Shown: in pieces, positions 1 to 64,000 of the stretch | Layout: the number at the start of each line of letters is the position of its first letter | Position numbering within the stretch: the stretch's first letter is position 1 | NCBI GenBank assembly: GCA_025201375.1 | Contig: JAIWZP010000029.1 | Location: forward strand, 248,001 to 312,000 | Direction of reading: 5' to 3' | DNA length: 64,000 nucleotides | Source: Gongronella butleri | Lineage: Eukaryota > Mucoromycota > Mucoromycetes > Mucorales > Cunninghamellaceae | Translations under genes and position numbers: made by a program | The notes under the pieces: model-generated | The model's input: the letters and a program-made list of their open reading frames with translations, nothing else | What the model was told of the DNA's origin: nothing | The model's database searches: none

Positions 1-131
1 ATGAAAAAGATGCAGATGAATGGATACCTACAAGATCCCATTTTTATATCTTTGTTTGGTCTCTTTTTTTTAGATATGTGGTCAGGGACATCTTCTAAAA
101 AAAAGGGGGTAGCGTGCTAATGAAAAGTGCC

Positions 132-170
<39 letters not shown>

Positions 171-518
171 TGCACTCGTTGCAATCCTTGTTTGAGTCAT
201 ATACCGGTGAAATTGCACGGGGTCAACGCACTGCCACTGCGGCTACAGAGACTTTGCAAATTGTGTAAAAGGAAGAAATTGCATTGCCACAGGCTAGTTT
301 CCGTCATAATGATGGGTTTTATAGCATTCATGCGCAGCAGCCGATAATCCGTGTATGTGATCAATTTACTGGCAAGGACAAGAAAATGTAGTCAATGGTG
401 GACGTGCTACCGGCGCGTTAGAATGTGGTCGTGCGAGATAAAGAGCCATCTGTCTCGGTAGAACTGATTTGAACCTCTCTTTCACTTTCTCCTCACTTTT
501 CCCATTCTCTTTATCAAA
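1..518. other. Intergenic, no gene recognised
   Basis: I see no convincing coding sequence here. The stretch holds a 32-nt T run (136-167). The last 50 bases before the RING gene are pyrimidine-rich, as is common upstream of start codons in this window. Confidence 0.5.
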
Positions 519-970
519 ATGTATCAAGCAAGTGACTGGCAAGACTGGGCGCAGAAGGAGTCCGCGCGCTCGAGGACAGGTGCCTGTGCAGCCAGAAATG
601 CAGAGGCAGCAATTGCGCAATTGAAGGAGCAAGTGCGCACGCTGAAAAATTTGGTCGTTCATCGGGATGAAGCGATCCGCCGCCTTTGCGAGACTGTGGA
701 CGCGGAGCGGCGTCGGAATCTTGTCATCGAAAGGGCAACTCGATGCAGCGTTTGCCTCACGTCACACATTGAGTGCGCTATTGTGCCATGTGGGCATGCG
801 GGTAAGCCCATTTTTTTTCTCTTTGCATCTGGCGACGCGCTGGAAATCAATTGGTCGGTGCTCACGCAGTTTTTTTTTTAATAGCGTACTGCACCGAGTG
901 TGCAGAGAGACTGGATGCGTGTGCCCTGTGCCGGTCGTCGAAAACCGGTCTGCAAAGGATCTTTTTTTGA
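519..970 (+). CDS. Small IAP-type RING-finger protein
   Basis: Two exons (519-801, 885-970) encode about 122 residues. The middle is charged and probably coiled coil (about residues 25-70). The C-terminus is a C3HC4 RING: CSVC, then PCGH, then CTEC and CALC across the intron. The spacing (C-x2-C-x11-C-x-H-x3-C-x2-C-x6-C-x2-C) matches the RING of IAP and MDM2-like proteins, which usually act as RING E3 ubiquitin ligases. The 83-nt intron starts GTAAG and ends in a T tract plus ATAG. An alternative acceptor at 869 also keeps frame but would add residues between zinc ligands. The protein has no BIR or other recognisable domain, so substrates cannot be guessed. RING fold assignment is firm; E3 activity is inferred. 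Confidence 0.75.
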
Positions 971-1834
971 CCGATGCTAGGTGTCTTTTTTATTTTTTTT
1001 TATTTTTTGTAAAGATTCTGTTGGCCAGAAATTTTATTTGTGCCACACGTACGCGAGAGACTTGGGCAGAGGGAAATCCAAAGGTCCATTTGCAAGTGTT
1101 TAGGGGGGAGGGGCAAAGAAAGAGCATTATTGTTCTTCCTGTAGACATGGACGTTGGCCTTGGACAACGCGAGGGGGATATCCGACATCTCTTGGCCGAG
1201 AGGGGGAAGCCGCGGTGACCACAGACGTTTATAATCCGGAAGCATTGAGGGCATTGCATGGGGAGGACCATCTTTGGAATTGATCGCGGCAAAGACCGGT
1301 TTGGTGCGATGCAGGCCGTGCGTTGGATGTCGGGAGGATGTGGTGATTACTGTAGGACGAGCAAGTGGTCGGCGTGAGCGATGAGGAGGATGCGCAAAGA
1401 GCGGTCATCGAATAGACCGGTGTTGCCAAAACCGGCGGCATGATGATTGCAGATAATCCGCAGCAATGGTAACACAGGGGGGACAGCTGGTGCCCAAGTC
1501 ATTGACAATGGCACGAAATCGCCATGGAAAAGAAAAAAGTGTCAGTACCGTGCTAAGAGGGGAACTGAAATACCAAAAAGCGCCAATGTGGTCCGAATGG
1601 ACACAGTCATGCATCAAGCAAGCAGGGCCATGCCTTGGCGATTGGAACTTGCGAGTGTTATCGAGGGTGCTGCTCGCTAAAAAAAAAAGGCGACTTGGCG
1701 CGCGATCCACAGCGACAAGAACCTCCTGGAGCATGAATGGGGAGGGGGCGTGGGCCACGAGGCGGGCCGATGTAGATTCCGGGGTCGGGCGCACATTGTC
1801 GGGATGGGGATCTCGGCAAGCATGTGGTCGATGG
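971..1834. other. Unassigned region, probably rest of a decayed transposon
   Basis: Reading frames on both strands are broken and match nothing I recognise. The minus strand lies where the C-terminal half of the transposase at 1835-2452 should be, but I cannot find its second Asp or final Glu/Asp motif in any frame. It is either too decayed or rearranged. Confidence 0.35.
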
Positions 1835-2452
1835 TCATCGCCATGGGCGGGCCGCCCGCTCCCACGTACTCGTGCACCTAATGACAATGAGGCTAGTGCT
1901 TGCAATTGCACCCAAAATAGAGACATTTGGCCCCTTGGTGTCCACTTTGATGTGGCATGGCTTTCCGATTTCACTCCACCCTTTGGCGCGGTGCATGTTG
2001 CGGTTGAATGCTGCATCATCGATAAATACGCATTCATTCAGGAACTCGATGCCACAGTGCACCATTTCGCCCCCAAATTGTTGCCTTTTCATGGTCGTAG
2101 ATTCGGTGTTCCGAGCAAAGTAGTCCGGCCGGGCGATCTTGTACGAGATGCGGCATTTGTTGCGCATATGAGCATTGACGATCCTTGGCGTGATCGCAAG
2201 GCCACGGAATTGCTCGCAAAGCATGTCAGTAACGCTTTCAACCGTCAGCGACGCTTCATTGTTAATCAAATCGATGATCCATGACCAAGAACGGTGCAAT
2301 AGGTCTTTGCCGCACTTTAGAGTGCATTCAAACCATTGGCACTCGAGCTTTTCAACAAAACTCGCATCACTTTCTGTGCAAACCTGGAACCCCCTTTTTG
2401 TTTGCACGGACATGGCACCCCTCAACGCACGTGGCACCACCACGTCATTCAC
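1835..2452 (-). pseudogene. Relic of a Tc1/mariner-type DDE transposase
   Basis: The minus strand reads about 205 residues resembling the DDE superfamily endonucleases common in Mucoromycota. A helix-turn-helix-like segment (WIIDLINNEASLTVESVTDM) is followed by a linker and the start of the catalytic core: FLNECVFIDDAAFNRN, then GWSEIGKPCHIKV and SILGAIAS. The FIDDAAF Asp corresponds to the first catalytic Asp. The frame then stops, and the second and third acidic residues are not found downstream. No clear inverted repeats or target duplication were seen. I read it as a dead, partly eroded copy. Family assignment is fairly sure; the element's ends are unknown. Confidence 0.65.
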
Positions 2453-3131
2453 TTCCTATCGCAAAAACGCCGTCTCATCCATTCACCTTAGCGACCCTCG
2501 CGTTATTACAGTATTCTTTTGCTAGTGGCGTTTTTTTTTTTTTTTGTTTCAAACGCGAAAAAAAGGCCATTTTTGCTTCCTCTTATCCAACGCTTAGTGA
2601 ACGTTTACTCCAGTGCTTTCTCTGGTCACCCTCTCAGTGCGACGCATCTGTCCACGCCCCTCACAAAGTCGATGCCAAAGCAAAGATGTATAAATGATGC
2701 CATATTTACCCGTGTGCTACTTTTCCCCGCATATCCAGCACCGCATTTACTTTTCATTAGACCCTTCTTGCCTTTTCTCTTGTAAAGGCTGGCAGTTTTG
2801 GTACCGTCGGCATCCCCTCCACGTTTGTCAACAAGTGCGATCAGCGACAATGGCCTTGTAATCGAATTTCGTCGTCGCGTTGGTGCGCGCCAGGCGTGGT
2901 CGCAGAGGGGGGGGGTGCGCTCTTTGCGAATGGCAACAATCCTGCCAAGACCGAACCTGGTTTCTTTTCCCGCCACCCGCGGAGCCTGTGGTCCCTGTAC
3001 TCCCAATCCTGACAAGTGTAAGCAGTGCGTCGTCATAGTGTGGTGAACAGGTCGCGGGGCGCAAACCTCATTGTCAAAATCTTGTTTATTTTTTTTTTTC
3101 AATGGACCCTTGTTTCGTTCTAAACAAAAAT
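2453..3131. other. Intergenic, no gene recognised
   Basis: The minus strand carries an open stretch of about 158 codons (2626-3102), but its sequence matches no family I know and its composition looks non-coding. A run of T lies at 2530-2545. Confidence 0.35.
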
Positions 3132-3407
3132 TTACGAGGGGGTACGGGAGGGTCGTTTGGGATTCAGGCCAAAAAACGTGTTGCGGGCGATGATGCGTTT
3201 TGCAACTGATTGCTGTTGTTTCTTCTTCTCCTTGTAGCGTTCATGCTGGAACCAGTGCTGGACTCGTTCCATTGAGGAATCCACATCCCTTGCGATGACA
3301 AACATCTCTGGTGTCGTGGGATATTTCATATTGGCGAACGCGCGCTTTAAAATTTCCAGCTGGTTCTTGTTGAAGCGTTTGCGATAGTGCCGCTTTTGGG
3401 GTGCCAT
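3132..3407 (-). CDS. Small homeodomain protein with N51 replaced by His
   Basis: A single exon encodes 91 residues starting MAPQKRHYRKRF. Almost the whole protein is a homeodomain: a basic N-terminal arm, QLEILKRAFANMKYP for helix 1 and the loop, then helix 3 VQHWFQHERYKEKK. The W, F, Q and flanking basic residues fit the WFQN signature. The near-invariant DNA-contacting Asn (position 51) is His, and the next Arg is Glu. Such changes normally alter or weaken TAAT-type binding. The start was chosen at MAPQ because the upstream in-frame extension is hydrophobic and T-rich. It is transcribed divergently from the topoisomerase-like gene, 235 bp away, and both proteins begin with MAP plus Lys-rich residues. 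A transcription-factor role is inferred from the fold. Confidence 0.75.
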   Translation of the reverse strand: MAPQKRHYRKRFNKNQLEILKRAFANMKYPTTPEMFVIARDVDSSMERVQHWFQHERYKEKKKQQQSVAKRIIARNTFFGLNPKRPSRTPS

Positions 3408-3642
3408 TTGGAAAAAAAAGAGGGAGAGAGAAAAGAAAACAGGAATTAAGCAAGTCAATCAATGCGGTTATGTCGTGTTCTTTTTCATATTCCGATGGCC
3501 TTGATTGGATGTTTTGTGTAGCACAGTGTTCAATGGTTAGCACAAAGGATATAAACATTTGACGATGCATAATTGTCAACAATTCTTTGCTTCTTCTTTT
3601 CCTTTCTCTTCTCATACTGGGCAGTTTTTGTTGTTCTACACA
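3408..3642. promoter_or_regulatory. Shared divergent promoter region
   Basis: This 235-bp gap separates the start codons of the homeodomain gene (minus) and the topoisomerase II-like gene (plus). Both flanks are pyrimidine-rich on their coding strands. The arrangement suggests joint regulation, which is inferred from spacing only. Confidence 0.4.
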
Positions 3643-6600
3643 ATGGCACCTAAAAAAAAAATCCCTCCTGGCGACTCATCGCATCCATCCAAGAAAGTGA
3701 GTATTTTTTTTTCTTCGCGTCGAGCTTCATATGGAATCTATGCTAATTGGCATGCTGTTTTCTGCAGTTTAAACCTGGGTCGCACGCCGCCAATCCTCAA
3801 CAAGCCGAATCATCCACGACAGCCATGCAGCAGTCCGCTTCTCACGAAGCAATGGAGCAAGATGACGATTTTGTTCCTGACGACGGCTCGGATGACTCGG
3901 ATTTTATACCAGAACAGGTTGGTCCCATTTTTTTTTTTGTTTTATCATATCAATACTCATTTGAAAACTTTTTAACAGCCATCTGGAAAGGGCAAGGCGC
4001 CGCTGAAGAAAAAGGCGCCGCAAAAGAAAAAGGCGCCGAAAAAGAAGGTTACAAAGGGGAAATCCCTTGGCGTTGTGTTCAAGCCCGGCGCGACTGGCCA
4101 GCCTGCTGATGATCCGGGCGATTCTGATCATTCAGGCGACGACAACGGCGGTGAAAGCCCGGACATCAACCAAGATGCCACCCCTGAGCCACTTGATAAT
4201 GCCACCCCTGAGCCACTTGATATTTCTCTGCTGCCCGCTCAACAACTGGCCTTTCAAAATAATCCTACTTTTTATCTTGGATCTTTGCATCGCCAAGAGA
4301 TGCCACAGTGGGTCACTCAAGGGAGCAAAATTGCACTGGAAACAAATCTCGTCATTCCAGCGTGGAAGGTGATTATCAACGCCCTTCTTGATGACGCAGC
4401 AATTGCGGTAAAAAAAAAAAAAAAAAAAGACCTCCAATTTTAATTTTTTTTTAATTAATTAATATTATAGCGAGGCATCACGCGTATCGATGTGACCTTT
4501 ATCGATGGATTGATCATGTTAAGTCATGACGCGCAACAAGATACACAGGATCCAATGGCAAAATACGGCAAGCTGCCGGAGATCACAGTAGACGACAAGC
4601 CCTGGATTTCTGCGGATGGTTCAAACTTTGGCGCCCTGTTGGCGAACCTTAGCAGCTCCATGTTTAGCGTCGACATTGTGCAGAGCGGCGTCCAGTATAG
4701 TCAGGTGTTTCAAAACCGAATGACGGTGATCAGCGATGTGCAACAAGAAAACACGGACCGCGCGGACAACACGACTATTGCATTCAATCTGGATTTGATG
4801 ATGTTTCAAAACGTGCACCCACCTTTGCCAACCGAACTCGTTGGCACGGAAGCCGACAACCGTCTCTATTCCGATTTTACGGCTTTTATGCACAAGCGCA
4901 TGATGGATTACAACGTTGTCTTTCCACACCTGACTCTGATTTTCAATGGCGACTCATTGCCAGCCGAGGATTTTGAATTATACTGCCAGCGGTACGTCGA
5001 CGACGTCAACGACATTGTTTATGACGCCGAATGCTCCGAACACTTCCAAGTCGCGTTTGCACTGTCGTCAAAATTCCAGCAGGTAAGCACAAGTCGAAAA
5101 AAAAAGAGTGCGCTCGACGCCATGCGCGACACAGCAAAGGGCTTAATTTTTTTTTAGACGAGTTTGGTGAACTCCTCTGAGACGATGGGCGGCGGCACGC
5201 ATGTTGACAAAGTGAAGCGCTTATTGATGGCTGCAATCCTTCTGCAAGCTAAGAACCAGTCTCTGATTCTGTCTCCCGCCAACGTCCAGGCACGCATGCA
5301 CATTTTTGTCAAGATCAAAATGGCAAATCCTCAATATGATTCCCAAAAGTCAATGCTCATCTCAGCCGAAAATTCACTCCCTGAATACAACTTGCATGCG
5401 GCCTTCTTGGAAAACGGTAACAAAAAAATAACAGACACCCCTACCCGCTCGTCTCTGACTTTTTTTTTTAGTCCTGCAAAAGAATATTATTGCAGAGGTG
5501 ATCCAAGATCAAGACGAAGTCGCCCATCAACAGGAAGCCCTGGTCCAACATCGCGCATCTGAAGCAGGAAAGAGGGTATACTTGGCCAATTTCCGTGATG
5601 CAACGAATGCTGGCACGATAAACTCCAATTCTTGCACTCTCATTGTCACCAGCCCAAGCAGCTTCCACCAATACAAGGCGTTGGATACGGTCCATGTCGG
5701 TGTATACCCCACGAATAGCAAGATGGTCAATGTGCGCAGCGATGGTCAGCGAGCCGTCAGCAAAAACAAGGCATGGTCCGAGCTGAAAAAGATTCTTGGG
5801 CTAAAACGCGGATCTACGGCACCAAAATTACGCTATGGCAAGATGAAATTGGCTCTGGGTACCGATGATGCGGCGTATTTGGCAATCGGCTTGATCATCA
5901 ACGCATTGGACGTCGAATTCAAAGGTGTTCTCTTGTCATCCTTTGTACAGATCGAATTTGCCAATGGCGTGACCGCTGCTGTCAATCCAATGCGCACGTC
6001 AGACAGCAACCGACTTCAACTGGCGTACAAATCTGTCGACAACCAGCGCGTCACGGAAATGATTGCCTGTCAGGACCCTGCAATAACCGGCGCCGGCAAC
6101 ACCATCAACGTGGAGGACTTTATCAACAAGTACGTTTTCCCAGCCGAGGCCCGCTCCGTCAAAACCGAGCTTCCCAGTGTCATGGATGGCTTTAACCAGC
6201 AGCAGCGGCGAGTCTTTTGGTCGGCCTTGGGTTTCCCTCAAAGTCAATCACCGACCGTCCAGGCGCTCTGCGAAAATGTCACGACATCTGGAAATTTCAC
6301 CATGGCGTCCTCCATCAAGTTGACTATTGTTAAAATGGCGCAAAATTATGTCGGAAGCAACAACATCAATGTCTTGACGCCAGCTGGCAATCTGGGAACG
6401 CGTCACTTTCACGGCAAAAATGCTGGCGATCCCATGCCGATGCCGATGAGTGTTTCCGATTCAGCGCGTTTGATTTTCAAGCAAGATGACAATCAGCTCA
6501 TCCCCAACCAGGCATCGTCTCCTTTGTTCATGCCAGTCTTGCCGATGATCCTCGTCAATGGTGCCAACAATGTCACCAAGGTCCACGAACATATCCCAAA

Positions 6601-7287
6601 GCACAATCCGGCCGATATTGCAAAGAATATCTTGCATCTACTGGACAACGAACCCATGGAGCCCATGACTCCATGGTATCGAGGCTTCCAAAGCACCGTG
6701 CACATGAGCGGAAACGATTACTACGAAAACGGTGTATGCAACATTGTGCCCGGTGGCGTCAAGGTAACAAAAAAAAAAAAAGGAAAAAGAAAAATCTTTA
6801 AAAAAAAGTCCTCATTCTTTTTTTTCTTCCTTGCAAGGTGACGGAACTGCCACTCCATCACTCACACGACACGTACCTCAAGCTGCTTGAGAAATTCCGT
6901 TTGCCCAATGTGCATTCCGCCATTCCCGGTCAATTTTGGATAAAGGGGTACGATGATCTTTCCACAGTCGACAACGTGGATATTGCGGTGTATTTGGATT
7001 CGTCGGTCATGAATGTCGTGCAACCCATGGACGACGGTGAGCGCCTGCCGGTTTTTGGCCTGGAAGGTATTGATAAACACTGCAACTTTGTCTGCATTGC
7101 CGAAAACGGCCGCATCGAGACTTTCAGCAGCGCGCTTGACATCTTGCAGTACTTTTATGACCATCGGTTGGCCATGTACACAAGTCTCAGCCCATTAGGT
7201 ACTTCCCTTGACACGATCAAAGCCAAATGGAGAGCAGACATCCAAACATTCTTGACCCACTGGCAACAAGAGATCGGCGGATCCTAG
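3643..7287 (+). CDS. Degenerate topoisomerase II-like protein, predicted catalytically dead
   Basis: Seven exons (3643-3696, 3768-3917, 3979-4407, 4471-5082, 5158-5416, 5472-6763, 6838-7287) encode 1,081 residues. The N-terminal ~155 residues are disordered, with Lys-rich KKKAP repeats that look like nuclear localisation signals and acidic patches. The rest follows type IIA topoisomerase order: GHKL ATPase (from FYLGSLH, ~166), transducer, TOPRIM (~555-670) and winged-helix/tower core (PSVMDGF ~736, MAQNYVGSNNIN ~790, GTRHFHGK ~810). Gap-free comparison with the human enzyme (recalled) shows ATPase Glu and two Asn as N202, D206 and I210. TOPRIM EGD is SPS (562-564), and DxDxDG keeps only the middle Asp (D633). 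The PRY catalytic Tyr is Pro824. The C-gate and tail are largely missing. All junctions keep frame, so it does not look like a pseudogene. Family membership is firm; loss of activity is inferred. Confidence 0.85.
4174..4221 (+). repeat. 24-nt tandem duplication inside the topoisomerase-like gene
   Basis: Two nearly identical 24-nt units encode (D/N)ATPEPLD twice in the disordered N-terminal region. Only the first base differs. Confidence 0.85.
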
Positions 7288-10200
7288 GTCATATTGTCCC
7301 TGTCAACCAGTCGCTATCATCCCTTCTTCGTAGCCGCCCCTCAATGATGAAAAAATAAATGGAATCGATTGCTATTAAGAAAAGCATGGCAAGAATGGAG
7401 CTGGGATACCTTTCATGCAAACAAACCCCTTTTTTCAGGACGGCACACTCGGGTTGCAAGTGATGCCACATTGCTTTTAGAAACAAAGAGAATAAAACTA
7501 GAGAGAAGATTTGTAAATGTGCTGTGAGTGACGCGCCCTGATTGACTGCTACAATGCAAACAAAGAGGCACTGCTGTTATTTTTATACGCACCCCATTTC
7601 CCAATTGGGTAGCTGTGGTCGCTGGTGCTCCCATTTCCCACATTTTTTTTTCTCATTCAGCGACCAGGGCATAATAAAAAAAAAGTAAAAGAATTATACA
7701 TTTTGGATCGTGCCGATCACCATACGCTGTCATTCTTTGTATGTTGACACTGTCTAGGGTCATTGTGCGATGTCACACTTTGCTACAGCTCAATGGAGAT
7801 CTTGACGAACATGTTGAAAAAAAAGAACAAATCGCTTTGTTTTGCTTTTCATGTTCGTCATGAGCTCCGTGGAGGCTGTGAAAATGAGTGAAAACTCGTG
7901 CACTGGCATCATAGAGCGTATCCATAGACAACAAGCACCAGCACCAAAGGACGTGAACGTGTAAAAAAGCAGAAAAAAAAGGGGGGAGGGGAGGGCCACG
8001 GGGTGGTGCTTCTGGCGGACCTTGAAATTTGTAGAATCATTCCACAAAAATCATTATTAGCTGTTCATTTCACACTACCAAATTTATAATACGCACACGT
8101 GCCCAGCAACAATGAAAAAACATGGCATCACAAAAACAGGGCGCTGAGACAAAGCGTGAAGACCATGCTGCAGCCGTTGAATATAAAAAGAGAAATGCGC
8201 TAATTGGGAGTGTCTTGACGGCTTGTTGTGCGCGGATTCATTCAGAGTGCGTGGAATCAGTATAAACGATGTGGAACTTTGATTCCTTTTCATGCACCAC
8301 CACACTTGCCGAGCAATTTTTGTGTTCCAGGCACGTAATGGCGTATCAATTTTGGTCAAAATTGATCAATTGCGCGTGCTTCAAGTGCAACGAGTAAGCG
8401 CTAGCAAGCAGAGACTTGCCGCAAAGAGTTAGAATATGCGCGACCTTGCATGTGGCGAATACAAAGAGAAAAAAAATAGGGGGAGGAAGGGGTTAAAAAT
8501 ATATCATACAGTACCAACCATTTCGGCTTCATCTGGACAAAATGATCGGTAGCCTAGAGCAAAGTCTGCGACGACAACATCGTGTGAATGCGTAGCACAC
8601 TTGACTAGTGTGTCACCAGGCTGATTTTTCCGTCTGAATCACGAATTATCTGGAACCATTGGGTTTGACGATTGGCTCTGTTACCAGTCGTGTGCGCAAG
8701 CAAGAGCACATGCAGGCGCGTGACCCAGATGTTGCGATCGATTTGTCGGATTTGCCGCCTAAATTTGCTGAGTGCCTTGGCCAGCTCGCGGACATGCACA
8801 TGGATGGCAACCTCGCGATACGGAAACTCCTGGTCGCGCTTTCATTCGTTTCTTATTAACAATGTGATCTTCTTAGTGATCCAGTCCCTTAATACAATCC
8901 ATGACAAAGGCACGCGCGCTCGAGATATATGCACAGCTTCCAATGCGACTTGGAAGCTTTTGTTCAGCGAATAATTGTTCCGGCTGGCAAGCTGAAAGAC
9001 GTAAGGGCCGTCCATTTTTCAACAAGTTGAATATGTTCAGGCAACCCGTGTCTCTTTTGATATTTCCTGGAGTTCAATCGCAAGCAAATTGCGCTAATGG
9101 GATCTATCGTGCAACAAAAATTGGGCGATGGTGATTTCCATTGGCGTCACTCGACTCTAGACATACTTGAGCAAGAATTTGCGCGTCGTTTCCCTGAAAA
9201 TCAATAAAAGAAAGCGGTCGCTCGTTCATCAATGAATTATTGTATTCAAGCAGGAAAACAGTCAACTTCCATGAAGATTGCTGTGAAGGGACGCCTGCCA
9301 CACACAACGACATGGATAAAAAAATACATTGAAGGTACTGTATATGGTAAATCGGGTCGTGTGATGAGTGGTGGGGTAGTCGTGCAAAGGGGGGCGCTTC
9401 TCGGCTATCTTCTAAAGGCAAATGGAAGGCGTCATCATCCATGCGTGGAAAGGCTTGTACAATGAGAATTGGCGTGTCGAAAACGGCATCACGGTGACGA
9501 ATTGAGATGTTTATGTCTGACGAGAACCAGATCCGGGCGTTGAATTACGCTTTGAGCCGCGCAATCTCGATTGCCAGCGATTCGATTGATTGGGAGATGA
9601 CGCCCATTAGTGAGAGATCAGAAACTACAGTAGTACAGTACACGACAGAACAAAGACAGCGGTGGCCATGTACTATAGCATCATGGTTCCGATAAAGCAA
9701 ACGAAAAACGAGTTTTTTTTTGATAGCCCTTCCTCTTTGCCCTTTTTTTGTCTTGTTTGTTCAATTAAAGTGGAGAAAGAGGAAACCCCATCACTGCAGC
9801 CCTCCTCGCAAATATACTTGTGTCGGTTTTACAGTATTTTGCCAGTTTCCGAGAAAATCATCAATTTCGTTTTTTGTTGCAAATGTGTGAGTTTCACGCG
9901 AATTGTAGAAGATCATAATCCGGCGCCAGGTTAAATCCCTAAAAAGGCAATTTTATGGAAACGCAAAACTTGACGTTTCAAACAATCGTGAGGGCGCACA
10001 GACCCTACTTTGTCGGTAGTAATTCTAAAAAAACCGGGGGTCAAACAAGTGTTTGTCGAGAAATGACGCGTTTCACCAAAATTACGCAATTTGGCATTAA
10101 TTCAATAAAAACCCATTGCCCCCGGGAGTCTTTGGCACGTGTCGCGTCTCTGGTGATGGATCCCCATGTTACTAGGAAAAGTCATCAAACCCGGGGATGG

Positions 10201-11699
10201 GTTAATCCGTTGTCGACAAATCACAAATTCCGTGCATTTGCGGAAATTCAACGTGGATATAATAGCCTAACATGAAATAAATTCGGCTTCTCTCAGTGCA
10301 CATTTTTTCGTAATGGCTTTATGAAGTCCCACATGATGGCACATGCAGCAACGCGACAATTCGACTTATAAGTTTAGGAAATTGAGTAAACAAAACGTTA
10401 TGGTGTGCATTATAATATCTTTTACAGCAGGTACTTTTGTTCAACCTACAAGATATTGCTGCCTCAAGCTGCATAAAATTTTTTGGTGAAAACGCACACT
10501 TCGCCCTGAATATGCTGTTTCCCCGTTTCCAGAAACACCCCTTTCTGGAAACGGCATAAAATCCGATTGGCCAGCGGGAATTCTTCCAACGTCGGTGTTC
10601 CGTTGGGTTTGTAGAAATGAATGCGTCTGAGGCGGTAAAAATCGACCGGTTGTCGACTAACGAGCGCGAATGAATTTTAACGTAGAGTTACCCCTCCTTT
10701 TTTTTTTCTCCTTGCCATTATTCTTATGCCGGAAACCACGCACCCATCCCAATTGGGAGAGTGGGAATGGATTATGCTCGTGAATTGTCGTTTGCTAGGC
10801 TGCCTCCAGAACTGGCTTTCCGCGTCCTTTTATTTTTTTCACACGGTAAATAAATGTCTGTCGAGTTTTTTTTATCAAGCAAAAAGAGAATAGAGCACGA
10901 TTTTTGACTTGCAAAGGCATCATTCTTGACATCTATCCGCGAAATCCGGCTTGTTTTTGATGCAGTCTGGCAGTAGCCGTCAGTCCACCAATAGGCCTTT
11001 TTGTTATTTCGACAATTATCCCGGCTTTGAGACGTCCATTCCTCGTACATTTGTTTACAAACTCGGTAAATCGCCTGCGTTGTTAGTTTGTAGCCTTGCA
11101 TGATCACATGTAAGGAGTGAAAAGAGATGGAAGACAAGGGGCGCGAAAAAAAAAAGAAATCGGAATCATTTGATTGAGGATCTCAAAAGGACAAGGAAAG
11201 AGATCGCTTCGCTCTTCATCCCCTATCTTTCTATCTCCATACTGTAGTCCCTCAATGACGCAAGAAAAAAGAAACGCGGGTGAGAAATAAAGGTACGCGT
11301 GTTGCTTGCACGGCATACCTTCAGCTCGTAAACAGCAAGGCCGTGTGAATTTTCCAATGTCTTTTGCTATTTTCTATTTCTGTGTCACACCGCCTTAGTC
11401 TGATGCGCTGGTATTGGCGTCTGACTCTTACCTTGGCAAGCTGACATGCGGTGGTTGGCGACAAACACCAGAGTGTCCACTAGACCAGCAAGAGCAAGAG
11501 AGCCGAATTAGTGCGATTGATACATGGCACGCTTTTGAATCTTACAGAATGATCGACGGTGGCCGTGAAAAAGTTGGGAAACAGCAAGGTGTCCAAATTT
11601 TTCGCAGGTGTGCAAATGGCGATCATGCGTCTTGCCGCCATCTGGCATGGGGTCCAATGTTATTTGCCTATTTTGGACAATTTGTACATTCATGCGCCG
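7288..11699. other. Gene-poor intergenic region
   Basis: About 4.4 kb with no coding sequence I recognise; open stretches are short, on both strands, and of non-coding character. It contains AT-rich segments, several TACTGTA/TACAGTA motifs (for example near 8507, 9338 and 9632) and one perfect hairpin listed separately. A segment near 10044-10066 shares AAGTGTTTGTCGAGAAA with 34680-34705, suggesting old dispersed repeats. Confidence 0.45.
10523..10554. repeat. Perfect 13-bp hairpin
   Basis: CCGTTTCCAGAAA at 10523-10535 and TTTCTGGAAACGG at 10542-10554 are exact inverted repeats around a 6-nt loop. No gene is adjacent. Confidence 0.85.
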
Positions 11700-12720
11700 C
11701 GGCGCGTCTTTTTTTTCGGGCTATGTTTTTTTTGGAAGGATCTCGGGGCCTGGATCGACAATGCCGTAATGGGAAAGTCGCCTCGATCAAGTATTTTGCT
11801 GTGCCACCTGATGGAATGACTCGCCCAGGAGCCAAGACAACAAAATAGCTGGTTTTCGCATCCGAGGTATCAATTCAAGAGTTCACCATCCCAACAGCTC
11901 AAAATAAAAATAGAAATGACTCATATCTTCATCAATGTGCATCATGACCGTGGAAAAAATCATGAATGTCGTGATCCGAGGGAATGCCGCCACTATGTCA
12001 GCAGGGTGTCGGACTAGAGGAGGACCCTGGATCAAAAATGCCCTTAATAGGAAAGTCGCTTCGATCAAGTATTTTGCTGTGCCACCTGCCAGACATGCCA
12101 CGGAATGACACGCCAAGGAAAACAAAATAGCTGGTTTTCGCATCCGAGGAATCAATTCAGAAGAACCATGACGCTCACCATCCCCAACATGTCAAAATTA
12201 AAAATAGAAATGACAAAAGTCTTCATCAATACTGTATGGATCAGGACCGTGAAAAAAACATGCCGTGATCTAAAGAGGACCCGATGAATCGATGCGGGGG
12301 CGCCGCCGCATTCACTCCCTAGAAAATTGGCATCCGAGGAATTAATTTCATGGGAACCTTCTTTTTTACTATCCCCAACATCTCAAGGACCTTGATCAAC
12401 GTGCACTATGATAGGATCTTGGAAAAATTGGGATCCGAAGGAGCTCCCGAGGAATCATGCGAGAGCGGGAGCACGCTCATCAGCATTTTTTTTTTTTTTT
12501 TTTTTTTACAAACACTTCTCGTTACCAGAAAAAGAAAGAATCGGTGCCTCATTAGCGTGCAGCGAGACCGTGGAAAAAATCATGAATGTCGTGATCCGAG
12601 GAAATCGATAGAATATTGCCATGCTGGCATCATTGACAATCTTGCACAAGAAGTTGCCGGTGCCAACATGTTGGGGATTGCGCGGGAACATGGACGCCCA
12701 CGAGGACCGTGGTAAAAAAA
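11700..12720. repeat. Degenerate ~275-bp tandem repeat array upstream of Fanzor
   Basis: Several imperfect copies lie head to tail. The block from GGAAAGTCGC through CAAGTATTTTGCTGTGCCAC, AACAAAATAGCTGGTTTTCGC and CATCCGAGG to the HDRGK-like end appears near 11774 and again near 12051. A shorter copy starts near 12320. The segment GACCGTGGAAAAAATCATGA is found near 11947 and again near 12570. The unit is about 275 bp and copies have diverged by substitutions and indels. No open frame is conserved across copies. It ends about 200 bp before the Fanzor start. Confidence 0.75.
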
Positions 12721-12925
12721 ACAAGGAAGAGTCATACAAACGGTATTTTTTTTTTATTCCGTAAACTTTTTATCATCCCCATCAGTGCCGTCTGCTATTG
12801 TGGCACTTTTTTTTTTTATCCCCTCCCATTTCTTGCTTTCTCACCGTTGGCCCCTCATTGTATTCCTCTCTCTTTTTTCTCTTGTTCACTGTCTCTCCCT
12901 CATCTGTCCTCGGTGTGCTCATACA

Positions 12926-15900
12926 ATGCCATCAGAAGAGCGCAGAGAACAGCAACGGCAGCAGCTCTTGCAAATGAAGCATGCCAAAAAGCAACGACTT
13001 TTACAAGAAGCTCGCGAGAACAAACGTAAGACTTGTGAATATTGGGTTGTAAAGATTCATTTTGGCCAACATGTTTTTTTTATCATAGTGAACATTGGTC
13101 CTTGCGCGAGTTGCGGTAAAATGGGGCACAAAACCAAAGCAAGTTCTTTTTGTCCAAACAAACGTAAGTAGAAAATGTTCTGCCATTTGAAATGGTGACC
13201 CTGACGTTTTTTTTTCTAATTAGAAACCCAAGGCAAAAAGCAGTCCAAGAAGGTGACCAAGAAGCAGAGCGCCAAGGGCAAGAAGCAGCTGCAGAAAGAC
13301 ACGGCGGCCAGCACGGCCATGGGGTGCAAAGTTTGTTTGGAGACGCCGGGTGATCAATGTGAACCACATTCAAGATCATCCTCCAAGAAATGCCACGCCC
13401 ACAAGCCCACCAAGGCCGAAATCATGGACGGTCTGCTTGGAAAAAATCATCAGCAGCGGGTGGTCAAGGCGACGCTTCTCAAGAGTCTGTTGATCGCTGG
13501 TGAGAGTCGGTCCCGCCGTCGACATTTGAGACATTCGGTCGTCCAGCAAGTGCGCAATGTCGTCGATCAGGCGCAAGCAGCGTACATCCGGGCCCAATGG
13601 TTTGTGACCTACTTCTTGCTCCACACCCTTGACCAAGGTACGCAGCAAGACGACGCTGACCAAGGCACGCAGCAAGGCGATCCTGACCAAGGCGCACCAG
13701 AGCAATCGATCGACAATTTGCTGCCGCAGCTCATCCTTACACAGAAATTTATGTACAGTGCGCTGCAGCTCGTTGGCGGCAAACAAGTGGTCGACAATCA
13801 GGTCAACAACGCGTTTCCGACTCTATCGGCAGTGTTCCAGCAATTCAGCCATAGCCTCGGCGAGAGTGCCTTGGTCGACACTGGGGGCATATCGGAAGCG
13901 TTGTCGTATATGGCGATCGACATGGCGACCGCGTTTGCCAACGCCATTGTCGCCAATTTCAAGACCCGTGCAATGCAATACATCGCGTTCACCATCCGTT
14001 CACAATTAGAGCGCTCGGTAAGCTGCAGAGACCGATCCTTGCCCATACAGTCGACTGACACTTTTTTTTTTTTGGTTAGGAATGGCCCACAAGAGCAGAA
14101 ATGAAAAAGATCTGCGAGCTCGCGTACCAAGCATTGACCAATACACGCCCTGATGGCGCCGCCACTGCCGTGGACATCTCGCAAAACGTGTATGACATCT
14201 TGGAGTCTCTGGAAGATCGTCAAGCACTCGGCCCAAGCTCTGCCACCCAGCCAATCAATGTCGAGCGGCTGACATCACACGGCAACATCTACCTGGCGTA
14301 CATGTACACATGGCTCAAGGAGATGGAGGCGCACAATGACAATGCGGGCGATGTACATGGTGACAGCCAGATGGTGACCCAGGTGGACGCTGGTTGGGTG
14401 ACGCGTCGTCTTGCTCTCTTGGACGGCATTGGTGACCTGCGCAACAATGTCAGAAACAAGCTGCAGACGCACGTGCGCAGGATGATCAACACTGCAAGCA
14501 GCGTCGTTGAATTTGGCGCCGCCATCCCAGAGCCCCTGCATCAACAACTGACGGATCTAGTGCACGACGCCCGGCTCCAGATCCGCTCATCCACGCTCTT
14601 TCTCAACGGTCATGCACTGATTGATCCCAGCACCTGCGTGTGGTCCAGCACCGCCCCTGTGATTGCCAAGGCCAAGCTTTTCAACCTCGCGCCCCAGACA
14701 AATTGGAAAAAGCGGTTCATCACGTTGCCTCCCTCCTTATTCGCTCGCATCTTGCGAAGCGCTGGTGTTCCGCATACGCCCTACAACAGAACCGCTGACC
14801 CGCTTGGAGAAGAGCCCACAATGGAATGGCAAAGGACACGCGCTCAATTGGCTGCAGATGCCGTTGTCTTCTCAGAGGTGTTTGACATGAAAAAAGTCCG
14901 GCTTGCTGACCCGTAAGTCAAAAAAAAAAAAAAGTAATTGTCAAAATTGATTTTTATTTTTATTTTTTTTTAGCTGCCACGCCTTTCTGCAATATCAGCC
15001 CGACATCCAAGGCAACTTTACCAAGGTGTTTGCCAATCTCATTCGCACCGATGGGCACACGGTAGACTTTGTGTACAACAGACGCGTGCCGGACCACCAC
15101 GGATTGCCGGACCTTGACCTTGGTGACTTTGTTGGCCGCGACGATTATTGCCTTACTGCTGTGGACCCTGGCCATACGACGCTGATGACCGCAGTGGACG
15201 TGAACGGCATCACCAGGACGCTGGGCAATACCGAGTTCTACCACAAGGCTGGCTTCATGAAGCGCCGCTACTATCAGCAGCAAGACCAAGCCAACGAGGG
15301 CATCAGCGACCTGCTGAACAAGATTCCAGCGTCCGCGACGTCACGCCCCGATGTATGGCTCGCGCACTGCCAAGGTGCCCTCGCCGTCATGGATCCCCTC
15401 ATTGCCCACTTTGGTTACCGCTACTGCAACGACCGCTTCCGTGCGTACCGCGACAATCAGAAAATGGAGCATGAAGCGGCCAACATCCTCGTCACTGGCG
15501 GCGCAAAGTACAAGCACAGCTACCAGGAAGCGTAAGCAAACTTGCGCGGGTGACGGACACACAGGCGAGCCAGGCTCACTTTTTTTTTTTTTTTTTTTTT
15601 TTTTTTAGAGAGAAGCTGCCGCTGATCGCGTACGGCGCCGCCCAGTTCCAATCGATCAAAGGCAAGAAGCAGATGCGCAGCCTCATGGGGGCCCTGAAGC
15701 GCGCAGAAAATGAGGGCCGCTGCTGCATTACCATGATCAACGAGGCTTATACGTCACAGGCAAGTCTCAATGGAGCGTTTTCGGGGCAATCTCTCATTTT
15801 CTTTTTTTTTTATTTTTCTTTAGGTCTGCCCATCCTGTTCCCTGCGTTCGCTGCAAGCGTTACCCGCACTCAGCAACGTCAGCAACAAGATGGAAGCACT

Positions 15901-16108
15901 GTGGCCCATCAAGATCTGCGTCTCTTGCCGACGCATTTGGAATCGTGACGTGGCAGCGGCCACCAACATGGTCGACATTGCGCAGCTGCTTTTGCAGGGT
16001 CTCGCGCGCCCAGCACACTTTGTGTACAAGGCCGAAGGCACAGCACACGTTTTCCCTGCGGCGCGACACGCCCTCCAAGCGTTTGGCAATACGCTTCAAC
16101 ACTGGTGA
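12926..16108 (+). CDS. Fanzor (TnpB-like RNA-guided endonuclease family), apparently intact
   Basis: Seven exons (12926-13025, 13089-13163, 13224-14017, 14080-14912, 14974-15531, 15609-15759, 15824-16108) encode 931 residues. In order: a charged N-terminal helix; a zinc-knuckle-like C39-x2-C-x4-H-x7-C55; a Lys-rich stretch (~62-82) that could be a nuclear localisation signal; a long helical recognition region; then a split RuvC nuclease. RuvC-I is AVDPGH (D665). The bridge-like segment is RFRAYRDNQKMEHEAANIL. The relocated Glu typical of Fanzor lies in INEAYTSQ (E832), directly before the zinc ribbon C839-x2-C842 and C869-x2-C872. RuvC-III is WNRDVAAATNM (D879). All three acidic residues, four zinc Cys and the frame are kept, so it may be active. 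Intron 6 is GC-AG. Fanzors are known to use an RNA from the 3' end of their own element; that region follows here. Subtype 1 versus 2 was not resolved. Confidence 0.85.
13631..13711 (+). repeat. 27-nt repeat, three copies, within Fanzor
   Basis: Units starting at 13631, 13658 and 13685 encode DQGTQQDDA, DQGTQQGDP and DQGAPEQSI. This is an in-frame expansion in a loop of the helical region. Confidence 0.8.
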
Positions 16109-16262
16109 CATCACCATCGGGAGGGAACAAACCCCCCTGTCGTTACATCTCCACAAAGGGACAAGTATCCTATTGGTTCCCCTGATGGTAAGCTATTTTT
16201 TTTCTCTGGCTCAATTTTTCCCTGGTGGCTCAATTTTTCTAATGTTGGCTCAATTTTTTTAA
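16103..16262 (+). ncRNA. Candidate Fanzor omega-RNA / 3' end region
   Basis: The sequence overlapping and following the Fanzor stop can fold. TGGTGA and TCACCA flank the stop (16103-16116). A hairpin pairs 16118-16125 with 16132-16139 around AACAAA. Alternatively, 16113-16126 pairs imperfectly with 16177-16189 (ACCATC against GATGGT, then GGG/GGGA against TTCCCC). Known Fanzor and TnpB guide scaffolds come from this part of the element, so this is the place to look. No element end or guide boundary can be fixed from sequence alone. Confidence 0.3.
16207..16258 (+). repeat. Three copies of TGGCTCAATTTTT
   Basis: Exact 13-nt copies start at 16207, 16226 and 16246 (spacing 19 and 20), about 100 bp after the Fanzor stop. 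I did not find the motif on the left side of the gene. Confidence 0.85.
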
Positions 16263-16486
16263 TAATATAGTATTACGTTTTAAGGTGTAGAAAAAGAAAA
16301 GGGAATATGAATCGTGCTGAATAAAAAAAAAAAAGTACACAAGAGGGTGCGCGTCCATTTGAGAGAAAGAGATGCACAAAAGAGATAGAAAAAAGGGGAA
16401 GGCGATGCAATAGGAGGCTGGAAAAACGCGCTTTTTTTTTTTTGCAAAAAAAAACGCGGTTTTTTCCTTACACTTGTCGTTTCAAT

Positions 16487-18073
16487 CTATAATCCATAGA
16501 TGTAGGTGGCGTAAATGACAAAGGCGGTGCCGAGGATAAAGGTGGCGGACAGGCTGAAATTGAAGAGCCAGACGGAGACGATGCTGGAAAGGATGATGCT
16601 AATGGAAGTGGCGAAGCCCTTTAGGATATTGTCTGCATACTTGACGACGAGGGCGACAATGAGGCCGCCAATGGCTTGTGTAAAGATGACGAGCCACGTG
16701 AGGGCATTGTAATTGGCAAAGAAGCCCCTTTCCAAGACCGTGGCGCCATCTTGCAGCATGACGGCAAACACCAAGCCGAGTGCAATGGAAAAGAGCGACA
16801 TTTGCAAGTTGCGGATCCACAATTGGTTTTGCTGCTGCTGCTGGACCATGTCCTCGCGACGGCCATGGGCATCGCGCAGACCAATGTCGTTTTCTTCGTC
16901 ATCATCATCGTCTTCGTGGTTAACGACAATCACTCGCTTTGCACCTTCCATAGCCGACGCATTGAGCGAGCTGCGCTTGCCAGCCACATTGTCCTTGTCC
17001 GTGGAAGACGTCAATTCAGGTGATGGCGCCATACCCACGCCCAAACTGGCCGCCTTGTCGCGCACATCCATGTCAATTGCATTTTCCTCGTCCATCTTGG
17101 TGTTGACAAGCTCCGGTGCAGGCTTGGCCGGCGCCTTGAGGATCTTTTCAAAGTACACGCCAGCAAGACCAGACAGCGTGCACGCCATCAGCACGGCCAT
17201 GAACCCAGTCATGTTGGATTGATTGCCAATCGACGTTTTGTCCGTGTCTTCAAAGCCAACATCCTCCTCCTCGGCCGTCCCACCCATGAGATACTGCAGC
17301 GCGGCCGTCGACGCGTCCTTGGGAAGCACCACAAGCGCAATGCCTAAAGTCAGCATCCCAAGCGCAAACCATTTTGATCGTGCAAGCGATCGCTTGAGAA
17401 TCACAACGCTAAAGAACGCGGTCGTCAGGATCTTCAATTGGTACGTCACTTGGAACGTGGCCGCATCCAGGTTGGTCGCAGCCACGTATTGCAAGTTGTT
17501 CTAAAATAATCATCAAAAAAACAACAACAAATCGTTAGCCAATTTGCCGGCCCCCCCTTTTTTTTTATAAAAATAGAGCAAATTCGAAGCGCGCTTCAGG
17601 TTTGACAAGGCCCAAAAATAGTGATTTGCGGGTTTTTGCATCGCCTCTTTTTTTTTTTTCTTACTTGGATCAGATACAACACGGCTGGCACGCCGAGCTT
17701 GGCTGTTTCTTGCCAATTGACGACGAGTTCGCGGTGTAGAATGCTGGACAGACGGTGCCATGTGCGCTGGTGCGTGGGGCCACTGTAGTGCAACAGGGCA
17801 ACGCACGCCGACGCCTTCATCAGCTCGCTCATCACCACAGCCGTCGACGCCAAATACAGCTGATCAGCAGGCACGCTTGCGCGCGTGTATCGCATAATCA
17901 AGATGAGCGCGCTGTTCTGCACCACAAGCACCATCAACGACAGGTACTTTAGTGGGATCGTCCGGAGCAAGCCTAAGAACCCTGTGACAAAAAGAACAAA
18001 AGAGCGAAAAAAAACAAAGGAAACAGGTAAGAAACTCGCCTTTTTTCATACCATGCACACGACTTTTACCCAT
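16487..18073 (-). CDS. Nucleotide-sugar transporter (UDP-galactose/UDP-GlcNAc type, SLC35A family)
   Basis: Three exons on the minus strand (18052-18073, 17665-17972, 16487-17500) encode 447 residues. The first exon is only 22 nt (MGKSRVH); its start fits the splice phase, and the next exon opens directly with GLLRTIPLKYLSL. About ten hydrophobic segments are visible. LDAATFQVTYQLKILTTAFFSVVIL and the terminal GLIVALVVKYADNILKGFATS region are signatures of Golgi UDP-sugar transporters that exchange UDP-sugar for UMP. Between about residues 184 and 290 there is an unusually long hydrophilic loop with runs of Asp/Glu and a QQQQQ tract, probably cytosolic. The exact sugar cannot be told. The APC3 gene lies 267 bp upstream in the same orientation. 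Confidence 0.85.
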
Positions 18074-18340
18074 GAGTGTAAAAAAGACAAGAAGATGACA
18101 AGAGAAGGGTGGAAAAGAAGGGGAAAGAAAAACAAAAAAGACACGAAAAAGTATGAAAAAGAAGAAGAAAAGAAAGAAAAAAAAAAGGAAATCAGGCAAA
18201 AACAAACATTTCCATCTTTTGGAGCGGCGCCTCCCAATTGCTCTCTTTTTGGGCCCTCGAAACCCAAGAATGCGGAGACACACAGAAAAAAGCGAATTGA
18301 GACCATGTTTCAAAGATGTTGCCTCTTTTTTTTCATGTCT

Positions 18341-21300
18341 TTATTGGCTTGACGATGCAATGGCTTTTTCAATAGTCTTTTTGATTTCGTGTGCGGACGG
18401 GTTGTCTTGTGCTTGGATGGATTGGTTGGCATAGTCGAGGGCGAGGCTATGTTCGCCGCGCTTGAATGAGATATCGGCCATGGTGCAAAGCAAGACGGGG
18501 TGGTGTGGGTGCAGGCGCAGAGCCTCCTGCATCATTGAATGTGCAATGGGGAACTCGTGCATGCCGACGTACGCGAGCGCAGCACCGTACCAGGCGAGGT
18601 AGAATCGTTTGTTGACGAGCATGCTCTTTGCAAAGTGCTGTTTGGCGCCCATGTGATTGCCTTTTTCCCATTCCTCATAGCCAAGCAGTGCATGGCCGTA
18701 GCAATTGCTCGGCCGCAGCTCCACCGCCTTTTGGAACCACTTGATCGCCTCATTGCCCCTCTTGACACACTTTGTCCAATTGCCCGCAGCAATATACGCT
18801 TCGTACCGCCGCGATTGGTTCGATTTCATCTTGTAAGCAAGCAAATTCAGCTCCTGTTCCTTGTGCAAATACCACAGACACGTCGAATACAGCGGAATGT
18901 CGTCGCAAAACCATGGCGCAATGCTAAAGCTGCGCCGGTAAAAGACGCGTGCCTAGGTTTTTTTTTCAATAAAAACATTTTGAGACCTTTTTTTTCTTGG
19001 AATTGACACCTTTTTTTCTTGATGTCGAGTCCTCATTTCTCCCTCTCTTATCTTTTTTTTTTTCTCAGGCATTGGATCCCTCAATGCCATTTTTTTTCTT
19101 TTCTTCGTACGATTTGATAGTCGCCGGTGTCATAATAGGCATGGCCCATGAGGGAGAGGACGCGGGGGGTGTCATACTGGCGGTCATCCAGCTGCTGGAG
19201 CGCCAACGCGGTGGTTCGGCAATGATAAGACGACTGGTGGGTGAATGCAAGGGCAAGGATGCGGATGACGCGGATAACGCGGTTCATCGCGTCGAGAATC
19301 AGCTGCTCGGGTTGGTCGTCCTTGGATGCGGGATATGACGGTGCTTTGGGCAGCATGGACGCGCCAATGGACGCGTCCACATTGTGTGTTGTCGTCAAAG
19401 GCGACCGGTTGCCTGGCGAAACGGACACTGGTGGTGGCGTTGTTGTCCTTGTGGTCGTCGGCGCTGGCGCATCGCTTAGCGGTGGCGACGCGCTCCCTGT
19501 CGCTGCAGAGATGGTAGAGGATGGCGCGTCATAGTGGATGGTCGGCACAAAATACGCAATTAGCGCCTTGGCAACGTTTTGCGCGGCCGTGTCCTGCTTT
19601 TCGGCCGATGCCGCCAATGGCACGCCCGCCGATCCCGTCAACCGTCGCTTCTTGGGACTTGAATTATATGAAATGCTGCCCGCTCGTTTCTGGTTTCAAT
19701 AAAAAAAAAAAGAAAAAGAGGTCATTTTCAGCAATGAACAGTCAAATGTCAAAAAATGCCCTACATTGTGCCGCAGACGCTGCTTGATGCTACTCGGCGA
19801 CTCATTCTCATCCGACCCCTGCCTGTGGAACGTTTTTGGTGGTGTGCTTTAGAAAAGAAAAAGAGAAAAATTGAGTCAATTTTGCTCGTTTTGCCATTAT
19901 CCAAGGTACCTTTCTGGCAGAACGACGCGTGGCGGTGTGGAGGCGGTGGCCGATTTGGCGCGATGTGATGTAGGTGAGATGGTGTCGCCATTGAGCAGGT
20001 TGGGTTCCATGCTGGATTCTTGCAGCTCCACCGACAACTCTGGGATGGTGTCGGCGGGCGGCTTGCGGTGCAGACCATGCTTGTTCTTGAATGCCTCGGC
20101 GGTCCGGTGCTGCTCAATGTCACGCTGAATATGTGCAATGTGGTCGTCCTTTTCTCGCTCAATGTCGCCTCTGCAAATCGGCAAAAAAAAGGGGTATTTG
20201 TGGTCAATGACGCTCATTTTTCGTGTTTTTTTTTTCAAGATTTTCATACCTCTCGAGAGATGGCTCGAATTCATGTGTGTCGGCGTCGATGGAGACCCTG
20301 ACGAGGGCCTGAAGCAGGCTCAGCGACACGTCGACGGTGTCTGAGCGCAACGCCGGCATGTACGGTTGCAGGGCGGCTGGTATATTGTCAGAAGTCATGG
20401 AACTTGCCGTGGCGGTGGTGGATGAAGGGGTAAACAGCACAGGGTCGCCCGACGACGCCTTGCTGACGCCTGATTTGGGGGCCGCCGCGGTTGTTGTTGT
20501 GGTTGCTGCGGCTGAAGCAGGGGAAGATGGTGATTTTTGCGCAGACGGTGGGAATCGGATGCCTGCGGGCGCATTGGCAGATGGCAATGGCGGCAAGGCA
20601 TTGTGCGTCGCGATGTTGGGCTTGAGGCTGGTCGTGCTGAGCGTAAATTCGCGAAAGATATCCTCGGGCACAACGGCGTCCGCCACGTTGATCACATCGG
20701 GCGCAATCTCGCACACTTTGATGTAGGCCGCCAATTTAAACGGATTCGCACGCAAAGACGAAAAAAGATGCGCCGCCGCCGCTCGAATGTTGTCCAATTT
20801 GATGTACAGCTCGCCAAGAAGGTGCATCAGCGTCGCCTCGCTCGGTCGGTGGTGACGCACGCTCACACTTGCAAGATCTAGGGAAAAAAAAGGGCAAGGG
20901 GAAAGATGAGTATAAATGAGCAATTCGCTTTTTGTTTTGGAATTTTGGATTTTTTTTGGATTTTTCAGTCCATTACCATTGCCCCATGGATAACTGGGTT
21001 GGCTGGTGTGCAGCTTCAAGGCATGCTGCACAGCGTGGATACCCTGGCGGAAGAACTTGTGCTTGGTTTCCGCCGCGTCGCTCAGGTCGCCGAGTGCGAG
21101 ACACGCGCGCGCAAATAAATGTAAGCACGGCACCGAGTCCGTGTCCTTGAGCACATCGTACGCGCCATTGTAGTCCTGCAGCGCGTACAGGCACTTGCCA
21201 TACACGCACCGATAGTCGCTGTTTGTCTCGTCAATCGCATACAGGCGCTCAGATAACAAAAGCGCATTCGCATAGTCCATGTCGTCCAGATCCTTGTACA

Positions 21301-21343
21301 CAAGGGCCATCAGCACCCACGCATCGATCGAGTGCGACGTCAT
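18341..21343 (-). CDS. CDC27: Anaphase-promoting complex subunit 3 (Cdc27/Nuc2), shortened TPR array
   Basis: Six exons (20977-21343, 20250-20877, 19910-20170, 19765-19846, 19111-19689, 18341-18952) give about 842 residues. The N-terminal TPR half (WVLMALVYKDLDDMDYANAL, then LMHLLGELYIKLDNIRAAAA and LRANPFKLAAYIKVCEI) and the C-terminal half (LMGHAYYDTGDYQ, IPLYSTCLWYLHKEQELNLLA, HFAKSMLVNKRFYLAWYGAA) match Cdc27. A long low-complexity Ser/Thr/Pro linker lies between. After the YLAWYG repeat the protein passes straight to a final repeat (ALDYANQSIQAQ...IKKTIEKA) that aligns with the very end of Cdc27, so about two TPRs are missing within one uninterrupted exon. APC3 is the scaffold that receives Cdc20/Cdh1 IR tails in the mitotic E3 ligase. 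The start is uncertain: an upstream exon could exist near 21480-21546. Confidence 0.85.
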
Positions 21344-21589
21344 GCTGAAGAAAAAAGAGAGAAAGAAAGAGAAACAGACAGGAAAAAAAAGAGGGGGTAT
21401 GCACACAAAGAAAAAAAAAAAAAAAAAGCTGAAATGACGAAAGAAAAAGGCGAAGCACTTGCTCGTCGTTCCCTCCTTTTTTTTTTTTTCATGACCACGG
21501 TTTGAAACACCGCCAGCGTCATGCGAATATCAAAAGCCCTCCGCACAATAACACCTAATTTCTCTGAAAGACGCGTTGGTGTGATTTTA

Positions 21590-22286
21590 TTACGCTGTCT
21601 CCTTTTTGTGTGTCAGGTTCATCATGTCACTGACAACAATCTCAAGCAATTGAAAGTCTAGCATCGTCACCGCATCAAAGCCAATGTCGTACACAATCAG
21701 CGACCACTCAAAAATCGCGTACATTGAATAGGCTGCCGCAAAACAAGAAAAAAAACCAGAAAAACCAGAAAAAAAAATGTCCGTCAGGTCTCAAACACCT
21801 TCTTTTATTTCTTTTTTTTTTTTGTTTTTTTGTTTTTTTTTTTTTTTACCTCCTGCGATGTGGTGCACCTTGTGCTGAATGAAATAATAAATCATGAAAG
21901 GCGTGGTGCCGAAAAATGCAATGAGGAGCGCCCGGCGCCACGCGACGCTGTTGCTGACGGTGCGCACGCTCGTGCGGAGAACGCCCAGTTGCCATGGCAG
22001 TGTGCACAGCAGGTACAGGCCCATGGCCACGTCGTGCAAGTCATGATCATCCGTGGACGTGATGTAAACCCATCCGCCGCACGCTAATGTGCGCAAAATG
22101 CCCACGGCCATCAAGGCCTTGCCCAAGGGCACACTGCTCGTGCGCGTCACACGCGTCGAGTACAGATACCACAAATACACGAGCAGAAATCGCGGACCAG
22201 ACGTCAGAGCAATCAAAATCTGGAAATAGGCGCGTGCTGGATACCGATCACCTGTCGTCGCGCTCACGCTCGGCACGAATTCCTGC

Positions 22287-22317
<31 letters not shown>

Positions 22318-22691
22318 GAAGGCGTCAGCCCTTGCTCAGATGGCTCGGAAAGCACCCAATTGGACGTGCCTGGGGGTAGCCATAGAATTCATTGCGCACG
22401 ATTTTCTCATATTGCGTGTAGCAGCCCACCACCAACGCAATAAAGAACGCGCCTGTTTGAAAAAAAAAAAAACGCAGCGTGAGTGACCTAGCACGTCAAA
22501 ACTCAAAAGAGCACGTACAATAGCCAAGGATCGTATGGCCAAGAGAAATATATGTCGCCGGGATCTGCAAAAGCGTACAAAACGCGTTAGTCAGTTTGTT
22601 TCGAGCTTTTTGAGCTCTTTTTTTAACACGATACCCTGGCAATAGGTTTCTTATAGCTATCTAAATGAGCGTACGGGTAGCCGCCATCCAT
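21590..22691 (-). CDS. FRAG1/DRAM/Sfk1-family membrane protein (PGAP2/Cwh43-like)
   Basis: Five exons (22635-22691, 22519-22564, 22370-22452, 21850-22282, 21590-21732) encode 253 residues. Six hydrophobic segments are visible. The family signatures are present: FVPSVSATTGDRYPAR before the second membrane segment, SGPRFLLVYLWYLY, and near the end YSMYAIFEWSLIVYDIGFDAV. In this family PGAP2 and the Cwh43 N-terminal domain act in lipid remodelling of GPI anchors in the Golgi/ER; other members are lysosomal (DRAM) or plasma-membrane (Sfk1) proteins. The FEWSLI...GFDAV ending favours PGAP2/Cwh43. The intron after 22370 starts GC (CAG|GCACGT) and gives the only continuous frame. The intron between exons 3 and 4 contains a long homopolymer run. 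Confidence 0.8.
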
Positions 22692-23360
22692 GGCTTTCTC
22701 TGAAAAAAAAAAGGTGGAAGCAAAAAAAGTAGTAATTTAACCGAGCGGCATGTGTTAAAAAGGGAGCACTCCTGCCATGGCAAGTTACACAAGTTCTGCC
22801 GTTGGTTGGCTCCTTACGATGAAAGAGTGCCACGGGCAAAAAGCTGATCGAGCAATCAATGAAAACCCAGAAGACTTGATTAAACGGTCAATTTTAAGTT
22901 TCGCGTACACTCCCCATCACACACTACATCCAAAAAACGCGTCCTCTTGTGGATTTGCAAACCAGAAAACTAACGAAAGGACACGCGCGCTCAAATGGCG
23001 GGTTGTCACATCGACGTGCCCAGGGAGCCCAACATTCAAATGCAAAATCAGCCGTGGCAACTGGCAAGGCTATACAGTATATGATATGATACAAAACCAA
23101 AATCGAAAAATGGGCCTACTACAGCATGCCGCCAAGGGCCAAACTCCCCCAAAAGAAAAAAAAAAAAAGACATGGAGGAACCACAAAAAAAGCCAATGAG
23201 AGGGAGACCGCAGACCAAACATTAAGAATCCAAGCTGTTCACACCCGAGGATTGTGTTGGATGTATTCGCCATTCAATGGTCGTTTCTGATCGCTGTATC
23301 AGTCGCGATTAAAAACTGTAAAAAAATAAAAAAGTACTGGTTGATGCGTGGGCATAGAGA

Positions 23361-23690
23361 GAAACGCGTCATTTTTCAAAGACGGAGCGCGTCAGAGATT
23401 CCAAATTAATACCACACAAAAACAATCACAAGAGACGCGAGATGTGCCGAGGCAACGCGAGGGCGATGTGTTTCTGCTGAAATTATGTCAAATTTATGCA
23501 ATTTTGGTGAAACGCGTCGTTTCTCAACGACGAAGCGCGTCAGAGTTTCCAAATTAAAACCACACAAGAACATTCACACGAGACGCGTGATGTGCCGAGG
23601 CATCGCGAAGGTGAAACGTTTTCGCTGAATTTATGCCAAATTTATGCAATTTTAGTGAAGCGCGTTATTTCTCAACGACGAAACGCCAAA
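23361..23690. repeat. 148-bp tandem repeat, 2.2 copies
   Basis: Units start at 23361, 23509 and 23657, each opening GAA(A/G)CGCGT. The period is exactly 148 bp twice. The first two copies are about 85% identical by eye; the third is cut after about 34 bp. Confidence 0.85.
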
Positions 23691-24808
23691 TTAGCTCTTC
23701 GTGCCATTGTAAAAATGGAATTAATGACGTGATTTCTCTTGCCGGGTTTACGTTCAAGACGATTGTCCTGTGGAAAAGACTAGCAAATCGCAAAACATGC
23801 TAAAAATTAATCTTCCTATGGCTGTCCAATACTTTTAGGCACCATGGAGCCTTGGCGTGATGTAGTAGCCTGAGGAGCACGACTATAGCTCGCGAGTGGC
23901 ATGGTGACACATTGCACACGAGCCTGAGCTAAGCAAAAGCCTAGAATGACGTCGTGGCCTTTATCTTTTAGTGTCGCGGACCGCGCCGTCCCTGGTCACG
24001 GGCAATGTTTATGCTCCTGAAACGCGTCTATCCAGATAAAAATCCAGCAGGACTGCCTCGTTGCCAATGCATCATGCCATGAACGCCAATGCATGGCATC
24101 GGGAAGATAAAATGTCATTCATGCGGCCACTTGCGCCATTTTTAACGTCTGCATGCGTCCTTTTTTTTTTTTTTTTTTAAAAAAAAACAACCACGTCGCA
24201 TGGGCATGAAGATTGATTCGTCTGCAGCGACACGCCTTGAAAAAGGAGGCAATGCGTGCAGAACAAGATTGTCAAACGCGGACAAATGAGAAGCTGTGCG
24301 GTGTCAGTCCAATTCAATTTTTTGTGGCAAGGCGTTGATCTGCCTCAATTGCGCGATTTTTTTTATCTGTTGGTGAGAAGAGGGGGGGGGAGAGGAGGCG
24401 CATTGAAAGGCAGGGGGGGGGAGCGAAAGCTTGATTGAGGCCTTTTTTGTTCCTTCTGATCCCATCATCTGATGAGAATCCGCCAAATCCAGACGAAATA
24501 ATTCATCCAAAAGCACGGGCGTGCATTGGCAAAGAGCGCAATACCTGGCGGAGAGGGAATTGCGTGTTCCGCCACGGGTCAAGTCTGCGTCAGTGGCAAA
24601 ATTAGCGCATGATGGCTGTCATTCCCCATTTGCTCACGACCATGGCTACACAAGCGCATTTCTGTCCTTTTTTTTTATGTGCAATTTATGCTAGGGGAAG
24701 GGAAAAGAGGAGATCGACGGGCGGGGGAAAAGGAAAAAAAAAGGGGGGGGCAGGGGGAAGACGGCTGGCGCGCTTCTTTTTATTCTTCTTTTCTTTTTTT
24801 TTTTTTTC

Positions 24809-24816
24809 TATATAAT
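24809..24816 (+). promoter_or_regulatory. TATA-like box of the potassium channel gene
   Basis: TATATAAT lies 39 bp upstream of the channel start codon, directly after a T run. The position is close for a TATA box relative to the start codon, so the 5' leader would be very short. Confidence 0.35.
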
Positions 24817-24854
24817 CCACTTTTACCCATTGATTCCCCACCCCGCCCCGGGCC

Positions 24855-26932
24855 ATGCATTCATCACATCATGGTAATGTCAGCCATTGCAATAGAGACG
24901 CGCAGCCCATGGAGCATCAACACACAACACCGCCGCAGCAACAGACACATGAAGATGACGACGATGATTTGGCTGCGACGGATGGCACAGCTACGGGAGA
25001 GCTGCGTTTTGCGTTGCCGCCGCCGGCCATGCTGAACGAGTATCAGGCGTATCGACGTGCAAAGAAGCGCATTCTCAAGGACAGCGCCACATGGCGCGAG
25101 ACGCCCTTTAAGATGGCGACCTTTTGCACTATCATCAGCACCTTTCTCCACGTGCGCGCTCTTGGTAAAGAAATGTGCGCGGTAAATGTCTCTTTGCAGG
25201 CATCTCATTCTCTCCGTGTCACTTTTTTTTTTCTCCAAATGTCCTATGATATGGTACAAAAACAGCCATCCCGGGGTACATTGTTGATCATTCGCAATGG
25301 GATGGTCGTGGACATTACTACGACTCGCATCCGCTTTACTTTTTGTCGTCCATTGAGATGTTTTTCATGGCCATCTCGTTATGCTTTGATCTTTTGCTCT
25401 GCTGCCTGCTTGTGCTCCAATCGCGGTCTCTCCGCTACATATGTTCAGGCTACTGTTTTTTCTTCTCGGCAGCAAGTGGTACGCTTGAATCGTAAAAAAA
25501 AGAAAAAGAAAAAGAAACCATGCTAATCAAGCCTTTTTTTTTCTAATAAATGATGACAGTCAGCGGCACCTTGTGTGTCTTGCACAGCTTTTACGAGCGC
25601 ACGCAGCACGTGATGGCTGTGAATGACGCGTATGTATACTCGCGCGGGTTCTATAGCGGAGGTGCGTCGGTCGCGCTTCTGTTTTTGGCATCAGGCGGGT
25701 TTCTCGTGGATTATTTGCTTGGCACGCCGCGCAGCCGGCGATCGACGGTTGTGAAATTGCTTGTGCTTCCGAGTGTGCTGACATGCACGGTGCTGGTGGG
25801 CGGATCGCTTGTGCTGATGCACGTGGAGCAATGGGAATACAACCAGGCGTTGATCTTTTGCACAACAGCGCTAACAACAATTGGGTATGGTGACGTTGTG
25901 CCGCGCACGGTCGCAGGCCGCCTGTTCTTCTTTGCGTATGCAACAGGTGGCGTGTGCGTGGTTGCCTACTTTTTCCTGTCGTTGCGTTCCGTGATCATCC
26001 ACGTGAAAAACGCCGGCCCGCTTATGAAAGTGCGCCTCATGCGCGTCGAATCGCTCATGGACGATTACTACCATGCGCAGCAGGAGGCATTGCAATTGAA
26101 ACTCAACATGGGCCTGACGCCCGCCTCGTCCATCATGGGCACAAGCACCAACAACTCGTTAAAAGCCGACAATGACGACAATGCGCATCGTTCATCCTCA
26201 TCCCTGCTGCAATTGCTCTTCAACGACGAGCGCCGCCCAACATGGGTGCAGATCATGCCGCGCTCTGGCGCGTGGCGCATGGCCGGCATATGGGCCTTTG
26301 CTTGGATCGTGGGCTCCGCCGTCTTTTGCTTCCTGGAGGACGAATGGAACTATATTGACGCCCTCTACTTTACCTTTGCCACACAATTGACCGTCGGATT
26401 CGGCGATCTCGTGCCTCAGGCACCGGTAAGACAATGAAAAAAAGAAAAAAAAGAAAAAAAAGGGAAAAAACGCGAGAAAAACGCGACGCGACGCGTTTAA
26501 CCGCGATTTTTTTTTATGTATCAGCTCGCGCAGGAATTCTGGTTTGTGTACATCATCATTTCCATTGCCGTGGTTGCGTATTTTACCAGTCTGTTTGGCG
26601 ACGTGTTGGCGGAAAAGCTGTTGAACTTTGACGACGAGGGCGACAGGGCGGGCGACACCGATATCGAGGACGATGCGGACACGTACAGCGTGCTGTCCAA
26701 GTCATCGGACGCGTGCGAGACATCTGCGCCGGCCCCAATTTTGCAGCCGTCCACATCGCACCACAATGACGCGACAAATGATACCCACATGGCCCCAAGC
26801 GCCATGACCAGCGCCAATACATCGCTCCCGAGGTCGTACGGCAGCGTCACGCCACGCACACCGACAACACCACCGCCACAAACATACAAGGCGTCCAAAT
26901 ATCCGGCTATTGCCATTGCAAATTACAAATAA
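24855..26932 (+). CDS. Two-pore-domain outward-rectifier potassium channel (TOK family)
   Basis: Four exons (24855-25164, 25266-25478, 25560-26425, 26525-26932) encode 598 residues. The cytosolic N-terminus (~70 residues) is followed by several membrane segments. Then come two pore loops with intact selectivity filters: TTALTTIGYGDVVP and TFATQLTVGFGDLVP. Each is flanked by membrane helices, giving the 8-helix, two-pore layout specific to fungal TOK1 channels. The C-terminal tail after the last helix is acidic then Ser/Thr/Pro-rich, as expected for a regulatory cytosolic tail. TOK channels open on depolarisation when the driving force for K+ is outward and sit in the plasma membrane. The intron between exons 3 and 4 falls just after the second filter. 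Family call is firm. Confidence 0.9.
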
Positions 26933-27008
26933 AGCGCGTCAAACAGGCAAAAGTGACATGTCCACGGCCCCCTTCCCAAGTGTTTTTATTTTTAATTCAT
27001 TTTGCAAA

Positions 27009-27212
27009 TCACAGTCGAGTGCTGTGGAACGACGAGTCAGGCACGGGCGACTGGTCCTCGGGCAGCTTCAGCGAAAAAGACGTGCTCTGTTTCTTGTCGT
27101 CGCTTGGCGCGTCGGGTGCATTGGCCTTTTCCTGGAATTGAACTATCAGGGTGTCCAGCTCGTTGAGATCTTCACGAGTGAGGTGGATGGACGAAGGTGG
27201 GTATCGAAGCAT
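27009..27212 (-). CDS. CDC26: Anaphase-promoting complex subunit Cdc26
   Basis: A single exon encodes 67 residues. The N-terminus MLRYPPSSIHLTREDLNELD fits the short conserved segment of Cdc26/Hcn1/Apc12 (MLRR-P-T-x-I-x-LT-x-ED), which threads through the TPR superhelix of Apc6/Cdc16 and stabilises it. The remainder is polar and disordered, as in other Cdc26 proteins. I placed the start at this Met because acetylated Met-Leu-Arg is the conserved beginning in the family. The gene is convergent with the TOK channel (76 bp apart) and divergent from Msp1 (197 bp). The call rests on about 20 residues, so some caution is needed. A second APC/C subunit, APC3, lies 6 kb away. Confidence 0.75.
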   Translation of the reverse strand: MLRYPPSSIHLTREDLNELDTLIVQFQEKANAPDAPSDDKKQSTSFSLKLPEDQSPVPDSSFHSTRL

Positions 27213-27409
27213 AGTGGAGGTCGTCTGGGGGAAAGAAAGACGAAAAAAAGACAAAAGGGCGGAAATGCTACGGCTGTCATGTGCGTGTCGGAGTTGGAAT
27301 TGATTAAAATGCTGGGGATCCCAGCAAACTAATTTTACCTACTTTTGCTTTACTCCCTTTTTTTTTTCTCTCATTTTCCTTCTCGCTGCTTTTTTTTTTT
27401 ATATCAAAC

Positions 27410-28872
27410 ATGATCAAGTCCTGGATGCAGCGCCCTGAGACGAAGAAATATGCAGCCGATGGTATGTCCAGCCTAATTGCTTGCCGTTTTTTCTCGGCTC
27501 ACTCGTATTTTTTATTTTTATCTTGTCCATTTCTATCCGATAGTTGCTGTTTTTGCCATTTCGCAAGTTGCCTTTTACTTTGCGTTCAAGTGGATTGTCG
27601 GCTCGATGGATCCGACCAAGGCCAAGCGCCAAGAGGCCAAGTCCAAGAGCAACAAGGTGCTTGGTCGCCTGGGCGTAAGCAAAAAAAAAGAATAGAAAAA
27701 AAAGCGATAGCAATGTACGAAATGAGGCGACGTCGCCTCCTCCCCCTTTTTCGGGCTGACTCAGGGTTTTCTCTGTCTTTTTAGGTCAAGGATCTGAAGC
27801 TCACCGAGTACGAGCAGATCATCGCGTCGGAAGTGATTCATTCCGACGAAATCCACGTCAATTTCAAGCGTAAGCAAAGAGAAATCGACGGGCAATTCGC
27901 GTTTTGGGTTTTGAAAATGAGGTCTTCGTGTGCTGCAAAAAAAAAGGGGAGAGCAGAACGGGGGGGGGACATTGAGCCGCTTTAACGCGCTGTTTTTGCT
28001 GATTTTTTTCTCTTTTGACAGAAATTGGCGGTCTGGACCACATTATTCAGGATTTGCGCGAGAGCGTGATTTACCCATTGTGCTACCCCGAGATGTTTAC
28101 GACGGCCTCGGGTCTGCTTGGCGCGCCGCGCGGCGTGTTGCTGTATGGCCCCCCTGGTTGTGGCAAGACGATGATGGCCAAGGCGCTCGCCAAGGAGAGC
28201 AATGCAACGTTTGTGAATTTGCACATTTCGACGCTGACGGACAAGTATTATGGCGAGTCGAACAAGCTTGCTGCGGCGGTGTTCTCGTTGGCGCGCAAAT
28301 TGCAGCCATGCATTGTGTTTATTGACGAGATTGACTCGTTTTTGCGCGAGCGACGCAGCAATGACCACGAGACGACGGGCATGATGAAGGCCGAGTTCAT
28401 GAGCCTGTGGGATGGCTTGACGACCGGCGAGGACAGCCGCATCTTGATCCTGGGCGCGACAAATCGACCCAACGACATTGATTCGGCCATTTTGCGCCGC
28501 ATGCCCAAGCGCTTCCACATTCGCCTGCCAAACACCGCCCAGCGCACAAGCATCCTCGATCTGTTGCTCAAGGATATCCACCTCGATGACAACTTTGACA
28601 TGGCTGCCCTGGTCAAGCGCACCGATGGCTGCTCGGGCAGCGACCTCAAGGAATTGTGCCGCCACGCTGCCATGATACCCATCCGTGAATACATTCGCAC
28701 CGTCCAGCCCGCCAATTCTGACGACGCTTCCCAGGACCTAAAGGACATTGATACACAACACATCCGCACACGCCCACTCACACTCAAGGATTTTTACGAG
28801 TTTGACGCCACAAACGAAAAATCCTACGCCATGTCGTCCAATTCCGTCCCTGTCCAGGAACGTCTCGACTAA
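27410..28872 (+). CDS. MSP1: Msp1/ATAD1 AAA+ membrane protein extractase
   Basis: Four exons (27410-27461, 27544-27674, 27785-27869, 28022-28872) encode 372 residues, the usual size. A single N-terminal membrane helix ([20 protein letters not shown]) anchors it to the mitochondrial or peroxisomal outer face. One AAA domain follows: linker [15 protein letters not shown], Walker A GPPGCGKT, pore loop KYYGESNKL, Walker [15 protein letters not shown], sensor 1 GATNRP and the Arg finger region ILRRMPKRF. The sequence of this linker and the LRRMPKRF motif separates Msp1 from other meiotic-clade AAA proteins. Msp1 removes mistargeted tail-anchored proteins. All catalytic motifs are present. Confidence 0.93.
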
Positions 28873-29259
28873 ATTCATTTCTTCCCATTACTTACAATTG
28901 ATCCCAGACTATTCAAAATATAGACAAACGATATAAAAGAATCAAAAAAGAGCTTTTTTTAGCCACACACCTCTGTTTTCCACGGTTTCTTTGTCAAATC
29001 ATACCAATGACGCGCCCAATGCGTTGCTTCGTTTGGCGATCAAACGAAATTCCCCCATTGGGTCTGTCGATGCAACAATGATTCGCCTCTAGGCCAATTA
29101 AAGTTTGAATCTTGGTGTCCCCAATATTTCCCAGCAAGGAGCGAGGCTTCTGCCCTGCGTCCAAAAAAAGACAAAAGAGGAGGGGACCCCACACACACCT
29201 TTTTTTTTTTTCTTTTTGTTCTCTTTTGCCTTTTTTTTCCCCTTTTTCTTTTTGTCCGT
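28873..29259. other. Intergenic between MSP1 and AMS1
   Basis: No gene seen. The last 60 bases before the mannosidase start are T-rich on the coding strand. Confidence 0.5.
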
Positions 29260-32200
29260 ATGCACCGTTACGCGCTTTCCAAGCAGCAACAGCAGGGACC
29301 GGCCGTCTTGGATAGCCCCAAGCTTATCCGCAATATCACTATTGATCGCTGCAGCAATTTTATAAGCGGCGGCGCCAATGGCAACGATATCAACCTCATG
29401 TCCCAGCTGTACAAAGCACGAACAAACTCGGGTAAGGCTGGAAATAAAAAAAAAAAAAAACGAGAACAAAATGCCGCTCTTTTTGTATCCGACAAGACGG
29501 GGTCTGCACCACGCGCTCACACTCACATACCAAAAACGCCCTCGTTTAATAGAGGAACACGTCTCAATCTGGGTTTACAGCGTGCCTGACCTGAAGCGCA
29601 TCACGTTTGACGAGGCAATTCAGCAAGAATTCCGCCCTAGCCGCCTTGGCGAATGGTTTGGCCCGTCCTGGGTAAGACGATTGAAGAGTCAGAGCGAGAA
29701 TGAAGAAGAAATTGGGCTGATTTTTTCAATTTTTTTTTCTTTTTTTTTTCTTTTTTTGCCATTGTAGTCGACGCATTGGTTCCACATTCAGGTGCGTGTA
29801 CCTGTGGAATTCGCCGGCGAGGAGGTGCATTTTATCTGGAACGCCGACAGCGAGGCATTGATCTGGGATATGGACGGGTTGCCGCTGCAGGGCCTGACGG
29901 GCGGCAGTGGCAGTGATGCTCGTCACGAATACATCCTCACCACCCAGGCCCAGGGCGGCGAAACCATCCAATTTTATATCGAAATGGCTTGCAACGGCAT
30001 GTTTGGCGCAGGCAATGGCCTCATTGGACCCCCAGACCCAAATCGCTTTTTCAATCTCAACGAGCTTGTAAGGCTAAAAAGGCAGCAATTGATCCCAAAC
30101 GATGAGAATGTTGACGCGCATTTTTCTTTTATGTTTTTTTTTTTTAGGACATTGCCGTGCCAAACAAGCTTGCTTGGCAGCTTTTATACGATTTTCAAAT
30201 CATCCTGGGAATGGCCAAGGATCTGGGACCAGAGACGCTTCGCGCGAGCCACGCCATGTATGCCGCCAACCGCATTGTCAACGCATTTGTCCCCGGGAGC
30301 GACGACGCACTGCTCGAATGCCTGAACATTGCTGGCGAGTTCCTGTCCGCCAAGAATGGTGACGCACAACACGAAATCCACGCCATTGGCCATTGCCACA
30401 TTGGTAAACAAGAGAGTCAAGAGAAGAACATGCGCGAAATAGGGGGGGTTGAAGCCAGCTGACAAGAATTGCCATGGATGGGATGTGACATGCCGCGGAA
30501 ACACGGCATATGGGACCAATTGCATGGCTCACTCGTTTTTTTTTTAACTATTTTCAGACACGGGTTGGCTGTGGCCATTCGAAGAGACCATCCGCAAGGC
30601 AGCACGCAGCTGGTCGTCGCAAATTGACTTGATGGACCGATATCCGGATTACAAATTCGTGTGTTCACAGCCGCAACAATACGAATGGGTCATGGAAAAC
30701 TACCCGTCGCTCTGGCAGCGTATCCGCGAAAAGGTCGAAGTTGGCCAATTCGTGCCCACCGGCGGGGTAAGAGACGAAAAATTCGCACAAAAGGAACGCA
30801 TCGCGTGATCTGACCGCGGATCCTTTGATTTTTTTTTTTTTATTAGACCTGGGTGGAGATGGATACCAACATGCCAAGCGGCGAGGCCCTGTGTCGTCAA
30901 TTCCTGCTGGGCCAGCGCTTCTTTGGCGAGCATTTTGGCAAGCGCACCAATGTCTTTTGGCTGCCTGATTCCTTTGGCTACTCGCCCCAGGTAAAAAAAA
31001 AAATTACAGAATATCACGATCGACAGCTTCTTCTCACACGGTCTTTTTCTTCTTTTTTTTTTCCAGCTGCCACAATTGCTAAAGTTGGCTGACATGAAAT
31101 ACTTTTTCACACAAAAGCTGTCATGGAACAATGTGAACAAGGTAATGGGAAAAGTTGGGAATGATGGGAAAACATCAGGTGGACTGAGCACCTTTTATCG
31201 CTTTTTTTTTTTTTTGCAGTTCCCTTCGACGACCTTTTGGTGGATCGGACTGGACGGGACGCGAACATTGACACATATGGCTCCCTCGGAAACGTACAAT
31301 GCCCAATGCTCTCCCGAGGAGCTCCTGAGAAGGTAAGTCGCCATTGGAAAAGAAAAAAAAATGATGCGCGGCATTAGCCCATCATTCGCTTCCAATTTGA
31401 CTCTATGCAACCGTGCTAACCTTAATTTAAGCGTACGAAATCATCGTGACAAGGTTTATTCCAACTCGAGTTTGCTTGTTTATGGTAATGGCGATGGAGG
31501 CGGCGGCCCCATTGCAGGCATGATCGAGCGCTTGCGCCGAATGCGCGATTTGGTAAGCTCAACTCACTTGTCGTGAGGCGTGTTGACTCACTATTTCCTC
31601 TTTACGCTCTTTAAATCAAAAGGACGGGCTGGCCAAGGTGAAAATGAGCACACCGTCTGAATTTTACGAAAAAGTGGAACGTGACACAAGGGAATTGAGC
31701 AGCTGGAAGGGCGAATTGGTAAGCGCTTATGCAAAAAAAAACCACTTTCCCCCGCTTCTTTGCGTTACCGAGCAGGGGCTAGAATGCGCGCGACGTGATT
31801 TCTGACACCTAAATTCACCTCGTAGTACTTTGAGCTTCACCGTGGCATCTACACGACACATGCACTGTGCAAGAAATTCAATCGTTCCAGCGAGCTGCTG
31901 CTGCGCGACCTTGAAATGCTATGTGCCCTCGCATTTGCTCTCGACGGCACCACCTATCCGTAAAGTTCCCCAATGCCAAAGAGAGACAGAAATAGTCAAG
32001 CTGATCCGTCTGTTTTATAGTTATCCAAAGGCCGATTTCGATCAATTTTGGAAAATGGTGTGCATCATTCAATTCCACGACGTGCTCTCGGGCTCTGCCA
32101 TTGAAATGGTGTATGACGATTGCATCCAAGTAAGCCTGCAAGACCTTTGACGCGCTTTGGCACGCGCTGGACGCGCTTTTGACGTCGTGTCCCATATAAA

Positions 32201-34262
32201 ACTCACGTTTTCTCTTTTTTTCTCTCATGTCAGATGTACACAAAGATTGACATGGTGGGCAAGCAGATGCGCGACGACTTGCTGGAAAAATTGCTGCATC
32301 TCAATAATGCGAATTCCATGGTCGAAGATGAAAAAGGTAAAAAAAAAAAAAAAATAATAACAAAAAAAAAACGCGTGTTTGGCCATTTACTCATGTGTTT
32401 TTTTTTGTTCTTGATGGTTAGCTCTTGCACTGATCAACACGCTTGCGTGGACGCGACAGGAAGTGATCGAGGTGCCATTGATCGAGGGTTTGCCGACGAT
32501 GGACCAATATAGTGCATTTGGCCGCTCGGCGTATATGCTTGTCAAGAATATCCAGCCGCTGGGCGCAACGGGCGTGCCCTTGCGCGGTGCGCTGGTCAAT
32601 CGCGACAGTAAGGGTCCCAATGGCACGCGCGCAGGCAGCGTTGGCAGCAATGCCAGCAGCATCAATGTCAATGGGCGCACAGATGATGAAAGCGAGACAC
32701 AATCGCAGATCGCTGACTATGAGCCAGTGCGCGTGACGACGGACGCCGACAACAATGTCATTGTCGAGAACAAGTACCTGCAAATGACCATGGACAAGTC
32801 CGGTCACCTGATCAGACTCGTTGACCGCGCCTTGCAGCGCGAACTCATTAAACCCGGCGAGCGCGGCAACGTGTTCAAGATGTATGAGGACATCCCGCTC
32901 TTCTGGGACGCTTGGGACGTCGAAATCTATCACTTGGAAAAGCACCGCACTGTCGAGGAAGGTTCCATCCAAATCCTAGAGCAGGGCCCGCTTCGCGCCT
33001 CCCTTCTCGTGGAAAAGACAATCTCAGACACATCTAGACTGCGCCAATGCGTCATCATGACAGCCACATCGCGCCGCATTGACTTTGAAACAGAGGTCGA
33101 TTGGAACGAAAACAGACAATTCCTTGTAAAATCACAATAATGCGAAAATGCAAGAAAAAAGCGCGTCGCTCACCCATTTTTCTTTCTTTTCTTTTTTTTT
33201 TTTTTTTTTTTTTTTTTCGCTGCTCGCGCTCACAGAAAGTCGAATTTGCTTGGGACATCATGGCTGATAATGTAAAAAAAAAATTGACATAATTCATTTG
33301 AAAAAAACCAATTGACACGCCTTCCCCCCTTTTTTTTATGATTAGGTCGCGTACGAAACACAGTACGGCATTGTGCAGAGGCCAACACACTACAACACAT
33401 CGTGGGACAGTGCCAAATTCGAGGCAATGGCGCACAAGTTCGCAGATATGTCTGAATACGGCTATGGCGTTGCACTGCTGAACGATTGCAAGTATGGCTA
33501 CTCGGCCCACGGCAACACGCTGCGCCTCTCGCTCATCCGATCACCAAAGGCCCCGGATTCAAATTGCGACATTGGTAAAGCCAAAAAAAAAAAAGTAATG
33601 AGGCGAAAAGCTCACAAGTGCGTTTTCTTCCCCTCGAACTATTAGGTCATCACTCGCTGCGGTACGCGATTTACCCTCACGAGGGTCACTTTATGCAATC
33701 AGACGTGGTGCGTGAGGGTTACAATTTCAACGTGCCGCTGCTCACGCGCGTGGTGCCCGCCAGTCGCCTGCCACAGCTGTTCCCGGCCAATTTCCCGAAA
33801 TTCCGCATCGAAGGCGCACGCAACGTCATCCTGGATACCATAAAAAAGGCAGAGGACTCGGACGCACTCGTACTGCGCCTCTACGAAGCCTACGGCGGCC
33901 ACGCATCGTTCCGCCTGCATTGGTAAGGACAAATTTTGAAAGAAAAAAAAGAGTATTGTGGGCTAATCTTCTTTTTTTTTTTTTTTTTCCCATCTAGCAA
34001 TGTGCCCATGAAGAAAATTGTGCGGTGCAACATTTTGGAAGACGAGTCTGAGATTGTCTACACCATGACGAGCGAGGTTAAGGGCGCCGAGCGCACGTTT
34101 AGCAAAAACATTCGCTTTTTGGACGACGAGGCGTCGCATCTGCAGCACCACGCGCGCCAAGCGCAGCACGCCCAGGGCGCACTGCTGAAAATCGACCCGT
34201 TCCAAATCATGACTCTCAAGGTCGTCATGTGTGTAGAAAAGAAAATCTGTGTAGATGTCTAG
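29260..34262 (+). CDS. AMS1: Vacuolar-type alpha-mannosidase (GH38, Ams1-like)
   Basis: Eighteen exons with boundaries I could all reconcile in frame encode 1,153 residues; exons begin at 29260, 29553, 29768, 30148, 30558, 30847, 31067, 31220, 31432, 31623, 31826, 32021, 32234, 32422, 33236, 33346, 33646 and 33998. The catalytic domain has the zinc-binding [16 protein letters not shown] (~278-292) and the nucleophile segment [15 protein letters not shown] (Asp ~393). The mid-domain follows ([20 protein letters not shown]), and C-terminal beta domains contain [19 protein letters not shown] and [18 protein letters not shown]. There is no signal peptide, as for yeast Ams1, which reaches the vacuole by selective autophagy. 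It trims free oligomannosides from glycoprotein turnover. Exon 15 is only 36 nt. The last residues after MTLKVVM read into the presumed final intron-free tail, so the exact C-terminus is slightly uncertain. Confidence 0.93.
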
Positions 34263-37041
34263 TCCCTCTTTTTTATTTCAAAATTAAAAATTTTACGGCA
34301 TGCTTTTTCTCTCACTTTTGAATATTCACAGACATTGCGACCACGTGCACGACGCAAAACGACGCGTCCAAACGTGTGTCGTTACCTACAAGAGCTTGAA
34401 ATGTCGCGATTTAAAAAATTCGAAGATTCTTGAACGATTCTTTATTTCAATCGTTATCAATACATTTTGTACTATGTTTTTAGTGCCCATCAAGTGCAAT
34501 TGGTCCAAGTTTGACAGCATACGAATCTCGGGATGGCTAGAAATCTCAAATTGAAACATTTTGGCATTTTGATGTCTTTCTCTGGTTATCTGCGTTGGTG
34601 TGGTGTCACGCTTGCCACCAAGGCATTGTTCCATGGCCGGTCGCGTGCTGCGGAACGCTATTACATGAATGGTACTACCAAGTGTTTGTCGAGAAAATTG
34701 TCATTGGAGTCTTTTAATCGTTTTCTGATTATTTGTCAATGACCGTACAACTTGCAGGTCCATTTGCTCTTTAGATCGATAAAACACAAGCATTCTCGTT
34801 CGAATGAGCCCACTCTCGATGCTCTACGAGCACCGAATGACGCGCAATGACCATTTTCAAAAATGACTAATTTTCAAAGGGGAGCAGTGTGGGGGAGAGA
34901 AGTAAAAAGCGGGTTTTTGGACCTTTTTGTTGAAGTGCTATATAAAAACCTTTATTTGATCTTAGTTGTCGTCTCGTTTACATTAACTTGCCAATATCAC
35001 TTACCGCTATACACACGGTTTAACAATAAATCAATCAAAAAGGACAGAACGATGGGGAAAAAAGGGAAGAGGGGAAAAGAGCGATGCAACTGTTCTTATA
35101 CCAGAATGAAGAGGAAAAATAAAATAAAAGATAATTGTGATAAAGTGCCCAATTCTCCATGAGAAACGTGAGAAAAGCAGGGAAAAATAAAAAGTATGAC
35201 TTTGTCGTCGTTAAACAAGTGTGATGGATAAAGGGACGACAAAGTACGACAAAAAAAAATAAATCTACCGAGAAGCATGATGCACGACAAGGACGCGATG
35301 CGCTCGCCGTCAATTGGGCGAAAATGCGCTGAATTGGCTCATTATACATCAAGCAGTCGAGGATTTGGAAACAGTCAAATTTTGGTCCTCAGATTGCCAC
35401 GCTATCCCGCCACATGGTAAATCGTACTGATTCACCGATGGAAAGGCAATAAAAATCAAGGGTCCATTGGATGGCTGTCGCGAAAAACTCAAAAAGCTAC
35501 GAATTTTCGTCCCAAGGTAAACTCAACGAGGACTAGCTGCAGCGCCCTCAAAGTGACGTTATCAAAAAGAGCACGACTTGAAGCGCATGTAGACATCGGT
35601 GATCTTTGAAAAAAGATATTTTTTGGCAGGTTTGACACGGTTTCAAAATCATATATAATTTTCAACGCGTAATAAACCGCGTCAGCCGTCGAGTTACACG
35701 CGTCTGCTCCCAATCAAATCCATGTTCCTGGACTGATTCTTGCTAATGGACGTATCAGCGCGGCTTGATGGATGCGTTTTTCCTGTGCAATTCGCAGTTG
35801 AAGGTTTATCTCTTTTTGCTCATTGCTCGCCAACGAACAAATAGACCACGCTTGTTTTTGCACTTTTTGTCGGTTTCACCATCCGAAGCCTCTTGTGTGC
35901 AAGTTTGGTGTCATTCCGTGATCCTGATTTTCGATTTTTTTTCTCGGGCGCTCAAAACAACCCGTTTTGCTCATTTGCTTGTAGTCCTCTCCAATGACAC
36001 ATGACAGTTGCCAAATAGGTTTCACAATGGGTTTCTAGCTTGGAATTTCACGACTGGATGGTTTTTCCAATATTCAAAATACCTACTTGGCAAGTTGAAA
36101 TACAAATCACAGCAAAATACACATAACGGTGACTAGTTTGTCAAATACTCAAATGAATCTGCTCAAAACATAATTGCACCTGGACTGGCTTGTCTCACTG
36201 ATTCTTTTCAGATATCTCATGCTCGGGTTGGCCGTGTCCTCGTCAAGAAAACAACGAAATGATGGTCGACTTACCACGTTTTGGCTGAGATTCTCGAAAC
36301 GACGTAGTCCAAACGGTCCGAAATTTGAAGCATAGGATGGTTGACGGTAGATACCCGGGAATTTCAAATTTTATCCGGCAGTTGGCTAGCGCGATCTTGA
36401 GATGGAAGCAAAAGATCACGGGTAAAAATGATTATTTACGCGTTTCTCCCAATGAATTTGCTCGTATAACCCTCAAATTCGAACCAGGTGATGGTGGGGA
36501 CACGGGCCGCCAACATTTTCACGTTTTCTGGGCAATAGTTTTACCCGCATGATCGTGACACGATGAAAATTGGAGTCAAATTTCACTCGTTGGTAATTTA
36601 ATTGTTGATATCGCGGCTGAATTATTTTGAACCAGGAGTGCTATTTCCCGTCTCATCTTGCTGATGCTAGAAAACCGGTCGTGGGTGGAAGTAGAAATGT
36701 ACAAAATACGCGTTGAGAAGTCAAACAACATTTTAGCTACCAAGCCCACTTAAAAATCGGCGCTTTTTACAAGAAGAAACGCGCCGCGATGACTTTAGAG
36801 TAGGCCTTGAGGGTGCAATGAACTACTACTTTGCCGTGCAGAAGAGCTGAAAGAGCAGATGTGTGCGATCATTTTCCTTTTTTGTGTGTTTTTGCCATTT
36901 TATTTTCTTTCATTGCAATTATGGCAGCTTGTTTATTTATTTTCAAGATCATGAAGGCAAATGAACGTGGCAAGGGGTGACGTGGATGGAAGCGAGGGGA
37001 AGGGGGGGATATGCTTATCTGGAGGAGGATGCTTTTCTTGT
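34263..37041. other. Intergenic region built of old repeats
   Basis: No gene recognised in about 2.8 kb. Most of it is a diverged dispersed repeat (listed separately); the rest (36000-37041) is AT-rich with no open frame worth calling. An internal minus-strand stretch (35352 leftward) starts with a plausible coding-like segment (MYNEPIQRIFAQLTA) but leads nowhere I can follow. Confidence 0.4.
34690..35980. repeat. Dispersed degenerate repeat, copy A
   Basis: Collinear blocks match 61000-61790: GAATGAGCCCAC near 34803 and 61114; CCACATGGTAAATCG near 35409 and 61249; GGTGATCTTTGAAAAA near 35598 and 61408; and GTGCAAGTTT near 35897 and 61706. About 465 bp (roughly 34880-35345) are present only in this copy, so they are either an insertion here or a deletion in copy B. 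Confidence 0.7.
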
Positions 37042-38407
37042 TTAATCTAATTCAAATCGCGGGTTCAAAAGTACAGACATGGACTCGCCAAAGTGAGAGC
37101 GGCGGATGGCCTCTGCGAACAATGGGGCGACATCAAAGACCTTGATCTTGGAGCTCTGGTAGTGCTGCGATTGGGGGACCGAGTTGCTGACGATGAGCTG
37201 GTCGATGGCGCTCTGCTCAATGTTCTCGACGGCATTAGCAGACAGCAGGGCGTGACTGACGATCGCATAGATCTTGAGCGCACCGTGGTCGCGAAGCATG
37301 CGCGCCGCCTTGGTGATCGTGTACGAGGTATCGGCAATGTCGTCAATCAAAATGCACTCTTTGCCACGCACATCGCCAACAAGCATCAAATCCGACTTTT
37401 GCGAGTGCTTCTGTCGTCGCTCCTTGTGCACAAGCGCAAAGTCCATGCATAACCTCTCCGCAATCGCCGTCGCACTGCGCAAATAAAAAAAACCAGTTAA
37501 ATCACAAAAATCACAAAGAGCAAGCATGAAAAAGCAAGATTTACCGCTTGGCACCACCGGCATCGGGGGAGACAATGACCGCCTTTTGATAATTGGGGAT
37601 GTTGAGGCGGATGTACTTCATCATCACTGCACGGCTCAACAAATTGTCCACGGGACAATCAAAAAAGCCTTGGAACTAGTCGAAAACAAAAGTCAACTTC
37701 TTGATTCCAGAGGTGATGATACTCTCTGGGTTGCATTTTTTTTGTGGTTTCAAGTTGCTCTTTTTTGTGATCTCTGGCCTTTTTTGTTCTCTTTTTGTTG
37801 CTTTTTGTTGCTTTTTGTTGCTTTTTTTGCGTACCTGAGCGTCGTGAAGATCCATGGTGATAATGTGATCTGCACCAGCACAGGTCAGCATGTCGGCAAT
37901 GAGTGTGCCCGAGCGCGCGAGCCACGGGCGGTACTCGGGGTTAGCATTTGACTGCTTGGACGGAAAGTCTTCCGAGGAAGTGTGCTGCTGCGTCAAGGCC
38001 AATTGGCGCATAAGCTGCTTGCCGAGGTCCTCCTGGTCGACAGCCTTGGGAGTGCGAGGCGTGGCGGGGGGCAAGGACGTCAAGGGAGCACCGGACGTCT
38101 TGTAAGGCACGTCCGGCTGGCGCGAGTACGGAAAGTGAGGGATCACCGCGGTGATCCGCTTGGCCGACGCAATCTTGGCACCGTTGATCATGATCAGCAG
38201 TTCCATAAAGTTGTCATTGACGTTGCCACACCCAGACTGGATAATATAAACGTCGCGTTCACGCACAGATTCCTTGATTTCAACTTGCGTCTCCTTGTTG
38301 CTGAACTTGCCCAGCGTCGTCTGCCCAGGCTTGATCCCAAGTCGACGACACACCTCGGTCAAAAGCTCAGGGTGCGACGACCCGCCCAAGACAACCAAAT
38401 TGCGCAT
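37042..38407 (-). CDS. Ribose-phosphate pyrophosphokinase (PRPP synthetase)
   Basis: Three exons (37835-38407, 37545-37675, 37042-37474) encode 378 residues. Class I PRPP synthetase signatures are present: the N-terminal LGGSSHPEL and [12 protein letters not shown], the ATP/flexible-loop region [22 protein letters not shown], then [12 protein letters not shown] and the PRPP-binding [10 protein letters not shown]. The enzyme makes PRPP from ribose-5-phosphate and ATP for nucleotide, His and Trp synthesis. An insertion of about 60 residues (from [13 protein letters not shown] to [11 protein letters not shown]) sits between the flexible loop and the catalytic core. Non-homologous insertions at this kind of position occur in some yeast Prs subunits. 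The catalytic motifs look intact. Confidence 0.92.
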
Positions 38408-41400
38408 AGTCAACAAGAAAAAAAAAAGAACGTGCAGTAGTGCAAGTGAAAAAAAAAGAAAAAAGAAAAAAAAGAAAGAAGCAAAAATGTGGGGCATCAA
38501 AAAAAGATCTTTATCTTTTTTTTTTGTGACTCCAACAGTGCGGGGCCCGACAAAAAGGCTTTTTGGCCAATCAGAGCCACCCATTCTACCTCTACTTTCA
38601 AAGTCGCCATCTTTGCTTTCCCATGCCTTCAAATCAGGCACAAGGAAAAGCTAATCGTGTTTTTGAAACACGCTCACACACATCCAATGCGGATTTTCAT
38701 TGGAACACGCTCTTTTTTTCTATTTTTTTTGTGCATCTAATGCAACGCGCTGCTGCGCGCCGCCCTTCATGCCTCGCTGCGCCACAGGCTCATGCTTCAT
38801 GCGCGCGAAAAAAAAGTGCCCCCATCACGCGCTGGTGGCCGTGAAAACGTTCAAACACGAGAAAAATCATGCAAAACTAAACAGATAACGCGTTTTCTGA
38901 ATTTTTTTATTGTGACCAAACACCATGGACGTATCGCTGCCGCTATGAAAGCCGATAAAGGTCATTGTGTGAGATTGGGCGCGCGACATGTCAACTTTGT
39001 GTCACACACAGCTCCATTTCCCCTCTCGCGTTGGTCTGATCAGTCATGTGCGCTATTTGCTTGCTAGATTTGCCCATGGCCTTGCTTGTTAAGATCTTGT
39101 CAGAACTATGCGCCTTGTAAAAAAGCACATCTTAAGCAGGAAGTTTCGCAAAAGAGTGGCGGCGCTGCATGCAATTGCACTTTTTTGAGGGTCAAGTCGA
39201 ACATATACTTTAAATAGGCCGTCCGACTAGCCACTTGCGCAATAATATTGATGCCGGGCTGGTATCTCTATTATTGCCAAGGACCAGTTTGTCCTTGCTC
39301 TTCAAATCCTTTGTATAAATACTCTTTATTCCGCTTCTATTTATATCTTGAAAGCGAAGCACGCCGTTGATTCGAACAAAAAATATTTAGATCGCATCCA
39401 CATGCATTGGACATCAATGAGTATATTACCCGTTTCTTCGTTTCTTCGCAAAAGGCACCCATTTTTTTTTTTTTTTGGAATTTGTGCAAATTGTTGAAAA
39501 TGTTGAAGCATTTGAATCCCTGGACAAGCAACGAGGCCATGACAAAGGATTTAGGGCCACTGCAGGCATCCCATGAAGACAATCGAGCTGTGGAATAAAG
39601 GGGTTTCTCATTGGTTGAACTAGCGACGTCCGGCTCTTTCTCTGTCCGTTGAACAAATTGATCACAAAACACGCGCCATTTCTCGTCCAAGCAGTTCAAC
39701 CGTGCTCCTTTTGTGCCACGCGGCGTGTGCCCTGCGCCAACGATCACACTGCTCATTATGGCATGTCTCTAAAGCTTCGATTTGATAGTAAAAAGGAAGC
39801 AAAACGACGCCGCTTGTTTTAAACAGGTGTACAATGCGTCCTACAAAATGGTCAATTCACTCATTTATTTTTCCTAGTATGTCGTGACAAGAAAGAGGCT
39901 GGTATGCAGACGCGTTTGGCCGCATGCAGGACATGACAAGAAAAAAACAAGCAAACCAGGCAATATTAGAGCATTGTACACAATCAAAAGAAGAAAAAAA
40001 GTTAATTCACACCTGTCTCAACACCGCACCCGCTCTTTGCGTGTCTGGTCGCGTGGTGTTCATTAAGGAGGGATCCAAATCACGCGCACTCTGATAAAAA
40101 AAAACCTTGTGTAAACGTTTAAGCGCTGCGATCCCCGCCACATGCACCCAACCAGGCATTGCATCAGATCGTGCATTGCCTCGCCGTTGTTTCTCTCGCT
40201 GTGATTCGAACTCGAAGGATGTAAATAGGATGTGGTGTGTAGCACGACCATGCCAAATGAGGACAATTTGCACAAATTTTGGTCTTTCTATGTGAGATCG
40301 TCAATAATGGGTGCAAGAGGCAAAAGAAGTCAAAGCCACAACGGCTCGCCGCCTTGGACGCGTCGTGAAGCTAGCCATTTTATTCTTCTTTTTTTTGTTT
40401 CTTACACATCAATGACAGCTTTTTGATTCAAATTGGGAGACAATGCATGTTGATGCCTCATCACACGCCGCGCCCGGAATATCTTGACACCGTAGAAAAA
40501 AAAATCTAGGATGGGGTGGTGGAGCCTGAGCGGGAAAAGGGGCCTGTTTGGCACGCAAAAAGGATTGTGCGACATCAAACCAAGACGCGTATCAGCCGAC
40601 CTCTGTTTTCCCGGCCCGTGGTGCGCTTCTCCGCCAAGCCTGAACCATGGTCCATGATGTGAACTTGATGATGCAAAAATAAGCATCAAGAAGGGGTGCA
40701 CCAACCTTTTTTTTTTTAGGGTGTCCCGTCCTCGTGCACCTCCTTCACACGCCACACACAAACACACACACACAACACACTCGCACTCCCGCCGATGCAC
40801 CGGCATGCATGCACACTTTTTGTCCTTGGCAAAAAAAAAAAAGACAGGCGCTCAGCAACAAACGTCTTGTTTGATCTCCATCTTTGTCGAACGATGATCG
40901 ATTGGCCGCTAAATCGGCACGATCTACACCGACTGATCTTCATACCCTATCACGGATCGTCGTTGCAGACTTGCTTTTGCTTTGACGAGATGCACTGGCA
41001 GTGAACAAAAAAAAACAGGGCTTGAGGCTTTTTCTCCTTGCTCTTTTTTCCATAAAAGTGTCAATTTCATGCGTTGCATCTCATGCAAGACATCAGTTGC
41101 CAGGCCATGAAAAAGGCGATCTCTCCACACCATCCCCCACCCCTTACTGCTTTGCTCTCCTCTCTTTATATTCCAAACGGTCAGCGGCCCCAATTGGTTC
41201 CTCTTTTTTTTTGCGCCACCAGGCGCCTTTTGTTGCATCACATCGACTTTTTTTTTTTTGCACAACATGACACCGTCAGCGGCATAATGGCAAGTTGAGT
41301 CGCCGCTCGTTTTCTTTATTTTTTAATCACGCGTGATGACGGGTCCGTCATTCAATTCATCATGCGAGGAAAATGCGTGGGGATGAGCGTCTAGTTGGCT

Positions 41401-41652
41401 AGAATATGACACGGAGGGGTCCTTTTTGTGATGTGAGTCTGTACCTTTTTGTGCCTGTGTTTACATTGATTGACTTTTTTTTCCCACACCGGGTGCTTGA
41501 TCATGCTGGACCTCATCATTGCCTTTTTTTGTGGCACCACGTTCTTTTTTCTTCGATTTCTTTTTTTTTTTCTTTCTTCCTCACACCCCCTATTTTTTTT
41601 TTATTTTCTTCTCTTTTTTTACTGCATCGATACCACCTAATTTGTCTTTTCC
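38408..41652. other. Intergenic region
   Basis: About 3.2 kb with no recognised gene. Open stretches of 60-140 codons on both strands (for example 39337-39756 minus) resemble nothing I know. A CA-rich microsatellite lies at 40746-40780. The 200 bp before 41653 is T-rich and might hold a short upstream exon of the next gene. Confidence 0.4.
40746..40780. repeat. CA/ACAC microsatellite
   Basis: Imperfect ACAC repeats over about 35 bp in non-coding sequence. Confidence 0.7.
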
Positions 41653-44153
41653 ATGACAGGGCTTGCACTCTCGCCATCTACTCAGGGCGAAATCGTTCAG
41701 CTTGTGCTTCACGTCGCGTGCACAGGTGATGATACCCCGCTGCAGCCGCTGGATCTGCCATCGTCGGTGCTGCGTCCGAGCATGCCGGCACCAATACCGC
41801 TCGACACGAACGCGACGGATGACTTTTTGGCCAGGATGCAATATACCCGGCGCGCGTCCGCGGCGTCTGTGAAACACAGCTGGTTCATTGACAAGACAGT
41901 ATTGACGCAGCATGCGCCGTATTTTAGCGCGATGTTTGCGCACGATTTCCTCGAATCGACAGCGTGCTATGTTGTGTTGCCTGAATCCGTGTTCACTGTG
42001 GACAGTGTTCATTGTTTGTTGAAATTCATGCACGAGCCTTCTGACTGGGCAGTCTGGGTCGAGCGTCACGCGACCGATGTTCTTCTTTGCCGCCACACGT
42101 CGCCCTGGTCCATGGACGACATGATGCCTGATGCGTCACCCGCCTCTTGCTCCACTTCAAACTTGTCCAATTCATCGCCTTCCATCTCTCCGGCACTATC
42201 TGCCGTCTTTTCCCCACGATCATCATCGCCAACCCCGCCTCGATCCTTGTCCCCCATGATGACACCCTCGTGGGAGGATGATTTCATGATTTACTTGCTG
42301 TTGGACATTTACGCCGCCGCCGATTATCTGGGCATGACGACGCTGTGCATGCACGCCAAGGACATGCTTGCGCAGAATACCCATCAATGGACGTGCTATT
42401 GTCAGGAATGCGTGTCGCTGCTGCCTACGCTCTATGCCGCCACATATCAGGTCGCTCAATGCTTTGATTGGCTGCACGACAAGGTCATCCACATGCTCAC
42501 AAACGACCCTGAAAAGGCATTGCCCGGATTCTGGACACAACGCTCCCTCGCCTATTTGCTCACCATGGCCGCCAACGAGGAAAATGCCAAAAGCATCGCG
42601 GCTGTTGCGGCCTCGTCACCTGTACCACCTTCGCCATCGCCAATTCCTCCATCAACACTTGAATACCACCCGTATGGCCATCCGCCACGCTGTCACTCGG
42701 CACCAGCTGCTCCCATCCACCCACTCGATCAACAACAAGAACAACAAAATCATCAGCTCCAACATCAGCACCAGCAGCAGCTCGTCGGCAATCTCGCCCT
42801 CATGCTCTCGAGACGCTTGTGCCAACGCGTCAACAAGACCAATGCTATTGAATCCTTACATGGCTGCTTTATCGCCACTCAATTGCTCGCAACACATGAT
42901 CCACTCGTTGCATGGAGCCGCACGCTCCACGCAGCCGTGACCTCGGTCCAAGCCAAGGCCACTATCTTTATCACGCGCTACTTTGAGTATTATTGTACAC
43001 AATACCCGGCATTGCTCTCATGCGTCGACGGAATCACCTATTCCTTTGAATTCCTCGAATACATGCTGATGCACATGCTTGAGGATCAAATGGACCTCGA
43101 CAATTGTGGGCTGTTGTACCAGGGCATTGTCCGCGACCTCATTTGCCGCCACTCGGTCCAGTACCACGATCAGGTCAGACACGTCCTCAGCGTCGCAAAG
43201 CAGATCATCGTTCAATACATGTCTACTCGCATCGACAGGCTCTTTTTCCTCGGTTCACTCGACGTCCTCGACACCCGCATTTTAAAAAGCTTATCAATTG
43301 GTACGTTTTACGTAAAAAAAAAAAAAAAAAGGAGGCGAAAGGGCGGTCAGGTGCTGCGGTAGGGCGGACTTTTTCCCGTCCCTGGTTCCTGAAAATTCAC
43401 GTGATCACGCGTTTTTAATTTTTAATTCTTTTTTTTCGGTTGAAAAAGACCTGGATGTGCCCGCCAAGCAGCTCGTGCGCGCCCTGGACCGGCACCCTGG
43501 CCTGGAGCCACCATCACTCAAGCACATTTTGTTCCCGTCGCCCAAGATCACGTACCGGCGGACGGCCAATGCGTCATCGCTGGCCATGCGGCGCACATTG
43601 TCGCTGCAGAGCGGCGCGTCGCTGCCAACGTCGTACGTTTCCGTGACAAGCAACCACTCTGTGTCGCTGGCATCGCGATTCAAGCAGTGGTGCCAGTCGT
43701 CGACGTCTGTGACGCTCTCCGTTGTGCCAACATCGTCGTCGCTCTTCTCATGGACATCCGTGTCGCTCAAATCCGCCAAAAAGAAAAAGACATCGCTCTG
43801 GCACACCCTGTCGCTCGTATCCAAAAAGGTCCAGCCTGGCCACCATCAAAAGAGCACCCTGCTCGTCGTCGGCAAACGCGTCCAGTTGCTGCGACGACCC
43901 GTGCTCACCGTCGGCACCGTCAAGTACATGGGCCCCGTCTGCTTTGCCACTGGTCTCTGGGTCGGCGTTGAGCTCGATCGCCGCGGTAAGAAAAATTATG
44001 AAAAAAAAAAAAAAAAACGGCTGACGCTCTGTTTTTTGGGGGGTTGATCTAGTGGGCAAAAATGATGGATCCGTGGATGGCCAGCGCTATTTTACAACAT
44101 CGCCCAATCGTGGCGTGTTTGTGCGCTCCGATGATGTAAAAGTCGTGCTGTAG
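41653..44153 (+). CDS. BTB domain plus CAP-Gly domain protein
   Basis: Three exons (41653-43300, 43449-43985, 44053-44153) encode 761 residues. Residues ~75-240 form a BTB/POZ-like domain: HSWFIDKTVLTQHAPYFSAM, then LPESVFTVDSVHCLLKFMHE, interrupted by a Ser/Pro-rich insert, then LLLDIYAAADYLGM. A helical BACK-like region follows, with a Gln/His-rich loop. The C-terminal ~75 residues are a CAP-Gly domain: VGKRVQLLRRPVLTVGTVKYMG, GLWVGVELDRRG, and the hallmark GKNDGSVDGQRYF, split by the last intron. CAP-Gly domains bind EEY/F tails of tubulin or EB/CLIP proteins; BTB proteins often recruit Cullin-3. The combination suggests a microtubule-linked adaptor, which is inference. The start could lie further upstream because ACAG at the ATG also resembles a splice acceptor. 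Confidence 0.8.
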
Positions 44154-44348
44154 ACGCGCCATACCCTCTTCTCTTTTTTTTTTTCCTCGCAAGAAAGCTT
44201 CTCTGATTTTCATCGCCTTATTACCTTTTTGTATATGTTTTACTGTACCTACACAATACACAATAAATAACCCTCTTGTTTACGGCGACTGCGCCTATTC
44301 ATATCGTACAATCTTTCTTTTATTTTATCCAAAAAAAAAAAAGATGCT

Positions 44349-46470
44349 ATTAGGAAGAGACATACTTGAGTGTGATTTTTAGATTGTTTGGTCGCCTGAT
44401 GGACAAATTTGCACGTTGCAAAAGTTGACGTAGTATGCAACAGATGGCGCTCTTTCTTATGAACCACATTTTGAGGATATGCTGCCAGTCTTCATAGAAA
44501 TAGACTTGTGGCGAAAATACGAAGCGAATTGCATTTTTCGCGAAAACCGGTCAATGGAGCCCTGTGTTTTATTGCATTTTCATTGGGAAATGGATGAAAT
44601 TTTACCATGTGGTTGAATGTCGCGGCGATCCAGGGACCTAATTTTTGCCGGTTTAAAATTCGTGACTGTACCCCTTGGAAAATCGGTCGAAAATCGTGCA
44701 TTTTTCAATTCGACATGGGGCACCATCGGGTGCTCTCAGTTGCACGAAACTTTGATACATAGGCACCTCGGCCTCTCTCTTTTCAGAACAAAAATAAAAA
44801 CCGGGAGTTGATCTGGCCGCTGACGAGAAAATCGACATTTCCCCATAAATTCACGATTTTGTCTTTGGCATGTCAAGTTGCTATTCGATTACGCTAAAAT
44901 CTTACAAGTGGCAAGAGACACGCAAGAGCATCATTTTGTCCTTGCCCGGCAAGCGCCGTTGCACTACTTTTGTACGCTTGCAACGCCAAATCAAACATTT
45001 CAGCTTCATTTTTCTCGGCAATAGACAAGATAAAGGACAGCGTGCTGTGGTAACCAAAGATGCAGAATTCGATTCTCTGTCGGATGAACCCAGTTTTATC
45101 AGCGTACGACTAAAACCCATGTCGCAATTTCTTTTTCTTTAATTTGGCTTTAATCGCTCATTCCTCGAAAACGGCTCGATTGACTCCCGACTTTTATCGC
45201 AGATTTGCTTAGAAAGAAGAGGGGTTCAATGTATACGATGACATGACTCTCAGAAGATGTCCAATGTGTAGGTTGCCAAACGGATTTGAGATATTTGTCT
45301 GGGCTGGAACCTCTCAAAGCGGGGGACCCTCCAGATACATTTTGACCCGACCCACTTTTTTTTCTAAATTTGAAAAAAAAACATTTTGTCACCAGCCAAG
45401 GACTCATCGCAGCGCCACGAAACTTTTACACGTAGTGGATTTTGCCCCTCCTCTCTTTTAAAAAAAATAAAAAAACCAAAGGTCAACCGTGTGGTTTGTC
45501 GGGAAGCACGGCATTGCTGAAATTTGGCTGTAACGCGTTTTTGTAAAAATCATTCCGCGGTAAAATCATGATTCGATCATCGCCAAACTTTGCCACTTGG
45601 CTATTTCAGCGTGCGTCTCTCTTTGAAGGAAAAATTAAAAACCCAGAAGAGGTTGATCGGGCCATTTTCGTGGCATGCATCGTTTTCAAGAATTGTCACA
45701 AATTCAAAGATGACCAACCCAAAGCATAATTCGATTGCCTTCCGACTTTTGCTCTCTTGACTACTGTATTTTGCCGCGCCTTGTTCAACAAGACATTGAA
45801 AACGAGAGATTAATTGGACCATTTGTGTAGATACTGTATGTAAATTCGAAATCTCGGCATTTTTACAAAATACGTACAAATGCAAAAAATTAAATGCCAC
45901 AAAAAATCATCATCATGGTTGCTTGGATCGTCCGAGAGCTACGCATTTCATCATGTTACTGTATATCGATGCGTCTCTTTTTGACAAGACGTTCAAACCA
46001 GGAGTCGACCGAGTCATTGGGCAGATGAATATGAAATCTTGGCATTTCCACAAACAAACCCACCACAACGGCCCAACGGGTTCTCAAAATATTTTTTTTG
46101 GAACGCAGTGAAAATGACACCGATCGAAAGAGACACACTTTGTTGTTGTCATTTCCTGATTGTTTGCGCGCCCGATGAATGAACTTTGCACGGTTGCAAA
46201 AGTCGATCAAACATGGAATCAATTTTCAAACATACTTTTCTCGACAACTGGAAAAACAATCAACGGTGCTTTTGAGATGTCAACAGCATCTGTTGAATAT
46301 CTATCGAAGGAGACAAGTTTCACCAATGGATGACCAAAACTGGCGGAGAAAATTCACTTTTTCATCAAAATCTTTGATTGCGATTTGCTCGACATCTTAA
46401 TGGTCGACCCCCAGTTTTTATTGCAGTCTTACTAATAAAAAGGGGGCAAAGCATCTAATGGAATGACTTG
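44349..46470. repeat. Cluster of degenerate repeats
   Basis: 44349-44425 and 46118-46210 are alignable (GAAGAGACATACTT versus GAAAGAGACACACTT, then TTTGCACG-TTGCAAAAGT in both). 44742-44835, 45417-45480 and 45588-45680 share CACGAAACTTT, CTCTCTTT and AAAATAAAAACC in the same order. Copies are old and incomplete. Confidence 0.55.
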
Positions 46471-47061
46471 TGGCGCGCTAGCTTGGGTTTTAACTTTTTG
46501 CATCGGTCATTTCGCCCGGCTGCAGCAGCCGACTCATCAAGACATCAACACACAAAAAAAAATAAAAAAATAAAAATTCCATGCAATCCACCACCTTAAT
46601 TTGGAAGTGTCAAACCTTAAGTTTTTGCAAAAAAAATTGCCCAAAGTAGGCAAACTTCTCTGTCGATCGCCGTTCATGCGTCATTCTTTCGGCTTTTTTT
46701 TACGTTGGGGAGACCTGTCATTTTACGTGACAGCAGTAGATTGTCGGAGTTACCTGTTTGGGATGCATTGATCACTCGGAGTTCGAAATTTTCCAAATTT
46801 GGCATTTTCTGAGATTGAAATGTGTGACCCCTGAGTGACCCCTGAATTTTTCAAAAGTGGTCGTACCGTAGTAGCGCTTTGGATGGGGGGTTTTTAAGCT
46901 TTTTTGTTGTAAATTTTGCGCTGAACTCGATGCGGCTATTTTTGAGCGGGGTCGACCAAACAGATGGCGAGAAAAAGGTAAAGCAGGACAAATTTGAAGT
47001 TTTGGAATTTTTTGCTGGTTTAAATAATCGGGTGGACTATACACTATACACTATACTAGGG

Positions 47062-47210
47062 ATGTACAGTATTTCAAACATGTGTTTGAAAGCTTGTTTG
47101 AAAAAGCTTGTTGGTTTGACTCAAGCTCAAACATGCAAAATTTTATTTCAATCAAGCTCAACTGCTCAAGCTTTTTTTTGGTGTTTGAAAAAGCTTGAAA
47201 GCTTGAAAAA
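47062..47210. repeat. Cluster of TTTGAAAGCTTG / CAAGCT motifs
   Basis: A GGGATGTACAG start is followed by at least eight sub-repeats of AAGCTTG or its complement within 150 bp. This resembles the subterminal motif clusters of hAT-type transposon ends, but no matching opposite end was found. Confidence 0.35.
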
Positions 47211-49006
47211 AATAATGAACCGGTGGACCCATCGGCCATCGCGCGCACTACAACAGTAGTACTGTAGTCTATGATAAATTGTTCAGCGCGTGATGCATCT
47301 TTCATCGGGCGCGGGCAAGCAGGTATCATACTGTAGGTTGTAAATTTTTTTCTGGAGGCACAACAACAGGTCGGCAAGTTTGAAAAACACGCCTTTATTT
47401 CGTTTTTTCAAAGTCAAAAAACGTGCAGTTTCGTGTATCATATGATGATACTTCAACGCGATGCGGCACGCGTGGAAGTGCCAACAACGCGCGTCAGTTT
47501 CTACAAAATACAGTAACGAAATAAGTTTAAAAATCGAGGGAACAAACGCCACGTTGCCTGTAAAATGATGAAAATCGTTCTTCCTTCCATGTGTATCGTG
47601 CTTTCGTCGTTTCGTGCATTTTCTCGGGCACCGACTGATACTCATTGACCAATTTTTTTGCAACCGGAGACAAGACACGCTTCTTCTTTACTGTATGCTT
47701 GCCGATTGTTGCCGTTGTACTGTAGGTACAGTACGTGACATCTAACATGTTTGGCGTACTGTACAAAATTGGTCGCTATTTACGGTAGTTACAGTACTGT
47801 GCATTCTTGCGTATCATACGAAGATATGATAGCCAGACCTGCAGACTGGTACGGATCTATGATACAGAACGGGTCCAAAATACAAGCACGTATCGAACGG
47901 TGCCATTCGAATTGTTTTGAAAAACTTGCCATGTCAGATTGTATATCATAGTGCTGATTTCACTATGACGAGGCATTCATATCATGGGAGGCTGGAGGGC
48001 ATCAAAAGACAGAAAAATGCATCAAACACGCCATTTCACGCGTAGACCGGCTGCTGCATGAACAAATTGCACCATCAGATGATCTGACGAGCTTGATTCA
48101 TGCTCATCCAGGAGGCAGCCCCTTGATTTTTCTTTTGCGCCATGCTGAAACAACATGTGTTCCAATTTTGGCGCAATTTTTTAAAAGGGGCAACGGGGAT
48201 GGATGGCCTGTGATATTTCGGTGTGGACGGAGCGCACCATTGTTGGTCAAAGCTTGATCCATGCGCGGTGCCCATTGTTACTCTTGTGTAAGGCTACCAG
48301 ATGCTGACAGTGCATAGCGACGCGAGCTGGGATTTGCACGTGCCGCGCAGCTCGCTTTGACACACCCCTTATTGTGGATGTGTGTGCCAGGGAAAAAAAA
48401 AAGAGGGGGGAAGAAGGAACAATAAGCAAGCCAGAGCGTGCACCAGCTTGCAATTTGGCTCCATCTCTGATCGCAGGCTGCCGCGGCCTGGGCCCAATCT
48501 TTGATGGACAGCGGTGTTGATCCATCAGGGACCACCTCATTAGCGTGTAACTCTCAAAAGGGAATTAGGGGGGAGGCAGAGCTGACGGAAAGGGGGGGTT
48601 TTTTTTTTGAGCCGTCTATCCGCCCTCTATTGATGGCGCATGGTCCACTCGCGCGCCGTAGATCAAGAATGCAAATGGGCCAAGCCAAAAACGTCGCATC
48701 CACCTTGCAACGTCCAATGGAAAGGCGCGTCCACTGTACCTTGTGCGACATTGGCAACCAGCCGTGTAACAAGCATGCTGGGCTGCAATTTTTCATTCAC
48801 CCTGTATTTCATTTCTCTTTTTTGATTCTCTTTGTGACCCTATTCTTAGCCTCTCTTTTATGTCACTGTAAGAACAATTTTTTTTGTTCCCTCTCCCCCT
48901 TTCCTTTCGTTTCTCTTTTTCTTTTATTCCTTTCCTATCCTTTTTTTCTTGCGACCTCGCCTTTTTGCCGACACGGCCCCCCTTTTTTTTTGTCTTGAAC
49001 GAACTT

Positions 49007-50360
49007 ATGCGACATACTCTATATCGCCCCATCTTGTTTTGCCTCGCACTGTGCCTGGTGCCGAGTGTCTTGGGACAAAGTAAGCTTCAGCCCTTGCAAT
49101 TTCCTTTCCTAGGATGCCTTGGCAATAAGAAAATTGGAAAAATCCTTACTAATTTACGCATTTTCTCACTGTTTTATTTCACTTTTGATTTTCAGGCACA
49201 TCTTGTCAGCCTTCGAATTGCGTGGCTACTTGCCAGCCTGGATGCTCGAGTTCGCAATACTGCGTGCTTGGGACGATGACCCAGTGCGGCGAGTGTCCTG
49301 CTTCGAAATGCGTGGACAGCTCGAGCATAGGGCTCGGTGGCGATGGTAGCAATAATGGCGGCAGCGATAACAATGGGCCGCTGATTGGCGGGTTGGTAGG
49401 CGGGCTGCTCGGTGCTGGTTTGCTGGCAGCCTGCATTGGCTTTGGCTTGTACAAGTACCGCAAGAATCGCAAGCGGTCGCTGCCCATTGCTTTCCAGGCA
49501 ACACAGTCCATGGCGTCCATGCCCACGCCATCCTACAGACCCTCGGTCATTCGTGCACGCCCCTTTTCCGAAAGCACAGCGGCAGTAAGGGCAGCAAAAT
49601 CATCATCCTAATCATCATCCATCTCATTTTTTTCTGCTTTTTTCTGCTTTTTTTTTTCCCTCCCATTTAGTCCACGCCATCCATTACCTCGGGAGTCATC
49701 CCCGTTGCTTATATCCCTCCGTCACAAGACATGCATCTTCCTCATCCATCACAACACAATACGCCATTGAATTCGTCCGCACTCGCGCCTGCGCCGCATC
49801 GACGCGTGTCGCAGCTCAATCCCGCAGCGGCCTTGCCCTCGAGCACATCGACGACACCTGCCGAGAATCCGTTTGCAGATCCACGCAACTCGCAATACTC
49901 GGATTACTCGGTGGACGATGACGACGATGACAAATCGCAGACGAATGCCGCCGCATACCGCCCTGTGCAATTCACACGTGCACGCGCGCAAATTGTGCGC
50001 GTCAACACGGTCCGCGATCTCCAGCGCGGCAATTCCGTGCGCACCATCACCAAGAGCGACCAAGACGCCGCATCCCCCACGCCAGAATCCAATTCGACGT
50101 CCTCCACCACCCCTGACGCCCCATCCACCCCAATCACAACAACAACATCAACAACAGGCACAATGGCCTCCACAACCGCTGCATCCACACCGACGGCCGT
50201 CCACGACGCGCAAAACCCGTTCCAGGACGACGTTTACACCGTGGACGACGACAACAATGATGATGACGCGCCGCGGTCGACGCGCCCCGTGACCAATCAT
50301 AGCATTGCCTCGTCCACACAGGGCGACGGTGAAATCACCATCATGTGGGGTCACCATTGA
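49007..50360 (+). CDS. OPY2: Opy2-like membrane anchor protein
   Basis: Three exons (49007-49079, 49196-49584, 49671-50360) encode 383 residues. A signal peptide (PILFCLALCLVPSVLGQ) is followed by a short Cys-rich ectodomain with eight Cys (CQPSNCVATCQPGC, YCVL, QCGECPASKC), the layout of the Opy2 family. Then come a Gly/Ser spacer, one membrane helix (PLIGGLVGGLLGAGLLAACIGFGL) and a basic stop-transfer YKYRKNRKR. The cytosolic tail contains GVIPVAYIPP and NPFADPRNSQYSDYS, which also occur in Opy2 proteins, then acidic and Thr-rich disordered stretches. In yeast Opy2 recruits Ste50 to the plasma membrane for HOG and mating MAPK signalling. The gene is convergent with ATX1, 56 bp away. Architecture is clear; function by family analogy. 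Confidence 0.75.
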
Positions 50361-50416
50361 CGACAATTAAACGCCAATATTTATGAATAAAAAAGAATTG
50401 TATCATTTTGCATGGC

Positions 50417-50801
50417 TTATTCCTTGACGGTCTTGCCAGTCTTTTTGATCGCCTCCAGCACGGTCTCGCGAGGCAGCGCCGTGTCCACGACCACGGACTG
50501 TTGCTCGAGACTGATGTCCACCTTTTCAATGCCTATGGAAAAAAAACGAATTCACGTAAATCCCTCAAATCGGCATAAGTGGGGAGGGGGAGAGCGTTGC
50601 GCGCTCATTGAGCCAAAATCGCTTACCATCGAGCTTCTTCAAGGCACGCTCCACGGCGCCCGAGCAACCACTGCAAGCCATTTCAACGTTGAAAGTGTAT
50701 TGCTAGCGACAGGAACAAGAAAAACAACGTGAGCTCGAGAACAAAAAACAAAAAAAGAAGCCCAGACGAGTCATTGAGGGAGATTGAGTGCTTACAGTCA
50801 T
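50417..50801 (-). CDS. ATX1: Copper chaperone Atx1
   Basis: Three exons (50796-50801, 50627-50702, 50417-50532) encode 65 residues, typical of the family. The first coding exon is six bases (Met-Thr) followed by GTAAGC. The protein is a single HMA fold: YTFNVEMACSGCSGAVERAL carries the MxCxGC copper site, and Lys57/60-type residues of the KKTGKTV loop near the end match the conserved Atx1 lysine. Atx1 carries Cu(I) in the cytosol to the Golgi P-type ATPase Ccc2. An alternative start without the tiny exon would lack an in-frame ATG before the beta strand, so the short exon is preferred. Confidence 0.92.
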
Positions 50802-51099
50802 AATAGGTATCGTTTGCAAAGTTGTGTGTATAAAAGTAAAGAGGAAAACAAATACAGGTCCACCAGAAAAAATTCAATTTATAAGCGGGAGTCCAAATAG
50901 GAGAGGTCAAATGAGCAAATTGCGCCGATGTGCCCAGGCTGATTGGTCATCCCATGACAACAGTCGATGCAGGAATGCCGCCATGCTCACCACCACCATC
51001 CCCCCTTTTTTTTTTATTCTGGAAGCATCGCTTTCGGGTCATCCAAGCACAAGTTGCTCTTTTTTTTTATATTTTTAATACAAATATTATACACAGGTA

Positions 51100-52287
51100 C
51101 TACAAGTCATCGGGAGAAAGGCCCAACTGCGCTGCAAACGAAAGGGCCACCTGGGCCGCTAATTGCCGCCTCTCATCGTCGGGCAAGTCCTTGCTTTTCT
51201 CTGCAGCATTTATAAAATAAAGAATCAGCGCGCCGTCCCCGATCCAAACGCGTGCTCGTTGTTTACCTCGCATCCCCTGCAGCGCCAGCAGCGCCTTTTC
51301 GAGTCCATCGTCTTCATCAATACCGCCAAACAGCTGCGATTGCATCTTTTGTATATCATCAGACGTCGGCAAGTCTAAAAAAAAAAGACGCGTTAGAAGC
51401 GTGTTATCATCCCGCTCCCTTTTCCCTCTTTGATCCCTTTACCTGACGCATGCGCCTGACTGACCGAATCAGCCTCCAGATCTTCCAGATCCAATTGCTC
51501 CAGTTCTGATGTGAAAAAAAAGGGAAATCAGGATACAAATCGCACCTTTTGTCCATGTTTCCTGGGTTATACCTTTGAGCAACATGGCATCCTGACGCGC
51601 ATTCGCCTGGCCCTTGCGCTCCATGCCATCCCACATATTGGTGTGCAGCGCGTCGACAATCAATTCATGGCCAACCTTGTCGTACTCATCCTGAGGCTCG
51701 GCATCCATGTCTACGTGCTCGAATTCGTTCTCTAGGCAGTACGCAGACGCGTCGTTGGTGCCCTGGATGTCGCCCGTGCTCGGCATTGCCACGCATAATC
51801 GAATGGCCGGATCATGCTTTTGTAAAAACGCATCCCACTCCTTTAACCCGTCCAATGTCGATGCCTACAAAGCAAAAAAAAAATTTTTTTTAGCAACTGG
51901 GGGTCGTCAATGTCATTGGTGTACCTTGTCCTTGCTGTACACATAGATGAAGCCATCAATCAGGGCGCCAACCGCATGATCGTCCTTGCTGTAAGCATCA
52001 ATTGTATCTTTGCGTGTTTCCACGGGCAATTCGTCGACCCAAAGGTCCACTTGTGCCTTGTAGTACTTGTTGTCAATGGTCCAGGGCACAATCCAACCTG
52101 AAACGCCCTGGTGCTCGCGATCCTCTGGTGGCGAGCTTGGCAACGAGGCCTTGGAAACGTCAAAAATGCCTAAAAACACCATGTAAGCGCCTTTTCTTCC
52201 TCTTTGCACGCGGGGTTTACCTCGCACAACGTCGGCAGTGCCAACGTTGGGGTCGCCAGTCACCAGGATCTTGTTGCGTGTGGTCAT
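51100..52287 (-). CDS. Alpha/gamma-adaptin-binding protein p34 (AAGAB/Irc6 family)
   Basis: Six exons (52221-52287, 51925-52169, 51573-51864, 51443-51505, 51267-51374, 51100-51200) encode 291 residues. The N-terminal half is a degenerate small-GTPase-like fold: NKILVTGDPNVG in place of a P-loop (no GKS/T), then ALIDGFIYVYSKDK and IRLCVAMPSTG where G4-type strands would be. The C-terminal part has short acidic and helical segments ending LAAQVALSFAAQLGLSPDDL, as in AAGAB and yeast Irc6. AAGAB is an assembly chaperone for AP-1 and AP-2 adaptor complexes. The missing P-loop Lys is normal for this family. It is divergent from the Ngl2-like gene, 146 bp between start codons. Confidence 0.75.
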
Positions 52288-52433
52288 GGTCGTAAGCGGG
52301 AAAATGAGAAAAAGCGGGAAAAAGAGAGAAAAAGAGAGAAAATAGAGCAAATGGAGCCGCGGCGCTGACTTTTTCTTCCCTCTCTTTCTCTCTACTTTTT
52401 TTTTTTTTTGTCTCTCTCGTTTTCCCTGCCCGT
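52288..52433. promoter_or_regulatory. Divergent promoter region
   Basis: The 146-bp gap between the start codons of the AAGAB-like gene (minus) and the Ngl2-like gene (plus) must hold both promoters. It is purine-rich on one half and T-rich on the other; no TATA box is obvious. Confidence 0.4.
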
Positions 52434-53960
52434 ATGGCCCCTCCACTGGACGCCGCCACTATCGAGAAACGTCGACAAGAGAAACGAGCGCTTCGTGCAG
52501 CCAAAAAAGAACAACAGCAGGACCAAAACACAACACAGGCACAAGACACTATGGCCATCCCCTTCCAGCGTGCTTGGCAGACCCTTGCGCCGCGCCTGAC
52601 GCGCACAGGCAGTGCTTCTTGCACCATCATGTCTTACAATGTAAGAAAAATGCCTCTTTTGCAAAGAAAGCACGCGACTCAACCTCCGTTTTTGCTTTTA
52701 TCCAGGTCCTTGCCCAAGCGCTGTGTCAACGTGAGCTGTTTCCTCACGCAGGAAAGATGCTCAAATGGGTACAAAATCGGACTTTGACAGCCCACAATGC
52801 ATGACTCACCCCCATCCCTTTTTTTCATGCAGAAAACGCGCCGCACAATGGTCATGGACGAGATTGCTTATTATCGCCCTGAGCTGATGTGTTTGCAAGG
52901 TACCAATGGCGTTGCTAGAGTATAAAAAGCTCTTTTTTTTTTCTCATTTTCTTGACTTTTTTTTTTTTTTTCTGCAGAGGTCGATAATTACGACGTGTTT
53001 TACAAAGAGGCACTTGAGAAGCTCGGGTAGGACACGTTTGCGCTATTGCAAGTCTTCTTTCCTTGGGCTTAATTGGCGATTTTTCTCCTATTTAGGTACG
53101 CGACGACGTATCATCAGCACGAAAGCAAGCGACAAGGATGTGTCATTGCGTACCAGGCAGATGCATGGGAGCAGGTGGCATACCGCACGGTGGATCTGGA
53201 CACGGACGCGTCGTGCCCGCCCACCATGGCCACGGGAAATGTGGCCCAATTGATGGCTTTGGCGACAAGAGACAAACATCCGCGGCGCCGCGTGTTGCTG
53301 GGCAACACGCATCTGTACTGGCGCCCACCATCGACGTACGAAAGGTGCCGGCAGGGCCTGATCTACCAGCGGCGGCTGTGGGACATGCACCGCGAATTGA
53401 CAAGCAGCGAAAACGACGAAAACGGCAAAAAAGCCGATTTCACGCCCGTTTTGTGTGGTGATTTCAACACGCAGCCCAGTGACCCGCTGTACGCACTCTT
53501 GACGGGCGCGCCGTTAAGCGAGTATCAGCGGCTTTGCATGGAAGTGACGCGACGCGCCTTTGACGACGATGATCACGATTATGAGCCAGACGCGACCCCC
53601 GGCGCCACGCCACCACCGAATCACGCGTCGGACGACAACAAGACATTGCTCACACTCGATCAATTGGTCGATGCACTCGGTCCACGGCCAGGCGAGGTCA
53701 TGCAAAGCGCGTACAAAGACCATGGCCAATACTACAAGGAGCATGTGCGCCGGTACGGCTCCAACGAGCCCGATTACACCATTTACGCGCACGTTTTCAA
53801 GGGCACGCTTGATTACATCCTCGTTCCCGAGCACACGCGCGTCCTGCGCCACCTCCAGCTGCCCCCCATGGACAAATTAGCCCCGGCCATCCCAAATGAT
53901 CACTTTGGCTCTGACCATGTCGCCCTCGTGGCCGACATTGACCTAGATGATATAGAGTAG
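52434..53960 (+). CDS. Ngl2-like endonuclease/exonuclease/phosphatase-fold RNase (Ccr4-related)
   Basis: Five exons (52434-52640, 52706-52768, 52833-52899, 52978-53026, 53096-53960) encode 416 residues. After a basic Lys/Gln-rich N-terminus the EEP-domain signatures come in order: IMSYNVLAQAL, LMCLQEVD (metal-binding Glu), LLGNTHLYW, VLCGDFNTQPSDPLY, DYTIYAHVFKGTLDYIL and the final FGSDHVALVADI (catalytic Asp-His). The set is complete. Members close to Ngl2 process the 3' end of 5.8S rRNA; others in the Ccr4/Angel group are deadenylases. The length and the absence of leucine-rich repeats favour Ngl over Ccr4. It is convergent with the hexokinase gene, 122 bp apart. Confidence 0.85.
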
Positions 53961-54082
53961 TAATAGAAACACGATTTTTAACTCATTAGGTGGGAATTAA
54001 AAAAATAAAAAAAAAGACAAGCAAAAAAAAAAGGTGTACATCAAGAGAGATTGAAATAAAAAAAAAGAAGGCGCGCATGAAA

Positions 54083-54366
54083 TTAATAAAGGGTCTTCTC
54101 GGTCTGTTGGGCTGTCGTGGTGGACGACGTGTTGGACGACGTGCGTTCCAGCCAGTGCTTGAGCGGGGTGACCCATGCAAACAGGCACGCAATGAATGGC
54201 GGAGGAGGAGGGGTATTGTCCTTGGCCTTGGCCGCCTTTTTCTGCTGCGCATGGTCGGGCACCGGTTGCGATTTACTAGCCACGGTCGACGGGCTAAAAA
54301 AAAAGGGGGGGTCAGAGAAAATGAAATTGAGACTGTGTTTCTAAAGTTGGCCATTTTTTTTTCTTT

Positions 54367-54407
<41 letters not shown>

Positions 54408-56287
54408 TCTTTTGGCTGTCGTTCAAGTCATCGTAAAGCATGGCAATGAGTGCGCCGCCGATACTTGCGCCGTCGCGCGCGGGCTCCAGGCTGATGCGCG
54501 CCGCGACGTTGGGTCCAAACCAGTTTTCCAGCGCAGCCATGATGCGACTAGGCATTTGCGGGTATAATTCAAAGGTGGAGCCATTGATGCCGATGATGAT
54601 GGGCTGCGTGCCGTCCTTGAGCTGCAGCGCGTCGGCCTGCTGCTCAACTAGCGACGCAAGCGCCGCCGCCGCAAGCTTCGCACTGCGCGTCGCCACAATC
54701 TGGCACAATTGCAATAAAAGATCCCAATCGTCCGCCGTCGCCGTGTAAGTCACGCCTTGATCCCATGCAAGAATGTCTTGCAGGTACTCTAGCCGCTCTT
54801 CTAACGAGTGCTCGGTGCGGCTAAAATTATAAAAGGGGGGAGGGCAAAAATAGACATTGTCAGTCACGTGTCGCGTCTTTTTTTTTTTGTTTTTTTTTTA
54901 TGCAAATGGCGACTTTTTTCTTTCTTTCTTTCTCTTTTTACCTTTCAATGTCGCTGAGGTAGGCGGTGTCAAAGGTGTAGCGGTCGCGGAAGAGGACGGG
55001 GGTGTTGCCGGCAAACAGCTGTTTTTCCTCAATCAGTTCAAGGGCGACGAGTCTGACCAATTCGCCCAGGTAGCCACCAGACATCATCTTCTCGTACGGC
55101 TGGAATTTGGGCTGGTTGTGCGCGGCATCGAGCAGGCGATCGTACTTGTTGAGCGGCAAATACGCCTCGTCGCCAAAAATGTCGATTTCCGTGTTGACGA
55201 GCATCTCTGCATCGCCATCTTGTTGCCATTGCTTGCCATCCAGCTTGACAATCTTGTCCACCTTTTCGGGGTAAGCCGCATTGCACCCGGTGCCAAAGAT
55301 AAACCCTATCCGATTGCCCGGGTGCGTGTAAGCATGCGCCACACACACGCCAACCGTGTCATTGATCAGCGCCGTCACCTTGACATTGAGATGCTAATAA
55401 ATCAAGAAAAAATTGGAGTTGGCCCATTTGGTCGTCCCATTTGGAAACGCGGATCAGCCCGATCAAAAAGTCCCCCATATTTATGATCGCATGATCCCAT
55501 CGATTTGCTATTTTTTTTTTTAATTTTTACCTTGCGTTCAAACGCGTCATGGAACAATGTCTTGAGATCACGACCCTCAATGTCTTGCAAATTGAACCCT
55601 TTGCCCATGCGGAGCAGCGTGCCATCCGAGAGACTGGTTTGACTAGGAGGAAACAATAAACAAAAAAGCGAATGCGTGTGAGTTTTTCATCCCATTGTTC
55701 GTCTGTTTGTTGATGTCATCTGCTCCTTTTTTTTCTGGGAGAGAAAAGATGGGGTGCAGGGGCGAAAAGGGCATGAATCAACGTAAAAAAATAAAAAAGG
55801 GGTTGACATGTCAACAGGGGGAAGGGAGGAAGGGAAAAAAAAGGGGCAAAAAAAAAGACCCTTACTCGACAGGGAAGCTCCAAGAGACGCCCATGGACAG
55901 CGCAGAGGCCGGGTCCAATTGCTGTTTTTCCAAGAGCATTGCGACCGTGTCGACCATCCAGTCAAAAAAGGGCTCGACCTGACCAGTCCGCAGCGGATCG
56001 GTCATGCCAATGGTGCGCTTGACCTCGTCCACCTGGACCTTGCCATTGCCAAGCAATTCAACGGCACATACACGCAGGGTGCTGCCGCCAAGATCAAGCG
56101 CAAGGTACGTGCCCTGCTCCTGGCCCGTCGGGAGGCGCGTCACGTACGAAGGGATCATCGTCGCAAGACCCTTGGCCTCCGCCGTGGCAAGCCCGGTTGC
56201 ATATTCCTGCTTGAAGCCAGATACAATCGCTTCAAATTGGCCTTGATCAATCGCAAATGCCGACTCGATCGTCGAAATCGTCGACAT
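54083..56287 (-). CDS. Hexokinase-family sugar kinase with C-terminal tail; possible GlcNAc kinase
   Basis: Five exons (55866-56287, 55531-55642, 54942-55393, 54407-54820, 54083-54293) encode 536 residues. Hexokinase motifs: LALDLGGSTLRV (phosphate 1), MGVSWSFPVDQ, catalytic Asp in TALINDTVG, IGFIFGTGCNAAY and the C-terminal adenosine region DGASIGGALIAMLY. Where glucose hexokinases read NTEWGAF this one reads NTEIDIFGDE, which suggests another sugar, perhaps N-acetylglucosamine. Glucosamine-6-phosphate deaminase lies 1.4 kb away, and in Candida the kinase and deaminase of GlcNAc catabolism are clustered. The last exon adds about 70 residues beyond the usual end: Lys-rich, PPPPP, then a hydrophobic FIACLFAWV segment and a Ser/Thr tail. 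Kinase family is firm; substrate is inference. Confidence 0.85.
54369..54404. repeat. 36-nt T homopolymer in a hexokinase intron
   Basis: On the coding (minus) strand this is an A run starting directly after the 5' splice site of intron 4. It is the longest clean example of the intron homopolymer pattern seen across the window. Confidence 0.9.
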
Positions 56288-57710
56288 TGTAAATCAAAAA
56301 AATCAAAAAGAGAGAGAGAGAGAGAGAGAAAAAGAGGGGAAAAAAAGGAAACAGTGGAAAAAAAGGTGCTGCGCGGAGAAAATGGGACGATCAGTGGGGG
56401 GACCGGGGCGCGAGAAATAAGGGGCAAAGTAGCTAAAAAGAGAGTGAGAGGAACGTGGGGAAGAAAAAAAAAGTCGCTTGCTTTTAAAAAAGAGAGGCAA
56501 AAAGCTAGGCAAGATGACGACAAGACGACTAAAAGTCTATAAAAGTGAAGAAAGAGGAGCCGCTAAAAAGTCAAAAAAAAAGAGAGGACAGGTTGTCTAT
56601 CAAAAGGGAAAGAAGGAGAGGAAAAAAAAAAGGTGGGGAGAGAGACAAAAAGACGAGAAAGAAAAAGGAAAAAGGGACGAAGAGGAAAAAAAAAACCCAG
56701 GTCCTGTAATTATAGGGGTCAGCCTCGATGGTCTTTTTTTTTTCTAAAAGGGCAAGCCATACCCTTGAGTTACGTAATAACGAGTGGTGAGAAAAAAGGG
56801 TTGTTGTTGCAAACAAGGGGTGGCACCAAGCAAAAATAAAAAAAGCAGTAAAAAGCAAGGGAAGACAGCACAAAAGAGCGACCGTGGGGGCCCAAGGAAG
56901 AGGTGGAATGCAAAAAAAGGTGGGGGAGAGCACAAATGCACCCCGGGATGGATCCACTCTCAGCCAACCATTAGGCTTTTGTGCGCATTTGCAAGAAAAA
57001 AAAAAGGGGGGAGGAGGGACAAACACATACGCGCGCGCGTGCGCGGTTGGGTGGCGGCGCGCGGAAAAATCGCCTACATCATCATAAAAAAAAAGGGGTC
57101 CTTCTTTTTTTTTTTTTTTTACAATCTGGGTCACGCCAGACAAGTCTAATTTGTCAGGTGGCTGCGTGTCGGTCCACTCAATAAAGTCAAAACAATGCAA
57201 TCACCCGCCTTGTGCGACGCGTCGCTGAAACGTAAATTACCCTAAAAATAATGGCGCCAATACGATGAAATAAAAAAAGTCGACGATGCTCAGGGTCCTT
57301 TGTCATCAATTGGGAAGGAGGTCATGATCAAGAAGGGAAAGCAAGCGGGTGAAGCGATCCAATGGCATTGCATTGAACTCTTTTTTATATTTTGTGTGAT
57401 CTTGGTTCTCCTGGAACGAAAAAGCGACGCGTGGCTCCTTTGTGTTGTTTCCTTATCGCCCATGGCGACACAAGAAAAAAAAAAGGGTGTGTGTGAAAAA
57501 GCTCGTTTTATTATGTAAAGGGTGGAGGGACAAGGCAAAAGGGATGCAAAATGGGGGGATAGGTACAAAAAAAGAACAAAAGAGAGAGAGAGAGAGAAAG
57601 AGACACCGAGGCTTGTTGCGGGACGCGTCTAGATATGCTATAATAGAGGAAATAAAGAGAGAGAAAAAAAGAAAAAGAGAGACCAGGGGCAAAAAGAAGC
57701 ACTTTTTTGC
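56288..57710. other. Intergenic, purine-rich
   Basis: No gene seen. The plus strand is strongly purine-rich, with GA repeats at about 56309-56329 and 57580-57602 and a (CG)-rich alternating stretch GCGCGCGCGTGCGCG near 57030-57045 that could adopt Z-DNA. Confidence 0.45.
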
Positions 57711-59377
57711 TTATTCGTGGGGAGCATTCATGGGCGTCTTGGGACGCGTGCTGCCGCCAGACGACTTGAGCTGCTTGACACCGCCTAAGAAAAGCGAAAA
57801 AAAAAACAACGTTAAGAATCCCGAATTGCGCATCTCACGCTAATTCCTTTTCGTATCTTACCTTGCAAACCAAGGTTCTCACTGCCAATCAGCACCTGGT
57901 GCACGTGCTCAATGGACTTGAAGTACTTGACAGTCTGAAGCGAACGGATAAAAAAAAAAGAATGGGGGCGTCAATTCCATGTTGCACGTTGAAAAAAAAG
58001 GGGCCAAGGACCCTGTTGCACATTGAGGGATGGCGACGCGATCCGAGAAGAGGGGAAAGAGGAGGTGCGTACGACAAATAGGCCGGAGTCACCCTCCCAC
58101 CCGCCGTCCCTCGATGGCACCATGATCACGCGGGTCCCCCTTGTACTTTTTTTTCGTTTTTTCCTTATTTTCTGCTTTTTTTCTCTTTTTTACCTTGACA
58201 TGGAGCTCAAGGGTGGCATCCTCGTCGCACACAATCAAGCCCTTGGGGTGCAATTGGATCGAGCTGACGGTCCACATATGGTTGACGCCCTCCTCAATAC
58301 ACTTGGCAAGCGCAATCGACTAAGAAAAAGGACAAATTTGGTAAGCGCCACGCCCCAATTGCTTCTTTTTTTTTTTCTCGCGCTTTTCTTACCTTGTGCG
58401 CACCAGTGATGATGACCACCACTTCACGCGCATCCATGACGGTGCTAAAAAAAAAAAAAAAAAAAAAAAAAGGAAAAAGGAAAAAAAAAAGGTGAGACAC
58501 GGCCATTTTTTCAGCTTTTTTGCTTTTTTTTCTTGTTTTTTTTTTTTTTTTTGCCAAACTTACGCGACACCGACGGTGAGAGCGAGCTTGGGGACCTTGT
58601 TGACATCGCCATCAAAGAAGCGGGCATTGGCAATGATGGTCTCATAGGCGAGAGTCTTGACGCGGGTGCGCGAGGTCAGGGACGAGCCGGGCTCGTTAAA
58701 GGCAATGTGACCGTCGGGGCCAATGCCGCCCAAAAAGAGCTCGATGCCGCCCACAGCAGCAATGTCGGCCTCGTACTTTTTGCACTCCTCGTCGAGATCC
58801 GGCGCATTGCCGTCCAAAATGTGCACATTTTCGGGCTTGATGTCCACGTGCATGAACAGGTGCTTCCACATGAACGAGTGGTACGACTCGGGGTGGTCGC
58901 GAGGCAGACCCACGTACTCATCCATGTTGAACGTCACGCAGTGCTTGAAGCTGATCTCGCCAGCCTTGTACAGCTCCACAAGCTTCTTGTACACGCCAAT
59001 GGGCGACGAACCAGTGGGAAGACCAAGCACAAAAGGACGCTCTTCCGTGGGCTTGAATTGGTTGATGCGCTCCTTGATGTAGTTGGCTAAAAAATTAAAA
59101 AAAAGAGTGAGATTGTGCCAAATTCGCTTGATCATGCGCCACCATCATCCCCTCTCCCTTTTTTTTTTCTGTCATGTTGGGGAAGCGGAGCGTCCGTCGT
59201 CACACCGCGTGTAAACAAGAGACACACAGACAATGGCCTCCCCCGCCATTGTTCCCTTGTTTCAGACCAATCCCAAAAAAAAAAAAACCAAAAAAAAAAG
59301 CGCGCCGCAGCCCATGCATTGCACTTACCAATATAATCGCTGACCTCAGCATAGTCTTCACGAATAATCAAACGCAT
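57711..59377 (-). CDS. Glucosamine-6-phosphate deaminase
   Basis: Six exons (59329-59377, 58564-59086, 58393-58444, 58194-58319, 57862-57934, 57711-57784) encode 298 residues. It matches the NagB/GNPDA family along its length: [54 protein letters not shown] (catalytic Asp), [20 protein letters not shown] (catalytic His/Glu region), [22 protein letters not shown] and the lid/C-terminal [13 protein letters not shown]. The enzyme converts GlcN-6-P to fructose-6-P and ammonia, feeding chitin-derived amino sugar into glycolysis. All active-site residues I can identify are present. The short Ser/Gly/Pro tail encoded by the last exon is not part of the core. The hexokinase-family gene downstream may supply the upstream step. 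Confidence 0.93.
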
Positions 59378-62300
59378 GGTGATGTATTAAAAAGGGAGTC
59401 TTGGAGGGATTGGGGGTAAGGGTGGGGATGAAAGAAAGAAAAAGAAGAAAGAAAGGGTCGATGGAAAAAAAAAGCAGGGTAAATAAGCCAAGGGGAGTTT
59501 GAAACACTCGGTTTGGACTAGCTGCGATGAACGCATCACGTTGCTTGTGTCTCCGTGCAAAAAAAAAAGAGAGCGCCTGGTCTCATAATCCCTGGTCGAA
59601 CAAAAAAAAAAAGCTCTGGTCTCGCCGCCTTTTCGGCTTGGAGGCTTTGCAACCGTGGCCAACGCGACGCGTGCTGTTTACAAGGCAACCAAGAAAAGGA
59701 GGCAGGCAAAGGTCAGAGGGAAAAACAAAGCCGGTGGCGCAAAAAAGGAGACGCCCAACATGTCTCCAATCTGGGGCATTCGGAAGCGCACCCTTCCCTT
59801 GCCTGGCCTTATGTAATCGATAACAAGATATTTTGCATCACCATTTCGTGTGCAGAGCGCTTGTTTGCTTGGGGTGCCCGGCCGGAGTTACGCAAGGTCT
59901 CGATTATGAAAGCAAATCAGGCCGCCCCATTGGTCGGCCGCCTTAGGTAATCAGACCCTGACCAAAGCGGAAAAGGAAATCGCCTGTGGAACTCCCAACC
60001 CTTTTTTTTTTCGTTCTGTCGCAAATGCGAGACCAATCGTCTTGGACCGTGGGGCGTGCAAAACGCCGACTCGCCAAAATGGGCCCTTTTGTTTCCTTTT
60101 TTTCTTTTTCTTTTTGTTTTTCTTCTTCTCGTTCCTTTTCTTTGGCGTGCTGGGATCACGAAGGGACATCGTAGCATATCCGCAATTCGCAAGTGAACGG
60201 CAAAAATGTGAGCAGAAAAGAAAAACGAGAAAAAACGAGAAAAGAGGACGCCATGGCCCATGGATTGGCCAAATGCCAAAGCCACGGCTCTCCGACAGTC
60301 TTACGTCATGATATGCGAAGCTTACTAGTGTGGGTCGAGCCGATGCAACATTGGGCTTGGCACGCTAAAATCAGAAAAAAAAGGACAAAGAGGCTGGAAA
60401 ACAAGATTGTTTTGATGATGGTTGCTCTTTACGACTCCATGCAAGATCGTCGCTGCTGCGCACGATATAAGCGTCAAACGTTACGGAGCACGTGGCAAGG
60501 GGCAACGAGCAACGAGCGACCGCGGCGATTAAAATGAGTTGAAAGCGCGTGATTCTCGATGTTTGAGTGTTTTTTTTTTTTTTGCTTGTTTGGAGTAAAA
60601 AGTTCTTTTATAGCGACTCTGCAGGCATTCAATTGCTCTGTACATGATGGGCAAAGCGCTCTGTCGGGACGGAGCTCCGGGCGGCTGTCGAGATGCGCGC
60701 GTGAAAACGTCAAAAATAGTAAAAAAACGCCAGCGCGCTCGAGTTTGCCCGCGGAATCGTACCTTGAAGGACCATATCATGCGTTCACGTGGACTTGCGC
60801 GCCACATTGTCCGTCCTTTCCGCGGGACCCTCCCTCGGCTACAGAGCTAAAAAGATCAAACGGATGAAGTTTTAACATTTTGAGGCAATACTTGCTTGTC
60901 TAAACGCCTGCACGTTCAACGCACTGCAATGGTTTTGAGCCTCCGCTGCAGTAGTCGCGTGCTGAGCAAATAAAACTGGACATTGATCATACATGTTTTA
61001 GCGAAAACCGCAATTGACGCATTTTTATTGAATTTTCTTTATCTTTTGTTGAACCTCATACCTGCACAGCAATCCACTCTTTGAACGTGCAGTCCAAGGC
61101 TCTCTCTTTTGAATGAGCCCACCCTTGAGGCTCTACCGCCACTGGATGACACGCAACGACTATTTTTAAAAAATCACGGATTTTCCAAGTTGTATAGTCG
61201 ATCCGCGGAAAACGGTGAAATTTAGGTCCGTGGATCGCCACGCCATTCACCACATGGTAAATCGCGCTCATTCAGGGACAATAATCATATAAAAACCACG
61301 AGTTCTGCGAATTTGCATCACAAGACAAAATCAACGAAAAATGGCCGCAGAGCAGTAAAAGTCACATCATCAGAAAGAGCACACCTTGAAGCGTGCGCGG
61401 GTGCCGGTGATCTTTGAAAAAGATGGGTTTTGGCAGAATGGGCGCGCCCCATCCGTTTGCGGGCGAACTTTGACGCGTGAAATACCGCGTTAAACGTCGC
61501 GTGACGCGCATCTGACCGTATTCAAATCCATGCATCGGACTTCTCTCTTGTTTATGAACGCGTCAGCGCGGATCTACAATCGCATTTTTGTCCTGCAATT
61601 CATCATTGAATTTTTATCTAAAATCTCTCATTGCTCGTGACCCAGCAATTGGCGTACCCTCTTTTATGCCATTTCTCGTCGTTTCACCATGCTATGCCTC
61701 TTTGGTGCAAGTTTAATGGCATTCTGCGAACCCATTTTTTCGATTTCTTCTCGGCCGCTCGAAACGGCTCATTTTCATACATGCATTTTACTCGTGATTT
61801 TAGCATGCCAATCGAGGTTGACCTTATATTCAAAGGTGCTTAAAATGCTCGTTTTCACACTTTCTATCAGGTCGGCCACTGCTCGACATCTAAACTTGTG
61901 AGCTAAAGATGGCATTTTTGGCATTTTGCTCAAAAACACAAGTTTTGAACATACAACAACTCGGGCGCAAGGAAAACATAGGCAGCCTAGTTTAGACCAC
62001 CTGTCCTGGCCATTTTCGTCTCGGCAACGGGCGTGAATGGGCACAAAGTTCCTTCACAAAGCGAGAATTTTTGTAAAATTGTCCAAAATACGCCATGATT
62101 CGGTAGAAAATCAAAGATGGGGATGCGTTTTTTGCCGTGCTATTGTTCGCATGACGCGCCGTTTGGCCCTGCATGGTGCATAAAGCAGCGAGTTTTGAGC
62201 GCCTGTGATGTCATGTTATAGATTGACCTGTTTTGCACGCGGGCAAATGGGCGTGCGGCTAGTGTTTTGCACTTCAATTGAGCATTGGCGGGCAGCCAAG

Positions 62301-62797
62301 CTTTTTATTTCCTTGCTCATTTCGCATTGATGCATCATTGGCTGATGAATTGGCGCGGATCACAAAAGCGACGAAGATCACACCCTATTTTTACACATTT
62401 GATGGCAAGCCCTTTTCACCGCCCCCCCTTGAGAACAAGGAGGTGCTCCTTTTTGAGCGCATTGCTTTCATCATGCCTCCTCCTCTTGCTCCCTTTTTTG
62501 TCGTTTTATTTTGTTTTTCTGGTGATTCTGGTGATTTTGGTAGAATTGATATGGTTGAACCTGTTGTGGCGGACGGGGACGGATCCGCAAACACAATCAA
62601 TCGTGTGTCACCAAATTGATGAACAAAAAAAAAAAAAAAAAAAAAAAAGGGGGAGTCAAAGAGCGTCCAGACCCGCCCTTCCTTATTTTCACGCTTTTAA
62701 TCTAATTTTTTTTTTCTTTTGCCCTCTCTCTCATTTTTCTCTTCCTCCCCCTTTTATTTTTTTTTTGTCAAGTCTGGCCTCTTGTCGTCTATTCACC
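59378..62797. other. Intergenic region with repeat copy B
   Basis: No gene recognised in about 3.4 kb. 61000-61790 is a copy of the dispersed repeat also at 34690-35980. The 100 bases before 62798 are pyrimidine-rich on the plus strand. Confidence 0.45.
61000..61790. repeat. Dispersed degenerate repeat, copy B
   Basis: This is the shorter partner of copy A at 34690-35980, collinear over at least six blocks (see that entry). Identity is about 60-70% by eye and no open frame is shared. Confidence 0.7.
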
Positions 62798-64000
62798 ATG
62801 GCCTACCAGGACGATCCTATTTCTTTACAGTCGCTAGGGCGAAGACAAGGTAAACGCCCACGCGGTTGAAAAAAAAAAAAAAACGAGCCAAAAATAACCG
62901 GAAAACGCTTTCGTTTCTAATTTCTGCCAATTCCCCCCCCTTTTTCTCGTTGCTTTTTAGATGTCAATGCCCCTCGACCCGTGTATCGTTCGACGCTGAC
63001 AGGGTTCCACGACTCGTCGCTTACGTCGCTCGTGCCTCATAGCGCGCACTCGCCCTTGTACCAATATGACGACGACTCGACTGAGCGACTGGGTCAGTCG
63101 TTTGCTCAGCATAACCACGACGGCTACGACGACAAGAGCGTGTATGCACAACAGGCGCACGCGTCGCACCAGCAGCAGTATCAGCAGCGCCAGCAACACG
63201 CGTCGTCTAGGCAGCCATCGCCGCCACATGCGCCAAAACCAGCCAAAAATAAGCAATCGCTGCTCAATCGACTCAGGGGCAGGCGCTCGTACCCAGACAC
63301 ACCACGCATCATCTACGTCAATGCGCCCGAACGCAACAACGAGCAGCAATTCGTCAACAACAGCGTGTCCACGGCAAAATACAACGTATTTACGTTTTTG
63401 CCCATCTTTTTATACGTCGAATTCAGCAAGGCGGCAAATCTGTTTTTCTTATTCATCTCGGGCATCCAGGTAATGGCCACGAAGAAATTTTTTTAAAACA
63501 AGGGCACCATTCCACTCACATGCGATTTTTCTTTGGGTTTTATAGCAAATCCCCAACATCTCGCCGACATCGCGCTATACCACCTTGGTGCCACTGGTCA
63601 TTGTGCTGATCATCACAGCCATCAAGGAAATCCTGGAAGATTTCGTACGTCCACTGAGCACAGAGAGCACAGAGAGCAAAAAAAGGGGCGACAAAAGGGA
63701 GGGGGGAGCCTATGAAACAGGATTGCATGAGCCGCTGATCTTCCCTTTTCCCCTTTTTTTTTCTCTTTTTTCAATTTTTTTTAGGGGGTGCACAAGTCAG
63801 ACCGCGAGCTCAATGGGCGAAAGTGCAAGATTTACGACGGGTCGCAGTTTGTCGAGCGACATTGGCGCGACGTCAAGGTGGGCGACATTTGCCGCGTCGA
63901 AAGCGGCGACTTTTTCCCGGCGGATCTGATCCTGCTGAGCAGCTCAGAACCAGAGGGTCTCTGCTACATCGAAACCAGCAATTTGGATGGGTACGCACGC
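62798..64000 (+). CDS. P4-type ATPase (phospholipid flippase, Drs2-like), 5' part
   Basis: Four exons are inside the window (62798-62849, 62961-63469, 63546-63644, 63785-63990), encoding about 289 residues; the gene continues past 64000. The N-terminus is long, Gln/His/Ser-rich and disordered. Then come the flippase signatures: RIIYVNAPERN, NSVSTAKYNVFTFLPIFLYVEFSKAANLFF (first membrane helix), ISGIQQIPNISPTSRYTTLVPL (second helix region), KEILEDF, and the actuator-domain start FFPADLILLSSSEPEGLCYIETSNLDG. The order IQQIPNISPT and the RYTTLVPL loop fit the Drs2/Dnf class more than Neo1. P4-ATPases move phosphatidylserine or phosphatidylethanolamine to the cytosolic leaflet of Golgi/plasma membranes. 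The exon 4 donor is at 63991 (GG|GTACGC), keeping LDG intact. Confidence 0.9.

Follow-up and report, generated by a model that had tools for sequence, protein, structure and literature searches.

A topoisomerase II-derived gene with the signature of a pseudoenzyme in the fungus Gongronella butleri

Introduction

Topoisomerase II (TOP2) is essential and belongs to the best-studied enzymes and drug targets. Its structural roles, as distinct from its catalytic ones, are usually approached with engineered dead mutants, and a natural TOP2 in which the fold persists after the chemistry has gone would help to split the two. The nearest described systems are the Topo VIB-like proteins. In the excerpts available from two sources, these are presented as homologues of subunit B of the type IIB enzyme Topo VI and as partners of the meiotic nuclease SPO11 (PMC11746154, PMC11077084). 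The same excerpts describe MTOPVIB of A. thaliana as lacking ATP binding (PMC11077084) and Rec102 as lacking a clear GHKL part (PMC11746154). For type IIA enzymes, titles and abstract openings in the open-licence literature gave no evident case of a degenerate full-length paralogue, whether called dead, pseudo or paralogous TOP2. The present work concerns such a candidate, named pTOP, from Gongronella butleri (Mucorales, Cunninghamellaceae). It lies in a stretch of 64,000 nucleotides (G000:C33:248001-312000), referred to here as the window, within a genome of 33 Mb in 110 contigs.

Results

Gene structure and neighbourhood

The pTOP gene spans window positions 3643-7287 on the plus strand. Its splice model has seven exons encoding 1081 amino acids and one terminal stop in an intact frame, and its six introns (71, 61, 63, 75, 55 and 74 bp) all have GT..AG borders. 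Residues 27-1107 of the NCBI protein P0001 ("DNA topoisomerase [Gongronella butleri]", 1107 aa) are identical to this model and therefore imply the same introns; its 26 extra N-terminal residues come from an in-frame ATG at 3565. The six frame-keeping introns proposed in the initial annotation are thus confirmed, and the gene has neither the premature stops and frameshifts nor the missing splice sites that disable a duplicated pseudogene. Its parts are as follows.

3643..3696, plus strand: exon 1, residues 1-18; the in-frame ATG upstream at 3565 gives the 1107-aa NCBI form
3768..3917, plus strand: exon 2, residues 19-68; acidic N-terminal tail
3979..4407, plus strand: exon 3, residues 69-211; Lys-rich tail, then the beginning of the ATPase-like part
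about 3985-4062, plus strand: Lys-rich tail in exon 3, resembling a nuclear localization signal as judged by eye only
4471..5082, plus strand: exon 4, residues 212-415; remaining ATPase-like part and start of the transducer
5158..5416, plus strand: exon 5, transducer; within the PF00204 match (residues 396-505)
5472..6763, plus strand: exon 6, TOPRIM-like part, winged-helix domain (WHD) and most of the tower
6838..7287, plus strand: exon 7, end of the tower and a shortened coiled-coil hairpin; stop TAG at 7285-7287

The surroundings of the gene are mixed in content. A small homeodomain gene (3132-3407, minus strand; PF00046, 51 bits) starts about 160 bp from the upstream ATG of pTOP in divergent orientation, and reads WFQHER at the position of what we take to be the usual homeodomain motif, WFQNRR. 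An ORF at 1835-2455 (minus strand) matches a DDE_3 transposase weakly (24.6 bits against a cut-off of 28.6), and a related ORF sits near a further TOP2-derived gene on contig C6, described below. Downstream, a multi-exon gene at about 13040-16027 (plus strand) has a motif resembling the RuvC domain of TnpB/Fanzor; Pfam and PDB sequence searches returned no match for it. A 100-aa probe of this gene matched at least three genome loci (C33, C18 and C6), and genes of this type may be co-located with two of the five TOP2-derived loci beyond chance. Of 12 more ORFs compared with Pfam, all between 16487 and 63496, 11 belong to ordinary families: nucleotide-sugar transporter, TPR, APC3, ion channel, AAA ATPase, GH38, PRPP synthetase, CAP-Gly, glucosamine isomerase-like, P4-ATPase N-terminus and endonuclease/phosphatase.

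Homology and domain composition

Chance similarity to TOP2 is rejected by the match of pTOP to yeast Top2 (E 4e-62), and Pfam recognizes PF00521 (117 bits) and PF00204 (41 bits). Its N-gate and DNA gate are homologous to those of TOP2 in sequence and in predicted fold. The protein had been described as full-length and as aligning without gaps. The first description holds in so far as the protein has a tower and a WHD besides its transducer and its ATPase-like and TOPRIM-like parts, but the KGLGTS segment and the C-gate are missing. The second is wrong, as a family alignment of 70 rows (pTOP and 69 TOP2s) reveals two large deletions as well as minor gaps within the ATPase and TOPRIM regions. 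About 60 residues are missing between TOPRIM and WHD, and about 114 residues of the coiled coil are gone, leaving no C-gate dimer domain; the C-terminal domain is also absent. The two deletions were located by alignment.

5972..6037 (approximate site), plus strand: deletion of about 60 residues, including KGLGTS of TOPRIM and the point at which TOP2 has its intron 5
7180..7224 (approximate site), plus strand: deletion of about 114 residues of the C-gate, with the same spacing in a broken fragment on contig C42

The structural motifs VGSNNIN and GTR, reported earlier as surviving, are indeed retained in the WHD. Structure prediction and superposition had been proposed as a check in the initial annotation. 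An AlphaFold model (pTM 0.56), biased towards TOP2 by an input alignment that consists of TOP2s, gives the N-gate and DNA-gate folds half by half and reduces the C-gate region to a helical hairpin. The whole chain superposes poorly on yeast Top2 (4gfh_A; TM-score 0.43, rmsd 34.5 A), and the mutual placement of the halves is not predicted.

Catalytic sites

The loss of active-site residues was quantified over 38 alignment columns that we take, from the topoisomerase literature, to be the catalytic sites of TOP2. Among columns conserved in at least 90% of the family, pTOP keeps 4 of 33 catalytic ones versus 100 of 209 others (Fisher p 1e-4), and 4 of 25 versus 100 of 185 when gap columns are left out (p 4e-4). 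The claim that nearly all catalytic residues are replaced is accordingly sound for the most part, although one Gly of the ATP lid, the Gln of QTK, D633 and Arg747 of the WHD are retained. The altered sites, placed by the alignment, are listed below.

4381..4407, plus strand: degenerate ATPase helix ALLDDAAIA, with A203/D207/A211 in the Glu/Asn/Asn columns
4615..4638, plus strand: degenerate ATP lid DGSNFGAL (GRNGYGAK in TOP2)
5651..5659, plus strand: SPS in place of TOPRIM EGD, residues 562-564
5858..5875, plus strand: GTDDAA in place of TOPRIM DxDxDG, residues 631-636
6296..6310, plus strand: FTMAS at the HHGE segment
6437..6439, plus strand: Pro824, aligned with the catalytic Tyr

The residue set of a functional topoisomerase II ATPase (Glu/Asn/Asn, N-x-G-x-G, the GRNGYGAK lid and QTK) is not preserved in pTOP, in which the Lys of QTK is also replaced. 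The same applies to the TOPRIM set (EGD and DxDxD) and to the Arg-Tyr pair of the WHD, whose columns hold M823 and P824. The replacements of the lid, EGD, HHGE and the PRY tyrosine match those read initially from the sequence. Two other readings needed correction: the ATPase Glu/Asn/Asn residues are replaced, but at A203/D207/A211 rather than N202/D206/I210, and GTDDAA does stand for DxDxDG, but one of the three Asp columns still holds Asp (D633). Enzymatic activity rescued by a shifted alignment is rejected, since in the 70-row alignment the required columns hold neither Tyr nor EGD nor a complete DxDxD.

Origin from the host TOP2

The intact second TOP2 that the initial annotation asked for exists in the genome. 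It lies on contig C78 (L004, minus strand), encodes 1343 amino acids in six exons with its catalytic motifs in place, and is 76-78% identical to the TOP2s of Halteromyces, Cunninghamella, Absidia and Chlamydoabsidia. By comparison, pTOP is 29% identical to this TOP2 and 28-29% identical to the other Mucorales TOP2s compared. Three introns, near TOP2 residues I216, V434 and V524 (phase 1), are common to pTOP, the host TOP2 and the relative on C6. Between pTOP and TOP2 the register is exact at V434 and V524, which flank exon 5 of pTOP in the same column and phase, and is one alignment column off at I216. These shared introns indicate that pTOP arose by duplication of the host TOP2 at the DNA level, and they reject a retroposed copy (processed pseudogene).

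In the best careful tree pTOP falls inside Mucorales (99/99), although an AU test does not reject placement outside (p 0.106). The end branch of pTOP is very long, at 10 changes per column where the median is 0.18. A quick tree puts the branching point within Absidia/Cunninghamella/Gongronella; the careful tree does not resolve it. A viral origin is disfavoured by the shared introns and by this best placement, read with the same AU value. In the full-length database search, P0001 and a plant TOP2 come first, and most of the next matches are TOP2s from metagenomes, 1071-1073 aa long.

Selection or decay

Neutral simulation, in which 1035 TOP2 codons were substituted to 38% and 24% identity (100 runs), produced a mean of 25 and 33 in-frame stops respectively, with run minima of 15 and 17, versus 0 in pTOP at 29% identity to the host TOP2. 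A second neutral simulation (300 runs to equal identity, stops forbidden) addressed residue classes. Conserved hydrophobic columns are kept at 216 of 249 (neutral mean 159, maximum 179), and conserved Gly (18 of 32; maximum 17) and Pro (13 of 17; maximum 11) also exceed all runs. Conserved polar columns (36 of 61; mean 26, maximum 40) are within the neutral range, and neither the basic columns (14 of 45; mean 17) nor the acidic ones (10 of 38; mean 12) are above neutral. The core was thus conserved while conserved charged positions were free to change about neutrally. Between pTOP and TOP2, pN is 0.51 and pS 0.73, giving a corrected ratio of about 0.33, a weak test with synonymous sites near saturation; if one branch were free and the other constrained, about 0.5 would be expected.

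This pattern is the signature of a pseudoenzyme, in which the predicted fold is kept and the catalytic residues are lost, and not that of decay. The absence of stops, the retention of hydrophobic, Gly and Pro positions and the preferential loss of catalytic ones indicate that the protein was kept for its fold, lending support to the initial view of selection for a non-catalytic role.

Search for orthologues

The orthologue search proposed at the outset found no pTOP orthologue among 5.8 billion proteins: apart from pTOP's own entry, the other 105 of the 106 matches are TOP2-like, at 22-31% identity. In this full-length search the best 7992 word-sharing candidates were scored; with residues 150-530 as query, pTOP alone was matched among 6342 candidates from the same proteins. 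The only Gongronella proteins among the matches listed are pTOP's own and the host TOP2 (in the TOP2 search, among the best 120 of 7989). Since TOP2s of sister genera are present in the database, their proteomes are probably there as well. In a simple simulation of the word look-up, at least two words were shared in 84% of draws at 50% identity and in 25% at 40%, so that the search may have overlooked pTOP orthologues of less than about 45% identity. As no orthologue was found, lasting selection across species is not supported, and the generality of any lesson from pTOP is limited.

Other TOP2-derived loci

Besides pTOP and the host TOP2, the genome holds four further TOP2-derived loci. The five derived copies thus comprise two intact genes (pTOP and C6) and three fragments, each with a stop in a matched piece, so that such copies do decay in this genome.

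L014 6325-4515, minus strand: C6 gene, an intact N-gate-only TOP2 relative of 5 exons and 475 aa, ending near the transducer-TOPRIM linker
L013 5174-4812, minus strand: C42 fragment, C-terminal, 30% identical to pTOP, interrupted by a stop and, as judged by eye, by a change of frame
L023 4377-4694, plus strand: C13 fragment, 40% identical to the C6 gene, its closer relative; the matching stretch contains a stop
L031 5239-5081 and 4544-4320, minus strand: C32 fragment, two short pieces, 60% identical to the C6 gene, also its closer relative, with stops in the second piece

Like pTOP, the C6 gene is an intact, intron-bearing TOP2 duplicate with a damaged ATP site and the three common introns. 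It consists of the ATPase-like and transducer parts only, is 40% identical to the host TOP2 over 355 columns, and keeps the Glu of the ATP site, with Asn/Asn and part of the lid changed. Unlike pTOP, it is confined to the N-gate and retains most conserved charges (basic 12 of 15, acidic 11 of 14). Its comparison with the C32 fragment gives dN 0.25 and dS 0.73, over 53 codons, a span too short to carry weight. The C42 fragment has a spacing of 25 residues across the C-gate deletion, the same as in pTOP, and for this reason the deletion appears to predate at least one duplication.

Surface charge

Of 59 columns in which at least 90% of 28 TOP2s have a basic residue, pTOP is still basic in 15 and has gaps in 8. 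Lys and Arg account for 74 of 932 aligned residues in pTOP versus 173 of 1193 in the host TOP2, whose aligned span includes the C-gate and a basic C-terminal tail. Net charge is lower in pTOP than in the host TOP2 in the ATPase-like part (-12 vs +5), transducer (-5 vs +3) and tower (-12 vs -5), and more positive in the TOPRIM-like part (+9 vs +5) and WHD (+2 vs -2). These two more positive parts, with the remaining Lys-rich tail, make some DNA binding by pTOP conceivable.

Discussion

The reading preferred here, at a probability of roughly 0.55, is that pTOP, duplicated from the host TOP2 together with introns and since diverged, is a pseudoenzyme kept as a folded protein. Its ATP site, its cleavage tyrosine, the metal site of TOPRIM and the C-gate are gone. 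An intact gene structure, descent from TOP2, losses biased towards catalytic residues and a core retained well beyond neutral expectation are results of the analysis. The rest is more tentative: the product would be a nuclear, ATP-independent protein, without strand passage and without the action of a three-gate DNA clamp. It may act through protein-protein contacts inherited from TOP2 in the transducer, WHD and tower, either as a scaffold or by regulating TOP2 or its partners or competing with them.

Against this reading stands the view that pTOP is a duplicate that was once useful and has been released from selection, a young pseudogene still unbroken. The missing orthologue, the very long branch and the three broken relatives are in keeping with it, but 1081 codons and six GT..AG introns without a lesion, and a core retained well beyond what neutral change leaves at such divergence, require any such release to have been recent, and the view is judged unlikely. 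Somewhat less probable still is a DNA-binding architectural protein or passive clamp, working through the DNA-gate surface of TOP2 and the Lys-rich tail. That tail, the retained VGSNNIN, GTR and Arg747 of the WHD and the more positive TOPRIM-like part and WHD speak for it. The clamp or architectural role suggested initially is nevertheless weakened, with the C-gate deleted, the ATP site that drives N-gate closure gone, most conserved basic positions lost and the ATPase-like part, transducer and tower more negative. From these features a ring-like clamp seems unlikely, and a protein-interaction scaffold or competitor for TOP2 partners would be the likelier role.

A further proposal makes pTOP a regulator of TOP2 as the dead partner of an intact subunit, in a dominant-negative or nick-limited heterodimer. 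The predicted N-gate and DNA-gate folds and the intact TOP2 in the genome would allow it, but the C-gate, which we take to be the main constitutive dimer interface of TOP2, is missing, and the proposal is viewed with considerable doubt. Least probable of these readings is an origin in genomic conflict or as a mobile-element passenger, with TOP2 copies duplicating along with mobile DNA and evolving fast. The low-copy gene with the TnpB/Fanzor-like motif, unmatched in the databases, sits 6 kb from pTOP; the C6 gene is flanked on both sides by copies or pieces of it; and the DDE_3-like ORF, below the Pfam cut-off, is about 1.2 kb upstream. However, the TnpB/Fanzor-like gene is absent from the loci of roughly 10 kb at C42, C13 and C32, and its C18 copy has no TOP2 piece in the surrounding 20 kb.

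Compared with eukaryotic TOP2 (yeast Top2, human TOP2A/B), the putative pseudoenzyme pTOP has homologous ATPase-like, transducer, TOPRIM-like, WHD and tower parts, similarly predicted half-folds and introns in common with the host TOP2. It differs in having three mostly replaced active sites, no KGLGTS segment, no C-gate and no C-terminal domain. Descent from Topo VI subunit B is contradicted by its PF00521 and PF00204 matches and its TOP2 introns. Unlike the Topo VIB-like proteins, as far as the excerpts cited above describe them, pTOP is of type IIA TOP2 descent, with no orthologue found and no known partner. What it shares with MTOPVIB/TOPOVIBL and Rec102, within the same excerpts, is a eukaryotic setting, derivation from part of a type II topoisomerase and a degenerate ATP site. 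A tentative and rather doubtful extension is that Gongronella holds a small family of TOP2 pseudoenzymes, one full-length without a C-gate and one N-gate-only, with a non-catalytic task on chromosomes; such a family would be the type IIA counterpart of the meiotic Topo VIB-like proteins and the first derived from eukaryotic TOP2.
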